From Lacrimispora xylanolytica (GTDB lineage: Bacteria; Bacillota; Clostridia; Lachnospirales; Lachnospiraceae), in assembly GCF_026723765.1 (NCBI RefSeq), contig NZ_CP113524.1, positions 4,241,501 to 4,305,500 on the forward strand: 64,000 nucleotides of DNA, read 5' to 3'. A program made the position numbers and the translations under genes. The notes under the pieces are model-generated. The model did not search any database. It saw only the letters and a program-made list of their open reading frames with translations, and was not told where the DNA came from. The first letter of the stretch is position 1. Every line of letters begins with the position of its first letter. Below, piece by piece: positions 1 through 64,000 of the stretch.

Positions 1-696
1 AAGGCATCCGGATTCCACCGCCCTCTTCGCCAGCTCATAACCGCTTTCCTTACTGATATCTCCCAGATAGAAATATTTGTCTTCGTATAATTCCTTCTGG
101 TTGAAAGCTGCTTTGATGCCCTCTAATCTGCGGTAGCCGATCTTTACCTGACCCTCTTCGTAAAGACCTCCTATGTAACCAACACTTCGGTACTTTTTCT
201 GATCCACAAGATAAGAAAGCATCTCATGGATTCCCTTATTAAAGTCCATGACAATGCTGTCATATTCATAATCCTTAGGATCGGAATTGATGAATACGAT
301 GGCATAGCCTTGCATCCGGAGAAATTCCATCTCTTCTTCGGAAAAAACACCAAATGCAATGATTCCGTCGTACTGTCCGGGCGTTCCCTTATCCATGCGC
401 TCGAACCTTACCTCACTGTTTCCTGACATGGACTTAACGATTATGTCCAGGGAGGAAAGCCTGATGTTTGTCCGGTCCTTGCGGATAATGTGCCAGTCAG
501 CCACACCAATGACAATTTCTCTTTTTTTCTGCGTATGACGCATCCTGGGTGGGACATATTTTAATTCGTGGGCAATCTTAAATATCCTCTTTTTCACTTC
601 CGGGCTCACCACAATGGTTTCATCCTGATTGAGCACCCGGGATACGGTTGCGATGGAAACCTCCGCAAGCTGTGAAATTTCTTTAATTGTAGCCAT
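1..696 (-). CDS. LacI/GalR-family transcriptional regulator, 3' end cut by window edge
   Basis: The reading frame starts at ATG 694-696 and stays open to base 1, so the C-terminus lies outside. The N-terminus (MATIKEISQLAEVSIATVSR) is a typical LacI helix-turn-helix followed by the hinge helix region. The rest resembles the periplasmic-binding-protein-like sugar-sensing domain (YIGGLYEEGQVKIGYRR; DYEYDSIVMDF). The family binds operators as dimers and releases on binding a sugar. The ATG is preceded by GGTGAGGATATAGGTT. It lies downstream of topB in the same direction but is separated by a hairpin terminator, so it probably has its own promoter. The target cannot be told because the genes it controls may lie left of the window. 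Confidence 0.85.
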   Translation of the reverse strand, partial: MATIKEISQLAEVSIATVSRVLNQDETIVVSPEVKKRIFKIAHELKYVPPRMRHTQKKREIVIGVADWHIIRKDRTNIRLSSLDIIVKSMSGNSEVRFERMDKGTPGQYDGIIAFGVFSEEEMEFLRMQGYAIVFINSDPKDYEYDSIVMDFNKGIHEMLSYLVDQKKYRSVGYIGGLYEEGQVKIGYRRLEGIKAAFNQKELYEDKYFYLGDISKESGYELAKRAVESGCL

Positions 697-817
697 AACC
701 TATATCCTCACCTTTCAGATTTCATTATAATTGGACTCTCTGGTACCGTCAATAAGCAAAGTAAAATTTTACTAAAGTTTTACCTTGGCTTTAAATGAGA
801 TTCAAATAAAAAGAGAA

Positions 818-866
818 ATGAGGGCATCGCTCTATCACATCAAGGATGAAATTGCGATACCCTCAC
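818..866 (-). terminator. Terminator downstream of topB
   Basis: On the minus strand a TGAGGGTATCGC arm pairs with GCGATGCCCTCA (one mismatch), followed by a T-rich run (TTTCTCTTTTTATTT). It sits just after the topB stop codon and before the LacI-type gene. Confidence 0.65.
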
Positions 867-876
867 TATTAATTTA

Positions 877-3078
877 CTAATCTTCTTTCCCCAGATCCAG
901 CTTTGCAAATGCCGCAGCAAATGGACTGTTGATGGCTTCCTTTGCTTCCTTGTTCTGCTGATTGATGTATTTCGCCACATCTCTTTTGGATACTCCGGCC
1001 CCTTCCTTGGTCCGGCGTTCCTTAAAGGCAGAAAGCTTTTCCTTATAGCCGCATTGGCAGACAAAGATCTGTCCATCTCCTTTTCCCTTTAGAGAAAGCT
1101 TTTTATGGCAGACCGGACACCTTGCGTTGCTGGTTCTTGAGATCACTTCCCGATGGCCGCATTCCCGGTCCTGGCAAACAAGCATCTCACTGTTTTTGCC
1201 CTTTACTGACAGCATCAGTTTTCCGCAGTCCGGACATTTTTTATTGGTCAGGTTATCATGGGAGAAACAGCCTTCTCCTGCCTTAATCTCATGAATCAGC
1301 TCCTCAGAGTACTGTCTGATATCCTTCATAAAGGCAGCTCGTTTTCTCGTTCCTCTGGCAATCTCAGAAAGCTTCATCTCCCAGTCAGCCGTAAGCTCCG
1401 GCTTCTTTAAATCCTCCGGCACCAGAGTGAGAAGCTGTCTGGCCTTGGAGGTGACGAAGATGTCCTTCCCCTTTTTCTCCAATAGAAAGCTGGAAAATAA
1501 TTTTTCTATGATATCAGCTCTGGTTGCTACGGTTCCCAGCCCCCCGGTCTCTCCAAGGGTCTTTGCCATATCTCTGTCTTTCGACTCCATATAGGAAACT
1601 GGATTTTCCATGGCGGACAAAAGAGTGGCCTCATTAAATGGAGCAGGTGGTTTTGTCTTTCCTTCTATCATGAAAAGGGTAAGTGAGGAGAGGCGCTCTC
1701 CTTTTTTAATGAGAGGCAGATTCTGTTCCTTTAATTCCTGCTCCTCCTCTTCCTCATCCTGGTTCTCATAGACTTCCTTCCAGCCTGAGTTTTTTACAGT
1801 TTTTCCACGAGCCACCAGCTTTTCTCCCCCTAAATCCACAAAGAGTTCTGTCTGTTCATACTCAAAGGGTGGATAAAGGACTGCGATAAATCTTCGGACC
1901 ACAAGATCATAGATCTTTCTCTCGTCAATGGTCATGTGATCCATCTGAACAAACTGCTCTGTTGGGATGATGGCATGATGGTCGGATACTTTTTTATCAT
2001 CTACAAACGATGACTTTGCCTCAATCTTCTGATTGATCAGTCTTCCTGCCAGCTTCCGGTAAGGCCCTATGCTGCAGGCCTCCAGCCTTTCCTTAATGGA
2101 GGGCACAATATCTGAACTCAAATACCTGGAATCCGTTCTCGGATAGGTGAGGACTTTATGATTTTCATACAGCCTCTGCATGATATTTAAGGTCTCCTTG
2201 GCGGAATAGTTAAAGCGGCGATTGGCTTCTCTTTGAAGCTCAGTCAGGTCGTAAAGCTGAGGAGAATACGTCTTCTTTGGCACGCTCTTTACCTCGGTGA
2301 CCACACCTTCACTCTCTTCCTTCATCTTTAAAAGCAACGCTTCTACCCGCTTTTTATCAAAGGAGCGGTAGCTTTTAGAGCCTTCGTCTCTCCAGGTAAA
2401 GGTAAGGGAAGGAGTCTGACATTTAGCCGTGATTCCGTAGTAGGGCTTAGGAACAAACTTTTTAATCTCTTCTTCTCTTTTTGCAATAATCGCTAAGGTA
2501 GGAGTCTGAACCCTTCCGCAGCTAAGCTGTGCATTGTATTTGCAGGTAAGGGCACGGGTGGCATTGATACCAACCAGCCAGTCTGCTTCGGCACGGCACA
2601 TGGCAGCATCGTATAAATCATCGTACTGGTGCCCGTCCTTTAACTTAGCAAAGCCTTCCTGAATGGCCTTATCGGTAACAGAGGAAATCCAAAGCCGCTT
2701 GATAGGTTTTTTATTCCCTGCCTTTTCAAGAATCAACCTTGCCACCAGTTCCCCTTCTCTTCCGGCATCTGTGGCAACAATGATTTCACTCACATCATTT
2801 CTGTGTATCTGAGTTTTGACCACACGGTACTGTTTTCCCGTCTGTTTGATGACTTCCAGCTTAAACCGGTCCGGCATCATGGGAAGATCTTCCATCTTCC
2901 ATTCCTTATATTTGGGATCGTAATCCTCGGGATCTGCCAGGGTGACCAGATGGCCAAGCCCCCAGGTTACAATATATTTATCTCCCTCAACGACCCCGTT
3001 CTGGTTCCTGGTACAATGAAGCACCCGGGCAATGTCCCTTGCTACCGAGGGTTTTTCCGCTATAATCAAAGATTTCAT
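877..3078 (-). CDS. topB: DNA topoisomerase III
   Basis: Type IA topoisomerase of 733 residues that cuts and passes single DNA strands to resolve linked DNA. The N-terminus (MKSLIIAEKPSVARDIARVL) is the Toprim domain, with the acidic DAGREGE motif near residue 105. The catalytic tyrosine is in LTYPRTDSRYL. The C-terminus carries two zinc-ribbon-like segments (CPDCGKLML...CQDRECGH and CPVCHKKL...CQCGY), as is common in Firmicute TopB. The open frame extends to 3159, but ATG 3076-3078 begins at the conserved Toprim strand, follows GGAGG, and avoids overlap with the upstream deacylase. It lies 64 bases after that gene with no clear terminator, so partial read-through from the transporter operon is possible. 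Confidence 0.95.
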   Translation of the reverse strand: MKSLIIAEKPSVARDIARVLHCTRNQNGVVEGDKYIVTWGLGHLVTLADPEDYDPKYKEWKMEDLPMMPDRFKLEVIKQTGKQYRVVKTQIHRNDVSEIIVATDAGREGELVARLILEKAGNKKPIKRLWISSVTDKAIQEGFAKLKDGHQYDDLYDAAMCRAEADWLVGINATRALTCKYNAQLSCGRVQTPTLAIIAKREEEIKKFVPKPYYGITAKCQTPSLTFTWRDEGSKSYRSFDKKRVEALLLKMKEESEGVVTEVKSVPKKTYSPQLYDLTELQREANRRFNYSAKETLNIMQRLYENHKVLTYPRTDSRYLSSDIVPSIKERLEACSIGPYRKLAGRLINQKIEAKSSFVDDKKVSDHHAIIPTEQFVQMDHMTIDERKIYDLVVRRFIAVLYPPFEYEQTELFVDLGGEKLVARGKTVKNSGWKEVYENQDEEEEEQELKEQNLPLIKKGERLSSLTLFMIEGKTKPPAPFNEATLLSAMENPVSYMESKDRDMAKTLGETGGLGTVATRADIIEKLFSSFLLEKKGKDIFVTSKARQLLTLVPEDLKKPELTADWEMKLSEIARGTRKRAAFMKDIRQYSEELIHEIKAGEGCFSHDNLTNKKCPDCGKLMLSVKGKNSEMLVCQDRECGHREVISRTSNARCPVCHKKLSLKGKGDGQIFVCQCGYKEKLSAFKERRTKEGAGVSKRDVAKYINQQNKEAKEAINSPFAAAFAKLDLGKED

Positions 3079-3142
3079 GGTATTCCTCCAAATTTCATTT
3101 CTCCCACAATTATAGCCCATAGCGCCTTTTATTACAAGAAAA

Positions 3143-4084
3143 TCACTTCCCGTATGCAATCAGGGATTCTCCTTGGCTTACTCCCATGCACACGGTTTCA
3201 TAAAGAATGATGCCGTCATACGCTCCACAAACTGCCTGAAGCTCATTTCCCCAGACATCCTTAACTGTTCCAAGTAGCTCTCCTTCTAAAAAAGTATCAC
3301 CCGGACGTTTACATGGATACCAGAAGCCTTGTGCCTCTGAGTTAATATAGGTTGCTGTCAAAACTTCCTTCTGCTCCTGTTTTTCCGTCAAAATCTCATC
3401 CCTTAACACACCTAGATGAACCAGAACCTGCTTTACCTCTTGCCTATAGCTTTCTAGCTCTTCTGGTAAAAAGGCACCCTGGCCTCCTCGTTCCATGAGG
3501 ATGGAGGGGATCCCTTGAATAGCTGCATAGTTATAGGAGCCAGTAATAGCTGTAGACTTAACCCGGATTGCCATACCGGTTGCTTCTGCCATCATCCTGG
3601 ATTTTTCTGATACTTCTTCCGTTGCAACTCCAGCATAATAGACAAAGGACATGACCCGTTCACTGGTATCCCCGGAGTGTAAATCTATGTAATAGTCTGC
3701 CTGATTCTGCAATTCCTTTTCCATAGTGTAGGCAATTTTTTCCGAGAGGGTGCCATCCTTTTTCCCTGGAAACATACGGTTTAGATTTTTCCCATCCTCT
3801 GGCACGAAACGGCGGGTATAGGTATAGGCCGCTGATGGATTTGCCACCAGAAGAAACAAGATCGTTCCACGGATTTGAGAGGGCTTTAGCTCTTTTGACA
3901 AAGTCATGGCTGTCTCTATGCCAATGTATTCGGCTCCGTGGACTCCGGCAGAGATTAATACAACAGGTCCTTCCTCGTCTCCTTTTATGGCGCATACCGG
4001 TAGCTCAAGGTTATGGTTGATTACCGGAATTATGGTTTCCAATTTGCACCCTTTTTTTAATTGCTGGTTATTTATGTAGCACAT
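3143..4084 (-). CDS. Succinylglutamate desuccinylase/aspartoacylase-family zinc deacylase
   Basis: A 313-residue M14-like zinc hydrolase. Visible family features are the metal ligands H49 and E52 in GVHGAEYIG, the DGKNLNRMFPG loop (about 97-107), the third ligand H136 in YIDLHSGD and the catalytic glutamate E198 in SILMERGG. The C-terminal ~90 residues form the beta-rich extension usual in AstE/AspA proteins. These enzymes remove acyl groups from N-acyl amino acids or related amides. ATG 4084 has a strong AGGAGG seven bases upstream and overlaps the preceding ATPase gene by 13 bases; a TTG at 4042 preceded by AAAGGG is an alternative. As last gene of the importer operon it may process the imported compound (inference). 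Confidence 0.85.
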   Translation of the reverse strand: MCYINNQQLKKGCKLETIIPVINHNLELPVCAIKGDEEGPVVLISAGVHGAEYIGIETAMTLSKELKPSQIRGTILFLLVANPSAAYTYTRRFVPEDGKNLNRMFPGKKDGTLSEKIAYTMEKELQNQADYYIDLHSGDTSERVMSFVYYAGVATEEVSEKSRMMAEATGMAIRVKSTAITGSYNYAAIQGIPSILMERGGQGAFLPEELESYRQEVKQVLVHLGVLRDEILTEKQEQKEVLTATYINSEAQGFWYPCKRPGDTFLEGELLGTVKDVWGNELQAVCGAYDGIILYETVCMGVSQGESLIAYGK

Positions 4085-4896
4085 AATAATTCCTCCTGCT
4101 GTAGTATTTCTTCCTCCCCCATAGCCTCTACATCAAATATGGCATTTAAAAGCTTTCTGGCATATGGATGAGACGCTTGACCAATGATTTCCACACTTCT
4201 CATCTCTGCCACCTGCCCCTGATACAGAAATAGTACATGAGTGCATAAGTAGGTGACTGAGGTTAAGTCATGAGTGATAAAAATATAAGTTAGTTCCTTA
4301 TCTTTTTGTATCTGTTTTAATAAGTCCATGATCTGAACCTGAGTATGGGCATCCAAAGAACTGATGGCTTCATCAAAAAGAATGACCTCCGGGTTTACAG
4401 CCAATGCCCGTGCAATGCACACACGCTGAAGCTGCCCTCCGCTCAGCTCGTGAGGCAGCCGCTCCTTATAGCTGGTGCACAGTCCTACAAACTCCAGAAG
4501 CTCATCTATTTCCTTTTCCTTATTAAGTGAAATGCCCTCCCGCCGTTCCCTGGCCCGTAAGCCCTCACCAATCAGGCCCCTGACCGTAAATCTTGGGTTT
4601 GCAGATGTGGTGTAATCCTGGAATACCACGCTTATTACTGCCTTTTTTTCTCCTTTTTTCCGTTTTCCCATTGGCTCCCCATGGAAAAGAAGATGGCCCT
4701 TATCCGGCTTTAACAGACCGCAAATCACTCTTCCCAGAGTGCTTTTCCCGCTTCCGCTTTCTCCAAGGATTCCAAGACACTCTCCTTTTTTTACCTCAAA
4801 AGAGACATCTGTAAGAACCTGCTGGCGATCCACGCCCCACAGCCGTGTCTGGTTTTCCTTTTTAAAGCTGACGTAAATATGTTCTGCCTTAATCAT
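4072..4896 (-). CDS. Nickel/oligopeptide ABC importer ATPase, NikE/OppF type
   Basis: A 274-residue ABC ATPase. Walker A GESGSGKST, signature HELSGGQLQRV, Walker B VILFDEAIS and the H-loop ITHD are intact. The insert (LWGVDRQQVLTDVSFEVKKGE) and the VFQDYTTSANPRFTV segment are typical of the F/E-type ATPases of dipeptide, oligopeptide and nickel importers. It overlaps the stop of the NikD-like gene by four bases (ATGA), so translation is coupled, and is followed by an overlapping deacylase gene. It should form a heterodimer with the NikD-like ATPase on the two permeases. The long oligopeptide-binding C-terminal extension of OppF is short here, which fits the Nik/Ddp branch better. Confidence 0.9.
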   Translation of the reverse strand: MIKAEHIYVSFKKENQTRLWGVDRQQVLTDVSFEVKKGECLGILGESGSGKSTLGRVICGLLKPDKGHLLFHGEPMGKRKKGEKKAVISVVFQDYTTSANPRFTVRGLIGEGLRARERREGISLNKEKEIDELLEFVGLCTSYKERLPHELSGGQLQRVCIARALAVNPEVILFDEAISSLDAHTQVQIMDLLKQIQKDKELTYIFITHDLTSVTYLCTHVLFLYQGQVAEMRSVEIIGQASHPYARKLLNAIFDVEAMGEEEILQQEELLCAT

Positions 4897-5723
4897 AAAC
4901 CAATTCCTCCCTTTTTGCGAACCGCCTGATGATATTTCTCCATAACTGCCCTTTTCTTTTCCACAAGCAGCCTGGTATAAGGATCCTGGGGATTTTCGTA
5001 GATTCTGGAGAAGGTCCCTTTATCCGCTACACTACCCTGGTTCAATACAAGTACCTGATCCGATATGGCAGATATGACCCCAAGATCATGGCTGATAAAG
5101 ATCATAGAAATTTTAGACTGCTTTTTAATTCGCACAAATTCCTTCATAATCTCATATTGGGTGATGGCATCAATGGCAGTTGTCGGTTCATCGGCAATAA
5201 TCAGGTCCGGCTCCATGGACATGGCAAGTCCTATCATGATTCTCTGTAACATGCCGCCGCTTAGCTGATGAGGATATTTCTTTAAGACTTCTCTTGGGTT
5301 TGAGATTCTCATGGATGTCAAAACCTCCACCGATTGATCCAAAATCTCAGCCTTTGTAAGACTTTTATGTTCTCTGTATGTCTCTGCCAGCTGTTCGTCA
5401 ATCCGGTAAAGAGGATCAAAGCAGGTCATGGGATTTTGTAAAATCATCCCGATTCTTTTTCCTCTAATTTTCCGAAGCTGCTCCCTGGATTTCCCGATTA
5501 AATTTTCTCCCTGAAATATGGCTTCTCCTTCTACGGTAAAGCCCTGACCCAAAAGGCCCATTATGCCCTTTAAGCTCATACTTTTCCCGCTTCCGCTCTC
5601 TCCAAGGATACCAAGGCACTGACCTGGCATCACTTCAAAATCAATGCCGTGTACAATGGAGGTAGAATATTTTTTACTCCTGTGCTCTATAGTTAAATTG
5701 CTTACCTTTAAAACTGGTTCCAT
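4893..5723 (-). CDS. Nickel/oligopeptide ABC importer ATPase, NikD/OppD type
   Basis: A 276-residue ABC ATPase with Walker A GESGSGKSM, Q-loop MILQNPMTCFDP, signature HQLSGGMLQRI, Walker B LIIADEPTTAID and H-loop ISHD. The MTCFDPLYRIDEQ stretch is characteristic of NikD/DppD/OppD partners. Its start abuts the stop of the NikC-like permease, sharing one base. It pairs with the neighbouring NikE-like ATPase. Substrate is not set by this subunit. Confidence 0.9.
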   Translation of the reverse strand: MEPVLKVSNLTIEHRSKKYSTSIVHGIDFEVMPGQCLGILGESGSGKSMSLKGIMGLLGQGFTVEGEAIFQGENLIGKSREQLRKIRGKRIGMILQNPMTCFDPLYRIDEQLAETYREHKSLTKAEILDQSVEVLTSMRISNPREVLKKYPHQLSGGMLQRIMIGLAMSMEPDLIIADEPTTAIDAITQYEIMKEFVRIKKQSKISMIFISHDLGVISAISDQVLVLNQGSVADKGTFSRIYENPQDPYTRLLVEKKRAVMEKYHQAVRKKGGIGL

Positions 5724-6547
5724 CAGATTCTAACCTCCTTTGGATCTAGGGCATCTCTTAAGGCATCCCCTAGAAGATTAAAGGCAGCCACCAGGATAAC
5801 TATGGCAAGTCCTGGTGCAATCATTTGGACCGGATTGGTTGTCATGACATTCTTCGCCTCATTCAGCATTGCTCCCCATTCCGGCATGGGTGCCTGTACT
5901 CCCAGTCCTAAAAAGGACAGAGTTGATATGTTAAGAATAGCCCAGCCAATATCAAGAGTGGCAAGAACTGCCATCTCAGATGCCACACTGGGAAGAAGAT
6001 GATTTAACATGATAAACCGCTCTCCGCTTCCCACACATCTGGAAAAAAGAACAAAGTTCTTATCCCTGTATTTCATAACGTTAGTACGAATCATACGGGC
6101 ATACCAGGCCCATTTGATGAGTACATTTGCAAGAATTACATTTCTAACGTCAACTCCAAGAAGTGCCACTACGGCAAAAACCATGATCTGGCTGGGAAAC
6201 GACATCATTACATCTACAGCTCTCATTATGATCTCATCCACAAATCCACGGAAATATCCGGCCAGAAGTCCCATGATACAGCCGATTCCTATCGTTCCTG
6301 CCATGGTTACCAGAGACAGAAAGAGTGTAGGGCGGATTCCATAAATCATTCTGGAAAAAATACATCGGCCGAGCTGGTCTGTCCCCAGGGGATAGGTGAG
6401 GCTGAAGCCGGAAAACTTTTGAAGGATATTATTTTCATAAGGATCGTTGGGAGCAAACACAGGGGCAAAGATACCAAGGACAGCCACCAGAAAAATAAGG
6501 GCCATCATGATTACCGCAATTTTATTCTTAAACAGACGTTTCCACAT
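5723..6547 (-). CDS. ABC importer permease, NikC/OppC type
   Basis: A 274-residue inner-membrane permease of the binding-protein-dependent family, with about five to six hydrophobic segments starting at KIAVIMMALIFLVAVLGIF. The OppC-type N-terminal segment (FAPNDPYENNILQKFSGFS...YPLGTDQLGRCIFSRMIYG) is clear. The cytoplasmic coupling loop is seen around NHLLPSVASEMAVLATLDIGWAIL. The frame is open to 6634, but ATG 6545-6547 follows GGGAGG at nine bases and lies two bases from the upstream stop. It forms the channel with the NikB-like permease. Confidence 0.9.
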   Translation of the reverse strand: MWKRLFKNKIAVIMMALIFLVAVLGIFAPVFAPNDPYENNILQKFSGFSLTYPLGTDQLGRCIFSRMIYGIRPTLFLSLVTMAGTIGIGCIMGLLAGYFRGFVDEIIMRAVDVMMSFPSQIMVFAVVALLGVDVRNVILANVLIKWAWYARMIRTNVMKYRDKNFVLFSRCVGSGERFIMLNHLLPSVASEMAVLATLDIGWAILNISTLSFLGLGVQAPMPEWGAMLNEAKNVMTTNPVQMIAPGLAIVILVAAFNLLGDALRDALDPKEVRI

Positions 6548-6548
6548 C

Positions 6549-7490
6549 TTAAGATACCTCCCTTCGAAGTCTTGGGTCCGCAATGGACTGTATGATATCA
6601 AACAACAGATTAAATACCACAAATAAGGTTCCAATTAAGAGCACATAGGTTTGAATAACCGGATAATCCCGGTTGAAAATAGATGTAATGCAGAGCTTTC
6701 CAAGTCCTGGCCACGCAAAGACATTTTCCACTACAATGGTACCAGCCATAAGCTGGGGAACGCTCATGCCAATGGCTACGATACAGGTGTGAAGAGAATT
6801 CTTCAAAATATGCCTTATGAGGATGTTCCGCTGCCTAAGTCCTCTGGCATTTGCGTACAGAACGTAATCCTCTTTCATGTTCTCCAGCATATTGTTTCGG
6901 ATGAGGCGGATATAGGTTGAGATATAGGTGAGAGACACGGTAAAAGACGGCAGAATAAGGTGCTTTATGGTGCCGCTTCCACTGGTGGGCAGCAGATCCC
7001 ATTTAATACTGACCAACCAGATGAGCAAAAGGCCGATCCAGTAAGCAGGCATGGCAGTGGTCATAAAGACGATTCCCCTTACCACCCGGTCAAAAAGGCT
7101 GTCCTTGTAAACAGCACACAAAAATCCGATGGGAAGGCTTAATACGATTACAAAGACAAGAGACGCCATGGAAAGTACAAAAGTGGCCGGGAGACAACGG
7201 ACGATCTCTCCCAGCACAGTTCGGGAGGGATTCGTATAACTTACTCCAAAATCAAGCCTCAAACAGTCCAGCAGCCAGTTAACATATCGTACCAGATAGG
7301 GGTCATTCAGTCCCATTTCCTCTCTCACCTGTTCTATGGCCTCTGGTGTGATTACAGGTGTCTGGCGGACTCTTAGGGCCACCTCCGCGGGATCAGACGG
7401 AATTAAGTTTATAAATACGAAGCACAAAAAAGAAATAAGGAGCAAGAGCGGAATGGCAGACAGTGTTCGCTTTATGATATATGATTTCAT
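6549..7490 (-). CDS. ABC importer permease, NikB/OppB type
   Basis: A 313-residue permease. The N-terminal MKSYIIKRTLSAIPLLLLIS with the following INLIPSDPAEVALR is the signature start of OppB/NikB/DppB proteins, and FGVSYTNPSRTVLGEIVRCLPAT is the usual second-helix entry. It has about six membrane segments and ends with the conserved DPRLRRE tail. It is second in the operon, about 100 bases after the binding-protein gene. Together with the NikC-like protein it would form the translocation pore. Confidence 0.9.
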   Translation of the reverse strand: MKSYIIKRTLSAIPLLLLISFLCFVFINLIPSDPAEVALRVRQTPVITPEAIEQVREEMGLNDPYLVRYVNWLLDCLRLDFGVSYTNPSRTVLGEIVRCLPATFVLSMASLVFVIVLSLPIGFLCAVYKDSLFDRVVRGIVFMTTAMPAYWIGLLLIWLVSIKWDLLPTSGSGTIKHLILPSFTVSLTYISTYIRLIRNNMLENMKEDYVLYANARGLRQRNILIRHILKNSLHTCIVAIGMSVPQLMAGTIVVENVFAWPGLGKLCITSIFNRDYPVIQTYVLLIGTLFVVFNLLFDIIQSIADPRLRREVS

Positions 7491-7590
7491 GTATTACCTC
7501 CAATGTATCGAAAGAAGGGAGAACCAGCCTCTGGTTCCCCCTGTGATGTTTTTCCTTGGGTTCCGGTAAACATCCTGTTTCTTTTCGTTC

Positions 7591-9225
7591 TTATTCAAAA
7601 TACATCTGTCCAAAGGGAACCTCATACTGGGTCTGGGTAAATCCTACCCCCTTTAATGAGGAAGAATAAATGGCTTTGTTGCACTCATAGGTCAGGGGAA
7701 TGTAAACGGCATCCTCGTGAAGCCTTGTCAATACGAAACGGTAGAGCTCCTGACGCTTTGCTTCATCGGTGGAAACCAGAATCTCTGAGATGGCCTCGTC
7801 AATTTCCTTCTTATCCTCAAGACCCTGCTGCGCCGCAAAGTCACCGTATACTGGCTGTCTCATGGCAGATAGAGAGGACTGCGGATCGTATGGAGTTCCC
7901 CAGCAGATATTAAATACCATGTCAAAATGACCTGCCTTCATGTTGTCCCGGTAGGACTGCTCCTCTTCTCCCTTAATTTCAAGACCCATACCAAGCTTTC
8001 CAAACTCAGACTGCAAGTATTCAGCAATAGTCTTCTCCGTTACACTGTCACTGTTGTATAAAAGGGACAGCTTTAATGCTTTACCGTCTTTTTCCCGGAT
8101 GTTATTGCCACTCATGACCCAGCCTGCCTCATCAAGCATCTGACCTGCCTTCTCTGCATCGTACTCATAAGGCGTCAGTCCGATCTTGCAGTAAGGAGTG
8201 GATTCTGCAAACAGGGTATCTGCAGGTTTTTCAAGTCCGTAAAAGACTCCGTTAGAAATAGCCTTGCGGTTGGTGGCATGCTGAATCGCCTGACGTACTG
8301 CCTTTTCCTTTAAAATATCATTGGTAGTATTTAAAACAATCTGTCTTGTGGAGGTGGGCTCGGATAAGGAAACTTTGAAATCACCGCTTTCCTTATATTT
8401 ATTTACTGCATCGGCGTCAATCATGTTTTTGCCGAAGATCAAGTCAATTTCTCCTTTTTCCAGAGCAAGAATTCTTGTCTGGTTATCAGGAATTACCTTT
8501 ACCGTAATTTTTTTCACCTTTGGCTTTTCTCCCCAGTAGGATTCATTGGCTTCAAAGATGGCATATTCATCGGTTACAGATTCTTTCAGTATGTAAGCAC
8601 CAGTTCCCACATATGCGCTTACACCATCTTTGGTACTTCCGCCCTTCATGGCCTTTGGAGATATCATAGCGAAGGGTCTGGTCACTCCAAGCTCTGTCAG
8701 CATTGGATAATACGGCTTAGACAGTTCAATGACAAAGGTTTCTTCATCTGGTGCGGAAACTCCCACTAAAAGATTCATCATCTCCAGCCAGGTGTGACGG
8801 TCCTTATTTTCAATAATGGCATCAAAGTTGTCTTTTATGGCATTGGCATCGCAAACCTCTCCGTCTGAGAAGGTCACTCCCTTTCGGATCTTAAAGGTAT
8901 ATGTCTTTCCATCGTCACTGATTGTCCAGCTTTCTGCAAGACATGGCGCGTAGCCGTCCTCTGTAATGGTAACCAGAGTTTCGTAAAGCATTTCCTGGGC
9001 ATACATCTCCCCGGCATACAGATGAGGATTTAAATCTCTGATGTCTCTGTAGTTAACAAACACCAGCTCCTCCCTCGCCTTATCAGACTGGCCAGCCTCC
9101 TGGCTCTCCTCTGCTTTGGCGGAAGCTGCTGCTTCCTTTCCGCCGGCAGGTGCTTTGCTGCATCCAGCTAATACTGCTGCAGAGATAACGCCTGCAAGAC
9201 AGGTATATAATAACTTCTTTTTCAT
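7591..9225 (-). CDS. Nickel/peptide ABC importer substrate-binding lipoprotein, NikA-like
   Basis: A 544-residue SBP_bac_5 protein. The signal peptide ends in a lipobox (VLAGC, Cys 22), so the mature protein is anchored outside the membrane. From memory of E. coli NikA the match runs along the protein: LNPHLY, YETLV, AESWTISDDGKTYTF, ESYWGEKPKVKKITVKVIPDNQTR, ADTLFAES, WGTPYDP and LTRLHEDAVYIPLTY. This points to the NikA branch rather than general OppA. One caution: where I recall PYDPH in E. coli NikA, this protein has PYDPQ, so the ligand could be another metal chelate or small peptide. It heads an operon with both permeases, both ATPases and a deacylase. Confidence 0.85.
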   Translation of the reverse strand: MKKKLLYTCLAGVISAAVLAGCSKAPAGGKEAAASAKAEESQEAGQSDKAREELVFVNYRDIRDLNPHLYAGEMYAQEMLYETLVTITEDGYAPCLAESWTISDDGKTYTFKIRKGVTFSDGEVCDANAIKDNFDAIIENKDRHTWLEMMNLLVGVSAPDEETFVIELSKPYYPMLTELGVTRPFAMISPKAMKGGSTKDGVSAYVGTGAYILKESVTDEYAIFEANESYWGEKPKVKKITVKVIPDNQTRILALEKGEIDLIFGKNMIDADAVNKYKESGDFKVSLSEPTSTRQIVLNTTNDILKEKAVRQAIQHATNRKAISNGVFYGLEKPADTLFAESTPYCKIGLTPYEYDAEKAGQMLDEAGWVMSGNNIREKDGKALKLSLLYNSDSVTEKTIAEYLQSEFGKLGMGLEIKGEEEQSYRDNMKAGHFDMVFNICWGTPYDPQSSLSAMRQPVYGDFAAQQGLEDKKEIDEAISEILVSTDEAKRQELYRFVLTRLHEDAVYIPLTYECNKAIYSSSLKGVGFTQTQYEVPFGQMYFE

Positions 9226-9231
9226 TTATCG

Positions 9232-9290
9232 TACCTCCTGATTTTATCACGCTATCTACTATAGCACGGTTAGTCTTAACTTACCAATAA
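9232..9290 (-). promoter_or_regulatory. Probable promoter of the nikA-like operon
   Basis: Reading leftward, TTGGTA and TATAGT are separated by 18 bases in the 83-base gap between the LysR gene and the binding-protein gene, followed by AGGAGG just before ATG 9225. The gap also holds A/T-rich dyads of the kind LysR proteins bind, but no one site stands out. Confidence 0.5.
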
Positions 9291-9308
9291 CAAATCAGGG
9301 AGGGTTGG

Positions 9309-10235
9309 TTATAACAAATCGTTATACTCAGACAGCTTTTTCTTAAGCTCCTCTATGTAATACTTGGCTTCCATTGACAGCTCTTTTTTCTTTTGTTTTA
9401 CATAGCCAATGGTCAGAAACCGTTCACAGTCATTGACCTTAAGTGCCTTGATACCCTGGGCTTCATAATCCTTGGAAACAAAATCAATGCCCATGCAGCA
9501 GACATCGGTATGCTTTAACATGTTGTGAATCATATAATCGCTGTTGGTATAAACAGCATTGTTACGATTCTCCATCTGCATGGCCCCTATACTGATCCGG
9601 TCGATGTGATGCTCCATGGCAAAGAAATCCTCGGTACCTTCCATAAATTTCAGTTCCTTCAGTTCATCAAATTCAATAGAATCCCTGTGATACCAGGGGT
9701 GTTGATTCCCCATGTAGATCCGTATTCCACGGTCCCCCAAGGGGTGGTATTCCAGTTTCTTGTGCCACATAATATGATGAAAGCAGGGAAGCTGGGAATG
9801 AGCCAGATAGACAATGCCTATCTCAGATAGGTGCTCTGACACATGATCAGTAATCTCCTCAACGGTCCCTTCTCTGTATCCAAACTTAATACCTTTATCC
9901 TTATGAGCCACATATAAATCTGCCACCAATCTGGTCAGGATGCTGCTTTGATAACCAGATACGCAGAAATAAGTCTCCGCCTGCTTTTTTACCAGGACCT
10001 GAATCATATTGGAGTTCTTCAAAATGGAAAGTGCGTAAGTATACAATAAATTCCCCTGCTCCGTGATTTTGATTCCTCTGCTGTTTCGTTCAAATAAAAG
10101 GACTCCCAGTTCCTTTTCCAGATTTGCAATGACCTTGCTTACATTGGGCTGGGAAGTGTATAAGTACTCTGCCGCCTTGTTTAAGCTGCCGTGGTCTGCC
10201 GTTGCCACAAAATATTCCAATTGTTTAATTTCCAA
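9309..10235 (-). CDS. LysR-family transcriptional regulator
   Basis: A 308-residue LysR regulator. The first 60 residues (LEIKQLEYFVATADHGSLNK, then AAEYLYTSQPNVSKVIANLE) are the winged helix-turn-helix. The remainder is the inducer-binding domain, which is rather divergent. Start: TTG at 10233-10235 lies seven bases after AAAGGAGA and begins exactly at the conserved LysR N-terminus; the open frame to 10280 lacks such a site. It is directly upstream of, and codirectional with, the nikA-like operon, the likely target. The structured RNA at 10292-10430 lies just upstream on the same strand with a terminator between, so read-through from it could feed this gene. Confidence 0.9.
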   Translation of the reverse strand: MEIKQLEYFVATADHGSLNKAAEYLYTSQPNVSKVIANLEKELGVLLFERNSRGIKITEQGNLLYTYALSILKNSNMIQVLVKKQAETYFCVSGYQSSILTRLVADLYVAHKDKGIKFGYREGTVEEITDHVSEHLSEIGIVYLAHSQLPCFHHIMWHKKLEYHPLGDRGIRIYMGNQHPWYHRDSIEFDELKELKFMEGTEDFFAMEHHIDRISIGAMQMENRNNAVYTNSDYMIHNMLKHTDVCCMGIDFVSKDYEAQGIKALKVNDCERFLTIGYVKQKKKELSMEAKYYIEELKKKLSEYNDLL

Positions 10236-10291
10236 CTTTATATCTCCTTTCAGGCCTTTCGCCGGATTCATCTTAAGCATAAAATAGGCGC

Positions 10292-10430
10292 AAAAAAAGC
10301 CGTCCAGTCATGCGGTAACCAGTACGGCTCTCTTGCAGGAGTCATGATCCTTCACGGGTCAAATGAAGGATGCAATCAGAGGGTTAGTCTGATTTAGAAT
10401 ATTCACACGCAGTTAGCTAAAACTAACTGT
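10292..10430 (-). ncRNA. Structured small RNA, copy A (unidentified family)
   Basis: Read leftward, this shares a long, nearly ungapped alignment with 14076-14214. Four hairpins can be drawn: stem 1 CAGTTAG/CTAACTG (10410-10429); stem 2 AATCAGA/TCTGATT closing loop CTAACCC; stem 3 ATCCTTCA/TGAAGGAT closing a TGACCC-containing loop; and a terminator AGCCGT...ACGGCT with loop TACCGCATG and seven Ts. An ACTCCT segment is single-stranded between stems 3 and 4. Stem ends differ between copies by paired changes (C-G here, T-A there), while loops are kept. A promoter lies exactly upstream. It could act in trans as a small RNA, or as a leader of the LysR gene that starts 57 bases downstream. I cannot assign it to a known RNA family. 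Confidence 0.75.
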
Positions 10431-10434
10431 ATTT

Positions 10435-10463
10435 ATATTACCATAATATGATTAAAAATGCAA
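10435..10463 (-). promoter_or_regulatory. Promoter of small RNA copy A
   Basis: Minus-strand TTGCAT (10458-10463), a 17-base spacer and TAATAT (10435-10440) place transcription start at the first base of stem 1. The second copy has the same arrangement. Confidence 0.7.
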
Positions 10464-10489
10464 GAAGTGCACACGAAAAGAATTATCAT

Positions 10490-11290
10490 TTATAGGGGTA
10501 ACATCCACTGTAACACCTTCTGGATGTATGCCTCCCAGAAGTCCCAGTCATGATTGCCGGGGCCTTCCACATAGACAGCCTTAGAGCCTCTCTCATCAAG
10601 CTGTGCTTTCATGGCGGTATTCATATCGTACACAAAGTCCTCGGTGCCGCAGGCAAAGTAAAGCTCCGGCAGATTCCCGGCCTTCTCACAGCGGTCATAA
10701 AGGGTAATCAGATCTGCATCGCTTCCCAACACATCCGTTGGATTCTTAAAAATTAAGTCCCAGCGGAAGGGGGATCCGCCTTCCCCGTCTTTTGTTCTTT
10801 CATAAGTCATCTCGATATCAAGGGCACCGGATAAGCTGGCTGCCTTTGCATACTGCTCTGGCTTTGAAAGTCCCAGATACCAGGCGCCATAGCCGCCCAT
10901 GGAAAGACCTGCCACAAAGGTATCTTCTCTTCTCTTTGAGATTGGAAAAATACTTTTTACAAAAGCAGGAAGCTCTTCCGTAAAAAAGGTAAAATAATTA
11001 TTTCCCAGATACATGTCCTGATAAAAGCTGTTATCCGCAGAAGCCATTACCACTGCCACACAATGCTTTTGTGCATACCGTTCAATATTGGAAAACCTCA
11101 TCCAGGAGCTGTAATCTCCATAGGCACCATGAAGAAGGTAAAGAACAGGAAGCCCTGTATCATATGGGTACGACTTTTTTGTTTCTTCACTGGTGATCTG
11201 CTCGTTTCCTTCCGGAGTTGGGATAATTACATTTACATCGACTGTGCGCTTTAGGGAAAAGCTATAGTAATGACAATTCATGCTGGCCAT
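10490..11290 (-). CDS. Alpha/beta-hydrolase esterase, tributyrin esterase (EstA)/esterase D family
   Basis: A 266-residue serine hydrolase. Family features are the LPVLYLLHGAYGDYSSW oxyanion region, the nucleophile elbow GLSMGGYGAW, an acid in CGTEDFVYD and the final histidine in GPGNHDWDFW. There is no signal peptide, so it is cytoplasmic. The family cleaves short acyl esters, including acetyl groups from sugars. ATG 11288-11290 follows GGAGG at nine bases. It is divergent from the GH31 gene across a 261-base gap that carries a 17-bp inverted repeat, so the two may be co-controlled and act on the same acylated glycoside (inference). Confidence 0.85.
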   Translation of the reverse strand: MASMNCHYYSFSLKRTVDVNVIIPTPEGNEQITSEETKKSYPYDTGLPVLYLLHGAYGDYSSWMRFSNIERYAQKHCVAVVMASADNSFYQDMYLGNNYFTFFTEELPAFVKSIFPISKRREDTFVAGLSMGGYGAWYLGLSKPEQYAKAASLSGALDIEMTYERTKDGEGGSPFRWDLIFKNPTDVLGSDADLITLYDRCEKAGNLPELYFACGTEDFVYDMNTAMKAQLDERGSKAVYVEGPGNHDWDFWEAYIQKVLQWMLPL

Positions 11291-11343
11291 GAGCTGGTCC
11301 TCCTTACTGTTTTTTCTTATTATATGCTTAAAGATCAGGGAAA

Positions 11344-11480
11344 GCTAGACGGAAATTGCACTGTTATTCTCAGTATAAAACGTATTTTGCTCATTTTACA
11401 TTGGGAATGCCTTATATTTCGTCAGAAAAAAGCGCAAGATATGTATAGTTTTACCCGTCAAACTGCAATTTCCGTCTAGC
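11344..11480. repeat. Perfect 17-bp inverted repeat in the divergent esterase/GH31 promoter region
   Basis: GCTAGACGGAAATTGCA at 11344-11360 recurs as its exact reverse complement at 11464-11480, with 103 bases between. The similarity stops sharply at 17 bp on both sides. The interval is A/T-rich and non-coding and must contain both divergent promoters. The spacing suggests paired regulator sites that could be bridged by a DNA loop, but a small mobile-element remnant is not excluded. Confidence 0.8.
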
Positions 11481-11551
11481 ATTTGCATGACGTTTTCTTT
11501 ATGATGATAGCAGAAACTTATGATACATTTACAAAAAGGAGCAGATACCAT

Positions 11552-14053
11552 ATGAAGCTTTGTACCGCTGTAAAAGAAGTGATTTCCTCTGATTCTTATT
11601 TCCGGATCCTTACCAATTCCATTGAGATCCGCCTCATGTTCTTTACCGATTCCATTATCCGCATCCGGGCAGGCTTTGACGGGGATTTTGCAGAAGAATC
11701 CTACAGCCTCATTACCACTGCATGGGAAGACCGTATGGATAAATTCCTTGGCAGTATGAGAAAGCGGATTACGCCTGCCCCAGCCAGTATGTCTGACCAA
11801 GGAGACTCCGTAATCCTACAGGGAGCACTTTTAAAGGTGGTCGTTGAAAAAGACCCGTTTCGTATCTGCATCTATGACAAGGAAGGAACCTGCATTCACT
11901 CCGATATCGTGGACCTTGGCTATATGGAGGACAGCAACCACAGACGAATCCATACCAGCGAAATTTCACCAAAAGACTGCTTTTACGGCTTTGGAGAAAA
12001 GAGCGGGGAATGGAACAAGGCCCAGAAGTTCCTTTCCATGAGTCCAAAGGATGCCATGGGGTATAACCCGAAGGAAACAGACTCTTTATATAAGCATATC
12101 CCATTTTACATTAAACTGAATAAGGATACCAAAAAGGCAGTGGGCTATTTCTATCACAACACCTACGAATGCGATTTTGATATGGGCCGGGAAAAGAGCA
12201 ATTACTGGAAGCCTCACAGCCGCTACCGTGCCGACGGCGGTGACATCGACTTATTCCTCATTGCAGGGCCAAAGGTAAGGAGTGTGGTGGAACGGTACAC
12301 GGATTTGACGGGAAAGTCAGCCCTTCTTCCCCGCTACGCCCTTGGCTATCTTGGTTCCTCCATGTATTACCCGGAGCTTCCCAAGGACTGTGACGACGCA
12401 ATCCTGGAATTTATTGATACCACAAGGGAAGAAGACATTCCGGCAGACGGCTTTCAGCTCTCCTCCGGCTACACCTCCATTGAGACAAAGGATGGCATCA
12501 AGCGCTGCGTCTTTACCTGGAATAAGGACCGTTTTAAAGATCCAAAGAACTTCTTTAGGGAAATGAAAAAACGGGGCATTACCGTATCTCCTAACGTAAA
12601 GCCAGGCATCCTGTTATCCCATCCAGATTTAGAAACCATGAAGGCAGAGGATATCTTTGTAAAAGACAGTGAAAAGGACGAGCCGGGAGTGGGGACCTGG
12701 TGGGGCGGCAAGGGCGTGTTTGCCGATTTCACGAAGGAAAAGACAAGAACCGTCTGGAAGAAGCTGTTAAAAGAAAATGTTCTGGAGATGGGCACTAATT
12801 CCATCTGGAATGATAACTGCGAATACGACAGTATGGTGGACAAGGACAGCCGCTGCGACTTTGAAGGAAAGGGCGGCACCATCGGACAGTTAAAATCTGT
12901 GATGTCCAACTTAATGTGCCACATCACCGACGAGGCCATTCATGAGACCTTTGACAATACAAGACCATTTATCGTATGCCGTTCCGGTCACAGTGGAATC
13001 CAGCGCTATGCCCAGACCTGGGCAGGAGATAATTTGACCTGCTGGGATTCGTTAAAATATAACATTGCAACCATTTTAGGAATGAGCTTAAGCGGAGTTG
13101 CCAATCAAGGCTGTGATATCGGCGGCTTTTACGGCACATCACCAGAAGCTGAATTAATGGTCCGCTGGGTGCAAAACGGAATCTTCCAGCCTCGTTTCTC
13201 TGTTCATTCCGTGAATACAGACAACACGGTAACAGAGCCCTGGATGTACGGAGACTATACCAAATATATCCGTAACGCCATGAAATTCCGCTACCGCATG
13301 ATTCCATATTTCTATTCACTCATGGAGCGGGCCCATGAAACTGGTCTTCCTATTATGGAACCCATGTGCAGTGCGTTTCAAAACGACCCGAAATGCTACG
13401 AGGAAGGCATTGATTTTATGACCGGCGATTCTCTTCTGGTTGCCAACGTCGTAGAAAAAGGAGCCCAGTTCCGGGAAGTATATCTGCCTGAGGGAGAAGT
13501 CTTCTATGATTTTTACACAAGAGAACGGTATGAAGGCGGACAGACCATTAAGATTCCTGTTACCATCGAGAGCATTCCTCTCTTTGTCCGGGGCGGAGCC
13601 ATTATTCCCATGGCCTTAAACCAGATAAATAACGTAACTACAGAAACCATTACCGGCCTTCATCTCCTGATTGCAGCAGATAAGGACAATTGCTTCACTT
13701 TATATGAGGATGACGGCTGTTCCATGGATTATGAAAAGGGAGCATATTTAAAAACTCATATTGATATGAAGGCTGGAGAGCAGACAGTTCTTAAATTTAA
13801 GCAGGAAGGAAATTTTGAGACCACAGTGGAGACCCTGCATCTGGATGTGATTCAGAGAGAAAAAGCACCTTTCTTTGTAACCCTTGACGGAGAACTTATG
13901 CCCCATTTCCTTCACAGGAAAAAATTTGAGCAGGCAGAATCCGGTTGGTATTACAGCCAGACATTAAAATCGGTTCAGATAAAATATCCAAATCCGAAAA
14001 AAGATTCCAAACTGTTAATCTCCTTTGAACAGTTTGATATGATCGGAATGTAA
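11552..14053 (+). CDS. Glycoside hydrolase family 31 (alpha-glucosidase/alpha-xylosidase-like)
   Basis: An 833-residue GH31 enzyme without signal peptide, so cytoplasmic. The catalytic barrel has the nucleophile region GTNSIWNDNCEYDS and the acid/base region RSGHSGIQRY...WAGDNLTCW, then GCDIGGF and a C-terminal beta domain (LFVRGGAIIPM; LYEDDG). Family members hydrolyse alpha-linked glucosides, xylosides or related sugars; the exact specificity cannot be read from sequence. The frame opens at 11483, but ATG 11552 has AAGGAGC nine bases upstream and starts the normal N-terminal domain. It is followed by a terminator shared with small RNA copy B, then by an AraC regulator that may control it. 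Confidence 0.9.
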   Translation: MKLCTAVKEVISSDSYFRILTNSIEIRLMFFTDSIIRIRAGFDGDFAEESYSLITTAWEDRMDKFLGSMRKRITPAPASMSDQGDSVILQGALLKVVVEKDPFRICIYDKEGTCIHSDIVDLGYMEDSNHRRIHTSEISPKDCFYGFGEKSGEWNKAQKFLSMSPKDAMGYNPKETDSLYKHIPFYIKLNKDTKKAVGYFYHNTYECDFDMGREKSNYWKPHSRYRADGGDIDLFLIAGPKVRSVVERYTDLTGKSALLPRYALGYLGSSMYYPELPKDCDDAILEFIDTTREEDIPADGFQLSSGYTSIETKDGIKRCVFTWNKDRFKDPKNFFREMKKRGITVSPNVKPGILLSHPDLETMKAEDIFVKDSEKDEPGVGTWWGGKGVFADFTKEKTRTVWKKLLKENVLEMGTNSIWNDNCEYDSMVDKDSRCDFEGKGGTIGQLKSVMSNLMCHITDEAIHETFDNTRPFIVCRSGHSGIQRYAQTWAGDNLTCWDSLKYNIATILGMSLSGVANQGCDIGGFYGTSPEAELMVRWVQNGIFQPRFSVHSVNTDNTVTEPWMYGDYTKYIRNAMKFRYRMIPYFYSLMERAHETGLPIMEPMCSAFQNDPKCYEEGIDFMTGDSLLVANVVEKGAQFREVYLPEGEVFYDFYTRERYEGGQTIKIPVTIESIPLFVRGGAIIPMALNQINNVTTETITGLHLLIAADKDNCFTLYEDDGCSMDYEKGAYLKTHIDMKAGEQTVLKFKQEGNFETTVETLHLDVIQREKAPFFVTLDGELMPHFLHRKKFEQAESGWYYSQTLKSVQIKYPNPKKDSKLLISFEQFDMIGM

Positions 14054-14075
14054 CAATCAAACAATTTTTAATATC

Positions 14076-14214
14076 AAAAAGGCCGTCCTTGTCATGCGGT
14101 AACAAGGAGGGCCTTTTCGTAGGAGTCATGATCCTTCATGGGTCAATGAAGGAGAATCTCAGAGGGTTAGTCTGATGTATAGAATATTCACACGTAGTTA
14201 GTGTCGGCTAACTA
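14076..14214 (-). ncRNA. Structured small RNA, copy B (unidentified family)
   Basis: Second copy of the RNA at 10292-10430. Stem 1 is TAGTTAG/CTAACTA (14195-14214). Stem 2 closes the same CTAACCC loop. Stem 3 is TCCTTCAT/ATGAAGGA with loop TGACCC. The terminator stem AGGCC-TCCTTGT/ACAAGGA-GGCCT keeps the TACCGCATG loop although its arms differ almost completely from copy A. No gene lies downstream on this strand: the RNA runs into the 3' end of the convergent GH31 gene, so this copy must act alone. Its terminator hairpin is also followed by TTTT on the plus strand and can end the GH31 transcript. Confidence 0.78.
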
Positions 14215-14219
14215 ACCTT

Positions 14220-14248
14220 ATGTTAGCATAGGGACAAGAAAAAATCAA
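14220..14248 (-). promoter_or_regulatory. Promoter of small RNA copy B
   Basis: Minus-strand TTGATT (14243-14248), a 17-base spacer and TAACAT (14220-14225), with start expected near 14213 at stem 1. It is divergent from the araC-type promoter. Confidence 0.65.
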
Positions 14249-14254
14249 GAGGGT

Positions 14255-14277
14255 TTATTGATATCATTTATCAATAA
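14255..14277. promoter_or_regulatory. 23-bp palindrome between divergent promoters (candidate operator)
   Basis: TTATTGATA and its exact complement TATCAATAA flank TCATT. It lies seven bases behind the -35 of small RNA copy B and 17 bases before the -35 of the araC-type gene, so a bound protein could affect both. Confidence 0.5.
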
Positions 14278-14293
14278 CTCTTTTTTTGTCTCA

Positions 14294-14322
14294 TTGCCAA
14301 CGGGTCAAGAAACAGATATAAT
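14294..14322 (+). promoter_or_regulatory. Promoter of the AraC-type regulator
   Basis: TTGCCA (14294-14299), 17 bases, then a perfect TATAAT (14317-14322); the TTG start codon at 14360 follows a strong AAAGGAGGAG. Confidence 0.75.
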
Positions 14323-14359
14323 GTCCCTATCGTTAGAATTTGAAAGGAGGAGAGAAACG

Positions 14360-15241
14360 TTGATCGATTCTGCAGGCTTTTTAATGGCTGGCGGGAAATC
14401 CATAGCCAGCGAACGCATCCAGGGTGTGGATGACAACATGGAACGATCTCATTATCATGAGTATTTCGAGCTTTACTATCTGGAATACGGAAACCGTTAC
14501 CACATGGTTAATGAACATATCTATTCCATTCAATCCGGGGAATTGATCCTGTTTCCTCCCTATGTGATGCATCACTCCTACGGAGACAGCGGCGTGGCTT
14601 TTAAACGTCTTTTGGTCTATTTCACCCCGGATATGATTCTGGTTCCTGAGATCAAAAAGGCTTTAGGCACCTCTTCTGGCGTTTACCGTCTGGATAAGAA
14701 GGACAGCCTTCTCATTCATCAGCTGTTAAAAGAGATTCTTAAGGAGCAGGATGAAGGAGATGGCTATGGAACAGAAGCCATGCAAATGCTTTTAAATCAG
14801 CTTTTAATTAAGCTGGCAAGGCGGTCCGGAGAGTCCATTAAGCCGGAACAGTCCGGACGCATCAGTGAAATCCTTCATTACCTTCACTTAAATTACAGTG
14901 AGAACATTACTCTTAATGACCTGGCTGCCAGGTTTTATATCAGTCCCTATTATCTGTGCCGGGAATTTAAACGCTATACCAACAGCACCATCATTCATTA
15001 CATAAATAACCTTCGCATCATTCAGGCGCAGAGAATGTTTCTGGAGACGGACAAGACCATCACCGACATCAGCCGGGAGGTTGGTTTTTCAAACGTCACT
15101 CATTTTAACCGGGTCTTTAAAAGCCTCCTTGGTATGTCACCGTCTCAGAACCGGAAGCAGTTAAGACCTAGCCTTCCTCCAGAACAATATTCTGAATCCA
15201 AACGCCCTTCTTCACCAGAACAAAACCAATCGCACATTTGA
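14360..15241 (+). CDS. AraC-family transcriptional regulator
   Basis: A 293-residue regulator with an N-terminal cupin sugar-sensing half (RSHYHEYFELYYLEYGNRYH; SGELILFPPYVMHHSY) and two C-terminal helix-turn-helix units (ITLNDLAARFYISPYYLCREF and KTITDISREVGFSNVTHFNR). Start chosen as TTG 14360, twelve bases after AAAGGAGG; the longer frame from 14258 would begin inside the promoter. Likely target is the neighbouring GH31 and perhaps the divergent esterase (inference). Its last 74 bases overlap the 3' end of the convergent MATE gene, so the two mRNAs are complementary there. Confidence 0.9.
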   Translation: MIDSAGFLMAGGKSIASERIQGVDDNMERSHYHEYFELYYLEYGNRYHMVNEHIYSIQSGELILFPPYVMHHSYGDSGVAFKRLLVYFTPDMILVPEIKKALGTSSGVYRLDKKDSLLIHQLLKEILKEQDEGDGYGTEAMQMLLNQLLIKLARRSGESIKPEQSGRISEILHYLHLNYSENITLNDLAARFYISPYYLCREFKRYTNSTIIHYINNLRIIQAQRMFLETDKTITDISREVGFSNVTHFNRVFKSLLGMSPSQNRKQLRPSLPPEQYSESKRPSSPEQNQSHI

Positions 15242-16553
15242 CCAGATCCACCATCTGGCACATGAAATACAGCTGGACGATTGGAATATCCGTAAACCGG
15301 CTTAAAGTATAAGCAACCGGAATACTGGCTACCCAGATAAACACGCTGTCAAAGAAAAAGGTAACAATGGTCTTTCCTCCGGAACGAAGGGTAAAATAAG
15401 AAACATTCATAAATGCATTAATGGGCATGCAAAATGCCAGGATACGGATAAACTGTACAGCTAATTTTTTCACCTCATCCGAGGTGTTATATACCATGGG
15501 GAATAACGGTGCCAGGACCATTAAAATCATTCCGATGATAAGTCCCGAGCAAACAGAAAATGCAATCAGCTTTGTATCCGTATCTCTTGCCTCCTCATGC
15601 TTTCCAGCTCCCAGAAGCTGACCTACAATAATAGAAACCGCGCTTCCCATAGCCAGATAAACCACGTTGAACACATTACCAATGGTACCGGATATATTAA
15701 GACCTGCCACTGCCACTAAGCCTCTGATGGAATAGCACTGCATCAGTCCTGCCATACCGGCAGCCCAAAGCGCTTCATTTACCATGAGAGGAGTGCCCTT
15801 AATGAGAATCTTCTTTACCAGGCTTCCTGGAATGTAAAGGCTTTTATAAGCTCCTACAATAAATGGATTTCTTTTTTTATGGCTGTGAGTCCAGGAAACA
15901 ATGATTCCAGCCTCAATAAATCTTGCTACCGCAGTGGCTGTACCAGCACCCATGACTCCAAGCTCCGGGGCACCGAATCTGCCAAAGATCAAAATAAAGT
16001 TCAAGGTCACATTGACAAGTACGGCTACAATACCAGCCTTCATGGGAACAACAGTTTGACCGCACTCTCTAAGGGTACTGGTATACGCCTGTTCAATTCC
16101 AAATGGGACCATGCCGATTAACATAATCAGCATATACTGTCTTCCATAGCCAAGAACCATCTCACGTTCTGCTTCATTTCCCTCGCCCTCAAGATACAGG
16201 GCAATGAGATCTTTTCCGAAAAAAAAGAAGAGAGCCGCAGCAAACGCCGTAAGAATGAGACAGCAGATAATCTTAAACCGGAACGCATGCCTCACTCCGT
16301 CATGCTTTTGGCTGCCATAAAACTGGGCACCAAAAATCCCGGCACCTGATATGATTCCAAAAATAGTGATGTTAAATACGAACATCAGCTGGTTAACAAT
16401 GGCAACTCCGGTCATCTGTTCCGTTCCCACCATACCAACCATAATATTATTTAAAAGGCTGACAAAATTCGTAATACCGTTCTGTATCATAATGGGGATG
16501 GCAATGGACAGCACCATCTGATAAAATCTTTTATTTCCAATAAATTTGCTCAT
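15168..16553 (-). CDS. MATE-family multidrug/cation antiporter
   Basis: A 461-residue integral membrane exporter with about twelve hydrophobic helices in two homologous halves; family stretches include PIMIQNGITNFVSLLNNIMVG, GIFGAQFYG and SIIVGQLLGAGKHEEA. MATE proteins extrude drugs or metabolites using H+ or Na+ gradients. The start has no strong ribosome site. The 3' end overlaps the AraC gene by 74 bases on the opposite strand. Substrate unknown. Confidence 0.9.
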   Translation of the reverse strand: MSKFIGNKRFYQMVLSIAIPIMIQNGITNFVSLLNNIMVGMVGTEQMTGVAIVNQLMFVFNITIFGIISGAGIFGAQFYGSQKHDGVRHAFRFKIICCLILTAFAAALFFFFGKDLIALYLEGEGNEAEREMVLGYGRQYMLIMLIGMVPFGIEQAYTSTLRECGQTVVPMKAGIVAVLVNVTLNFILIFGRFGAPELGVMGAGTATAVARFIEAGIIVSWTHSHKKRNPFIVGAYKSLYIPGSLVKKILIKGTPLMVNEALWAAGMAGLMQCYSIRGLVAVAGLNISGTIGNVFNVVYLAMGSAVSIIVGQLLGAGKHEEARDTDTKLIAFSVCSGLIIGMILMVLAPLFPMVYNTSDEVKKLAVQFIRILAFCMPINAFMNVSYFTLRSGGKTIVTFFFDSVFIWVASIPVAYTLSRFTDIPIVQLYFMCQMVDLVKCAIGFVLVKKGVWIQNIVLEEG

Positions 16554-16690
16554 AGTATGTTCCAGTAAAAGGAGCCCCTTTTTCTGTTATTCCTCCCTGC
16601 TTTCACCTGCATTTACATTGTTTCCTTCTATTAGTCTTATGTATTATAATCAATAAGAAGGCGATGCGCAAGCAGAACCATAAGTCGTGG

Positions 16691-16735
16691 AAAAAAGGCC
16701 GCCATTCCTGAAATTATGAATGATGGCCTTTTTAT
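16691..16735 (-). terminator. Terminator of the GH31/CUT1 transporter operon
   Basis: An AAGGCC...GGCCTT hairpin with inner CATTC/GAATG pairing, followed on the minus strand by TTTTTT. It lies just past the GH31 stop at 16749. Confidence 0.75.
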
Positions 16736-16748
16736 TTTCCTGTTCATT

Positions 16749-19175
16749 TTATGGGAAAGATATGGTTGTTTCCGTTCCATCATAGGAAAAGAACATTTCC
16801 CGTCCTCCCGAGGTGCGGATCACGCAGCTTCGACCCTTAATGGATTGGGGAAAGGAATAACGGCTCTTACCAAGGGACAGCTCTCTTTTTTTATCGTCCC
16901 AGGAAACCGGAATAAGATTATAGATTCCTTTTTCATAATCATACCCATCTCCCGAATCCTCATACAGCTGAAAAGATCCGTCTTTTCCTTCGTATACGTG
17001 AAATTCAAATGGAGTATCAACCACCTCATCTGCATAGCTAAGTCCCTGTTCCATTGGAATGATGGCTCCTTCCCTGATAAATACAGGAATCTTATTAATA
17101 GGAGCTTCTGCTATGATCCATTGGCCGCCCTCATAATAATTTCCGGTCCAGAAATCATACCAGCCGCAGGAAAGGGGCAGATAGCATCTCCAGGTCCGTT
17201 CCCGCTCCAGTGGGATATTTTCCGCTTCATAATACATAGGCTCTGTCACCGGACAAACCAGGATGGAATCTCCGTACATAAACTGTGAGGATATTCCCTT
17301 TGCCGTCTCATCCTCTGGAAAATCAAACAGAAGGCTTCGAAGCATGGTATCATCCTGAAGCATGACCCGTCCCGCAAGGGAATAGGTATAGGGCATTAAT
17401 TTATATCTAAGACGGATACATCGCTCTATCTCATCATAAAACATAGTGCCCCGCTCTCCGAAGTTCCAGATTTCCCGTGGGGTATCCGTTCCGTGAGAAC
17501 GGAACATGGGAAGAAAGAGGGAAAACTGAAGCCATCTCACATAAAGCTCCCGGTATGCCCTGTCATCCACTCCCTGCTCATAACCGCCCTGCCAGAACCA
17601 TTTGGGTTCCGGGTCATTGCTTGAATTGCAGCCCCTTTTTTTCCAGTTGTCCTTTACCACAAAGAAGCCCCCCACATCCAGTGTCCAGTAGGGGTGACCG
17701 CTCATGCAGAAGTTAAGTCCTTCCTTCATCTGCAATTTAAGAGTTTCCCAGGTGGCAGTAATATCCCCGGACCAAAGAACCGTTCCGTAGGCCTGAGAGC
17801 CGGCAAAGCCGGATCTGGTCAGATTCAGTACCCGCTTATTGTGGTTCTCTTTCCTCTGATTTTCATAGATTCCCTTTGCATGGTATTTTCCATATAAGTT
17901 GGCCTTAGCAGGATCAAGGTATTTCTTATGCTCTTCCCCCACCAGCATGAACCGCTCCCAGGCTTCCCTACGAAAGCTTCCCTTCCAGTCCGGTCCGCAA
18001 AACGGCTCCGTGGAATCACACCACCAGGCATCCACGCCTGCCGCAAGCAGTTCCTCTTTCAGCTGCTTATAATATACGGCTCTCGCCTTGGGATTAAAAG
18101 CATCGTAGGTGGATAAATCATGTAATAGCAGTCCCTTATCCAAAAATTCCTTGTGGTTTTCCGTACTGGGGTCCATATTGGGCCATACAGAGACCATGAC
18201 ATGAACGTTTTTCTTATGTAATTCCTTCACTGCCCCAGGAAAATCAGGATACCGGGATTTATCCAAGAGCTTATTGCCCCATTTCCCCTCTTCCCAGGTG
18301 TTCCAGTCCTGAACAATTCCGTCAATGGGAATGCCTCTCTTTCGATATTCCTTTACTACATCTAAAAGCTCCTGCTGGGTATGGTATGCCTCCTTGGACT
18401 GGATATATCCAAAGGACCATTTGGGAAGCATGGGCGCTCTCCCGGATAACGTTCTGATCCCCTTTATGATCTGGTCAAATTGAGGTCCATAGATAATATA
18501 ATAGCTCAGCTGATCCACTGTATCAAAATACACATAAGAGCCCCTTTTATCATCATTAAAGGTCATCAGGCTGCCGCAGTCAAACAACAGGCCATAGCCC
18601 CGGTCAGATATGAGGACAGGAAGGGGAATTCTCATGTTATGCTGGTAAAGATACTGAACAGAACCCTTGTAATCGTAGATTCCTTCCTCTCCCTGCCCAA
18701 GCCCATGAAGCTTTTCATCCCTTTGCCACTCAAACCACAATTTTCCCCTGTAAGCGGTCCTCACCTCTTCCTGCACCAGGTTATTGATAAAAATACGCTC
18801 TCCATCAACGGTCTTTACCCGTTTGATTTCAGGGGCTTCCCCCTTTGTGGTATGCTGATAGACAGGGATCTCATAAAGCTCCCTGTCTGTCTCTTCAAAA
18901 AGCAGTTTCCCGGACCCGCTGTGGCTCCAGTATGTCTTTCCTGTTTTTCTGTTGATCTCCGCTTTAAGAGTACCATTTCCAAATATATGGAAATGATTGG
19001 TCCTCTCATACTGAAAGACCCCGCTTGCAGGCGGCTCGATTCCTAAGGGGGAGGGCTTTATAATACTTCCCGTCACCCCACAGGTGCAGTGAATGATGTT
19101 GTCAGAAATATTTCTGTATATCAAAGTTTTCTTTCCCGATTCTATGACCACCGTATCTACCTGATTCAATGCCAT
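16749..19175 (-). CDS. Glycoside hydrolase family 31 (alpha-glucosidase/alpha-xylosidase-like)
   Basis: An 808-residue cytoplasmic GH31 enzyme, distinct from the one at 11.5 kb. The nucleophile motif DAWWCDSTEPF and the acid/base region RSGFAGSQAYGTVLWSGD are classic, followed by WTLDVGGFF and VFIREGAIIPM. The strand before the nucleophile (HVMVSVWPNMD; GIPIDGIVQDW) is also typical. It starts four bases after the stop of the second permease, with AAAGGA inside that overlap region, so it is the last gene of the sugar transporter operon. It probably hydrolyses the alpha-linked oligosaccharide brought in by that transporter; exact linkage not predictable. Confidence 0.93.
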   Translation of the reverse strand: MALNQVDTVVIESGKKTLIYRNISDNIIHCTCGVTGSIIKPSPLGIEPPASGVFQYERTNHFHIFGNGTLKAEINRKTGKTYWSHSGSGKLLFEETDRELYEIPVYQHTTKGEAPEIKRVKTVDGERIFINNLVQEEVRTAYRGKLWFEWQRDEKLHGLGQGEEGIYDYKGSVQYLYQHNMRIPLPVLISDRGYGLLFDCGSLMTFNDDKRGSYVYFDTVDQLSYYIIYGPQFDQIIKGIRTLSGRAPMLPKWSFGYIQSKEAYHTQQELLDVVKEYRKRGIPIDGIVQDWNTWEEGKWGNKLLDKSRYPDFPGAVKELHKKNVHVMVSVWPNMDPSTENHKEFLDKGLLLHDLSTYDAFNPKARAVYYKQLKEELLAAGVDAWWCDSTEPFCGPDWKGSFRREAWERFMLVGEEHKKYLDPAKANLYGKYHAKGIYENQRKENHNKRVLNLTRSGFAGSQAYGTVLWSGDITATWETLKLQMKEGLNFCMSGHPYWTLDVGGFFVVKDNWKKRGCNSSNDPEPKWFWQGGYEQGVDDRAYRELYVRWLQFSLFLPMFRSHGTDTPREIWNFGERGTMFYDEIERCIRLRYKLMPYTYSLAGRVMLQDDTMLRSLLFDFPEDETAKGISSQFMYGDSILVCPVTEPMYYEAENIPLERERTWRCYLPLSCGWYDFWTGNYYEGGQWIIAEAPINKIPVFIREGAIIPMEQGLSYADEVVDTPFEFHVYEGKDGSFQLYEDSGDGYDYEKGIYNLIPVSWDDKKRELSLGKSRYSFPQSIKGRSCVIRTSGGREMFFSYDGTETTISFP

Positions 19176-19179
19176 TTAC

Positions 19180-20007
19180 CTATCCTTTCACCGCTCCGGC
19201 TGTCATACCGGATACAATATACTTTTGCCCTAAAAGATAAACAAGTATTACCGGAAGACTGGTCAGGAAAATATCGGCACAGACCAGATTCCAGTCTTTA
19301 AAATACATTCCAAAAAAGTTGTAGACCGAAAGTGTCATTGGCCACTTGGCAGAGCTGCTTAAAAAATACAAAGGGGATACAAACTCATTCCATGTATTTA
19401 AAAATGTAAGTACCACTACCGTTGCAATTGCAGGCTTTAAAAGAGGCAGGATAACCGAGACAAACAACCGGACCGGACTGCAGCCATCGATGACAGCGGC
19501 TTCATCAAGCTCTGTTGGCAGCTTTGCCACAAAGCCATGAATCAGAAATACGGAAAACGGAAGCTGCATCGCCGTATACAAAAGAATGATTCCCACTCTG
19601 GTATTATTCAGATGAAGAAACATCATAACCTTTGTCAGTGCCACATAATTGACTGGCATGGTGATTCCTAACACCATATAAAGATAGAGAATCCGGTTTA
19701 TTTTAGACCGGTTCCTTGAAAAAACATAGGAGGCCATGGACGCAAACAGCGTACAGAGAAAAACACTTGCAACCGAATAGATGCAGCTATTTAAAAATGA
19801 GGTCAAAAGCTTTCCCTTTTCCACTACCACAAGGAAATTATCCCACTGAAGGGGAACTGCCGGTAGCTTAAGATTCATTTCAGAGGCTCCCAGGCTGTCC
19901 TTTAAGGAGTTTAATAGAATAAGCAGAAAAGGAATCAGTGAAATGGCAGTGATCAGCCATGCCCCGGCGTTGGCGGCAATGGCAGCGGCATGTTTTTTTG
20001 CTTTCAT
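19180..20007 (-). CDS. CUT1 sugar ABC transporter permease (MalG/MsmG type)
   Basis: A 275-residue permease with six hydrophobic helices. The EAA coupling motif reads ELDEAAVIDGCSPVRLFVSVILPLLKPA, in the usual place before the last two helices. It overlaps the stop of the first permease by one base. It forms the channel with that protein. No ATPase gene is present in this operon, as is common for CUT1 systems that share an MsmK-type ATPase encoded elsewhere. Confidence 0.92.
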   Translation of the reverse strand: MKAKKHAAAIAANAGAWLITAISLIPFLLILLNSLKDSLGASEMNLKLPAVPLQWDNFLVVVEKGKLLTSFLNSCIYSVASVFLCTLFASMASYVFSRNRSKINRILYLYMVLGITMPVNYVALTKVMMFLHLNNTRVGIILLYTAMQLPFSVFLIHGFVAKLPTELDEAAVIDGCSPVRLFVSVILPLLKPAIATVVVLTFLNTWNEFVSPLYFLSSSAKWPMTLSVYNFFGMYFKDWNLVCADIFLTSLPVILVYLLGQKYIVSGMTAGAVKG

Positions 20008-20894
20008 TATTCTTCCACCTCATCTTTCGTCATCGTGCGGATCATAAAGAATCCGATTACTACCATGAATACGAACATGACAGAGGATAGGGCGGTACCA
20101 ATGGCATACTGACCGGTTCCGAACTTCTTGAACACAGCCGTATAAAGAACCTCTGTCGTTGCTTTTCCGGGACCTCCGTTTGTCAGTGCATAAATCATAT
20201 CAAAGACCTTAAGTCCATAAATTACATTTAAAACCGTTGTGGTGGCAAGGGTGGGAAGCAGCAGAGGCAGTGTAATAAACCGGAATTTCTGCCAGGAGGA
20301 GGCCCCATCAATGCTGCATGCCTCATAGTAATCCTGAGAGATGGAAAGGATACCGGCAATTAATATGGTCATGATATACCCGGTCCCTCTCCAGATATCC
20401 ACTGCCATCACAGACGGAAAGGCATATACCGGGCTGGTGAGCCAGGGCTTAGCAAGCCCCTCCAGCCCAGTTCCCCGTAAAAATGTATTTAATAAGCCTG
20501 TGGAGGGATTCAATATCGAGGTGAAAACCATTCCAAGGATCAGGGTAGACAGCACAGACGGCAGGAACATAACGCCCCGGTGAAAATTTAAAAGCCGGAT
20601 GGATTTTGTAAGCAGCACCGCCAGTGCAAGTCCTAATATGTTCTTAATTACAGTTGTTGAAAGAGTGAATACCAGAGTATTCTTTATAATCTTCAAGTAA
20701 TTTTCATCTGCGGAAAATACGGTCTTAAAATTCTCAAGCCCAACAAAATGGAGCTGGTTTGAATAGGAGGACCAGTCAGTAAAGGAATATCCGATACCAA
20801 TCAGGCCGGGAAGAACAAATAAGACCGTGTAGATGAAAAGTGCCAGCGCAGCAAACCACATAGGGTAAATTTTATTTTTATTCATCGTATTCAC
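20007..20894 (-). CDS. CUT1 sugar ABC transporter permease (MalF/MsmF type)
   Basis: A 295-residue permease with six helices beginning at WFAALALFIYTVLFVLPGLIGIGYSF. The EAA motif is YYEACSIDGASSWQKFRFITLPLL, and the TNGGPGKATTEVLY segment is typical of MalF-type partners. It is 25 bases downstream of the binding-protein gene. Confidence 0.92.
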   Translation of the reverse strand: MNTMNKNKIYPMWFAALALFIYTVLFVLPGLIGIGYSFTDWSSYSNQLHFVGLENFKTVFSADENYLKIIKNTLVFTLSTTVIKNILGLALAVLLTKSIRLLNFHRGVMFLPSVLSTLILGMVFTSILNPSTGLLNTFLRGTGLEGLAKPWLTSPVYAFPSVMAVDIWRGTGYIMTILIAGILSISQDYYEACSIDGASSWQKFRFITLPLLLPTLATTTVLNVIYGLKVFDMIYALTNGGPGKATTEVLYTAVFKKFGTGQYAIGTALSSVMFVFMVVIGFFMIRTMTKDEVEE

Positions 20895-20919
20895 TCACCT
20901 TAAAGAGAATTACAGGTTG

Positions 20920-22278
20920 TCATTTCCAGGCGGGGTCCCCGGCGGCCTTTGCCTGCTGGGCTCTCACTTCATCAATTGATTTTAATACCTCTTCCGGTTT
21001 CATCTCACCAACGATCATTGCTGATAAATTGGCCCCTATTTCGCTCCACTGAGGATTAACATATTTGACCGCTGTCTGGATTACTGTTCCCTTGTTGGTG
21101 TAGCGGCTGTAGAAATCCTGAACAGATTCTGTATACATGCTGGGCGCATTCTTAAAGGGAAGCTTATTGAATTTGCTGACATTCTCCGTTAAGTAAGCCA
21201 GGTTCTCTTCCTTAGCCAGGAATTCCAGATACTGAATTGCCTCTTCCTGATGCTTCGAGCCGCTGAATACAAATCTTGCTGGTCCTGCCGGATTTACATT
21301 TAAGGCCTGATTATCAGCTAGTGGTATTACAAAATATCCGATATCATCTACCGCAATATCAGGATTCACCTTGTTGACCTCTGCCCCAAAGCCCTGATTG
21401 GCAATTGTCATGGCGTACTTACCAGAGGCAATGTTCTTTGCAGAATCTGCATACGTATTGGACATGTAGTCCTCGCCCCAGTACCCCTTAGAGACCATTT
21501 CATTAACCTGATTTAAGATGGTTGTCAGAGTGGCATTTCCCTCAAAGGCTGCCTTATTTTCATTCCACTTGTCTATGATTCCAGGCTCTTTTGTCTCTGC
21601 CTGTACCCCTGTTTCCGGCAGCCATAAGGTATGATGCCAGCCATCGGATACACACTCATATATAGGCGTAATTCCCTCTGCCGATATGGCATCACATACT
21701 TTGGTAAAGCTTTCATAATCCGTTGGTATCTCTAAATTTAATTTCTCAAAGATCTTCTTGTTATAGCCAATGGCCCATACAGAAGACACATCCTGTATTG
21801 GCTGCCCATACAGCTTTTTGTCTATGGACAGTTCATCGGCTACCAGAGGTTCCACCTGACTGCTAAAGGCGGTTTTAGATAAATCAACGGCATTCTTCTC
21901 AACACTAATCTGGGCCTTAATATCAAATCTTCCGCTTTGGGCTCCAAAAATGTCCGTACATTCCCCAGTATTTAATTTCGTCATTAAAAGGTTGACGTAC
22001 TGGTCAGAAGGAATAATCTGATAATCCACCTTAATTCCTGTTTCTTCCGTAAATTTCTTAGACAGCTCAATTTCTGCATCCTGAATCCAATCCTGGCTTG
22101 CCATAAAGGAAATAGTCACACCATCCTTTCCCTTACCGGAGGAAGCCTTTGCCTCCTGGGAAGCGCTTTCCCCGGAAGCAGCACTTCCGGTTCCTCCACT
22201 CTCCGTTTTTGCGCAGCCGGTAAAAATAAGTGCAGCCGCCATCGTCAGGCTCAATACTACAGTTTTTTTAAGCTTCAT
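20920..22278 (-). CDS. CUT1 sugar-binding lipoprotein
   Basis: A 452-residue extracellular binding protein (SBP_bac_1). The signal peptide ends at a lipobox (FTGC, Cys 22), followed by a Ser/Gly/Ala linker. The mature part has the usual KKFTEETGIKVDYQIIPSDQYVNLL, YNKKIFEKLNLEIPTDYESF and AMTIANQGFG segments. It heads an operon with two permeases and a GH31 enzyme, suggesting an alpha-linked oligosaccharide ligand. The gap to the divergent sensor kinase has a TATAAT with a poor -35, as expected for an activator-dependent promoter, which the adjacent AraC-type response regulator could supply (inference). Confidence 0.92.
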   Translation of the reverse strand: MKLKKTVVLSLTMAAALIFTGCAKTESGGTGSAASGESASQEAKASSGKGKDGVTISFMASQDWIQDAEIELSKKFTEETGIKVDYQIIPSDQYVNLLMTKLNTGECTDIFGAQSGRFDIKAQISVEKNAVDLSKTAFSSQVEPLVADELSIDKKLYGQPIQDVSSVWAIGYNKKIFEKLNLEIPTDYESFTKVCDAISAEGITPIYECVSDGWHHTLWLPETGVQAETKEPGIIDKWNENKAAFEGNATLTTILNQVNEMVSKGYWGEDYMSNTYADSAKNIASGKYAMTIANQGFGAEVNKVNPDIAVDDIGYFVIPLADNQALNVNPAGPARFVFSGSKHQEEAIQYLEFLAKEENLAYLTENVSKFNKLPFKNAPSMYTESVQDFYSRYTNKGTVIQTAVKYVNPQWSEIGANLSAMIVGEMKPEEVLKSIDEVRAQQAKAAGDPAWK

Positions 22279-22426
22279 AAAAATACCTCCCCGAAAAATT
22301 ATATTGACTTTTAATTTGTTATCTGTATTATATAGTGTAATATAGACATTTTTGAATGAACATTTCGATCATTTTTCATGTATATTTTTAACCATCAGGG
22401 ATGAAGCCGGGGAGGAAAAGTCAATT

Positions 22427-24268
22427 ATGGTGTCAATAACAACAAAGAAACCGAGAAATCAGAGCATCATGCAGACACTTTTTCTTCCATATACCGCCTT
22501 GTTTATTTTTGTAATTCTTTTACTTACCTTCTATACCATTGCAAATGAGACAACCAAGCTGAAAACCAGTGCATTCTCTACGTTACAGAACAATGCTGCT
22601 ATCATCATGGACAACTTTGAGTCCGTGGTACACGACTTAGATACCGCATCTCAAAACATCATTTATTCCAATCTCATAAAAGAAAAATTCGGAACCTATA
22701 TCAATTATCAGGACAGTACCCTAAGCTCCAATGAAATCTATGAAAGTATCAACAACACAAAAGTGCTTTACGATTTAATTATCGCAATGATTGGACCAAA
22801 CTCTCCCGCTGACCAGACCTATCTCTATTCCCTGGACTACGGGAAATTCGGCGTAGGCTTAGACAACACCTCCTCAAAAGACAGCGTTTTAAACCAGGAC
22901 TGGTATGATGAGGTGGTTCGCTTAAAAGGCAAGAAGTATATCTATTGTGAAAAAGATGAGACCTTGGGCCGCTATTATTCCTATCCTGACGATAACAATT
23001 TCATTTCCCTCAGCCGGGTATTTTACAGTCCGCTAAATATCCCTCAGGGAATTGTTGAAGTAAAAAAATCCTTTAAAAGCGTAGCCAACGCTGTCACTGC
23101 CTTTCAAAGCCCCTACGAGGAGGAGGTCTACCTTTACGGCCCCGACGGAAAAACGGTCTATTCCACGGGAAGCGGGAAACATAACGAGCTTTACTTCGAT
23201 TTAATAACCAAGCAGACAAATGGGGCTCTAGAGGATGCCAATCAAACCCCTATTTATCTGAAATCAGAAAACAAGTACATCCTGTTTACCACCTCCGATT
23301 ATACCGGCTTTATTACTGCATTGGTCATTGATAACCGGATGCTGATGCAGCCCATCTATCAGTATATTTCTGCCAACTTGATTCTTTTGCTTTTCGTCAT
23401 GGTAATAACCGTTTTCATATCCTACTTAATTTCCAAACGGATTGCTACACCGCTATCCAAAATATCGAATCAGGCGAGAGCCTTTCAGCTGACAAGCGCT
23501 GATACAGAGCCAGCATTTGAAGAGATGGAGCTTAAAATCACAGAGGTAAATACCTTATATCAGACGCTGTTAAAGATGCAAAAGAAGGCCAGAGCCTCTA
23601 TGGAGCGGGAACTCCAGCTGCAAAGCAGTGATATGCAGTCTAAGATGCTTGCGCTACAGGCTCAGATGAATCCTCATTTTTTATATAATTCCCTTGCCAC
23701 CATTCAGGCCATGGCCGATGAGAATATGAATCAGGAAATTATCATGATGTGCCAGACGATTTCACGGATATTCCGATATATCTCATCTGACAGCGAACAG
23801 CTTGTATCCTTAAAAGATGAGCTGTCCCATACACAGGATTATCTGGAATGCATGAAGGTGAGATACCACGACAGCCTTCAGTTTGAATTTGATATTCCGG
23901 AAGGGATGCATGAGGTACGTATACCGAAGCTGTGCCTACAGTTAATCGTAGAAAATGCCATTAAGTATTCCACCAAATCAAGTCCTCCCTGGAATGTTAA
24001 GATACTGGGAGTTTTAACCAACACATACTGGGAGATTCAAATCAGGGACAACGGGCCTGGCTTTACAAAGGATGACCTGGAACATCTCCAGGAAAAAATA
24101 TCTCACATTGAAAAAAACGGAGTTCTTCCAAACCTGGAAATAGACGGGATGGGGCTCATGAACATCTACATCCGATTTAAAATTTTATATCAGGGAAAAC
24201 ACATTTTCAGATTGAGCAACCACGTGCCTCACGGAGCAATTGTAGTCATAGGAGGAATGATGCCATGA
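22427..24268 (+). CDS. Sensor histidine kinase, YesM/LytS type
   Basis: A 613-residue membrane kinase. One N-terminal helix (FLPYTALFIFVILLLTFYTIA) and a second near residue 320 flank a ~280-residue extracellular sensor. A short HAMP-like region, then the His_kinase motif QAQMNPHFLYNSLATIQ with the phospho-accepting histidine, and an ATPase domain (LCLQLIVENAIKYS; IRDNGPGF; GMGLMNI). ATG 22427 lies eleven bases after GGAGG; an upstream ATG at 22352 lacks one. It overlaps the response regulator by four bases and is divergent from the CUT1 operon, its likely target. Confidence 0.92.
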   Translation: MVSITTKKPRNQSIMQTLFLPYTALFIFVILLLTFYTIANETTKLKTSAFSTLQNNAAIIMDNFESVVHDLDTASQNIIYSNLIKEKFGTYINYQDSTLSSNEIYESINNTKVLYDLIIAMIGPNSPADQTYLYSLDYGKFGVGLDNTSSKDSVLNQDWYDEVVRLKGKKYIYCEKDETLGRYYSYPDDNNFISLSRVFYSPLNIPQGIVEVKKSFKSVANAVTAFQSPYEEEVYLYGPDGKTVYSTGSGKHNELYFDLITKQTNGALEDANQTPIYLKSENKYILFTTSDYTGFITALVIDNRMLMQPIYQYISANLILLLFVMVITVFISYLISKRIATPLSKISNQARAFQLTSADTEPAFEEMELKITEVNTLYQTLLKMQKKARASMERELQLQSSDMQSKMLALQAQMNPHFLYNSLATIQAMADENMNQEIIMMCQTISRIFRYISSDSEQLVSLKDELSHTQDYLECMKVRYHDSLQFEFDIPEGMHEVRIPKLCLQLIVENAIKYSTKSSPPWNVKILGVLTNTYWEIQIRDNGPGFTKDDLEHLQEKISHIEKNGVLPNLEIDGMGLMNIYIRFKILYQGKHIFRLSNHVPHGAIVVIGGMMP

Positions 24269-25011
24269 AGTTTTCAGTACTGGTGATTGAAGATGAATCC
24301 TTAATTGCCAAAAACATTGCCAAGAAAATTGAAGAGTTGAACCCGTCCTTTTTAGTAGCTGCAATTGCTTCCAATGGTCAGGAGGGGCTTAAGCTGGCGG
24401 AAGAATATCTCCCGAATGTCATTTTCACCGACATTCGAATGCCAGTGATGGATGGACTGGAGCTGGTAAAACAGATTCACGAAAGGTATCCCTTCATCCT
24501 TTCTGTCATCATCAGCGGTTACTCCGACTTTGAATATGCCAAGGAGGCCCTCCGGTACGAGGTGAGCAATTATCTCTTAAAGCCAGTCAATTACGAAGAG
24601 CTTAGAAAAACCCTGTCTGTTCTGGAGACTAAGCTGCTTTCAGCCAAGGACCGCTTCCAACAAGACACCCTGCTTCATTCTCCAAACCGGGCAAAGGAAA
24701 TCGTAGAGCTTGTGAAGGAATATATTCACAAAAATTACCAGAATCAGATTGATTTTACTTCTCTTGCCACAGAATTTGGTTTCTCCGTCCCCTATTTAAG
24801 TAAGATTTTCCTAAAACACTCCGGAATCACGCCTTCCAAGTATTTAAGGAACCATCGGTTAAGTATTTCAAAACAGCTTCTTCGAAATCCTGAGCTGTCT
24901 ATTGCAGATATCAGCCAGCTTACTGGCTATCTGGACCCCTTTCATTTCAGTAAGACCTTTAAACACGTCTACGGCATAAGCCCCAGTGAATACCGGAGTG
25001 AGCTCTCATAA
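24265..25011 (+). CDS. AraC-type response regulator, YesN type
   Basis: A 248-residue regulator with an N-terminal receiver domain (phosphorylated D56 in NVIFTDIRMP, K in YLLKPV) and C-terminal AraC helix-turn-helix pair (IDFTSLATEFGFSVPYLSKIF; IADISQLTGYLDPFHFSKTF). Translationally coupled to the kinase. It most likely activates the divergent CUT1-GH31 operon. Confidence 0.93.
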   Translation: MKFSVLVIEDESLIAKNIAKKIEELNPSFLVAAIASNGQEGLKLAEEYLPNVIFTDIRMPVMDGLELVKQIHERYPFILSVIISGYSDFEYAKEALRYEVSNYLLKPVNYEELRKTLSVLETKLLSAKDRFQQDTLLHSPNRAKEIVELVKEYIHKNYQNQIDFTSLATEFGFSVPYLSKIFLKHSGITPSKYLRNHRLSISKQLLRNPELSIADISQLTGYLDPFHFSKTFKHVYGISPSEYRSELS

Positions 25012-25033
25012 GGGAAGCTTCTATAGAAGCCAC

Positions 25034-25068
25034 AAGCAGGCAGGAGATCTCAAGTCTCCTGCCTGCTT
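25034..25068. terminator. Shared hairpin between convergent response regulator and yjfF-like gene
   Basis: A perfect 14-bp stem (AAGCAGGCAGGAGA with its complement) and 7-base loop lie in the 70-base gap between two converging genes. It is GC-rich but lacks a strong T-run on either side. Confidence 0.65.
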
Positions 25069-25081
25069 ATCAAAAGGCCTG

Positions 25082-26098
25082 TTATCGTTTTTCCTTTGCC
25101 TTTGCAAAAAGGCTCTGAAGTATAATAAAGAAAGCCAAAAGGGCTGCTATGGTAATCTTGGTCCACCAGGAAGAAAGAGTTCCCTGAAAGGTGATAAAGG
25201 TCTCAATGGTTCCTTTAATCAGTACCCCGAACAAGCTTCCAAAGACATTGCCAACACCTCCGGTGAGCAGGGTGCCTCCGATAACGGCAGATGCAATGGC
25301 CTCCATCTCAAAGCCCTTTGCCTGCTCCACGAATCCGGCACACGTATTCAAGCAGAACAGGAAGCCCCCAAGGGAACATAAAAACCCATTGATGACATAA
25401 ACAAAAAGCTTGGTGCGCCTTACATTAAGACCCATCATCAGGGCCGACTGCTCACTGCCACCTACCGCATAGACCGTCCGTCCAAACTTCGTATACTTTA
25501 AGAGCACGAATACAAGAACCAGGACAATCAGGGCAATGATAACACTGGGATAGATAAAGGGATAATTTACCACGCCCTTTTTATTCACCGTTCCCCCCAG
25601 GAAGGTTAAGTTAATTTTGCTTTTCGCCCATTGGAGGAATAATTCATTTTTTACACTGATCATCTCCTGGCTGATAATGGCTGTCATACCTCTGGCAAAG
25701 AACATGCCTGCCAGGGTAACGATAAAGGGCTGTAGCTTTAAATAAGCAATTAAAAATCCCTGTACCAGACCAAATACCAGGCCCATGATCAGGACGATGA
25801 TGAGAGCCGGAACCGCTCCTACACCCTTAACCTCCATCATCCAGGCAAGCATCATACAGGTAAGAGCCACCACGGAACCAACGGAAATATCAATTCCTCC
25901 GGTAATCATGACCATGGTCATTCCTGCTGCTATGACAATGAGTCCTGCATTGGATATGAACAGATTTAAAAATACCTGAGGCTTTGCAAAGCCCTTACTG
26001 TTAAAGATAATAACACCGGCCAGATACATGGCAAGGAAAAGAACGATTGTAATAATCAGAAGGAATACTTTGCCGTCTATTTTACCCATTTTTTTCAT
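25082..26098 (-). CDS. CUT2 sugar ABC transporter permease, YjfF-like
   Basis: A 338-residue RbsC-type permease with about eight to ten helices. Family stretches: AGMTMVMITGGIDISVGSVVAL, RRTKLFVYVINGFLCSLGGFLF and ASAVIGGTLLTGGVGNVFGSLFG. It is the last gene of a YtfQRT-YjfF-like operon, starting immediately after the stop of the previous permease. In E. coli this set imports galactofuranose. The two different permeases in one operon, rather than one, match that system. Confidence 0.85.
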   Translation of the reverse strand: MKKMGKIDGKVFLLIITIVLFLAMYLAGVIIFNSKGFAKPQVFLNLFISNAGLIVIAAGMTMVMITGGIDISVGSVVALTCMMLAWMMEVKGVGAVPALIIVLIMGLVFGLVQGFLIAYLKLQPFIVTLAGMFFARGMTAIISQEMISVKNELFLQWAKSKINLTFLGGTVNKKGVVNYPFIYPSVIIALIVLVLVFVLLKYTKFGRTVYAVGGSEQSALMMGLNVRRTKLFVYVINGFLCSLGGFLFCLNTCAGFVEQAKGFEMEAIASAVIGGTLLTGGVGNVFGSLFGVLIKGTIETFITFQGTLSSWWTKITIAALLAFFIILQSLFAKAKEKR

Positions 26099-27154
26099 TT
26101 ATGCCACCTTCTTTCCCGCTGCACGTTCTGTTTGTAACCGCTTCACGATTCTCTTAAGTTCTGTTGACTGGAGGGCAACAATTACCACCACTACAGCTGC
26201 CTTGTAAACCGGAATCTGGTCAGGTGACACTCCCATGGCATATAAGGTGGTGCTTAAAGCCTGAATGGTATAGGCTCCGATGACACTTCCAAGCAGAGAG
26301 AATTTACCACCGCCCAAGCTGTTTCCTCCCAGGGCAACTGCTAAAATCGCATCCAGCTCCAGATTCAGTCCAATGTTATTGGCATCGGCCGAATAGATTC
26401 TTGATGAAGCCACAAGACCAGAAATTCCAGCACAAAGACCGCAAAATACATAGGATAAGAAAATAATCATAGGAGAATTAATTCCCATGAGCCTGGAAGC
26501 CTTGGGATTAATTCCTACCGTCTGAATATAAAGTCCAAGAGTTGTTTTCTTTAACAGCACATAGGTCAAAAGAACTACGATTAATGCCACGAACACAGGA
26601 GTGGGAATTGGAATTCCCGGAATGCTGGAACCTAACATCTTATAGGATTCCACACGTATGTAGGTAATCTGGCCTTTGGTAATCAGCTGGGCGATTCCCC
26701 GGCCCGCCGTAAACAGAATCAACGTGGCGACCATGGGCTGAATCTTCATCTTTGCCACTAAAAATCCGTTAAAGCACCCGCATAAGATACCGGCGATTAC
26801 AGCTGCCAGAACACCTAAGAGATATGGATTCTGGAATGCGTTGACCGACTGCTGGCCCCCAGCCAGAATAAAGCAGCAAACCGCACCAGCCACTGACATG
26901 ACTGCTCCTACAGAAATATCTGTACCGCCAGAAGCTGCGACGACCAGAGTCATACCGACAGCCAGAATGACCAGATCGCTGGCCCGGTTAATAACGTCAA
27001 TGATATAGCCGTAGAGAACCCCGTTTTTAATGGTTACTTCAAAAAATCCAGGTGTCTTTATAAGATTGGACAACAATACTAATACCAGGCAAAACAGAGG
27101 AAGAAACAGCCGGGCTCCCGTCAGCTTTTTATAATATCCCATGAACTTATTCAT
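26099..27154 (-). CDS. CUT2 sugar ABC transporter permease, YtfT-like
   Basis: A 351-residue RbsC-type permease (VGMTLVVAASGGTDISVGAVMS; LDAILAVALGGNSLGGGKFSLLGSVIG). ATG 27152-27154 follows AGGAGG at eight bases and overlaps the ATPase gene by eight bases; the ATG at 27172 would sit upstream of that ribosome site. It pairs with the YjfF-like permease. Confidence 0.85.
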   Translation of the reverse strand: MNKFMGYYKKLTGARLFLPLFCLVLVLLSNLIKTPGFFEVTIKNGVLYGYIIDVINRASDLVILAVGMTLVVAASGGTDISVGAVMSVAGAVCCFILAGGQQSVNAFQNPYLLGVLAAVIAGILCGCFNGFLVAKMKIQPMVATLILFTAGRGIAQLITKGQITYIRVESYKMLGSSIPGIPIPTPVFVALIVVLLTYVLLKKTTLGLYIQTVGINPKASRLMGINSPMIIFLSYVFCGLCAGISGLVASSRIYSADANNIGLNLELDAILAVALGGNSLGGGKFSLLGSVIGAYTIQALSTTLYAMGVSPDQIPVYKAAVVVVIVALQSTELKRIVKRLQTERAAGKKVA

Positions 27155-28667
27155 CTGCCCCACCTCCTGCAATCGCTTTCATGATCTGGTTCTGGTCAAG
27201 CTCATGTTCCTCCAGCTCGCCTACCTTTTCCCCGTCCCGAAGCACTGCCATTCGGGTGCAGGTACGAAGCATTTCCTCTACTTCTGATGAAATGAACATG
27301 ACGGATTTCCCCTCCTCCGCAAGCTTCACCACAAGTTTTTGTATCTCTGTTTTGGTTCCTACATCAATTCCTCTTGTAGGCTCATCTAAAATAAGAAAAT
27401 CAGGATTGGTCAGGAGCCAGCGCCCTAAAATTACTTTCTGCTGGTTTCCTCCGCTCAGACTTTTAATGGGAGTGTCCAGACTGGCTGTTTTTATCTGGAG
27501 TATCTTTACATACTCCTCTGCCAGCTCCTCCTGCTCCTTTCTGCCAATGAGATGGAACATGCCCCTTTTTGCCTGTAGGGCAAGAATTAGATTATCCCTT
27601 ACAGACAGGTCCGCAACAATTCCTTCTTCCTTCCGGTTCTCGGGCAGATAAGCCATTCCTGCCATCATGGCATCTAAGGGCTTATTCACCGTCACATGGG
27701 TTCCATTTACCTTAAGCTCTCCGCTGTCTGGCTTATCCGCCCCGTAAAGGCTTCTGGCAAGCTCAGAACGGCCGGAGCCTAGCAGCCCCGTAAGCCCTAC
27801 GACTTCCCCTTTATGAATCTTAAGATCATAAGGTTTAATAGATCCCTGATGTCCAATGCCATGTGCATCAATGACGATATCCTCACGGATCTTTCCTTCC
27901 TCTTTTTCCTTCTTAATGGAGGCCAGATCATCAAAATCCTTACCCATCATCTTTGCAACCAGCTGTACCCTTGGAAGCTTTTCCGTTTCATACTCTCCCA
28001 CCAGGCAGCCGTTTCTGAGCACCGTAATCCGGTCACAGACCTCATAGACCTGCTCCAGGAAATGAGTCACGAAAATGATTCCGACTCCTTCGGATTTCAG
28101 ACGCTTCATCAGCTTAAACAGCTTCTCCACCTCGCTGTCGTCAAGGGAAGAGGTAGGCTCATCAAGGATTAAGACCTTCGCTGACATATCCACGGCTCTT
28201 GCAATGGCTATCATCTGCTGGAGTGCAATGGAGTAATTCTCTATGGCCTTTGTCACATCAATTTCAATCTTAAGCCCTTTTAGAAGCTCTTTTGCCTTCC
28301 GGTTCATGGTCTTCCAGTCGATCATGCCAGCCCGCCTTGGCTCTCTTCCGATAAAAAGGTTTTCCGCCACGGAAAGATTGGGGCAGAGATTCACCTCCTG
28401 ATATACGGTGCTGATTCCCCGCTCCTGTGCCTCCTGGGGAGAATGATTGATGATATCACCCTTTTCTCCAAGGAGGGTAATCTCCCCGGATTCAAACTCC
28501 TCGACTCCTGTAAGAACCTTTATGAGAGTGGATTTCCCCGCTCCATTCTCTCCCATCAGTGCGTGGATTTCCCCGCTTCGAAGGGTAAAATCCACATGGG
28601 ACAGAGCCTGAACCCCTGGAAACGTTTTCGTTATATTTCGCATGGCCAATACGTGTTCACCTGGCAT
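27147..28667 (-). CDS. CUT2 sugar ABC transporter ATPase, YtfR-like
   Basis: A 506-residue double ABC ATPase. The first half has Walker A GENGAGKST and Walker B KVLILDEPTSSLD; its signature is the degenerate YSIALQQMIAIARA. The second half has the usual altered Walker A (GLLGSGRSEL), signature SLSGGNQQKV and DFLILDEPTRGID. This layout is standard for ribose/galactose-type importers. Preceded by AGGAAGG. Separated from the binding-protein gene by a strong hairpin. Confidence 0.9.
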   Translation of the reverse strand: MPGEHVLAMRNITKTFPGVQALSHVDFTLRSGEIHALMGENGAGKSTLIKVLTGVEEFESGEITLLGEKGDIINHSPQEAQERGISTVYQEVNLCPNLSVAENLFIGREPRRAGMIDWKTMNRKAKELLKGLKIEIDVTKAIENYSIALQQMIAIARAVDMSAKVLILDEPTSSLDDSEVEKLFKLMKRLKSEGVGIIFVTHFLEQVYEVCDRITVLRNGCLVGEYETEKLPRVQLVAKMMGKDFDDLASIKKEKEEGKIREDIVIDAHGIGHQGSIKPYDLKIHKGEVVGLTGLLGSGRSELARSLYGADKPDSGELKVNGTHVTVNKPLDAMMAGMAYLPENRKEEGIVADLSVRDNLILALQAKRGMFHLIGRKEQEELAEEYVKILQIKTASLDTPIKSLSGGNQQKVILGRWLLTNPDFLILDEPTRGIDVGTKTEIQKLVVKLAEEGKSVMFISSEVEEMLRTCTRMAVLRDGEKVGELEEHELDQNQIMKAIAGGGADE

Positions 28668-28720
28668 AATCGAACCTTCCTTTCCTTTGCTGTACTGCCT
28701 TAGGAGGCAATTTTAAGGAT

Positions 28721-28775
28721 AAAAAAAGGTGAGGAGCGGAGGACGAAAGGAAATCGTCCTCCATGACCCTACACC
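28721..28775 (-). terminator. Intercistronic attenuator hairpin between ytfQ-like and ytfR-like genes
   Basis: On the minus strand a perfect 9-bp stem GGAGGACGA/TCGTCCTCC sits inside an outer AGGTG/CACCT pairing, followed by TTTTTTT. It should end or stabilise a fraction of transcripts so that the binding protein exceeds the membrane parts. Confidence 0.7.
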
Positions 28776-28822
28776 TGTTTATCCGGCTTTTGCCTTCGTC
28801 CGGCATCACCGGTCTTTATGGA

Positions 28823-29908
28823 TTAATATTGTCTCTTTGGTTTTTCTGCTGCTGCGGTATCTGCTGGGAATACGCCCTCTTTTACATAAGCGATCTTATC
28901 TACAGTTTCGCCCTTTTCAAGCTTCTGGATAATTTCAGCAACTCTTGGTCCGTGAAGAGGATTACATTCTACAGAAACGTTCATATCACCTGCGATCATA
29001 GAATCAAAGGCTGCTGCAACAGCATCAAAGGAAATGATGGTGATATCACCCTTCGGTCCACAGGTCTTTCCTGCTGCCTTGATGGCATCAATGGCTCCAA
29101 AAGCCATGTTATCATTTTCAGCGATTACAACATCAATATTATTATAGGTCTTTAAGAAGGACTCCATAACCTCCTGACCCTTTGCCTGTGTGAATTCACC
29201 GGTCTGACGCTCTAACATCTTCCACTTCGGATGGTCTTTCATCTTCTCTTCCACACCATTAGTACGTCCGATCTGTGCAGAAGAACCGATGGTTCCCTGA
29301 ATGGTTACGATATTAATCTCTTTGTCAGCCTTGTTGTTGGCCTTTAAATAACCGTCAAGCCAAGCCACTGCATCATAGCCTTCCTGAAGGAAGTTAGAGC
29401 CAACCCATGCGGTATATAAGGAATCATCGGATACATTGATCATACGGTCAACGATGATAACCGGAATTCCGGCATCCTTTGCTTCCTGTAATACAGTATC
29501 CCAGCCGGTCTCAGTAACCGGTGCGATTACGATATAATCGACATCCTGCTGAATAAAGTTACGAACTGCCTTTAACTGATTCTCCTGTTTCTGCTGAGCA
29601 TCGTCAAAAATCAGCTTATATCCATTGGCCTCTGTAAATGTGGATTTCATGGATTCGGTATTGGCAGTTCTCCAGTCAGACTCTGCTCCTACCTGAGAGA
29701 AACCTACTACGATTTCTTTCTTTTCGCCTTCCTTTGCCTCTGCTTTGGTCTCATCCTTTGAAGCCTCTGTGGTGGCTGCCTCCGATTTGCTTTCTGTTGC
29801 TGCCGGAGCTGCGGTTGTCGCTGCGGTCTGTGTGCCGCTGCAGCCTGTGAGAATCGTAGCCGCGGTCATAACTGCTACTGTTAACACGCTTAAAAATCTT
29901 TTCTTCAT
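28823..29908 (-). CDS. CUT2 sugar-binding lipoprotein, YtfQ-like
   Basis: A 361-residue ribose-type binding protein. Signal peptide with lipobox LTGC (Cys 23), then an Ala/Thr/Glu-rich linker. From memory of E. coli YtfQ, the matches are specific: VGFSQVGAESDWR, DAQQKQENQLKAVRNFI, IAPVTETGWDTVLQEAKDAGIPV, IVDRMINV and KGQEVMESFLK. That makes galactofuranose, or another furanose or pyranose sugar, the best-guess ligand. First gene of its operon with its own promoter; the two-component pair upstream probably controls it. Confidence 0.88.
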   Translation of the reverse strand: MKKRFLSVLTVAVMTAATILTGCSGTQTAATTAAPAATESKSEAATTEASKDETKAEAKEGEKKEIVVGFSQVGAESDWRTANTESMKSTFTEANGYKLIFDDAQQKQENQLKAVRNFIQQDVDYIVIAPVTETGWDTVLQEAKDAGIPVIIVDRMINVSDDSLYTAWVGSNFLQEGYDAVAWLDGYLKANNKADKEINIVTIQGTIGSSAQIGRTNGVEEKMKDHPKWKMLERQTGEFTQAKGQEVMESFLKTYNNIDVVIAENDNMAFGAIDAIKAAGKTCGPKGDITIISFDAVAAAFDSMIAGDMNVSVECNPLHGPRVAEIIQKLEKGETVDKIAYVKEGVFPADTAAAEKPKRQY

Positions 29909-29960
29909 ATCTTACCCTCCATCTAAAATATCGTTTCTGCTACCGTTTGTATCTATCCGT

Positions 29961-29989
29961 ATCATAGCTTTCCTACGAGTGTTTCACAA
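29961..29989 (-). promoter_or_regulatory. Promoter of the ytfQ-like operon
   Basis: Minus-strand TTGTGA (29984-29989), 17 bases, TATGAT (29961-29966), in the gap after the kinase gene. GGAGGG precedes ATG 29908. Confidence 0.65.
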
Positions 29990-30082
29990 TGCAAAATCTT
30001 TCGAAAAAGTTTAAGTTTCTTACGCATCTGAAATAATTCCTGCCAGGGGTTGATTTTTTTACGAAAAAAGTTGATTTTTTTA

Positions 30083-31516
30083 CTAACATTTTAAGACTGC
30101 CGGAATTCGCAGGGTCACTGACGTCCCCACTCCATACTGGCTGTCAATGGAAAGCTCATAGGCTTCCCCGAAATTCAACCGGATACGCTCCGCTACGTTG
30201 GCAATTCCAAAGCCTTCCCGCTGGTCTACATCTTCTCCTCTTCTGCGGACCAGCTTCCGCATCTTTAAAAGCTCCTCCTGTTTCATTCCGATTCCGTTGT
30301 CCTCTACCCTTAAAAAGATATCTTGTCCTTTCAGCCAGCCGCTGATCTTAAGAGACCCCTTTTTTCTGCAATTCTTAATACCATGGTAAAGGGCATTCTC
30401 TACAATGGGCTGTAGGGTAAGCTTTAGGATGGAATAGTCCTTAATCTCTTCCTCAAAATCGATCTCATAATCCATAATATCTTCATAACGGAAATGCTGA
30501 ATCTGAAGATAGCTTTTAATATGCTCTTCCTCTCCCCGTATGGTAATAAAATCCCGCCCGTTATTAAGCCCCGTCCGAAGAAAGAGGGAAAGAGCCGTAA
30601 TCATCTCCACCACTTCCTCATGACGCTTCCCCTCTGCCAGCCACACGATGGTATCCAGGGTATTATAAAGAAAATGAGGGTTAATTTGAGCCTGCAAAAG
30701 CTTAAGCTCTGTCTTCCTTTTAAGCTCCTGTTCCTCCCTGATATGCGAAATGAGTTCCCCGATCCGCACCACCATCTGGTCGTATTGGTCACTTAACATC
30801 TGTATTTCCCTGATGTTGCTTTTTGGCGCACTGACATTTAAGTTTCCATTGGCCAGCTTCATGGTGTAATTGCACAGCTCTTCCATGGGCGTTGTAATCT
30901 TTTTCCCAAAGGCAGAAAAGGAGGCCATAAGACATATGACAATGTAAGCAGAAATCACGATGCAAAGGGCAATGGCCTGCTTAATCTGTTCATCTAAGGT
31001 CTGGCGCATGGACTCCAGGGTTTTCGTCTCATTATAAATATAGTTGGACATGGACTCTTTTATGAGATCGGTGATCACATAAATGTCCTTTTCCAGCCGT
31101 TCCATGTTCTGGTCATAATCGCCGAAAATACTGCTGGCCTTAATATCATCAATTCTCTTTTCTAAAATTCCTATGAGCTGAAGCAGACCGTCCAGCCCCT
31201 TTTTACTGGTCTCCTGAGGTGTGGACTCCTTAAGCTCTTCAAATATCTTTCTGGAATTTTCAAGGTCCTCATAAGGGTCCAAGGTCTGAAAGGTATCTGC
31301 TCCGATTACGATCCGGTACATCTTATAATCAATGTTTGATTTAAAGTCAAAGTTAAACTCCGTTGCCATGGTCAAATTCCTTATGCTCTGCCGATACTGG
31401 CTGTTTTGCCAGGCCATCATAGAAAGAAGTACCCCAATCATTAGGATGACCGGAAGAAACACCACTATCTGCATCATATTGATCTGTGATTTAATGGAAT
31501 CATGCCTGCGCTTCAT
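30083..31516 (-). CDS. Sensor histidine kinase, YesM/LytS type
   Basis: A 477-residue kinase with two membrane helices (MMQIVVFLPVILMIGVLLSM and a second near residue 185) enclosing a mostly helical extracellular sensor of about 140 residues. Then HAMP-like KITTPMEELCNYTMKLANG, the phospho-accepting motif QAQINPHFLYNTLDTIV and ATPase motifs LQPIVENALYHGI, RVEDNGIGM, GFGIANV. ATG 31514-31516 follows AGGAGG by five bases, inside the end of the regulator gene (17-base overlap). Confidence 0.92.
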   Translation of the reverse strand: MKRRHDSIKSQINMMQIVVFLPVILMIGVLLSMMAWQNSQYRQSIRNLTMATEFNFDFKSNIDYKMYRIVIGADTFQTLDPYEDLENSRKIFEELKESTPQETSKKGLDGLLQLIGILEKRIDDIKASSIFGDYDQNMERLEKDIYVITDLIKESMSNYIYNETKTLESMRQTLDEQIKQAIALCIVISAYIVICLMASFSAFGKKITTPMEELCNYTMKLANGNLNVSAPKSNIREIQMLSDQYDQMVVRIGELISHIREEQELKRKTELKLLQAQINPHFLYNTLDTIVWLAEGKRHEEVVEMITALSLFLRTGLNNGRDFITIRGEEEHIKSYLQIQHFRYEDIMDYEIDFEEEIKDYSILKLTLQPIVENALYHGIKNCRKKGSLKISGWLKGQDIFLRVEDNGIGMKQEELLKMRKLVRRRGEDVDQREGFGIANVAERIRLNFGEAYELSIDSQYGVGTSVTLRIPAVLKC

Positions 31517-33128
31517 ACTCTCCTCCTGACCGGAAAGCCTTAGGCGTGATTCCATGTATCTTTTTAAACAGATAGCTGAAATAATGAGGGTCCTTATATC
31601 CCACCTGATAACCGATTTCAGAGGTCCGAAGGTCCGTCTTTAACAAAAGCTCCCTGGCTGCCTCCATACGGACCTTTGTTAAATATTCCACAAACGTAAT
31701 TCCGATTTCCTGACTGAATATGGTACTGAAATGATTCGGGCTGATATTCACACAAGAAGCGACCACATTTAAGGATATATTCTCATCCCGGTAATGACCT
31801 AGGATATACTCTTTGGCCTTATCAAGAACCTGGCGGTACTTCTTTTGGGAACAGTCCGCCCGAAATGCGATTGCCTTTTTTAAGATATCTCTGGCATACC
31901 GGGCCGCTGCCTCCTCCGAACCGGTACAAGGCTGCATGGTCTTTGCATCTCCAAGCTCCCTTGCCACCTGCTCCTGATCCATGCCAAGCTGTAAGAGGAA
32001 CTCATTGACCGCCAGGTAAATGTCCATTAATATGTACTGTCTGAATATAAGGGATTCAAAATTGCTGCCACACGCCTGTAAGTATTCCTCAACAAAATAC
32101 CTCACTTCAGAAACAGAACCATTGCGCAGGAAATTCGGAACAATATCCCTGCTTAATTTCGTCAGATCCATTCCTTCCAGACTGATGCTTCCAGAGTCTT
32201 CGTGTACCTTAAGTGCCTCTTCAGCCCTTAATATCTGGTTGTATTCCAGCATGTAACGGCCTGCATAAGCCTTACTTGCCGCCTTAAAGGAAGCTCTGAT
32301 CTCACTGAGCCTGCAGACTGGAATCCCAACGCCTCCAAAGTATTCCATACCCTGACAGGATTTCACAAGAGACACCAGGCATTTTGTATAGGACTGAATC
32401 TTATGTTCCAATTCTTCCGGGTCATTGCCCATAATCAAAAAAGCATATCCTTCGCTGAGCCGGTTAAACGAGACAATATCCTTCGCCCCATCAAACTCTC
32501 TCTTAAGCTTTTCATCAAAGATAACTCCCATATCCGAATACTGCTCCAGATTATCCGACACCCGGATCTGAAACAGTATGAGGTTGTACATGGGAGCACT
32601 TAAATGCAGATTGTGCTCCTGCCCCTTTAAAAGCATTTCAGAAAGGCTGAGCTTTCCTGATACAATGGCATCAAAAAGCCTGTCCCTCTCCATCCGCTTT
32701 CTTTCCTCCTGCTGTTCGCAAAAGGCCAGTTTATACCCCATCTCACTTTTTTTCTGCATAATGGCTTCGCTCATCCGCTCCAGAGCCTCTAAGAGCTGGC
32801 TGCTGCTTACCGGCTTTAACAGATAATCCGCTGCTCCTATTTTTATGGCCCGTTTTGCATACTCAAAATCATCATACCCGCTGAAAAACATAATGTGCAG
32901 ATCCGGAAGCTCCTTTTTTACAAGCTCAGCAAGCTCCAGTCCATCCATGAAGGGCATTCGGATGTCTGTAAGAAGGATATCCGGCTTTGTTTTCAGTATC
33001 AGTGGATAGGCCAGTTCTCCATCCGGCGCTTCCCCTGAAAATTCAAATCCGTATTTCTCCCACGCAATCCCGTTTTTAATCCCTTCCCGGACAATCTTTT
33101 CATCCTCTGCCAGAAAAATTTTAACCAT
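31500..33128 (-). CDS. AraC-type response regulator, YesN type
   Basis: A 542-residue regulator: receiver domain with phosphorylated D55 in ILLTDIRMP and K in YLLKPV; a ~280-residue middle region; and C-terminal AraC DNA-binding domain (ISLNVVASCVNISPNHFSTIF; TSEIGYQVGYKDPHYFSYLF). The long middle domain is common in YesN proteins. First gene of a two-gene operon with the kinase, upstream of and codirectional with the ytf-like transporter. Confidence 0.92.
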   Translation of the reverse strand: MVKIFLAEDEKIVREGIKNGIAWEKYGFEFSGEAPDGELAYPLILKTKPDILLTDIRMPFMDGLELAELVKKELPDLHIMFFSGYDDFEYAKRAIKIGAADYLLKPVSSSQLLEALERMSEAIMQKKSEMGYKLAFCEQQEERKRMERDRLFDAIVSGKLSLSEMLLKGQEHNLHLSAPMYNLILFQIRVSDNLEQYSDMGVIFDEKLKREFDGAKDIVSFNRLSEGYAFLIMGNDPEELEHKIQSYTKCLVSLVKSCQGMEYFGGVGIPVCRLSEIRASFKAASKAYAGRYMLEYNQILRAEEALKVHEDSGSISLEGMDLTKLSRDIVPNFLRNGSVSEVRYFVEEYLQACGSNFESLIFRQYILMDIYLAVNEFLLQLGMDQEQVARELGDAKTMQPCTGSEEAAARYARDILKKAIAFRADCSQKKYRQVLDKAKEYILGHYRDENISLNVVASCVNISPNHFSTIFSQEIGITFVEYLTKVRMEAARELLLKTDLRTSEIGYQVGYKDPHYFSYLFKKIHGITPKAFRSGGEYEAQA

Positions 33129-33193
33129 ACCGTACCCCCTCCGTTTACGTACCTTTATGATTTCATTTATCTACCACTCCTTTATACTACCAC

Positions 33194-33240
33194 AAAAAAA
33201 GAGCGTCTGAAACTCCCAGATAAAAAGAGTTTCAGACGCT
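33194..33240 (-). terminator. Strong terminator of the bgl operon
   Basis: A perfect 13-bp stem GCGTCTGAAACTC/GAGTTTCAGACGC followed on the minus strand by TTTTTTT, just after the carboxylesterase stop at 33246. Confidence 0.9.
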
Positions 33241-33245
33241 AGGTC

Positions 33246-34994
33246 TTACTTGTTATTTACATCTGCCCAAAGGCTTTCGTTCTTATATTTCTCATCCAGA
33301 GCAGAACTAAACCAGCGGCCGTCTAACACATGTTTCACCATCTTATCCTTAATTTCCCGGGATACACTGGCATCGGCCTCCATTGCCTTTAGAATGTCCT
33401 CATAGGTGGTGCTCACATCCTTTTGTGCAATGACCGCGTTTGTCTCATCGCCATCAAACACCATGGTTACCTTATTATCCGGTGCCCATTTACTCCAGGA
33501 AGTCATTCCCTGCCCATTTGGATCACCGGAAGAAAGGAAATTAGCCAGATACTGATTGTATTCTTTTGCCATGGCAACATACCCCGGCTTCTCAAAGGCT
33601 CCCTTGAAAATCTCTGTATAATTGTTCTTAGAGGAAAGCATAGGAACAAAGATTCCATGGAATGCCCCGTAATCACCCAGATCCTTCACCGCTGATGCTG
33701 TACTGCCATAGTCCACCTGACAAATATAAATATCAGACTTATAATGATCATACATGGTCTCGGCACTTTCCTGTGCATTAAAAATCCGGTACATATCACT
33801 TCCGTACCTGCTGGCAAATGCTTTGGCATTCTTTAGCTCATCTTCTGAGTATCCCTTCATGTCATCACTGCTAAAGTAAGGGTCATTGAGACAGAATAAA
33901 GAAAACTCCGAGCTTCCCGTAAGCATCATCAAAGGAACGCTGTTATAAGTCTGAGTCTGAAAGCCTTCTTTTGGAATTACGGTTCCATCCTCGTAAAGAT
34001 GAGGGAACACACTCATACGGATCATGGCATTGCCCATAAGAGGCGCCAGACGCTCCGGAGAAATGGAATACAGATATTCCTTTACGTCATCCCCATCGGT
34101 CATCAGCCACTTAGCGGCCTCATTTTCATCCGACGCTTTTTTATCCTCTACAGCCAGAGGAGCCAATGCCTTTGCAATCTTTTTGGCGCTTAACGCTTCC
34201 TCTGCAGTGGTCATACCGCCGCTGAATGCAATTGCCTTCTGGAACTTCCCTTCAAATACCGGACTGATCAACATTGCCATCACATCACGGCCTCCGGCAG
34301 AAAATCCAGATATGGTAATATTATCCGGATCACCACCGAATTCCTCTATGTTCTCCTTCACCCAGTCAAGGGATTTTGCAATGTCTAACATTCCGAAGTT
34401 GCCTGTTCCTCCCTCCTTTGTAAGGGCCGGCAGACAGTTAAAACCCAAAAGTCCCAATCGGTAATCCACAGAAACATAAACACAATTCGCATTTTTAACC
34501 AGCTCAGTACCTGGAATTTCACCTGCGTTTCCTGTCTGATTATTGCCTCCGTGAATGAATACCATGACCGGAAGCTTTTCACTTCCTTCTTTCGCATAAA
34601 CAGTAAGGCGCAGGCTGTCTTCACTGCCTGTTACCTCTTTCCCCGCCAACTGGAGAGCCGGCTTTGACGGCTCTGTGCACTCCAGTGGCTCCTTCCAGGC
34701 ATCAGGCGCTGCAGGCGCTTTAAAACGAAGTTCTCCTGACGGTTCCTTTCCATAAGGAATTCCGTACCAGGTTAAGATCTCCCCTTCTTTAACCCCTTTC
34801 ACCGGACCATATGTTGTCGAAATTATGGTCTCGTCAGAACTAATATCCTGTTTCGTCGTTTCTTCTTTTGTACTTGTAGATTCAGATGCCGATGTGATGG
34901 CAGGAGCCGTTTCCTTTTTCCCGGCTCCCCCACATCCTGCTGCCATCACTGCTGTAAAAAGAACCATTCCTGCAATCAGAAATTGTTTTTTCAT
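33246..34994 (-). CDS. Type-B carboxylesterase, lipoprotein
   Basis: A 582-residue esterase exported and lipid-anchored (signal peptide with AAGC lipobox, Cys 21). Family marks: TTYGPVKGVKEGEILTWYGIPYG start, LPVMVFIHGGNNQTG oxyanion region, nucleophile elbow ISGFSAGGRD (GxSxG) and the catalytic histidine in YGAFHGIFVP. It starts 22 bases after the phospho-beta-glucosidase gene and ends at the operon terminator, so it is co-transcribed with the beta-glucoside genes. It may strip acyl or aryl esters from plant glycosides outside the cell before PTS uptake (inference). Confidence 0.88.
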   Translation of the reverse strand: MKKQFLIAGMVLFTAVMAAGCGGAGKKETAPAITSASESTSTKEETTKQDISSDETIISTTYGPVKGVKEGEILTWYGIPYGKEPSGELRFKAPAAPDAWKEPLECTEPSKPALQLAGKEVTGSEDSLRLTVYAKEGSEKLPVMVFIHGGNNQTGNAGEIPGTELVKNANCVYVSVDYRLGLLGFNCLPALTKEGGTGNFGMLDIAKSLDWVKENIEEFGGDPDNITISGFSAGGRDVMAMLISPVFEGKFQKAIAFSGGMTTAEEALSAKKIAKALAPLAVEDKKASDENEAAKWLMTDGDDVKEYLYSISPERLAPLMGNAMIRMSVFPHLYEDGTVIPKEGFQTQTYNSVPLMMLTGSSEFSLFCLNDPYFSSDDMKGYSEDELKNAKAFASRYGSDMYRIFNAQESAETMYDHYKSDIYICQVDYGSTASAVKDLGDYGAFHGIFVPMLSSKNNYTEIFKGAFEKPGYVAMAKEYNQYLANFLSSGDPNGQGMTSWSKWAPDNKVTMVFDGDETNAVIAQKDVSTTYEDILKAMEADASVSREIKDKMVKHVLDGRWFSSALDEKYKNESLWADVNNK

Positions 34995-35016
34995 ATTTAA
35001 GAACTCCCCAAAATTC

Positions 35017-36468
<1,452 letters not shown>

Positions 36469-36474
36469 TCAAAA

Positions 36475-38424
<1,950 letters not shown>

Positions 38425-38450
38425 TCAGTGAAAAAACAGAAAATAGAAAA

Positions 38451-38543
38451 AGGACCCTGCAACAAGCAGCCTGCAAATGTTCTTGCAGCCCACTATATGT
38501 GCAGGGTCCTGCCCAGACATAGATCCCGTCCGGTAACAATCCC
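38451..38543 (-). promoter_or_regulatory. LicT-type RAT antiterminator and overlapping terminator before bglP
   Basis: Read leftward, a RAT-like element at 38504-38543 begins GGATTGTTACCG and ends GGGCAGGACC. Its 3' side is also the left arm of a strong terminator (AGGACCCTGCA/TGCAGGGTCCT, 38451-38510) with a TTTTT tail. The two structures are mutually exclusive, which is the standard BglG/LicT switch. The RAT stem is longer than usual. Confidence 0.88.
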
Positions 38544-38554
38544 AACTCTCAGTT

Positions 38555-39394
38555 TTACTTTAAATCTCTTGTAACTTTTTCTATATGAATCATCAGATAC
38601 ATCATCTCTTCCCGGTCCATCTCATAATAATACCGGTCATGAACGTAATCAGCTATTTTTACAATGCAGTTATAGGAATTGCGGTACTTTTCCTTTAAAA
38701 CATGAAACCAATCCTCATCAGTAATCTCATACTGCTTATTCTGCAGCATGCGTTGAGCGAAAAATCGAATGTGTGTTACAAATCGTCTGTAATCCCAGGA
38801 TTCCGCATTAAGCTTTACCTGATAAGATGCCTCCACAATATCAACGATATCACGGATAATCTGGGTAATCAGTTCAAAATTCTCAGGCTCTTTTTTCTTT
38901 AACTGGCCGTAGACGAAATGAAATGCCAGGAACATGGCCTCATCCTCTTCCATCTTCACATTCAGTCTTTTTTGAATGAGATCCAGAGCATACTGTCCAA
39001 CCTTGAACTCATTGGGATAAAACCGCTTTCCCTCCCAAACCATGGCATTGCGAAGAATCACTCCATCCCGGTAACGGTCAACCGCTCCTGCAATGTGGTC
39101 ACAAACCGTAAGGATGGTCCGCTCGTTAAGCTGTATGCCAAATTCGCTTTTCGCATAATCAACGGTCTGCTCGCTGATCTCCCAATATTCCTGGGGAAGC
39201 TTTGCAAAGTATTCTTCAAAGTGTCTGGCATCCTTTTTATCATTCTGTACGAATACCCGTTCCACCAGTTTGCGATCAATCTCATCGCCTTTTTTTCTTC
39301 CGAAACCGATGGATTTCCCTTTTAGAATAACTTCTTTTCCCTCCGTATTATAAGCTAATACCATGTTATTATTCAGTACTTTCTCAATCTTCAT
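38555..39394 (-). CDS. licT: BglG/LicT-family transcription antiterminator
   Basis: A 279-residue RNA-binding antiterminator. N-terminal co-antiterminator domain (MKIEKVLNNNMVLAYNTEGK; GKSIGFGRKKGD), then two PTS-regulation domains with conserved histidines (TVCDHIAGAVDRYRDG; AFHFVYGQ; ADYVHDRYYYEMDREE; LMIHIEKV). The PTS EII phosphorylates and silences such proteins without sugar. ATG 39392-39394 follows AGGGGAA and begins at the RNA-binding domain; the upstream ATG at 39430 lies in the terminator. First gene of the bgl operon, itself preceded by a RAT. Confidence 0.93.
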   Translation of the reverse strand: MKIEKVLNNNMVLAYNTEGKEVILKGKSIGFGRKKGDEIDRKLVERVFVQNDKKDARHFEEYFAKLPQEYWEISEQTVDYAKSEFGIQLNERTILTVCDHIAGAVDRYRDGVILRNAMVWEGKRFYPNEFKVGQYALDLIQKRLNVKMEEDEAMFLAFHFVYGQLKKKEPENFELITQIIRDIVDIVEASYQVKLNAESWDYRRFVTHIRFFAQRMLQNKQYEITDEDWFHVLKEKYRNSYNCIVKIADYVHDRYYYEMDREEMMYLMIHIEKVTRDLK

Positions 39395-39411
39395 ATTCCC
39401 CTTCAAATAGA

Positions 39412-39502
39412 ACAAAAAAAAGACAAGCACAGAGGACCACAGTATAACACTGATACGTGATTACAACCCCTGTAGACCTTGCCTGCATGACCAGTCACAA
39501 AC
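39412..39502 (-). promoter_or_regulatory. Second RAT antiterminator/terminator, in the licT leader
   Basis: Read leftward, a RAT-like sequence at 39475-39502 (TTTGTGACTGG...GCAGGCAAGG) overlaps the left arm of a hairpin whose right arm ends GTGCTTGTC, followed by TTTTTTT (39412-39420). This implies that LicT also relieves termination in front of its own gene. The rest of the 336-base divergent gap up to 39730 holds a TATACT -10 box for licT (near 39530) and nothing else recognisable. Confidence 0.75.
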
Positions 39503-39730
39503 TACACATCTATTTTCTAAACGTAGTATAGCACGGATAGAAAAGGAAATCTATCTGCAAAACGTTCAATTTATCCTATGCTTTTTGTTAAATGTGCACA
39601 AAAAAGTTTGGAATATTTCTTTCCGTACTATCATCAAAATCATATCATAATGGAAATTATAAGTCTACCATTTTTTACTAAATTCTGTATACTGAATATG
39701 CCGGCAATTAAAATACGAAAGGAATGTAAT

Positions 39731-40492
39731 ATGAAACCAAAACAATCGGATTGGTACAAACAGATATGGAGCCTTGATATTAAACATCACTCTTGGGTAG
39801 AGGATACGGAAAGACAGGTAAATTTTATCATTGAAACGCTGAACTTAAAAGGAAATGAGCGAATCTTAGATCTGGCCTGCGGATACGGCAGGCACTCCTT
39901 ATCATTTGCCAGGAAAGGCTTTGAAGTGGTGGGCATTGATATTACAAGAGATTATATTGAAGATGCCATAAAAACAGCAAGGGATTACTCCCTGCCTGCC
40001 ACCTTCCTTTTATCCGATATCCGTGAGGTTACCTTTTCACAGGATTTTGATGTAGTACTGAATCTGGCGGACGGAGCCATTGGATATTTGGAAAATGACA
40101 TGGAAAATCTGAAGATTTTTGACGTCATCTCAAACGCTTTGAAACCGGGTGGTGTACACGTTATGGATATCTGCCGGGCGGAACACGCAGAGCTTTATTT
40201 CCCAAAATATAACTGGGAAGCAGGAAGCAGCACCCTGTCCCTCTCTCAATTTGAGTGGATTCCAGATAAAAGAATCATGCTCTATGGTGGGTATAGTCTC
40301 CCCTACGGAGAACCAACCGTAAAGCCTGACATTATTTATGGAGACCCCATTCGCCTTTATTCAATGAAAGAGATTAAATCCATCTTGAGGACCAGAAATA
40401 TGAAAGTGCAAAAAACTTATTCAGACTTTTTGGGAGCACCTGCTTCTCCAAAAAGCCTACAGCTTATGGTATTTTCAAAAAAACTTTCTTGA
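39731..40492 (+). CDS. Class I SAM-dependent methyltransferase
   Basis: A 253-residue methyltransferase. Motif I ILDLACGYGRHSL binds SAM; VVGIDIT is the acidic strand-2 motif; VVLNLADGAIGYL and LKPGGVHVMDI are motifs for strands 4 and 5. The open frame begins at 39578 but ATG 39731 follows AAAGGAA and begins the normal fold. Small-molecule methyltransferase of unknown substrate; divergent from licT and upstream of the ArsR/MATE pair. Confidence 0.85.
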   Translation: MKPKQSDWYKQIWSLDIKHHSWVEDTERQVNFIIETLNLKGNERILDLACGYGRHSLSFARKGFEVVGIDITRDYIEDAIKTARDYSLPATFLLSDIREVTFSQDFDVVLNLADGAIGYLENDMENLKIFDVISNALKPGGVHVMDICRAEHAELYFPKYNWEAGSSTLSLSQFEWIPDKRIMLYGGYSLPYGEPTVKPDIIYGDPIRLYSMKEIKSILRTRNMKVQKTYSDFLGAPASPKSLQLMVFSKKLS

Positions 40493-40583
40493 CAAACCAG
40501 GGCGGCAGGATTAATCTAATTAAGTAAAAGCTTAATCAAATACAACGAATAAAACTGTCATAGAGAAAAAGAAAGGAATCACC

Positions 40584-40910
40584 ATGGATCCTATCGCCAT
40601 TGTTCACATTATTACAGATCCTACCAGATATAAGATTCTGAAGCTATTAATGGAACGTCACTACTGTGTCAGAGCTGTGTCAAAAAAGCTAGGAATTAGT
40701 GAACCCGCTGTATCCCAGCAAATGAACCTATTAAAAAAAGCCGGTGTGATAACCGGGTCCAAAATGGGATACCATATGCATTATCTGGTCAATACTGATT
40801 TGGTAACTGATACGATCCGCCAATTTACCGAAACATTTTCGACGCAGCAAGAGAATGGTAAAGAAGCATTAGAATGCAGCTGTGAATATGAATGCGGAAA
40901 AAAGCAATGA
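40584..40910 (+). CDS. ArsR-family regulator with Cys-rich C-terminal tail
   Basis: A 108-residue winged helix-turn-helix protein: TDPTRYKILKLLMERHYCVRAV, recognition helix SEPAVSQQMNLLKKAGVI, wing SKMGYHMHYLV. The tail ECSCEYECGKKQ has C98, C100 and C104, suggesting metal or thiol sensing, with C28 as another possible ligand. It is 23 bases upstream of a MATE exporter and very likely represses it. Confidence 0.87.
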   Translation: MDPIAIVHIITDPTRYKILKLLMERHYCVRAVSKKLGISEPAVSQQMNLLKKAGVITGSKMGYHMHYLVNTDLVTDTIRQFTETFSTQQENGKEALECSCEYECGKKQ

Positions 40911-40933
40911 AATCTATGACTTAGGAGCAAGAG

Positions 40934-42268
40934 ATGGACAAAGAATACTTAATTAACGATAAACCCGCCAAAGCCCTGGCTGTCTTTACTGTGCCGATGA
41001 TTATCGGCAACCTGTTCCAACAGTTTTATACCATGGCAGATTCGGTGATTGTAGGCCGTTTCGTCAGCGAGGATGCCCTGGCCGCCATAGGTGCTTCCTA
41101 TTCCTTTACCAATGTATTTATCTGTATTGCCATTGGAGGAGGCGTTGGCGCTTCGGTCATCACCGGACACTATCTGGGTGCCAGGAATTATAAGAAAATG
41201 ATACAGTCAGCCACAACGGCTCTCATCTCATTTTTAATTCTCAGCATCCTATTGGCTGCCATTGGACTTATGTTTGGCAGGAACTTCATGACCTATCTAA
41301 ACACCCCGGAGAATATTTTAGATATGGCTACGGATTACCTTCATATTTATTTCTGGGGTCTGCCCTTTTTATTTATGTATAACGTGATTTCCGCCATATT
41401 TAACGCAGTGGGAAAATCAAGAATTCCTTTGTATCTCCTGATTTTTTCCTCCCTGCTCAACATCCTTTTGGCTGTATTTATGGTCTATAATCTGGGACTT
41501 GGGGTACGGGGTGCCGCCTGGGCCACCTTTATTGCACAGGGCGTCTCTGTTTTGCTTTCCGTTCTTCTTTTAATCCGGGAATTTAAAAAATATGTCTCTT
41601 ACCTTCAGACTCCATTTGATTCTTCTTCTCTGTCGGAAATGTCAAAGGTGGCCCTGCCCTCTATCTTACAGCAGTCCACCGTGGCGATTGGAATGCTACT
41701 AGTCCAGTCCGTTGTTAACAGCTTTGGTAGTGAGGTATTGGCAGGCTTTTCTTCTGCCATGCGTGTAGAAAGTATTTGTGTGGTGCCTATGGCTGCCATT
41801 GGAAACGCCATGTCTTCCTATACCGCACAAAACCTGGGAGCAGGAAAGGCGGAACGGGTTCGAAAGGGCTATCATGCCGCCAATCAATTTATATTCCTGT
41901 TTGCTGTATTTACCTGTGTGATGTTAGAGCTGTTTCATACTCCCATCGTCAGGCTGTTTCTGGGAGGAGGCGGAACCCAGCTTGCATATGAGACCGGAAC
42001 CGGCTATTTAAGATTTATGGGCTTCTTCTTTGTTCTCATTGGCCTTAAGATGAGTACAGACGGCCTGCTTCGGGGGGCCGCCGATATGAAGATGTTCACC
42101 ATTGCAAACTTCGCAAATCTCACCATCCGGGTGGTTATGGCAGTCACTCTTGCCCCACGGTTCGGCATTGCCATGGTATGGTATGCGGTTCCCATTGGCT
42201 GGCTTACAAACTATATTATCTCTTATCTCCAGTACCGTACGGGGAAATGGAAAGCAGCCTTAGATTAG
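40934..42268 (+). CDS. MATE-family antiporter
   Basis: A 444-residue MATE exporter with about twelve helices (TVPMIIGNLFQQFYTMADSVIVG; GGGVGASVITGHYLGA; NAMSSYTAQNLGAGKAERVRKG). Preceded closely by the ArsR regulator, so probably induced with it. The C-terminal codons form the left arm of the terminator at 42251-42282. Confidence 0.92.
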   Translation: MDKEYLINDKPAKALAVFTVPMIIGNLFQQFYTMADSVIVGRFVSEDALAAIGASYSFTNVFICIAIGGGVGASVITGHYLGARNYKKMIQSATTALISFLILSILLAAIGLMFGRNFMTYLNTPENILDMATDYLHIYFWGLPFLFMYNVISAIFNAVGKSRIPLYLLIFSSLLNILLAVFMVYNLGLGVRGAAWATFIAQGVSVLLSVLLLIREFKKYVSYLQTPFDSSSLSEMSKVALPSILQQSTVAIGMLLVQSVVNSFGSEVLAGFSSAMRVESICVVPMAAIGNAMSSYTAQNLGAGKAERVRKGYHAANQFIFLFAVFTCVMLELFHTPIVRLFLGGGGTQLAYETGTGYLRFMGFFFVLIGLKMSTDGLLRGAADMKMFTIANFANLTIRVVMAVTLAPRFGIAMVWYAVPIGWLTNYIISYLQYRTGKWKAALD

Positions 42269-42282
42269 AGGCTGCTTTTTTT
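42251..42282 (+). terminator. Terminator overlapping the MATE stop codon
   Basis: AGCAGCCT and AGGCTGCT pair across a loop that contains the TAG stop, followed by TTTTTTT. Confidence 0.8.
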
Positions 42283-42674
42283 CATACGCTTAAATACCAG
42301 TATACTCCGTATTCATCCACTACCTCTGCGCAGCAGGTGCTCCACGGAAGTGATCCCAGGGGCAAAAGTATGGTCCCTTTCTCACTTAATTTATGAAAGG
42401 CTCTTTTTACTTCCTCATCATGTTCAAAGCTTAAACCAAAACACATGGTAGGACGGGCTTCCTTTTGGTTGGAGGAAAGCATCATGTTTACCATTGTATC
42501 ATTTGTGGATTCGCTGATGGCAAATACTTCTTTCCCGTCTTTCTTAAGCTCTGCATGCATATAAGTTCCATCTGGATACACTTCATGATATCCCAGCGTA
42601 AGACCAAATGCTTCCCTGTAGCATTCCACAGCTTCCACTGTATTCTTAATGTATAACGTAGCTCCTAATTTCAC
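42282..42674 (-). CDS. VOC-superfamily protein (glyoxalase/PhnB-like)
   Basis: A 130-residue vicinal-oxygen-chelate fold protein (LGATLYIKNTVEAVECYREAFGL; YPDGTYMHAELKKDG; GSLPWSTCCAEVVDEYGVYW). Similar in type to PhnB/3-demethylubiquinone methyltransferase-like small proteins of unknown role. Starts after AAGGGG. Converges on the MATE gene, its stop falling in the terminator. Confidence 0.8.
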   Translation of the reverse strand: MKLGATLYIKNTVEAVECYREAFGLTLGYHEVYPDGTYMHAELKKDGKEVFAISESTNDTMVNMMLSSNQKEARPTMCFGLSFEHDEEVKRAFHKLSEKGTILLPLGSLPWSTCCAEVVDEYGVYWYLSV

Positions 42675-42829
42675 ATAGCACCCCTTTTCTAAGAATCATC
42701 TTCGCATTTCTTACATTATAACATTTAATTCTATAATTATTAAATGAAGTTCATAATCAAAAATAATTATAGAAATCATTACCATTTTATTGTATAATAA
42801 TTTCATCAAATAAAAGGAGTTGATATAAT

Positions 42830-43345
42830 ATGATGTGGATTATTGTAATTTTTGCCGCAGTAATAGCCTATTGCGTGTTTTATAACATTCGTTTAAAACA
42901 ATACAATCAAAGCGGGCTCCGGGCAGAAGAAGATAATGATTTAAAAAGTCAACTAAAGAATCTTCTGCATTGGGCAGGAGTTGATTTAACGAACAAAGTA
43001 TTCGTCAACGGACACTTTATAGAACAATCTTCCCTGGTACTGACTAAAACCACTTATTATTCCTACCTATTACTGTTTGACAAAGAGAGTGGCCCCATCG
43101 AAGTATACAGCTACTTGCCAGACGACAAAAAAATCGAACTGGTGGGAAGCTATTTCGTGGATCAGATCACCCCTAAGCCATATTCGACCGTTGGTACCAA
43201 CTATCTCTTTCACGACAAAGAGGGAAAGCACCTGTTTACCGTTCAGACTCTGGCCGAAGATTTGCCAGGAAGCAGTGAATATCAGATCAGCTATGGACAA
43301 AAGGAAGAGTATCAGGCTTTGCGTAACCGCTTTCATTTAACATAG
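42830..43345 (+). CDS. Hypothetical membrane-anchored protein
   Basis: A 171-residue protein: one N-terminal membrane helix (MMWIIVIFAAVIAYCVFYNI), then a soluble, mostly beta domain of about 145 residues (LVLTKTTYYSYLLLFDKES; TVGTNYLFHDKEGKHLFTV). Good AAAGGAG site. I do not recognise the family. It forms a two-gene unit with the next small membrane protein, ended by a terminator. Confidence 0.7.
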   Translation: MMWIIVIFAAVIAYCVFYNIRLKQYNQSGLRAEEDNDLKSQLKNLLHWAGVDLTNKVFVNGHFIEQSSLVLTKTTYYSYLLLFDKESGPIEVYSYLPDDKKIELVGSYFVDQITPKPYSTVGTNYLFHDKEGKHLFTVQTLAEDLPGSSEYQISYGQKEEYQALRNRFHLT

Positions 43346-43377
43346 TAAAGATTCATCCATGAGAAAGGAGAAACGTT

Positions 43378-43599
43378 ATGACACCTCAATTGATTACATA
43401 CCTTATCTTTTTTATATCCCTAGGATACATCGGTTTTAATTTGTTTTCTTATTATAAGAATAAAAACAACGGATATGGCTTTCATTTTAAGCCCCTCTAT
43501 CTGATTGCTGCAGGAATTTTATTGCTGATATCCATTTATGCAATTGCTACCGGACAGACCTATGATAACCTGGTAGATAAAATAAATGGAAGCTTTTAA
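43378..43599 (+). CDS. Small membrane protein, two helices
   Basis: A 73-residue protein with two membrane segments (LITYLIFFISLGYIGFNLFSYY and YLIAAGILLLISIYAIAT). Preceded by AAAGGAGAAACGTT. No family recognised. Follows the membrane-anchored protein by 32 bases. Confidence 0.65.
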   Translation: MTPQLITYLIFFISLGYIGFNLFSYYKNKNNGYGFHFKPLYLIAAGILLLISIYAIATGQTYDNLVDKINGSF

Positions 43600-43632
43600 A
43601 TCATTACATCAGCCTTATATAAAGTAATATAA

Positions 43633-43677
43633 AAGATACCCCTCGATTGGTTTCTTAGAATCCAGTCAAGGGGTATC
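43633..43677 (+). terminator. Terminator after the small membrane protein
   Basis: AAAGATACCCCT pairs with AGGGGTATCTTT; an inner GATTGG/CCAGTC pairing extends it. T-rich on both strands, so it can also serve the convergent DUF1266 gene. Confidence 0.8.
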
Positions 43678-43721
43678 TTTATTATGTTAACGTTTGCTTT
43701 ATGTAAACCAAATAAATAATT

Positions 43722-44387
43722 TTACTTCAGTTCACCAATGGGATATTCTTTCCATACAGAAGCCTCTTTTCCATTCAACATATCTGAAATCGGGTAAAGT
43801 ACGTCTCCCGGGTCAGCTCCATAGCAGATGCTACGTCCCATTAAGAAGGAAGCAGCATAATCCTGCCAGCTATGAAAACCAGCGCTTACAACTGCCGGTG
43901 CAATCCTGTTCTTTAATATGTTCCAGGCCTCATCCTGTGAAATATATCCTACGTGATAAGCACCTCTTGTAAGGAACGCAGCCCGTTCAAAATCCCATGC
44001 TGAGATGCTTCTGCATTCATCAAGGTACTTTTTATCAAATTTGTAGTCCTCTGCATATTCGTATAGTTCTTTAATGGCCATGGTAGCTTTGCCGCTAAGA
44101 GCTCCGGTATCTCCATTTTTATACTGCTCAAATTTATATCCAAACTCACCGCGGTGGCCTTCGGCTAAAAGCCACTCCAGAGTATCCGCAAATGACTTGG
44201 AGTCGGATATCTCCCAGGCATCAGCCAAAAGGTTCTTAAAATCATTTACATTAATACGCATTTCCAGTACATAGCCTGTAATATCGTTCATATCCACCAG
44301 AATATTTCCCAGGCCTAAATATACCTGATTGTCTTTTGAAACCTTGTTTTCTTCTATGAATTTCAGTCGTTTTCTTTTACCAAACAT
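43722..44387 (-). CDS. DUF1266-type protein
   Basis: A 221-residue protein whose C-terminal two thirds has the DUF1266 pattern: SAWDFERAAFLTRGAYHVGYISQDEAW, FHSWQDYAASFLMGRSICYG and a final aromatic/acidic tail. Function unknown for the family. Good GGAGG site. Stands alone. Confidence 0.72.
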   Translation of the reverse strand: MFGKRKRLKFIEENKVSKDNQVYLGLGNILVDMNDITGYVLEMRINVNDFKNLLADAWEISDSKSFADTLEWLLAEGHRGEFGYKFEQYKNGDTGALSGKATMAIKELYEYAEDYKFDKKYLDECRSISAWDFERAAFLTRGAYHVGYISQDEAWNILKNRIAPAVVSAGFHSWQDYAASFLMGRSICYGADPGDVLYPISDMLNGKEASVWKEYPIGELK

Positions 44388-44531
44388 ATATTATCCTCCT
44401 TGCATAATAGTGGTGTCGTTACGCTGCTTCAGATACATCTTATGTTATTATTCTTCTGACACATATATTATACCAAAAATGGAAAAAGGAGGAAAGTTAC
44501 AAAAATCTTAAGCTAATATAAACATGAGGCA

Positions 44532-45122
44532 TTATACACGCCACTCTACAACCTCATTCATGCTTTTTCTAGGCCTTGCGCCCGGTGCCTCTTGTGCATA
44601 TCCGATTGATACAGCCGCAAATAGTTCACCGCCTGTATTTAAGTAGTTTTGCAGCTCATCATAAGCAAAATAAGTATCACAGATCCATAAGCTTCCCAGT
44701 CCAAGCTCAGTGGCTGTCAGTATCATATTTTCAATCGCCGCACCAATAGACTGAGCGTTACAGATCTCACTGATATGCTCTTCCTCGGTCAATGATGAGT
44801 GTACGTCAATGCCCACAGGATTGATGATAAAGATTGTTACTGGGGCTTGTTCCATAATCTTAAGGGTATGGGCTGCTCCAGAAATATAATGAGAGACATT
44901 CGGTAAAAGGGGACGTTCCTTTTCTCTCTCTAACCCATTTCTCATGACCGTCACCATGTCTGCCTTAGCATTTCCGGAAACGACCACAAATTTCCAGGGC
45001 TGACCATTTTTAGAGGAGGGGGCAAGTATACCGGACTGTATGATCTCTTCTATCATGTGCTTTGGCACCTCATCATCTTTGAATTTCCGTATGCTGCGTC
45101 TGTTTTTAATGGCTTCCAGCAT
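44532..45122 (-). CDS. Nitroreductase-family flavoprotein
   Basis: A 196-residue FMN oxidoreductase: RRSIRKFKDDEVP, LAPSSKNGQPWKFVVV, AAIENMILTATELGLGSLWICD are the conserved segments. Such enzymes reduce nitro- or quinone compounds with NAD(P)H. Preceded by AAAGGATAG. It is 59 bases downstream of the RpiB-like gene in the same direction. Confidence 0.9.
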   Translation of the reverse strand: MLEAIKNRRSIRKFKDDEVPKHMIEEIIQSGILAPSSKNGQPWKFVVVSGNAKADMVTVMRNGLEREKERPLLPNVSHYISGAAHTLKIMEQAPVTIFIINPVGIDVHSSLTEEEHISEICNAQSIGAAIENMILTATELGLGSLWICDTYFAYDELQNYLNTGGELFAAVSIGYAQEAPGARPRKSMNEVVEWRV

Positions 45123-45181
45123 GATTTTTCTATCCTTTCTCTTTCTTATATTTTATACACAATTGGCAATGTTACTTGCTT

Positions 45182-45823
45182 TCATTGTACATCCCTCATA
45201 CTCTCCATCATTCTCTTTAAGTTAATGTCTTTCCCATGTTCCATAATATAGGAATACACACAATCATAGCTTAAAGCTGCTCTCACAAATGCTTTATCCA
45301 GCTCTGGCAAGACATCAATTAGACTTTTTTTACTCAGAGAATTGATGTGTTTGATTAACTTAGTATCTTCCTTCTTCCGGTCTGCATCTTCAACCGGATA
45401 TCCAATACCAAACGGTTCTTCAAATAATGCATTCATAGTACTTTGCAGATTGATTTCACCCGCCCAGCCAAAATTCAGCCCTAAGGGATAGGAAACCACG
45501 TTTCCATCATTGATTCTTCCAAACAGGTAAGCATCAGAAGGGTTCTCAATATACCCGCATAATATTCCAGGAAGGCTGTTGCAGGCAAGCATCATTCCTT
45601 GTCCGGAAGAACACCCAGTCACAACAAAATCAACTGCCTTGCTCTCGATTAGCAAACTGATACATAATGCGATCTGAACATAGGAGTAGGTTCTCTTTTC
45701 CTCTCCAAAGACTCCAAAATTAATTACCTCATGCTCTTTGCCCCTGACAGCCATGTTAACACTGTTTTCTAATATACTGTTTTTATCACTCTGGGAACTG
45801 GCCTGTATCATTCCTATTTTCAT
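45182..45823 (-). CDS. RpiB/LacA/LacB-family sugar-phosphate isomerase-like protein
   Basis: A 213-residue protein with the family's N-terminal Rossmann-like half and the active-site stretch VTGCSSGQGMMLACNSLPGI, in which the cysteine of the GCGTGxG motif is kept as GCSSGQG. The N-terminus (KIGMIQASSQSDKN) lacks the usual phosphate-loop ASDHAG sequence, and the C-terminus is about 60 residues longer than standard RpiB. It may act on a different sugar acid or sugar phosphate. Close to an SDR dehydrogenase, which fits a small sugar catabolic set. Confidence 0.78.
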   Translation of the reverse strand: MKIGMIQASSQSDKNSILENSVNMAVRGKEHEVINFGVFGEEKRTYSYVQIALCISLLIESKAVDFVVTGCSSGQGMMLACNSLPGILCGYIENPSDAYLFGRINDGNVVSYPLGLNFGWAGEINLQSTMNALFEEPFGIGYPVEDADRKKEDTKLIKHINSLSKKSLIDVLPELDKAFVRAALSYDCVYSYIMEHGKDINLKRMMESMRDVQ

Positions 45824-45958
45824 GGTGTAACTCCTATAGGTATCTATTTGGTATTTTCTTTATGGTATCATTTATTCATAGAAAGCTCCAGACTTCTTTT
45901 GCACAATATTGTCAGTTCAGCTACTTTGTTTGTATTTGCTTTCCTTAAGTGCGAATAA

Positions 45959-45986
45959 AGCCCGGGACTTTTTACTGTCCCAGGCT
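45959..45986 (-). terminator. Terminator after the SDR gene
   Basis: AGCC-GGGAC/GTCCC-GGCT hairpin, then TTTATT on the minus strand, next to the SDR stop at 45992. Confidence 0.65.
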
Positions 45987-45991
45987 AATGA

Positions 45992-46759
45992 TTAAATGGT
46001 TGTCCAACCGCCGTCTATCTGAAGCAGCTGTCCTGTAGTATAGGAAGAGGCGTCAGACGCAAAATAAATCAAAGCCCCGTCTAATTCGCCGTCACGCCCC
46101 GGCCTTCCCATGGGGCATAAGTTGCAGATTGCATCGTACATCTCTTTGTTATCTAATACATCAGACGTCATTTCACTTGGGAAATAGGCAGGACCTATGG
46201 CATTTACGGTAACACCATGCTTGGCCCATTCATTGGCCAGTGATTTTGTCATCATCAGTACGGCCCCCTTTGTGGTAGCATATGCAGAGATGGGGAATCC
46301 CGGCATGGCAACGGTGGAATGAATGGAGCCAAGATTAATAATCCTACCATATTTCTGAGCTACCATAATACGCCCCACCTCGCGGGCAAAGAAAAACACA
46401 CCATTAATGTTGGTATCCATCATTCGATGCCACATTTCATCTGTGGTATTCTCCGCCGCATCCGAAAGACCAAGGCCTGCGTTGTTTACCAGGATATCAA
46501 TTCTGCCAAAATGCTCTTTTATATCTGCCACTGTCTGAACGATTTCTTCCGTCTTCGTTACATCGCATCCATGGGTATAGCACCTTACTCCCAGATCTTC
46601 AATTTCCTTTTTTACCGATTCCAAACGGTCCAGACGTCTGGCAACGATTGCAACATTCACACCTTCTCTTGCCAGTGCAAGGGCAAATTGTCTCCCAAGC
46701 CCGGAAGAAGCCCCCGTAACAATAGCAAACTTTCCTTTTAAGTCAAATAAGCTGCTCAT
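45992..46759 (-). CDS. Short-chain dehydrogenase/reductase (gluconate 5-dehydrogenase-like)
   Basis: A 255-residue classical SDR: cofactor motif VTGASSGLGRQFAL, ARR after strand 2 suggesting NADP(H) or NAD(H), NNAG, and the catalytic Ser-Tyr-Lys in GSIHS...YATTKGA. Ends with the usual GQLLQIDGGWTTI. Strong GGAGG site. Substrate probably a sugar or sugar acid, given the RpiB-like gene downstream. Confidence 0.88.
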   Translation of the reverse strand: MSSLFDLKGKFAIVTGASSGLGRQFALALAREGVNVAIVARRLDRLESVKKEIEDLGVRCYTHGCDVTKTEEIVQTVADIKEHFGRIDILVNNAGLGLSDAAENTTDEMWHRMMDTNINGVFFFAREVGRIMVAQKYGRIINLGSIHSTVAMPGFPISAYATTKGAVLMMTKSLANEWAKHGVTVNAIGPAYFPSEMTSDVLDNKEMYDAICNLCPMGRPGRDGELDGALIYFASDASSYTTGQLLQIDGGWTTI

Positions 46760-46796
46760 TGTAAAACCTCCTTTGATTATATACTATTAAGCCCTG

Positions 46797-47294
46797 TTAT
46801 GTCAGCTCACGCTTCATCTGCTGCATATACAGAGACTTATTATCAATCCCTCGCATGGTAGCTAATATTCCATCTAAATGATCGTATTCATGCTGTAACA
46901 GTTCCGATAGATCACCTTCCAGAAACATCTTCTGGGGATTAAAATCCTGATCAAGGTATTCCATCTCTGCACGTCGATAACGTTCCACCTTTACCATGAG
47001 ACCTGGAAATGACATGCAATCATCGAGCAGCACATACGTCTCATCATCCGGAAAGGTTAAGACTGGGTTAATAAAAACGTACGGCTGATCGGTAAACATA
47101 TAAATCAGCCGTTTCTTAATTCCAATCTGAGGTGCCGCTACGGCACGGCCTGCACCATATGTTTTCCTGTAATCCATAAGAGTGTCATGTAAATCTTGTA
47201 CCCATTCCGCTAAAAAATCACGGTCCGAATCCACAATTTCTTCACTTAGCTCGTACAAATGAGGATTTCCAAGCTTTAATATTTCTCTTATCAT
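46797..47294 (-). CDS. Peptide deformylase-like metalloenzyme
   Basis: A 165-residue PDF: motif 1 GRAVAAPQIGI, motif 2 DDCMSFPG (standard EGCLSxPG) with metal ligand C93, motif 3 LQHEYDHLDG with ligands H135, H139 and catalytic E136. All catalytic residues are present, although motif 2 is unusual, so this could be a secondary paralogue. Removes the formyl group from new proteins. Stands between an SDR and a coiled-coil gene, not in the usual def-fmt setting. Confidence 0.85.
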   Translation of the reverse strand: MIREILKLGNPHLYELSEEIVDSDRDFLAEWVQDLHDTLMDYRKTYGAGRAVAAPQIGIKKRLIYMFTDQPYVFINPVLTFPDDETYVLLDDCMSFPGLMVKVERYRRAEMEYLDQDFNPQKMFLEGDLSELLQHEYDHLDGILATMRGIDNKSLYMQQMKRELT

Positions 47295-47334
47295 TGATAT
47301 TTCCCCTTTTCATGGAAGCTTGAATAAAACGTCC

Positions 47335-48276
47335 TTACATTTTCACTTCGTTAATCAGGATATTGAGATTAATTCTCTCACGCTCCAGCTCTGCCTTGCT
47401 GGAAGTATCTATGCTTCTTAAATGGCTTAAGACACGTTCAATCTGTCTCTTCGTATTTTCCACTTGAGACAGAGACTCATTAATCCGATTTAGCACCGCC
47501 CAATCTGCAAATAAACCGTCAAGGAAATAATCTGCAAAGCCTAGAAATCCGTCAATACTGACCTGCACATCAGCGTCAATTTTTACATCCGTCAGCTCAG
47601 TCTTAAACCGGCGCAGCTGTATCTGCAAATCTTCCACCTGATTCTGAGCTTCATCAAGATGACTGTGCTTTGCCATACCTGATATCAGTCCTCCCCCCAT
47701 TAAATCCCATGTACCCCAGCTCTTTGCACTGTCGATGTTAGAAAGAATCCGGTTCGTAATAACGAGGGCTTTTTCTCCGACAGAAAGAGCCTCCTCGATT
47801 TCCTTCCTTTGGCTTTCTATGAAAGAAATGCGTTTCTCCGTCTCATAGATTTCCACTGCCTCCTGAGATCCGGTGGATTTAATTGCTTCAGCCTTACTCT
47901 TTAACATTTTCTCATACTGTTTTTCACTGGCCCCTAACAATCTTATTTCCGTTTCGATTCGGGCAATATCTTCCTCCACCGCAGAAAGCTCACGAGAAGC
48001 CACATCGTATTTCACCTTAGCTGCATATGCTTCCTCCCGCTCCTTATCAAGCTTCTCTTCCTTTTTCCCTATAATCGCATAGAAGAAAGAGGATAGGCTG
48101 CCGCCCTCCAGTTGATCTACATCCTTTTGCTGTTCTAGTTTGCTTTTCTTAAGCTCATATACTTTCCCACTTAGCTCCTCACGTTGTATATATAATTGCT
48201 TCAGTTTGGTCTCCTCATGATTCTTTCGTGCAATTTTCTGTTGGAGAAGCTGTAATTGTTCATCATAATATGCCAT
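47335..48276 (-). CDS. Coiled-coil protein of unknown function
   Basis: A 313-residue, highly charged protein predicted to be mostly long helices (residues 1-60, 75-175 and 205-313), with a short glycine-rich break (GTWDLMGGGLISGMAKHSH) near residue 200 and a hydrophobic patch (SSFFYAIIGKK) near 62. No signal peptide. I recognise no named domain. 41 bases upstream of the deformylase gene. Confidence 0.75.
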   Translation of the reverse strand: MAYYDEQLQLLQQKIARKNHEETKLKQLYIQREELSGKVYELKKSKLEQQKDVDQLEGGSLSSFFYAIIGKKEEKLDKEREEAYAAKVKYDVASRELSAVEEDIARIETEIRLLGASEKQYEKMLKSKAEAIKSTGSQEAVEIYETEKRISFIESQRKEIEEALSVGEKALVITNRILSNIDSAKSWGTWDLMGGGLISGMAKHSHLDEAQNQVEDLQIQLRRFKTELTDVKIDADVQVSIDGFLGFADYFLDGLFADWAVLNRINESLSQVENTKRQIERVLSHLRSIDTSSKAELERERINLNILINEVKM

Positions 48277-48340
48277 ATGGAAATCCTCTCTTTCTCTATA
48301 ACTGTCCCAACATCTGCGTCATAGTGTCTATTTTTCTATT

Positions 48341-48859
48341 TTACATATAACGCCTTACTTTATCCATGTAACTTATGTACTCTTGCCCGAATTTCTCTAT
48401 ACACCATCTTTCTTCCAATCGGATAATCCAGTGTCCTGACACTTGAAATACCATTAGGCTTGCAACTAAGAGCCAGGACCGGGTAAGCACACAGCAGCCT
48501 AAGAAAAATATAAAATACCCTACATACATTGGATTACGCGAAATTTGATAAAACCCAGTCGTGTTGATACCATTCTCCCCAGGTTTTGCAAAATCCAAGA
48601 CCGACATAAGACACAACAACAATCCTAAGGCATAAATTACCAAGCCTATGTAAAACCAGTAAGAATCTGTCTGAATCCTAAGAAAACAAAGATACACAAA
48701 AATGAAACTGTTTGATACCTGATAAAACCACAGTGCCACCTTCTCCTTACCAATCGCTGGAGCAAATAAAGCCGCACGTCTTAAGGCATCTTCATTCAGC
48801 AAACGTAAGACTCCAAATCTTATAAATAAAAGCGGCACTAAACAAAAAAAACCATTCAT
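48341..48859 (-). CDS. Isoprenylcysteine/phospholipid methyltransferase-family membrane protein
   Basis: A 172-residue membrane protein with about four helices and the ICMT/PEMT signature: GFYQISRNPMYVGYFIFFLG, ending RLEERWCIEKFGQEYISYMDKVRRYM. Family enzymes use SAM to methylate lipids or small molecules in the membrane; bacterial members are mostly uncharacterised. Confidence 0.83.
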   Translation of the reverse strand: MNGFFCLVPLLFIRFGVLRLLNEDALRRAALFAPAIGKEKVALWFYQVSNSFIFVYLCFLRIQTDSYWFYIGLVIYALGLLLCLMSVLDFAKPGENGINTTGFYQISRNPMYVGYFIFFLGCCVLTRSWLLVASLMVFQVSGHWIIRLEERWCIEKFGQEYISYMDKVRRYM

Positions 48860-49351
48860 GCACCATCACCTCAAATATTTTACTATCATTTTAACATTTT
48901 TCCATATATAATCAACCATCTGCCCAGAAGAATCTTATGAAACAAAATATTCAGAGTTTAACATACAATTCAATATACTATTTCAAATACCATTTCAGCT
49001 TGTTTCATATAGTCTCCACGAACTTTCGCTTTTGGAATATATCAAAACCTTTTCCCAAGGATTATCCAGGTTTTATTTTTTTATATCCAGAATAAAGCAG
49101 TTTATTACTGATAAATAATTTCAATTATATATTTTATTATGTTTTTTAATTATATTAATATAAATAATCTCTCATTAAGGCTAATTTTTCCAAAATGCGA
49201 AATATTTCTCTTTACAAAATTGCTTTAGTACTATACCATATAGGCGTAATATGTTTATATCCTGAGACACCATAAAAAAGTTGATTGTTTCGAGTTGGAT
49301 ATTTACCATATTATAAATACATTACATCATTACTTTAAGGGAGAAATACTT
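48860..49351. other. Long AT-rich intergenic region
   Basis: About 490 bases without a convincing ORF. It must hold the promoters of the leftward ICMT-like gene and the rightward cell-wall-binding gene. A TTTACA with TACCAT 17 bases on (about 49213-49241) is a possible but weak promoter for the latter. No RNA gene or repeat seen. Confidence 0.6.
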
Positions 49352-50935
49352 TTGAACAAGCATTGGACGAGAAATACCTTTATGATTATGACGGCAGCCA
49401 CATTAACCATAAATACTGCTATGGTTTCAAAAGCAAGTGGCTGGACCGAGACAGAAAACGGCTGGCATTACGAAGAAAATGGCGGATACATAACATCTGC
49501 ATGGAAGAAGGGGCAAAAGGGCTTTTATTATCTTGGTGATACCGGAAAGCTTAAGACTTCTTCCTGGATCACCGATGGAGACAAGAACTATTATGTGGAT
49601 TCAGAAGGTCTCCGGGTAAAAAACTCCTGGATTTATAATCAGTCCTGGAATGATTCCACAGATACCAATCAATACTGGTATTATTTTGACCAAAATGGTG
49701 AAATGTTGACCGGAAAGCAGCAAATAGGGGATAAAAAATACTTTTTCTCCAGTACCGGTGAAATGTTGACCGGCTGGATCACATTTACAGATAATGAAGC
49801 AGAGTACTTAACAGACGAAATAACCACCAATAATACATATTACTGCCTGGAGGACGGAAGCAGAGCAAGCGGCTGGCTTAAGCTGGAAGCTCCTGATGAT
49901 GAGGACCATTCAGGAGAAGAATACTGGTACAATTTTAAGAGCACTGGCGTTATTCGAAGAAACACGAAAGCCACCATTGGTAATCATGAATTCTGTTTCG
50001 ATGAACAGGGCCGAATGATTGAAGGCTGGGCCTATAAAACGGCAGATACTGATACTTATGTAAGGGTTGACGAAAACACGGAGAAAGCACTTTTAGACAC
50101 CTATAATGCAGACGCAAGCAGGTATTACTATTGCGGCGAAGAGGACCTGGGAGTCATTCAAAAAGACATATGGTTATCCATCGTACCACCTGGATTAAAC
50201 GGCGATCCTGACGAAGATGCCACCTGGTATTACTTTGATAAACGGGGCAAGATGATGACCGCAACCAAAGCCACCGCCTCAGAAGCCACACCATCTAGTG
50301 CAAGCCGTATGACCGAAGTAAGATGGGTCGATACAAAAGGAAAATATGGATTAGAGGGGGGCGACGATGATCTGCACCATGCCCGCCTTCAAAAAGTTAA
50401 TAACACCTATTATCTTTTCGACTCTAGGGGTGAAATCATTGATGGCCTGATTTATATTTACAATAAAGATGGATCCTTCCAATTAAAAGAAGGCTATTAT
50501 TATTTCGGCTCCAAATCATCAAAAACCACCGGAAAAGTAACGCTTGTAAATGACGCAACCGATTACCATTACTATTTCTCCAAAAAGAGAGAAAATGGCT
50601 ATTCCGAAGGTCAGGGCGTCACTGGAGTATACGAAGGAAAGTTATATTATAAGGGACTTGCAGTCACAGCAGATGAAGATACCAAATATAAATTAATTTA
50701 TATCCCCGAGTTAGCCAAAACTAACGGAACTGGACTGTTTGTTGTAGATGAAAATGGAAAAGTCAAAACAAGCGGCCTGACTTCTGAAATGTATGACGGG
50801 ACTAAATACAGAGTTAAAAAACAAGGTTCCAGCTACCGAGTGTTCCGGGTAGATTTAGATACCAAGGAGGAGACAGAACTCACTCACGATGACGCTGAGC
50901 TCACTCTGGATTTTAGCGAACCTGAACTTGTTTAA
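49352..50935 (+). CDS. Secreted cell-wall/glucan-binding repeat protein
   Basis: A 527-residue exported protein. After a signal peptide (FMIMTAATLTINTAMVSKASG) it consists of aromatic-Gly repeats of the CW_binding_1 type: GWHYEENGGYITSAW, GFYYLGDTGKLKTSSW, NYYVDSEGLRVKNSW, YWYYFDQNGEMLTG, YFFSSTGEMLTGW and more, becoming irregular towards the C-terminus. No catalytic domain is visible, so it is probably a surface-adhesion or wall-attached protein. Start TTG 49352 is eight bases after AAGGGAG; the earlier ATG 49295 would put extra residues before the signal peptide. Confidence 0.85.
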   Translation: MNKHWTRNTFMIMTAATLTINTAMVSKASGWTETENGWHYEENGGYITSAWKKGQKGFYYLGDTGKLKTSSWITDGDKNYYVDSEGLRVKNSWIYNQSWNDSTDTNQYWYYFDQNGEMLTGKQQIGDKKYFFSSTGEMLTGWITFTDNEAEYLTDEITTNNTYYCLEDGSRASGWLKLEAPDDEDHSGEEYWYNFKSTGVIRRNTKATIGNHEFCFDEQGRMIEGWAYKTADTDTYVRVDENTEKALLDTYNADASRYYYCGEEDLGVIQKDIWLSIVPPGLNGDPDEDATWYYFDKRGKMMTATKATASEATPSSASRMTEVRWVDTKGKYGLEGGDDDLHHARLQKVNNTYYLFDSRGEIIDGLIYIYNKDGSFQLKEGYYYFGSKSSKTTGKVTLVNDATDYHYYFSKKRENGYSEGQGVTGVYEGKLYYKGLAVTADEDTKYKLIYIPELAKTNGTGLFVVDENGKVKTSGLTSEMYDGTKYRVKKQGSSYRVFRVDLDTKEETELTHDDAELTLDFSEPELV

Positions 50936-50975
50936 TTGATTGATATAATGGCAAACGATGATTTGTCTTAATCAT

Positions 50976-51016
50976 GATAGGGCTGGAGGCTTCTCTAAGA
51001 AGCATTCAGCCCTATC
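50976..51016 (+). terminator. Terminator after the cell-wall-binding gene
   Basis: GATAGGGCTG/CAGCCCTATC outer stem with inner GCTTCT/AGAAGC. It closely resembles the hairpin at 54637-54669, including flanking bases. Confidence 0.7.
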
Positions 51017-51058
51017 TTATGAAGAGCAGAAAATAAATTACTTTTTATATTTCTGTTA

Positions 51059-51790
51059 CTAAAATTTTGCAATGATTTCATTCAAACGATTTTTAACACC
51101 TGTATCACAAACACCACCATGGTAGCAAATAATCGTTTCTATATCATAACCTTCCAATTTACGAACGGAATCTTTTGCCTCTTCCATATTTAAAGCATAT
51201 TGGGGCAAAGCCATATAAAGCTTTCCATTTACAATAACGAGAGCATCACCTGTAATCAGCACTTTTTCTTTTTTAACGTATAAAGAGATATGCCCAGGCA
51301 TATGACCCTTCGTGTCTACCACCTCAATACCACCGCAATAAGGAAGAATTGCGCCACCTTCTATTACAGTAACCTTATCAACCGGTTTCACAGAGGCTAT
51401 TAGCTTTTGGAACTCCTTACCGTACTCCTTTTTATCTTCCGGCAGCGTATCCTGAAGGTCTTCGGCCTGCTGTAAACGCAGAGATTTACATTTTCCCGTA
51501 ATATAGGGCGCTTGTTCTTTTGAACACAAAACTTCAATTTGGGGATATTTCTGAGTTATTTCATGTAACGCTCCCATATGATCATAATCATGGTGTGTAA
51601 TAATTATCTTCGTTAACATGCTTAAAGAAAAACCAATTTTTTGCATGGCCTCCTCTAACATTGGCATTGTATCCGGATAACTGCAATCAACTAAAATCAA
51701 TTCGTTCTCGTCTTTTAAAAGTACCGGGTATATGATATTTTCTGTTTCACCTCTATGAAACGTTAGCGGTAATAAATATATATGGCTCAT
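51059..51790 (-). CDS. MBL-fold metallohydrolase
   Basis: A 243-residue metallo-beta-lactamase-fold protein. Metal motif ITHHDYDHMGAL (HxHxDH), further ligands in GHMPGHISL and ITGDALV, and ICYHGG near the end. Substrate unknown; members include glyoxalase II-like thioesterases and lactonases. Good GGGG site. Stands alone. Confidence 0.87.
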   Translation of the reverse strand: MSHIYLLPLTFHRGETENIIYPVLLKDENELILVDCSYPDTMPMLEEAMQKIGFSLSMLTKIIITHHDYDHMGALHEITQKYPQIEVLCSKEQAPYITGKCKSLRLQQAEDLQDTLPEDKKEYGKEFQKLIASVKPVDKVTVIEGGAILPYCGGIEVVDTKGHMPGHISLYVKKEKVLITGDALVIVNGKLYMALPQYALNMEEAKDSVRKLEGYDIETIICYHGGVCDTGVKNRLNEIIAKF

Positions 51791-51882
51791 TTTAAAAACC
51801 CCTTTTTTTATCTTTATGTATTGTCTTTGTTGATGTCTATCAAAGAGTTATTCTAAATACATTAGGAATCAGTCTCCACCTC

Positions 51883-52497
51883 TCAAATTACTTGTTTAGA
51901 TCTACACAGTTTTAACTGTTTCCTCATGACCAGTCCCTGCTCTGCCTCAGCAAAAATATAAAATCCCATTTTCTGATACAGTTCAAAATGGCCTCCAAAA
52001 TCCGACGATTGGTAACTGGATTTTTTGTATGGGTATACTTCTATTACATCGAATCCATCTTGGGCGGCATCCTTACAAGCACGTTCCAATAACTGGGTAG
52101 CAATGCCCTGCCGTTTCATATCCGGTGCAATCATAAAACAAAAAATAGATTTTACCTTTACGTCCAAGCCAGGTTCCTCTAAGGGCACATAGTCCATAAA
52201 TCTTTGCCAACTTGCACATTTCAAACAATCTGACTTTGTATTGGCATTACACCAGCCAACCACCCTGTCGCCGTGATAGGCAAGATAACCTTGAACGTTA
52301 TTGCCTCTAACATATTCATAGGCACACTCCCTGCGGTTCTCTGCAGTCGAAAGGTCTTTCTTCTTATAATCTTCGTTACTCCAGCAGACACAATAACATT
52401 TATTTTCATCTACATTGTCATCATGTGGTGTAACATCAAAAAAATGAACATAATCTTCTGCCAGGTCTGGCGTCAGTTTGCGTATTTCAATATTCAT
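51883..52497 (-). CDS. GNAT-family N-acetyltransferase
   Basis: A 204-residue acetyltransferase with the acetyl-CoA-binding motif A in IAPDMKRQGIATQLLERACKDA and LYQKMGFYIFAE near the end. The N-terminal part contains a Cys-containing YCVCWSNEDYKK segment seen in a subset of GNAT proteins. Substrate unknown. Confidence 0.83.
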   Translation of the reverse strand: MNIEIRKLTPDLAEDYVHFFDVTPHDDNVDENKCYCVCWSNEDYKKKDLSTAENRRECAYEYVRGNNVQGYLAYHGDRVVGWCNANTKSDCLKCASWQRFMDYVPLEEPGLDVKVKSIFCFMIAPDMKRQGIATQLLERACKDAAQDGFDVIEVYPYKKSSYQSSDFGGHFELYQKMGFYIFAEAEQGLVMRKQLKLCRSKQVI

Positions 52498-52581
52498 ATT
52501 TTACCCCCAATTATATATCATTTGTCTTAGAATGTTCTTCTGATTCATAGTAAATTAAGATAAATACCAAACGACTAAATA

Positions 52582-52995
52582 CTAAAAATCACACATCAGC
52601 TCCCAAAGAACTCCAAAACGATCCCTGACAGTGCCTATGATCACCATATAAGGCGGCCTTTCCAGTGGATTTATTATCTCTCCACCTTCACTAAGTATGG
52701 AAAAGGCACTTTCAACCTCCTCTGCAGTATCAAACCCGATCCTATGTTTCACCTTTTTTGTTAGATTAACATCCTCTTCGCTGGATAAATCACTCAGCCT
52801 TACCTCTTGTTCATCAAACATGATTTCAGAATGGTAAACCAGTGAATCCTTTGACGCATCCGGCTGCTCCCAGCCATTTTTCACCGCATCGGAATAATGT
52901 AACAAATTCTTTACCCTACAACCAAAGGCTCGCTTGTATACCTCCAAGGCTTCTTCCGACTCTCCGGAAAAACATAATTGTTGAATGAATTTCAT
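52582..52995 (-). CDS. VOC-superfamily protein (PhnB-like)
   Basis: A 137-residue protein with IQQLCFSGESEEALEVYKRAFGCR, SDLSSEEDVNL and TVRDRFGVLWELM, typical of PhnB-like VOC proteins. Related in type to the one at 42.3 kb but not a close copy. Starts after GGGGG. Confidence 0.82.
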   Translation of the reverse strand: MKFIQQLCFSGESEEALEVYKRAFGCRVKNLLHYSDAVKNGWEQPDASKDSLVYHSEIMFDEQEVRLSDLSSEEDVNLTKKVKHRIGFDTAEEVESAFSILSEGGEIINPLERPPYMVIIGTVRDRFGVLWELMCDF

Positions 52996-53089
52996 ATGAA
53001 CCCCCTAAATATATGTGTTACAGTTTATGTATTTCACTTCCCTATTTCCGGTCATATACAGTCCGGCTGTTATGAATACCTCCCATCAT

Positions 53090-53431
53090 TTATATAGATG
53101 TATACTCAAGTACCTCATCATGCTTCATAAAAAGCTGGGTATGTTTTGTCAATTCCTCATATCCCTTATTTTTCAAGCACCATTTCATAGCCGTCAACAC
53201 AAGTGCGGCATATAAATTTGACAAATAATCTAATATCTCTGGTGATTTCTTATTCTTTAACTTCTGGCTCTCATAAAAACTCTTCTGTAAAAAGTCCGAC
53301 ATGTCTTCATATAAATGAATGGTGTCGGTATGAATGGTAATTTTATGAAAGTCCTTTTCCATTAACAAGGACAGAAAAACGCTTTCGATATTTTTTCTTG
53401 TCTTTCTGACACGCAAGTCATTCTGATTCAT
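53090..53431 (-). pseudogene. TetR-family regulator with internal deletion of the recognition helix
   Basis: A 113-residue frame. The first 31 residues (NQNDLRVRKTRKNIESVFLS and EKDFHKIT) are the start of a TetR DNA-binding domain. The sequence then jumps in frame to TIHLYEDMSDFLQKSFYES, a C-terminal regulatory-domain sequence, skipping the HTH turn and recognition helix (usually NRSTFYxHF). Full TetR proteins are about 180-200 residues. It keeps a good start site (GGGAGTGG), so it may still be made, but it should not bind DNA specifically. Divergent from the HXXEE gene, which the intact ancestor probably controlled. Confidence 0.7.
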
Positions 53432-53585
53432 TTTTCCACTCCCTATGATTATTTTAAAACTTCTCAAGCAGATAAGCAACACTATATCTGTTTTAGTAGC
53501 TTATATTAATAAGCAATAAATTTCTGAAGATTGAAATGTTTCACCTAATGTTATAAACTAAAAATTAAAAAGGAGAGATGTAATT

Positions 53586-54098
53586 ATGAATGAACTTAAA
53601 TGGTTTGCCTGGCTTTTTCCATTATTATTTATTGTACATGACATGGAGGAGATTATTACAGCAAAGAGCTGGTGCAACAAAGGATTGAAGCCAATTATTC
53701 CTCTGCCCTCCACCCCTTTTGGTAATACCAAAAGTACAGCGGGCTTTGCAGTTGCAGTCTTTGAAGAATTGATTTTATGGATTCTTGCCACTCTCCTGGG
53801 AAATATCACTGGTTTTTATGGATTATGGTACGGGTTCCTCGTTGCCAATATCATACACATGATCCTGTTTCACATGATTATTTTTCCTCTATCCTATCGC
53901 CGATATGTCCCTGGTATAATCACCGCATGGCTAACGCTGATTCCATTCTGCTATATCTTTTACCTGGCTCAAAAAGTTTTGAATTATTCCGTTATTCAAA
54001 TTGGGCTCTGGGTGACAATCGGATTTTTATTGGCATTTGGTAATGTGAAACTACTGCATAATAAAATGAACCTGCTTTCTAAACTGACAGGAGAATGA
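53586..54098 (+). CDS. HXXEE-domain membrane protein
   Basis: A 170-residue membrane protein with about five hydrophobic helices and the motif HDMEE in LFIVHDMEEIITAKSW, which defines the HXXEE family, plus a conserved HMILFHMIIFP histidine stretch. The histidines and acids suggest a membrane-embedded metal site. Function unknown. Strong AAAGGAG site. Divergent from the damaged TetR gene. Confidence 0.82.
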   Translation: MNELKWFAWLFPLLFIVHDMEEIITAKSWCNKGLKPIIPLPSTPFGNTKSTAGFAVAVFEELILWILATLLGNITGFYGLWYGFLVANIIHMILFHMIIFPLSYRRYVPGIITAWLTLIPFCYIFYLAQKVLNYSVIQIGLWVTIGFLLAFGNVKLLHNKMNLLSKLTGE

Positions 54099-54260
54099 GA
54101 GCTTGATCATTAACATTTGGAACACATGAATGGTTAGTTGATTTATGTTATTAAGATAATATTCTAACTTATGGTAATTATTTTAGAAGTGGAGGTGAAT
54201 TACATTATATATGAATAACCATAATATGCAAAATACTGTACAATATCATGGAGGTTAGAT

Positions 54261-54359
54261 ATGAAATCTATAGTTAAAAGAGTGACCTCTGTATTACTCA
54301 TGTTTACAATTATGGCTACATCAACACTCATCTCATACGCACAGGATTATAAGAATTAA
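54261..54359 (+). CDS. 32-residue peptide: signal sequence with five-residue tail
   Basis: ATG 54261 lies seven bases after GGAGG and encodes 32 residues: basic KSIVKR, a hydrophobic core VLLMFTIMATSTLI, and SYA before QDYKN. If signal peptidase cuts after SYA, the released product is QDYKN. The stop TAA overlaps the ATG of the next gene (TAATG), so the two are coupled. It could be a small secreted signal, or the surviving 5' end of a longer secreted-protein gene. Confidence 0.55.
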   Translation: MKSIVKRVTSVLLMFTIMATSTLISYAQDYKN

Positions 54360-54556
54360 TGAAAAATTTAATAAATAAAATCATTGCAAATTTAGGTTAT
54401 ATAATAATTATTTGCGGCATGTTAATAGCTGAAAAAATCTCTACACAGGCAACATGGGCAAATATTATTAAAGATAATTTTTGGAGAATTATATTTATAT
54501 TAATTGTAATTGTAGTTTCAGAATTAATTGTAAAATATATTAAGGAGAATAAGTAA
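54359..54556 (+). CDS. Small membrane protein, two helices
   Basis: A 65-residue protein with two hydrophobic segments (IIANLGYIIIICGMLIAEKI and FWRIIFILIVIVVSELIVKY) and a basic end. Starts within the stop of the 32-residue peptide gene and depends on it for a ribosome site. Family not recognised. A hairpin terminator follows at 54637. Confidence 0.6.
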   Translation: MKNLINKIIANLGYIIIICGMLIAEKISTQATWANIIKDNFWRIIFILIVIVVSELIVKYIKENK

Positions 54557-54871
54557 ATTAGCATTATATGTAAAGGGGTAAACTGTTCCCATCACAGATC
54601 CACTCTTACAAATGTTGATACATCTTAATCGTAATCGGGCTGAAGGCTTCAAAGGAAAGCCTTCAGCCCTTTCTTATGATGAGAGGGGTAATACAGATTG
54701 ATATGATGGCTCCACTCCTTTTTAATGGGATTGAGTCAACAAGACAATTGCTCTTCAATTTTTCCATTTCTGCCTATTGCTCTTTATTATATATAGTATT
54801 AGCATCTAAATGGGACAGAAAACTATAGGATAATAAAATATTGATATTACACCTCTAAACCAAGTTCATAC
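54557..54871. other. Intergenic region with terminator
   Basis: About 315 AT-rich bases. They hold one rho-independent terminator (54637-54669) and no ORF I can support; this is also the left border of the peptide cluster. Confidence 0.6.
54637..54669 (+). terminator. Terminator after the small-peptide genes
   Basis: A perfect 13-bp stem GGGCTGAAGGCTT with its complement, then TTTCTTA. Similar in sequence and flanks to the terminator at 50976. Confidence 0.75.
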
Positions 54872-56023
54872 TTATAATAGAAAAGGATATAGCTCTAAAA
54901 ATAATTCCTCTATATTTTCGTACTTATCTGTATTAATATATTTGATTCCTTTTCCGCCTATAATTCTTTTATGTTCAAATTTATCAATAATAACATCAAA
55001 ATCTATAAGTTTTAACTTAGATAAGGTTCTCTTGTTATTTACATGTAATATAATAAAATCAGCATTGCAATAATGGCTATAAAAGCGTATCTTCTGAACC
55101 AAGCGATACGAATTGAAATCCAATAAATTTATTATCTTCTTCTCAATGTCTGTGTTAAAGCTATCACTTAAGCAAAACCCAATATAACCATTTTTTTCAA
55201 ATTCAGATAGCAATATTATTGTTGAATCTGTATCAATATTATTTAATATAGCAATAATTGGCACAGTTACTTTTGCTTTAAAATACTCTCTATAGAAATT
55301 TTTATACCAATCATATTTAGGTTTTATTGATGCTTTTTTTAAAGTAAATTCAATGTCGCGCATCGAGCTTGTACCGTTATTCAGGAGGTTACAGACCTTA
55401 GCAGTTATTATTGGAGCTACGAGGCTGTTTGAACTAGGTAGAGTATAATACTTCCCCCTATATTTTATAATTTCATCCGATAAATAGTAACTGATATCTA
55501 TACCATCCAAACAATTCCCATTATATATATAACCACGGCAACCAGACTTAACTCTAAGGGATCTAACTCCAATCACTTCTTTAAAGCAAGCAGGAAAAGT
55601 CATCTTTTTTCTATTTGAAGTTGCGCAAACCACTACTACACCCATACGTGTTAACTTTTTAACAATTTTATATAGTGGTGGTACATCAGTCAACGAAGTT
55701 GTCCCAATGCTTAAATTTACAATATTTATACTATTTCGCAAACACCACTCTAAAGATATTAATAAATGACTAATATTAGCTTTTTTATTACCATCTTCCA
55801 AGATTTGTACAAAAGAAATATCACAATATTCTGTACAGTTATCAATGAACATTTTAGCACACATAGTTGCATGAGTAATATCTCTCACGGTTTTATCTCT
55901 CGACTGAATTACCATATCATTTTTTATTATATAAACACCACTAATATTCTGTTTCTTTGATATAAACTGATTTATATAATCTAAATTAATTTTAGTATCT
56001 ATAAAAGCTATCCTTTGTATCAT
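54872..56023 (-). CDS. Subtilisin-like (S8) serine protease of the peptide cluster
   Basis: A 383-residue protein. The triad can be placed: D9 in IAFIDTKI, H51 in DITHATMCA, S200 in SNSLVAPI, with oxyanion N137 in CATSN. It lacks signal peptide and prodomain, so it acts inside the cell. After about residue 220 there is a ~160-residue C-terminal domain I do not recognise. The motifs are divergent from exported subtilisins (HAT for HGT; NSLVAP for TSMAAP). ATG 56021-56023 follows AAGGAA; the upstream frame to 56095 adds residues outside the fold. As the last gene of the cluster it is the best candidate for removing the leader peptide, since the exporter has no C39 protease domain (inference). 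Confidence 0.82.
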   Translation of the reverse strand: MIQRIAFIDTKINLDYINQFISKKQNISGVYIIKNDMVIQSRDKTVRDITHATMCAKMFIDNCTEYCDISFVQILEDGNKKANISHLLISLEWCLRNSINIVNLSIGTTSLTDVPPLYKIVKKLTRMGVVVVCATSNRKKMTFPACFKEVIGVRSLRVKSGCRGYIYNGNCLDGIDISYYLSDEIIKYRGKYYTLPSSNSLVAPIITAKVCNLLNNGTSSMRDIEFTLKKASIKPKYDWYKNFYREYFKAKVTVPIIAILNNIDTDSTIILLSEFEKNGYIGFCLSDSFNTDIEKKIINLLDFNSYRLVQKIRFYSHYCNADFIILHVNNKRTLSKLKLIDFDVIIDKFEHKRIIGGKGIKYINTDKYENIEELFLELYPFLL

Positions 56024-56069
56024 AGTAAATTCCTTCCTCCTTAACAAGGAAACATTGTTATAAATAGTA

Positions 56070-56111
56070 ATGCGATGAAATAAATCATAAAACAAATCTA
56101 TTTCACCGCAT
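56070..56111 (-). terminator. Hairpin between precursor and protease genes
   Basis: A 13-bp stem, ATGCGGTGAAATA with TATTTCATCGCAT. It is fully paired only in minus-strand RNA, where the one mismatch becomes G-U. There is no clean T-run, so it may be a partial terminator or a 3' stabiliser that keeps precursor mRNA abundant. Confidence 0.55.
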
Positions 56112-56190
56112 CATTCAGAATATATTATTTATACTTAGGATTATAATATATCTATTATGTTGTAAAAGTTATATGTACTTATATAATAAA

Positions 56191-56385
56191 TTATCCTCTT
56201 AAAATTACCGACGGACCAGAAGCTCCTGATGCTGAGGTTGAGGAATTACTACTATTATTTCCATTAGAGTTTATAAATAAAAAGCAAGAACAACTACAAC
56301 TGCCGCAAGTGCAACCTCCACAACTGCAAGAATAAGCCTCAACACTATTTTCTATAATGGAATTACTTTTTCTTAATTTACGCAT
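56191..56385 (-). CDS. Cys-rich RiPP precursor peptide (Clo7bot-like)
   Basis: A 64-residue peptide. The leader is basic then acidic (MRKLRKSNSIIENSVEAY). The core begins SCSCGGCTCGSCSCSC, with seven cysteines at 20, 22, 25, 27, 30, 32 and 34. A hydrophobic FLFI follows, then an Asn/Ser/Gly-rich tail ending PSVILRG. Seven cysteines after a VEAYSC junction fit the clostridial Clo7bot/CLI_3235-type precursors as I recall them. ATG 56383-56385 lies seven bases after GGAGG; the longer frame from 56409 has no such site. The maturase next door would crosslink cysteines to neighbouring residues. Tail Ser and Gly residues could be partners or a carrier segment (inference). Confidence 0.85.
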   Translation of the reverse strand: MRKLRKSNSIIENSVEAYSCSCGGCTCGSCSCSCFLFINSNGNNSSNSSTSASGASGPSVILRG

Positions 56386-56469
56386 ATTTTCCCTCCTTTC
56401 TACGCACATAATTCCACCAACTCATATACCTAAGTCTAATTGAATGGTGAAAATACATTATGTGTATAC

Positions 56470-56766
56470 TCAACAAAATGATATAATATCATTGTTGGCA
56501 GCTGAATCAGATATATGATTCATAATTGAATCAACAACGTTATTAAAACTATAATTTGTAAATAAATCAAAAAGGCTATCATTAATATCAAAGTCAAACT
56601 TCTTACTCGCATTTAATAGTATATATACAAACAATTCAGAAGATATATTATATTTTTCATTAAACAGACAATCATCAAATTTATCAATACTGACACCAGA
56701 TACGTCGTTTATAATCGATTTCAACTCATTTTGAACGTCACTACGTTTTAAATTATTGTTAACCAT
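56470..56766 (-). CDS. Acyl-carrier-like protein of the peptide cluster
   Basis: A 98-residue acidic, helical protein with the length and helix pattern of an acyl carrier protein (VQNELKSIINDVSGVSID; FVYILLNASKKFDFDINDSL; SFNNVVDSIMNHI). The standard DSL phosphopantetheine site is not present at the start of helix 2; the nearest equivalent is NISSELF, whose serines might or might not be modified. It matches the acyl carrier-related family described beside clostridial Cys-rich peptides. ATG 56764-56766 follows GGAGG at eight bases. Lies between the unknown protein (21 bases) and the precursor. Confidence 0.7.
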   Translation of the reverse strand: MVNNNLKRSDVQNELKSIINDVSGVSIDKFDDCLFNEKYNISSELFVYILLNASKKFDFDINDSLFDLFTNYSFNNVVDSIMNHISDSAANNDIISFC

Positions 56767-56787
56767 AATATTTACCTCCATCAACGT

Positions 56788-57864
56788 CTATAATTGCGCT
56801 GGATTTGCCTGTAATTCATTTTCTATTTTTTGAAATACTCTGTTAATGTCATCATCACTAAAGGATGAAAAAACAGTATACTGATCACTTATAGTATCGA
56901 ATGCTAATTGAGATTTAACAAACTCTGTAGTTATATATAAGTATTCAAGCTTATCAGGATCATCAACGTCTTTTAATACACTGGTGTTTGAAACTCCAAA
57001 ATATCTTGCATCTACATCTAATCTATATTTACAAAATAGTCTAACTTCCTCTAGAAATTCATCATTATAATCACCAAAATGCATATTAACAATTCCTATA
57101 TCGCTTTTTATTGAGCTTTGTATTATAAAAGGATTTATACCTAAACCATTTAGATTACTATCATTGTATTTCATAATAGGATTTGGCACTCCAAGCAAGA
57201 TAATATCAGGCTTTTCCACTAAACAATGCTTATGTATAAACCGATTAAATCCTATCGCCTTAAGAAACGGATCTACTTTAGCATTGAACATAAAATCAGG
57301 TATATCGAGACAACCTATATTATTCATGAAATCATGTGATCCTATTTGTAAGACTCGATATCCCTTACTTAAAAAATACTTTCTAGCCATAAACTCAGTT
57401 TGCAATTGACCACATTTCTCACCAATTGAAAATATTGAGATAATAGGTACCTCTATTGTTAACATTTTATGGGGAGTTGGAATATCTGTTAAAACTTCAT
57501 TGCTATCTCCTAAGCCCACGTATTGAGTACTTAATTCGAAATGCTTCGATATATCTTCAGAAACTATAACCTCTTTTCCTAACTCTTTAGAAAAATCAAA
57601 GAGTTTCTTATATAGTTTATTATTTATAAATTCCTCACTACTTGTAAGATAGAGCAGATCACTTTCTTGTATCTTTTCCTCATAATTTATAAATAATTTT
57701 ATATTAGCAAACGAGCCTCCGTCTAACCTGGAAATATCGCAGCCTTCCAATACGTTAAGTTCTGGCGCTAATAATGCTATTGGTTCATATTCACCCATGA
57801 ATGCATACCTTACTAGAGTTGCATTATCGTAATCGACTGGGAAAATTGCTATCTTTTTATACAT
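56788..57864 (-). CDS. Peptide maturation system protein of unknown function (TIGR04066-like)
   Basis: A 358-residue cytoplasmic protein. It begins with a sugar- or nucleotide-fold-like strand (YKKIAIFPVDYDNATLVRYAFMGEYEP). A central SIFSIGEKCGQLQTEFMARKYF stretch recalls nucleotide-binding loops but lacks a P-loop lysine. Later KPDIILLGVPNPIMKY and IGIVNMHFGDYNDEFLEEV look like a second alpha/beta half. From memory this matches the uncharacterised family found only with this maturase and acyl-carrier-like protein. ATG 57862-57864 follows GGAGG at nine bases and overlaps the maturase stop by eight bases. Confidence 0.7.
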   Translation of the reverse strand: MYKKIAIFPVDYDNATLVRYAFMGEYEPIALLAPELNVLEGCDISRLDGGSFANIKLFINYEEKIQESDLLYLTSSEEFINNKLYKKLFDFSKELGKEVIVSEDISKHFELSTQYVGLGDSNEVLTDIPTPHKMLTIEVPIISIFSIGEKCGQLQTEFMARKYFLSKGYRVLQIGSHDFMNNIGCLDIPDFMFNAKVDPFLKAIGFNRFIHKHCLVEKPDIILLGVPNPIMKYNDSNLNGLGINPFIIQSSIKSDIGIVNMHFGDYNDEFLEEVRLFCKYRLDVDARYFGVSNTSVLKDVDDPDKLEYLYITTEFVKSQLAFDTISDQYTVFSSFSDDDINRVFQKIENELQANPAQL

Positions 57865-59275
57865 TATAAAGCTCCTCCATTTTATCAAAATCAACATTAT
57901 TCTCTTTTAGCAGGCATATAGTTTTTAATTTTTCTATCGTATCATACATAGCGCTTTCGCAACGAGCAAGCTTCATACCTTCCACAAGCTCTTTTGTATT
58001 ATCTGCAGATGCTGCGCACATACCACAATAAATAAAATTCCAACAATTCTTACATTTATCAGCTGTTACTTTTCCCGGATTAAGTACAACTCTAGCCTTT
58101 TCGAGATCATATCCCGAGTAGATATTGCCGATTTTCATTATTTCTGATTCTTCGCTAACCCTTTCACAAGGAAAGATATTACCATCTACATCTATCATCG
58201 GGCGTCTGGCCCCAGGTATACAAGGTCCACCTGGATGTGTTATTCTAGCTAAACCATTAATTCCGCTCAGTTCTTTATGCATACGTAGTATTTTGGGTAT
58301 TTCATGAATGAACAATCTGGAAACTTTATTTTTATTTATTAGACCAAGAGCAGATAAAAGTAGCTTAGTACGTTGAACCTTATAATTTATGGAATATAAA
58401 TCATCATATTGTATAGGTTCTTCTACATAGAAGTCATTCATAATCCCCATCCTCAGATTATTATCTTGAATGATATCATTTGCATCAAAAAAATCGTTTA
58501 CGCACCTAAAATCTGTACCAGGAGCTACAACTGTGTTAAAACTGATTTTTCTAAAAAAGTCGGGATACTTATCTCTAATATATAAAAGATTCTCCATTAT
58601 TTTATCAAAGGATCCAGTACCATTAGCAAAAACTCTATTATGATCATGCAACTCCTTGGGACCATCCAGACTTATAATAACATCAAACTTTTTATCCATT
58701 AAAAACTCTATATTATCATCATTAAACATAGTGCCATTTGTTGTCATAGAATACGTTATACTTTTATATGGATACCTTTCGTCTATGTAACCCATTAACC
58801 TTTTAATCTTATTGAACTCTAACAAAGGTTCTCCACCATAAAAACCAATATCAACCTTTTTCGAGTTAGTTGAATGCTTCATTAAGAAATCAATACTTTT
58901 TTGCATGATTTCATAGGACATTACCCTATTTGAATGTGTCCGATTATTATATTTATTACCAGAATAAGCGCAGTAAGAACACCGCAAATTACAATTTTGA
59001 GTGAGTTGCAATGTAAGCTTTTCAATCTTGTTCTCAAGATGAAATTGCATAAACCTGTCCTGAGGATGTTCTATTTGTTCGACCGGATTTTCTTGGCAAT
59101 ATCCTTTTTCCTGAAAGAGTTGAAGTAGCTCAAGATCCTTCGCATCCGGCCTTTTCTGATGAATTCTACAAAATGAATTATACTCATCATCATCTACAGC
59201 CAAGATTGAATTTGTTCCCCTGTCATAAATATACTTTCCAAAAGCAGTAAAGAAAGGTTTAATAACAACATTCAT
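57857..59275 (-). CDS. Radical SAM/SPASM Cys-rich peptide maturase (CcpM-like)
   Basis: A 472-residue enzyme. Residues 1-80 resemble the PqqD-like recognition domain of RiPP enzymes (GKYIYDRGTNSILAVDDDEYN). The radical SAM cluster is C95, C99, C102 in QNCNLRCSYCAYSG, with GFYGGEPLLEF after it. The C-terminal SPASM domain has GPCIPGARRPMIDVDGNIFPCERV and CKNCWNFIYCGMCAAS plus a final Cys in LARC, enough for two more iron-sulphur clusters. Such enzymes form thioether crosslinks on cysteine in sactipeptides and ranthipeptides, which is the likely job on the seven-Cys precursor. Its ATG overlaps the exporter stop by one base. Confidence 0.9.
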   Translation of the reverse strand: MNVVIKPFFTAFGKYIYDRGTNSILAVDDDEYNSFCRIHQKRPDAKDLELLQLFQEKGYCQENPVEQIEHPQDRFMQFHLENKIEKLTLQLTQNCNLRCSYCAYSGNKYNNRTHSNRVMSYEIMQKSIDFLMKHSTNSKKVDIGFYGGEPLLEFNKIKRLMGYIDERYPYKSITYSMTTNGTMFNDDNIEFLMDKKFDVIISLDGPKELHDHNRVFANGTGSFDKIMENLLYIRDKYPDFFRKISFNTVVAPGTDFRCVNDFFDANDIIQDNNLRMGIMNDFYVEEPIQYDDLYSINYKVQRTKLLLSALGLINKNKVSRLFIHEIPKILRMHKELSGINGLARITHPGGPCIPGARRPMIDVDGNIFPCERVSEESEIMKIGNIYSGYDLEKARVVLNPGKVTADKCKNCWNFIYCGMCAASADNTKELVEGMKLARCESAMYDTIEKLKTICLLKENNVDFDKMEELYNV

Positions 59276-60999
59276 CAGTTTTCATCCCCCTGTGTTAGAA
59301 TTTTATATAAATCACTATTTTTAGTCACAAGTTCTTCAAAAGTTCCAGTGTCAGTAATCATGCCATTATCAATTACAAAAATCTTATCAAGTCTTCTCAA
59401 TATATCTTCCCGATGGCTAATTACAATAACAATATCATACAAGTCTTGCTGTATAATAAATTGATTAAATTTTCGTTCTGCCACTATATCAAAGTTGGCA
59501 GTTGCCTCATCTAAAACCAAAATATTTCCACACTTTGCTAAAGTTCTAGCTAAAGCTACCTTTTGCCTTTCACCTCCAGATAATTTCGATCCATTAAATC
59601 CTACCAGGCTATCTATACCCTCAGGCAACGAATCAATAAACTCAACTGCTGTTGTTAGCTCTATGTAATGTCGAATTTCATCATCCGATAGATTACCTAT
59701 TATATTTATGTTGTTCCTTATACTTTCATCAAAGAGACTAATATTTTGATTCATAATGCTAAATAAGTTTCGATAATCACCTAGTGCTAATTTGCGAATA
59801 TCAACTCCATTTATTTTAATTGTTCCAGATACTGGCTCATAAAAACGTAGCATTAAGTTAATGATGGAGGTTTTACCTGAACCATTAACCCCAATAAAGC
59901 CTACTTTCTCACCTTGATGAATAGTAAAATTTATTAAGCGTAATACAGCATCTTTGTTACCATAGGCAAATGAAACATTATCAAATGATAAACTCTTCAC
60001 TTCGTTATAGCTATTATCCATACAAATACCACACTCATCTTCTACCTCATTTTCAAAATACTCCATAAACCTCTTAAACGATGGAATAGAGCTTTGTAAT
60101 CTATAAGCTAAATTAGATAGAAGAGATATGGGCTGTAAAACATACATGGAATAAGATATGAATGCGAACAATCCTCCTATAGTGAGTTGATCTCGAAAAA
60201 TTAGTATTGCACCCAATAAATTCAAACCGTGAGTAAATATCATGCCAAGTGTTTGGCTTGATATATTTGAATAATTATCCAAATACTCCATTTTTGTTTC
60301 TAAGTTCATCATTTTCATTTTAGAGGATTTAAACTCACTCATTCTCATATCCTGAAGGTTCCAAAGCTTAATAACCTCAATATTTTTAAAAATTTCTCCA
60401 AACCAGATAGAAAAACTCTCATTTAACTTCATTAAAGTCGCAAAATAATTACTTCTTATTGATGAGATATAGTTTTTTATAAGTAACTCAAGAGGCATAA
60501 TGGCCAATATAAAAATAGTTAATCTCCAATCAATAAGGCTAAGACCAATTATACCGCCAATTATTTTAAAAAAACTAACTACAGTTTGAAGTAGACCACT
60601 ATTTATTATTTGAGTAATATTTGAAATATCACTATAGACATTGCCTATAGTTTTTAAAAAATTATTATCTTTGTGATAAGCCATCTTTAATCTAATTGAG
60701 TGACGTATAGCATCATACATCAAGTTAAACGATATCTGCCTATTCACAAACTGGTAATGAACGAATTGAACAAATGTTAGTATTTGCTCTATTATAAAAA
60801 GGGAAAATATATACAATGTATAACGTAAAACTACATTTAAGTCACCTTCAGCGATTCCTTTATCAAATAACTCCTTTTGTATCATTGGGTACATTACCCC
60901 TAATACGGAAACAACAATCATACAAAAAATTATAATTATGATTCTTATTTTAAATGGACCAAATTGCTTAAAGATAAATTTAATAACATCTTTATTCAT
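59275..60999 (-). CDS. ABC exporter (membrane and ATPase domains fused) of the peptide cluster
   Basis: A 574-residue half-transporter: six membrane helices (about residues 15-300, starting IRIIIIIFCMIVVSVLGVM), then an ATPase with Walker A GVNGSGKTS, signature SKLSGGERQKV, Walker B NILVLDEATANFD and H-loop ISHRED. It would act as a homodimer to export the matured peptide. There is no N-terminal C39 peptidase domain, so leader removal needs another enzyme such as the S8 protease. First gene of the cluster; ATG 60999 follows AGGGGAGAAGT. Confidence 0.9.
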   Translation of the reverse strand: MNKDVIKFIFKQFGPFKIRIIIIIFCMIVVSVLGVMYPMIQKELFDKGIAEGDLNVVLRYTLYIFSLFIIEQILTFVQFVHYQFVNRQISFNLMYDAIRHSIRLKMAYHKDNNFLKTIGNVYSDISNITQIINSGLLQTVVSFFKIIGGIIGLSLIDWRLTIFILAIMPLELLIKNYISSIRSNYFATLMKLNESFSIWFGEIFKNIEVIKLWNLQDMRMSEFKSSKMKMMNLETKMEYLDNYSNISSQTLGMIFTHGLNLLGAILIFRDQLTIGGLFAFISYSMYVLQPISLLSNLAYRLQSSIPSFKRFMEYFENEVEDECGICMDNSYNEVKSLSFDNVSFAYGNKDAVLRLINFTIHQGEKVGFIGVNGSGKTSIINLMLRFYEPVSGTIKINGVDIRKLALGDYRNLFSIMNQNISLFDESIRNNINIIGNLSDDEIRHYIELTTAVEFIDSLPEGIDSLVGFNGSKLSGGERQKVALARTLAKCGNILVLDEATANFDIVAERKFNQFIIQQDLYDIVIVISHREDILRRLDKIFVIDNGMITDTGTFEELVTKNSDLYKILTQGDEN

Positions 61000-61502
61000 A
61001 CTTCTCCCCTATCAGCTAAATATTCAGCTTTAGCTATTCTTAAAAGTAAAAATATATAATATGCTATTACAAATTCTACATGTTATCATAGAGTAATGCT
61101 TATATAAACATACACTTTTACGTTAATTATAAAAATTATTATGCTTAAGGAAATAAACGATATTTTCAACTTTTCAGTTTAATAATCTAGAAAGTATTAA
61201 AATACAGAGCAAGTGAGAAAGATTAGTTGTTTTGATTTGTATTAGTAGTTAGATCCCATTACTTTTATAGATTTAAAGTTCTATTAATTAGCATTATATA
61301 ACATATTTCACAAATTTTCTAGCATAATTTGAAAATACTACATTTTTAAAATCATAAGTATAACTATATATTTAATTATACAAATATACTAAACTATTAG
61401 TGCTATAATTGATAAACTTTACTGCAAGGATGTAACTACATTGTACAAATATGTTCTTGCCAAATAAAATGCTTATTCCAGAGTCATTATTTAATTCAAA
61501 TA
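61000..61502. other. Long AT-rich region upstream of the peptide cluster
   Basis: About 500 very AT-rich bases with no supportable ORF. It must hold the promoter of the leftward cluster; several TATAAT-like boxes exist but none has a clear -35. A small dyad AGCTAAA/TTTAGCT at about 61017-61038 lies in the likely 5' leader of the exporter gene. Confidence 0.6.
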
Positions 61503-61534
61503 AAAAAGACTCCACACGTTCATGTGAAGTCTTC
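61503..61534 (-). terminator. Terminator of the rpsF-ssb-rpsR operon
   Basis: AAGACTTCAC...GTGGAGTCTT hairpin followed by TTTTTT on the minus strand, 32 bases past the rpsR stop. Confidence 0.85.
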
Positions 61535-61565
61535 CTCAATAAGCCAACCCTTATAAAATAAGGAT

Positions 61566-61832
61566 TTACTCCATTGTATAAGGCATAAGAGCGATGTGTC
61601 TAGCTCTCTTAATAGCAACGGTAAGTGCTCTCTGGTGCTTAGCACAGTTGCCTGTGATACGTCTAGGAAGGATTTTTCCTCTCTCAGATACATATCTTTT
61701 TAATTTATTTGCGTCTTTAAAATCAATTACGCCGTTCTTCTCGCCACAGAATACGCAAACTTTTTTTCTTCTACGCATTCCGCCTCTTTTGAACTTAGCG
61801 CCATCAGCTTTATCATTTCTGTTGAATGCCAT
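61566..61832 (-). CDS. rpsR: Ribosomal protein S18
   Basis: An 88-residue S18 with the conserved [51 protein letters not shown] core (given here only as start VIDFKD and end ALMPY). The N-terminus carries an [12 protein letters not shown] zinc-type Cys pair. Last gene of the rpsF-ssb-rpsR operon; good GGAGG site. Confidence 0.97.
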
Positions 61833-61853
61833 TGGTACTACCTCCTATCAGAT

Positions 61854-62303
61854 TTAGTTGAATGGAAGTCCTTCGTCTTCGACTCCATCCGGGATATTCA
61901 TAAATCCATCGCCGATTGCACTGGAAGGAGTTGGTCTGGAAGTTGGCTGGTATCCGCCTTCTCCTGATGCTCCGCCTTTGCTGTCTGCGAATTCCTGATC
62001 TTCTACAACGATATCTGTTGTATAAACCTTTACGCCGTCTTTATTCGTATAACTTCCAGTCTGGATCCTTCCGGAAACCAATACTCTCATACCCTGACGG
62101 AAATACTTCTCTGCAAACTCTCCTGCCTTGTCAAACGCAACACAGTTGATAAAATCAGCAGTCTGTTCATTGCCATCCTGATTTCTGCGGCCTCTGCGGT
62201 CAACAGCAAGGCTGTACCTTGCGATTGCCATGGAGCGCTCACCTTGGGAATATCTTACTTCTGGATCACGGGTCAATCTGCCCATAAGGATTACTTTGTT
62301 CAT
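61854..62303 (-). CDS. ssb: Single-stranded DNA-binding protein
   Basis: A 149-residue SSB: OB fold starting MNKVILMGRLTRDPEVRYSQ, RRGRRNQDGNEQTADFINC, GRIQTGSYTNKDG, a Gly/Pro/Ser-rich linker and the acidic interaction tip ending GLPFN. Between rpsF and rpsR, the usual Firmicute order. Confidence 0.96.
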   Translation of the reverse strand: MNKVILMGRLTRDPEVRYSQGERSMAIARYSLAVDRRGRRNQDGNEQTADFINCVAFDKAGEFAEKYFRQGMRVLVSGRIQTGSYTNKDGVKVYTTDIVVEDQEFADSKGGASGEGGYQPTSRPTPSSAIGDGFMNIPDGVEDEGLPFN

Positions 62304-62325
62304 ACGATCACGCTTTCTTTATCTA

Positions 62326-62613
62326 TTATGCCTCTTGTCTTACGCATAAGTATCTGATAACCGGCTCCATAATACGAATGTGTGCTTCTAACTCATTCGG
62401 TGTTGTGGAATCGCCATCAAATTTGATGAAGTAGTAGAATCCCTCTTTCATCTTCTGAATTTCGTAAGCTAATCTCTTCTTACCCCATTCATCAATGTTG
62501 GTTACAGCGCCGCCGAAACGAGTAATATAACCCGTAACTTTTTCGATAGCTGCTGCTCTCTCTTCATCTTCGAGCTTTGCGTTAATAACAACGGCTAACT
62601 CATATTTGTTCAT
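62326..62613 (-). CDS. rpsF: Ribosomal protein S6
   Basis: A 95-residue S6: MNKYELAVVINAKLEDEERA, GYITRFGGAVTNIDEWGKKR, LAYEIQKMKEGFYYFIKFD. ATG 62611-62613 follows GGAGG; the longer frame to 62664 runs into the leader. First gene of the operon. Confidence 0.96.
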   Translation of the reverse strand: MNKYELAVVINAKLEDEERAAAIEKVTGYITRFGGAVTNIDEWGKKRLAYEIQKMKEGFYYFIKFDGDSTTPNELEAHIRIMEPVIRYLCVRQEA

Positions 62614-62618
62614 GCTTG

Positions 62619-62662
62619 TTACCTCCTTGTGGTCTCTGGCCCCTGCTTTCAGTATCAGGAGC
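62619..62662 (-). promoter_or_regulatory. Leader hairpin pairing the rpsF ribosome-binding site
   Basis: In minus-strand RNA, CCTTG pairs with CAAGG, which includes the start of the AAGGAGG ribosome site. Nested inside is GCTCCTG/CAGGGGC (seven pairs, one G-U). This would limit rpsF translation, as for S6:S18 feedback leaders, though I do not see the CCG element I recall for that motif. Confidence 0.5.
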
Positions 62663-62688
62663 AAGGATTCTCTATGTCACGAGTTAAC

Positions 62689-62717
62689 ATTATACAGGAA
62701 ATATTCTACAAAAGCAA
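62689..62717 (-). promoter_or_regulatory. Promoter of the rpsF-ssb-rpsR operon
   Basis: Minus-strand TTGCTT (62712-62717), 17 bases, perfect TATAAT (62689-62694), giving a leader of about 70 bases. Confidence 0.8.
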
Positions 62718-62764
62718 GTCCTTTTCTTAATTTTAAAGGCTTTTTCCCGCATAAATTGGGGTTT

Positions 62765-62962
62765 TTACTGCTTTGGATTGCCGTCACTGGCTTTTAAGCC
62801 TCTGGTATTCTTTTCCACCAGCTTTCTGGGCACCATAATCATATGTCCACAGCCCATACATTTTAAGCGGAAATCCGCTCCAACTCTTAAGATTTCCCAC
62901 TCCTGACTGCCGCAGGGATGCTGTTTTTTCAGTTTTACAATATCTCCAATTTCATAATTCAT
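62765..62962 (-). CDS. DUF951-family small protein
   Basis: A 65-residue protein: GDIVKLKKQHPCGSQEWEILRVGADFRLKC is preceded by MNYEI and followed by MGCGHMIMVPRKLVEK. The cysteines (PCG, KCMGCGH) suggest a small zinc-binding fold. It is commonly found just before rpsF in Firmicutes. Start ATG 62960-62962 after AGGTG; the frame to 63067 overlaps the reductase gene and is rejected. Function unknown. Confidence 0.85.
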   Translation of the reverse strand: MNYEIGDIVKLKKQHPCGSQEWEILRVGADFRLKCMGCGHMIMVPRKLVEKNTRGLKASDGNPKQ

Positions 62963-63003
62963 AAAAACACCTGCCTGCCCGTTTGGGCCGCCCTTATATC
63001 CAA

Positions 63004-63996
63004 TTATTTTAAAATATTGTCGATGCGCTTTAATTCTTCCTTGGAAAATTCCGTATTTTTCAGACAAGCTACGTTATCCTTTAACTGTGCCACGCTGCTG
63101 GCTCCAATGAGGACTGAAGTCACCGCCTCTTCCCTCAATACCCAGGCAAGTGCCATCTGGGCAAGACTCTGACCTCTTTCCTTTGCCAAATCATTTAACT
63201 GTCTTATAACAGAAAGATTTTCCTCTGATAGGTATCGACCGCCTATGGTGCTTCCTTTTCTGGCTGCCCGGGATCCGCTTGGAACGCCGTTTAGATATCG
63301 GTCTGTAAGAGCACCCTGTGCCAGTGGACTATAGCAGATACAGCCTGTTCCGCTCTCTAAGAGGGTATCAAATAGACCTTCCTCTGCCACTCTCTCAAAC
63401 ATGTTATACCGTGGCTGATGGATGAGGCAGGAGATTCCCATGCCTTTTAAGACCTTAATGGCCTCCTTAGCTTCCTTGCTGCCGTAATTGGAAATACCCA
63501 CATAAAGTGCCTTCCCCTGTCTGACGATGTCAGCAAGAGCGCCCATGGTCTCTTCTATCGGTGTTTCCGGGTCTGGTCTGTGGTGATAGAAGATATCTAC
63601 GTAATCAAGCCCCATACGCTTTAAGCTCTGGTCAAGGCTAGCCATTAAATACTTTCTGGAGCCAAAGTTACCATAGGGTCCGGGCCACATGTCAAATCCT
63701 GCTTTTGTGGAAATGAGCATTTCATCCCGGTATCTGCCAAGATCACTCTTTAATACACTGCCAAAGGTTTCTTCCGCCATACCAAAGTAAGGAGCTCCGT
63801 AGTTATTTGCCAGGTCAAAATGAGTAATACCCATATCAAATGCACTTAAAAGAATGTCTCTCTGGGTGGTGGGCGCCTTCTCCATTCCGAAGTTCTGCCA
63901 CAGCCCTAAAGAAACTCTGGGAAGCATGATTCCACTTTTCCCGCACCGCTTGTATTCCATTGTTTCGTATCTGTTCTTTGCCGCCTCGTACATCAT
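63004..63996 (-). CDS. Aldo/keto reductase (YghZ/L-glyceraldehyde 3-phosphate reductase-like)
   Basis: A 330-residue AKR of the potassium-channel-beta/YghZ branch: GITHFDLANNYG (catalytic D and Y), LISTKAG (K), YVDIFYHHRPDPETPIEET (H), YVGISNYG, and NADPH-binding IGASSVAQLKDNV near the end. The frame is still open at the window edge, so the ATG at 63996 or 63993 is probable but a start just outside cannot be excluded. Confidence 0.88.
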   Translation of the reverse strand: MMYEAAKNRYETMEYKRCGKSGIMLPRVSLGLWQNFGMEKAPTTQRDILLSAFDMGITHFDLANNYGAPYFGMAEETFGSVLKSDLGRYRDEMLISTKAGFDMWPGPYGNFGSRKYLMASLDQSLKRMGLDYVDIFYHHRPDPETPIEETMGALADIVRQGKALYVGISNYGSKEAKEAIKVLKGMGISCLIHQPRYNMFERVAEEGLFDTLLESGTGCICYSPLAQGALTDRYLNGVPSGSRAARKGSTIGGRYLSEENLSVIRQLNDLAKERGQSLAQMALAWVLREEAVTSVLIGASSVAQLKDNVACLKNTEFSKEELKRIDNILK

Positions 63997-64000
63997 AGTT

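Follow-up and report, generated by a model that had tools for sequence, protein, structure and literature searches.

Gene sets of the type examined here are in print for Roseburia intestinalis (PMC4573289) and for the SacP23 cluster of Paenibacillus polymyxa (PMC10731318). In the literature searched, the two accessory families of such clusters, TIGR04066 and the acyl-carrier-related (ACP-like) proteins, are left unexplained or are guessed to serve immunity or modification. A determined product structure was not found in that literature, in agreement with an earlier note on this DNA, and for SacP23 a mass at unit resolution is given (PMC10731318). The 61-aa Sacti5 sequence (Table 1 of PMC7343975) reproduces the core mass of 4455.8 and the pI of 7.73 of SacP23, and because both values agree we took the two to be the same peptide. 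Of 100 genomes from the genus to which G369 belongs, 12 carry related maturases, with some related precursors, but the SacP23 peptide itself was not found in them.

A six-gene RiPP operon in an AT-rich, variable segment

Within the window, the 64,000-nucleotide stretch of Lacrimispora xylanolytica DNA analysed here, six genes on the minus strand (54872-60999) are a CLI_3235/CcpM-type RiPP operon, a further member of this known gene set. The genes run in the order exporter, maturase, TIGR04066 protein, ACP-like protein, precursor and protease, with a hairpin between the last two, and the five junctions measure -1, -8, 21, 84 and 167 nt; the "overlapping or very short junctions" of the earlier note describe the first three, but not those of 84 and 167 nt, the latter of which contains the hairpin. 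For four genes, ribosome-binding sites located by eye point to a start inside the longest ORF, at ATG 56023 for the protease, 56385 for the precursor, 56766 for the ACP-like protein and 57864 for the TIGR04066 protein. The operon is an AT-rich, strain-variable segment (54097..61545) beside rpsR, with a GC content of 0.29-0.33 in the four 2-kb bins of 54001-62000 vs. 0.365-0.465 in the other 28 bins, and another genome of the same species, G243, carries ~5.8 kb of different DNA between flanks that are 98.5% and 99.8% identical.

NCBIfam models and homology bore out the inventory of the earlier note, with all six genes present and of the right family, as well as its roles for the exporter, SPASM maturase, seven-Cys precursor and intracellular subtilase. 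Among the models that it had proposed to search, TIGR04068, TIGR04066 and TIGR04065 scored above cut-off and TIGR04069 below, and TIGR04333 was absent from the NCBIfam matches of the window proteins.

The first gene (59275..60999; 574 aa) encodes an ABC exporter with membrane and ATPase domains (PF00664, 104.1 bits; PF00005, 94 bits) and no peptidase domain among its Pfam matches. The CcpM radical SAM/SPASM maturase (57857..59275; 472 aa) scores 563 bits against TIGR04068 (cut-off 500), and its CxxxCxxC motif and C-terminal Cys are invariant across 16 aligned proteins. The CcpM profile aligns with residues 4-249 and 346-424 of PDB entry 5wgg, which together with 5why we take to be CteB, a SCIFF/ranthipeptide maturase; CcpM resembles this enzyme in SPASM type and in the N-terminal region, which in 5wgg is presumably the leader-binding RRE domain.

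The precursor (56191..56385; 64 aa), a gene of the maturase operon that matches TIGR04065 with 33.4 bits (cut-off 26), has a leader ending in SVEAY, a Cys-rich core and a Ser/Asn-rich tail. Most relatives end their leaders in hydrophobic-E/Q-A-Y/F, within a set of 43 candidates, the window's among them, that were chosen by leader pattern. The 19-bp hairpin downstream (56068..56113, minus strand), marked by a terminator-like scan, folds at -22.7 kcal/mol (z -7.12; none of 200 shuffles equally good) and is possibly an attenuator or mRNA-stabilising element; no Rfam match reached the gathering score within 53000-64000.

The TIGR04066 and ACP-like families

The TIGR04066 protein (56788..57864; 358 aa) barely passes its model, with 201.4 bits against a cut-off of 200, and matched neither PF07755 (DUF1611) nor any other Pfam model. 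Searching PDB sequences with TIGR04066 turned up nothing convincing, and the link to known structures came from a fold search and from fusions (see below). With an AF2 model (pLDDT 86.9, pTM 0.88), Foldseek returned 2g0t, 2obn and 7xrj as the best matches, with E 2.9e-9 to 4.2e-7 and probability 1.00 for the 2g0t/2obn fold, at a moderate TM by query of 0.54-0.60 and an rmsd of 5.7-7.1 to DUF1611 structures; 7xrj, the DgcN N-acetyltransferase, stood at rank 7. The predicted overall fold is that of the DUF1611 proteins 2g0t and 2obn and of DgcN, with a degenerate nucleotide loop: 2g0t has the GK-x-T loop (GTDCVVGKRT), whereas the window protein reads GEKCGQLQ, its Lys lost, and none of 55 TIGR04066 proteins has GK followed by Ser/Thr one or two places on. 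Since the Lys is kept in 48/55 loops and GK in 2/55, with a Thr two places after the Lys in L064, many relatives may still bind a ligand; in L149 a Thr directly follows the Lys position, the Lys itself being missing. The TIGR04066-DUF1611 link was not found in the non-subscription literature searched, where DUF1611 and radical SAM are mentioned together solely in a phage paper.

The neighbouring ACP-like protein (56470..56766; 98 aa) scores 15.0 bits against TIGR04069, under the cut-off of 70, which other scanned relatives also miss at 36.9 (L063) and 63.3 bits (L200), and it has no match to PF00550; a profile made from 53 relatives, the window protein excluded, finds it at E 5.6e-9. In an alignment of 54 such proteins with three ACPs encoded in the window's genome, a Ser at the phosphopantetheine position was present in three, including the window protein and its relative L048, and the D-S-hydrophobic motif in none, the window Ser sitting outside a DSL motif (NIS[S]ELF). 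ACP-like proteins are homologous to ACPs, and most have lost the signature Ser; the window Ser leaves phosphopantetheine attachment possible in this protein. In a tree, the window, L048 and L059 cluster together with modest support (0.64); an ACP-like gene was not seen in L059, a locus at a contig end.

The earlier note had proposed a second, acyl- or aminoacyl-based modification. As a family trait this found no support: the Ser is missing in 51/54 carriers and the GK-x-T loop in all 55 TIGR04066 proteins, and this wear on the relatives of a carrier and of a nucleotide-binding domain argues against acyl modification as a general feature. For single clusters the proposal retains force, since in L063 a true ACP and two adenylate-forming enzymes lie in line with CcpM, beside a Ser-less ACP-like protein that is retained separately; clusters such as this may add an acyl modification.

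One alternative, which we regard as unlikely, is that TIGR04066 is an active DgcN-type acyltransferase that caps the N-terminus after leader removal, with the acyl group supplied by the ACP-like protein or CoA. The fold does include the N-acetyltransferase 7xrj, and the window carrier has its Ser in place, but the loss of Ser and of the GK-x-T loop across the two families weighs against such an activity. Adenylating enzymes and a true ACP adjoin CcpM in L063, and L133 and L134 have AMP-binding enzymes 1.4 and 4.3 kb ahead of CcpM; yet a search with the AMP-binding enzyme of L063 found related genes at these three CcpM loci only, and L063 alone has them in line with a true ACP. SacP23 is Edman-blocked, as N-acylation would cause, and its authors note the same for other sactipeptides (PMC10731318), but the unit mass fits with or without an acyl group, m/z 3404 being matched within 1 Da by several subpeptides of both kinds.

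The S8 protease, its C-terminal domain and fusions

The intracellular S8 leader protease (54872..56023; 383 aa) passes PF00082 with 22.5 bits (cut-off 21.8) and scores 60.1 bits against the QhpE model NF049966, short of its cut-off of 165. The Asp, His, Ser triad is present in 40/40 aligned S8 proteins (the window's included, three being duplicate records), and an AF2 model (pLDDT 80.4, pTM 0.71) retrieved subtilisins and also PagA (4h6w) in Foldseek.

The protease ends in an alpha/beta domain (~residues 250-383). In hhalign comparisons, S8 C-termini matched TIGR04066 at 96.8 (27 proteins; long tails 97.7, short tails 93.8), whereas the S8 catalytic domains reached 1.1 and reversed controls 0.1-0.4; by profile comparison, TIGR04066 and the C-terminal domain of S8 leader proteases are homologous. 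Taken alone, the window protease gave no match to TIGR04066 (0.9) and 55.5 against longer S8 C-termini, and its own C-terminal domain appears related to TIGR04066 through these intermediates only.

This homology, like the DUF1611 fold, fits maturation machinery and speaks against the suggestion made for 23SacE and 23SacF in the SacP23 paper (PMC10731318), by which TIGR04066 would confer self-immunity and the ACP-like protein would modify the precursor. Bacillus subtilis with the whole SacP23 cluster does survive, the base strain being sensitive, but the exporter could account for this survival, and the table in that text predicts no transmembrane helix for 23SacE; we consider immunity very unlikely.

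S8-TIGR04066 fusions exist, one of them within the lachnocin cluster (L010) of the same genome. Three of the four scanned S8 fusions (L104, L151, L152) pass PF07755 and L010 fails, and in these three sister clusters the S8-DUF1611 fusion occurs together with a DSL carrier, which favours the acyltransferase alternative. Carrier chemistry is plausible in this cluster type, which combines a radical SAM enzyme, the fusion, a true ACP and two exporters. A search for more such fusions (query A4, 398 genomes) returned, among the matches listed, mostly the protease part of ordinary subtilases. Speculatively, the sister-cluster fusion would cut the leader and then acylate the N-terminus so exposed, the true carrier being the acyl donor, CcpM systems would have inherited both partners as a non-enzymatic maturation complex, and some clusters (L063) would have re-acquired a true carrier and ligases; we think this history improbable.

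Linkage to CcpM, a maturation model and known systems

TIGR04066 follows CcpM in 52/52 loci with room, and in 27/27 of the set fetched by maturase alone; an ACP-like gene lies within 3.5 kb of CcpM in 50/52 and 26/27, respectively. Across 291 genomes searched, all 11 with a strong TIGR04068 match also pass TIGR04066. Many loci (L128-L159) are biased to contain TIGR04066 because they were fetched by a TIGR04066 match, a bias of which the maturase-fetched set and the class survey are free. The neighbour counts leave out L059 and L065 (contig ends), duplicates (L154 = L057, L156 = L068; the ACP-like match L159:110-439 = L132) and loci below the 480-bit line (L073, L074, L079, L137, L149), among which L074 has its maturase in two reading frames, an S8 gene and no TIGR04066. 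The cross-genome comparison proposed in the earlier note upheld the linkage of both accessory families, but not that of the protease: S8 genes lie within 9.5 kb of CcpM in just 29/52 loci (in L130 as a 2,229-aa ORF), and three genomes (G136, G201, G242) have their best S8 gene away from their 3-4 CcpM loci.

The constant company of the maturase, the small size and ACP type of the protein and the similar leader ends among precursors would also suit an ACP-like protein that binds the leader in its own right, in the manner of PqqD-like or B1 proteins, with TIGR04066 as scaffold. We doubt this, as a separate leader binder is not obviously needed where the CcpM N-terminus aligns with that of 5wgg.

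With moderate confidence we prefer to read the locus as a CcpM-type RiPP operon in which TIGR04066 and the ACP-like protein serve the maturase as a non-catalytic pair. Judging from the family, the leader would bind CcpM, which would join core Cys to other residues by thioethers. TIGR04066 appears to go back to a P-loop domain and its partner to an acyl carrier, their signature residues gone; the two proteins may bind each other and would keep hold of the precursor, or pass it on, while it is modified. The S8 protease would then remove the leader near EAY, docking possibly at the same surface as TIGR04066 via its homologous C-terminal domain, and the ABC protein would export the product, probably a bacteriocin; the order of these steps is likewise proposed. 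The Ser-less ACP-like protein that L063 retains next to a true ACP supports this reading, whereas the Ser of the window protein and of L048, the Lys retained in most loops, the enzyme among DUF1611-fold proteins and the blocked N-terminus of SacP23 count against it. Reidentifying the two families replaces a vague second acylation by testable questions, namely whether the maturase needs the pair and whether the pair binds the precursor or each other.

Among known systems, the SacP23 cluster shares a CLI_3235-family 7-Cys precursor, TIGR04068, TIGR04066, TIGR04069, a subtilase and an ABC exporter, but has the additional genes 23sacB (sigma-like) and 23sacG and another core, its product being bioactive and structurally unsolved (PMC10731318). 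The five-gene cluster of Roseburia intestinalis L1-82 shares TIGR04068, TIGR04066, TIGR04069, subtilase and ABC transporter, but its authors found no obvious structural gene (PMC4573289). The lachnocin system of the same genome (NF038169/NF038170, L010) has a Cys-rich precursor, a related maturase, an exporter and an S8 protease, whereas its S8 and TIGR04066-like domains form one protein and an ACP-like gene was not detected there. Relative to these descriptions, the predicted DUF1611 fold of TIGR04066, its homology to the protease C-terminal domain, the S8-TIGR04066 fusions, the missing GK-x-T loop, the mostly Ser-less carrier and the linkage counts are new here.

A CcpM operon in a strain-variable segment

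The six genes that the earlier note had placed at 54872..60999 were all found among the window's open reading frames, every one on the minus strand, and encode an ABC exporter, the radical SAM/SPASM maturase CcpM, a TIGR04066 protein, an acyl-carrier-like (ACP-like) protein, the precursor and an S8 protease. Their junctions, described there as overlapping or very short, are so in three cases of five and not in the other two (-1, -8, 21, 84 and 167 nt); the 167-nt gap preceding the protease gene contains a 19-bp hairpin (-22.7 kcal/mol, z -7.12). In searches with family models, the precursor, maturase and TIGR04066 protein exceeded curated cut-offs (the last barely, at 201.4 vs 200), but the ACP-like protein scored 15, far under its cut-off of 70; the protease cleared PF00082. 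Membership in the CcpM system is near certain, and the operon is ordinary in kind, the new element being the placement of its two obscure partners, TIGR04066 and the ACP-like protein.

The operon adjoins genes read as rpsR, ssb and rpsF, and GC content is 0.29-0.33 in four 2-kb bins (54001-62000) and 0.365-0.465 in the remaining 28 bins of the window. In a second genome of the species (G243), the flanks are 98.5% and 99.8% identical and enclose ~5.8 kb of other DNA (window 54097-61545; L199:1797-7563), in which an IS200-like transposase was read by eye. Because of this difference, and because the single strong TIGR04068 match of G243 is the counterpart of the second CcpM copy of the window's genome, the operon is a strain-variable segment beside rpsR. 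Within the stretch fetched from a congener (G291), alignment was found on the rpsR side only. A terminator-like hairpin stands behind rpsR (61501-61538, minus strand; -20 kcal/mol, z -5.08).

The window's genome holds three related clusters, including this operon. The second CcpM cluster (L009:5330-13192; G000:C1:3120000-3137000) comprises precursor, maturase, TIGR04066, ACP-like and exporter genes, with a four-cysteine precursor and no S8 gene found in the 17 kb fetched. Genes read by eye as an agr-type set (histidine kinase, response regulator, AgrB- and AgrD-like) stand immediately upstream of it, and for that reason the cluster is perhaps under peptide quorum sensing. The third, a lachnocin cluster (L010:4608-10605; precursor NF038169, 99.2 bits; maturase NF038170, 838.5 bits), joins leader protease and TIGR04066-like domain in a single 560-aa protein.

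Gene linkage across CcpM loci

With two duplicate contigs dropped, 54 CcpM genes scored at least 480 bits, and 52 of these have 2.5 kb of sequence downstream. TIGR04066 followed CcpM in 52/52, and an ACP-like gene lay within 3.5 kb in 50/52, the misses being L141 and the second L051 set (nearest 4 kb off). An S8 gene occurred within 9.5 kb in 29/52 loci, and in 20 of the 37 with wide flanks. Loci fetched by maturase alone gave 27/27 for TIGR04066 and 26/27 for the ACP-like gene. Of 291 genomes surveyed across the class, 11 had a strong TIGR04068 match, and all of these passed TIGR04066; the twelfth TIGR04066 genome (G034) carries a maturase split in two frames. In three genomes with three or four CcpM loci each (G136, G201, G242), the best S8 gene lies away from these loci, in G242 on a different contig. 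From these counts and the distant S8 genes we infer that the TIGR04066/ACP-like pair belongs specifically to the maturase, and that the protease can be shared.

Most of the 43 precursor candidates, at least two of them likely false (L067, L141), have leaders ending hydrophobic-x-A-Y/F immediately before a Cys-rich core with 3-8 cysteines; since the leader pattern by which they were chosen itself required such an ending and at least three cysteines, this is a description and no test. At a Blautia massiliensis locus (L074:8992-13133), a CcpM-like maturase in two frames occurs with an S8 gene, TIGR04066 was not detected, and the cluster is perhaps decaying. At L130:11213-17902, an open frame of 2,229 aa matching the S8 profile adjoins the CcpM set.

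Relatives and nucleotide loop of TIGR04066

The TIGR04066 structure predicted from 28 sequences is confident (pLDDT 86.9, pTM 0.88), and its top seven Foldseek chains were the DUF1611-type structures 2g0t (two chains), 2obn (four) and the N-acetyltransferase DgcN (7xrj), at moderate TM-scores of 0.46-0.60 by query. Seven S8-TIGR04066-like fusions were found (L010, L075, L076, L151, L152, L157, L158), and Pfam matches added an eighth (L104), which also matches 2g0t (E 1.2e-7). Three of four fusions scanned passed Pfam DUF1611 (43.4, 37.5 and 33.9 bits; cut-off 25), with no such match in the lachnocin fusion.

In profile comparisons, C-terminal regions of 27 S8 proteins matched the 57 TIGR04066 proteins at 96.8% probability (E 2e-10), whereas the catalytic domains of these 27 reached 1.1%; the C-termini of the seven fusions matched TIGR04066 at 99.8%. 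Long-tailed S8 proteins gave 97.7%, a short-tailed set of six, window included, 93.8%, and reversed controls 0.1-0.4%. For the family, the relations of TIGR04066 to the S8 C-terminal domain and to DUF1611 are both well supported. The window protease alone gave no match to TIGR04066 (0.9%) and 55.5% with the long-tailed set, so that its relationship is supported through intermediates only. Its predicted C-terminal domain (~256-382) alternates strands and helices roughly in the order of the second TIGR04066 domain, by eye; among the best 50 Foldseek matches of the whole model are proteases of the subtilisin type, one of them PagA, which acts in maturation.

The nucleotide loop reads GTDCVVGKRT in 2g0t and GTSSxQGK[FL]T in the L104, L151 and L152 fusions. 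Among 55 TIGR04066 proteins (57 minus two duplicates), its five commonest places are G (46), E (44), K (48), F (44) and Q (44), and Asn most often precedes the lysine (23); lachnocin-type fusions likewise have NK. GK is retained in two (L068, L073), and in none of the 55 is GK followed by Ser or Thr at the first or second place. L064 has Thr two places past its Lys, L149 has no Lys but shows Thr beside that position, and in the window's loop, GEKCGQLQ, the Lys is gone.

The carrier-like protein and described clusters

A profile of 53 relatives built without the window found the window's ACP-like protein (E 5.6e-9) and two of its genome's three ACPs (9.1e-5, 0.0013), the third not being among the matches listed; compared with eight ordinary ACPs, the ACP-like profile gave 96.9%. 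When 59 hits (three duplicates dropped) were aligned with the three ACPs, the phosphopantetheine position held P in 24, A in 15, S in 8, V and I in 3 each, G in 2, and T, M, E and L once each; hmmalign differed by one gap. Of the eight with Ser, five (L131:14963, L063:7495, L152, L104, L151) resemble ordinary carriers and do not stand behind a TIGR04066 gene; their removal leaves Ser in 3 of 54 (window, L048, L057), none with Asp before it or a large hydrophobic residue after it. The maturase tree groups the window with L048 and L059 (support 0.64) and places L057 elsewhere, so the Ser could still be functional in the window's small lineage. We lean slightly towards TIGR04066 and the ACP-like protein being a non-catalytic pair. 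The second ACP of L131 adjoins a 1,054-aa ORF past transposase-like genes and looks unrelated.

A few clusters are exceptional. In a Lachnospiraceae MAG (L063; 6044-15419), genes for an AMP-binding enzyme (PF00501 at 139 bits), for a true ACP (PF00550 at 21.7, with a cut-off of 20.8) and for a second ligase-like protein of DVU_1553 type (71.5 bits, under the cut-off of 300) stand in line ahead of CcpM and end by overlapping it, and a Ser-less ACP-like protein is kept farther along; this is possibly an acyl- or aryl-decorated variant. AMP-binding enzymes 1.4 and 4.3 kb ahead of CcpM in L133 and L134 (PF00501, 207 and 213 bits), with the precursor in between, may be part of those clusters. Other radical-SAM enzymes are accompanied at three loci (L104:8596-15772, L151:5552-13341, L152:5910-14462) by an S8-DUF1611 fusion, a DSL carrier and two ABC exporters, and there a carrier reaction is plausible; in L104, two small Cys-containing ORFs ahead of the maturase may be precursors.

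The same gene set is described from R. intestinalis (PMC4573289) and as the P. polymyxa SacP23 cluster (PMC10731318). SacP23 made in B. subtilis was active against several Gram-positive bacteria, and is described there as Edman-blocked, with m/z 3404 and an unsolved structure; its TIGR04066 protein was guessed to confer immunity (PMC10731318). In L200, a relative from G369 with the same core genes, the residue at the carrier position is Pro (SPRDLL).
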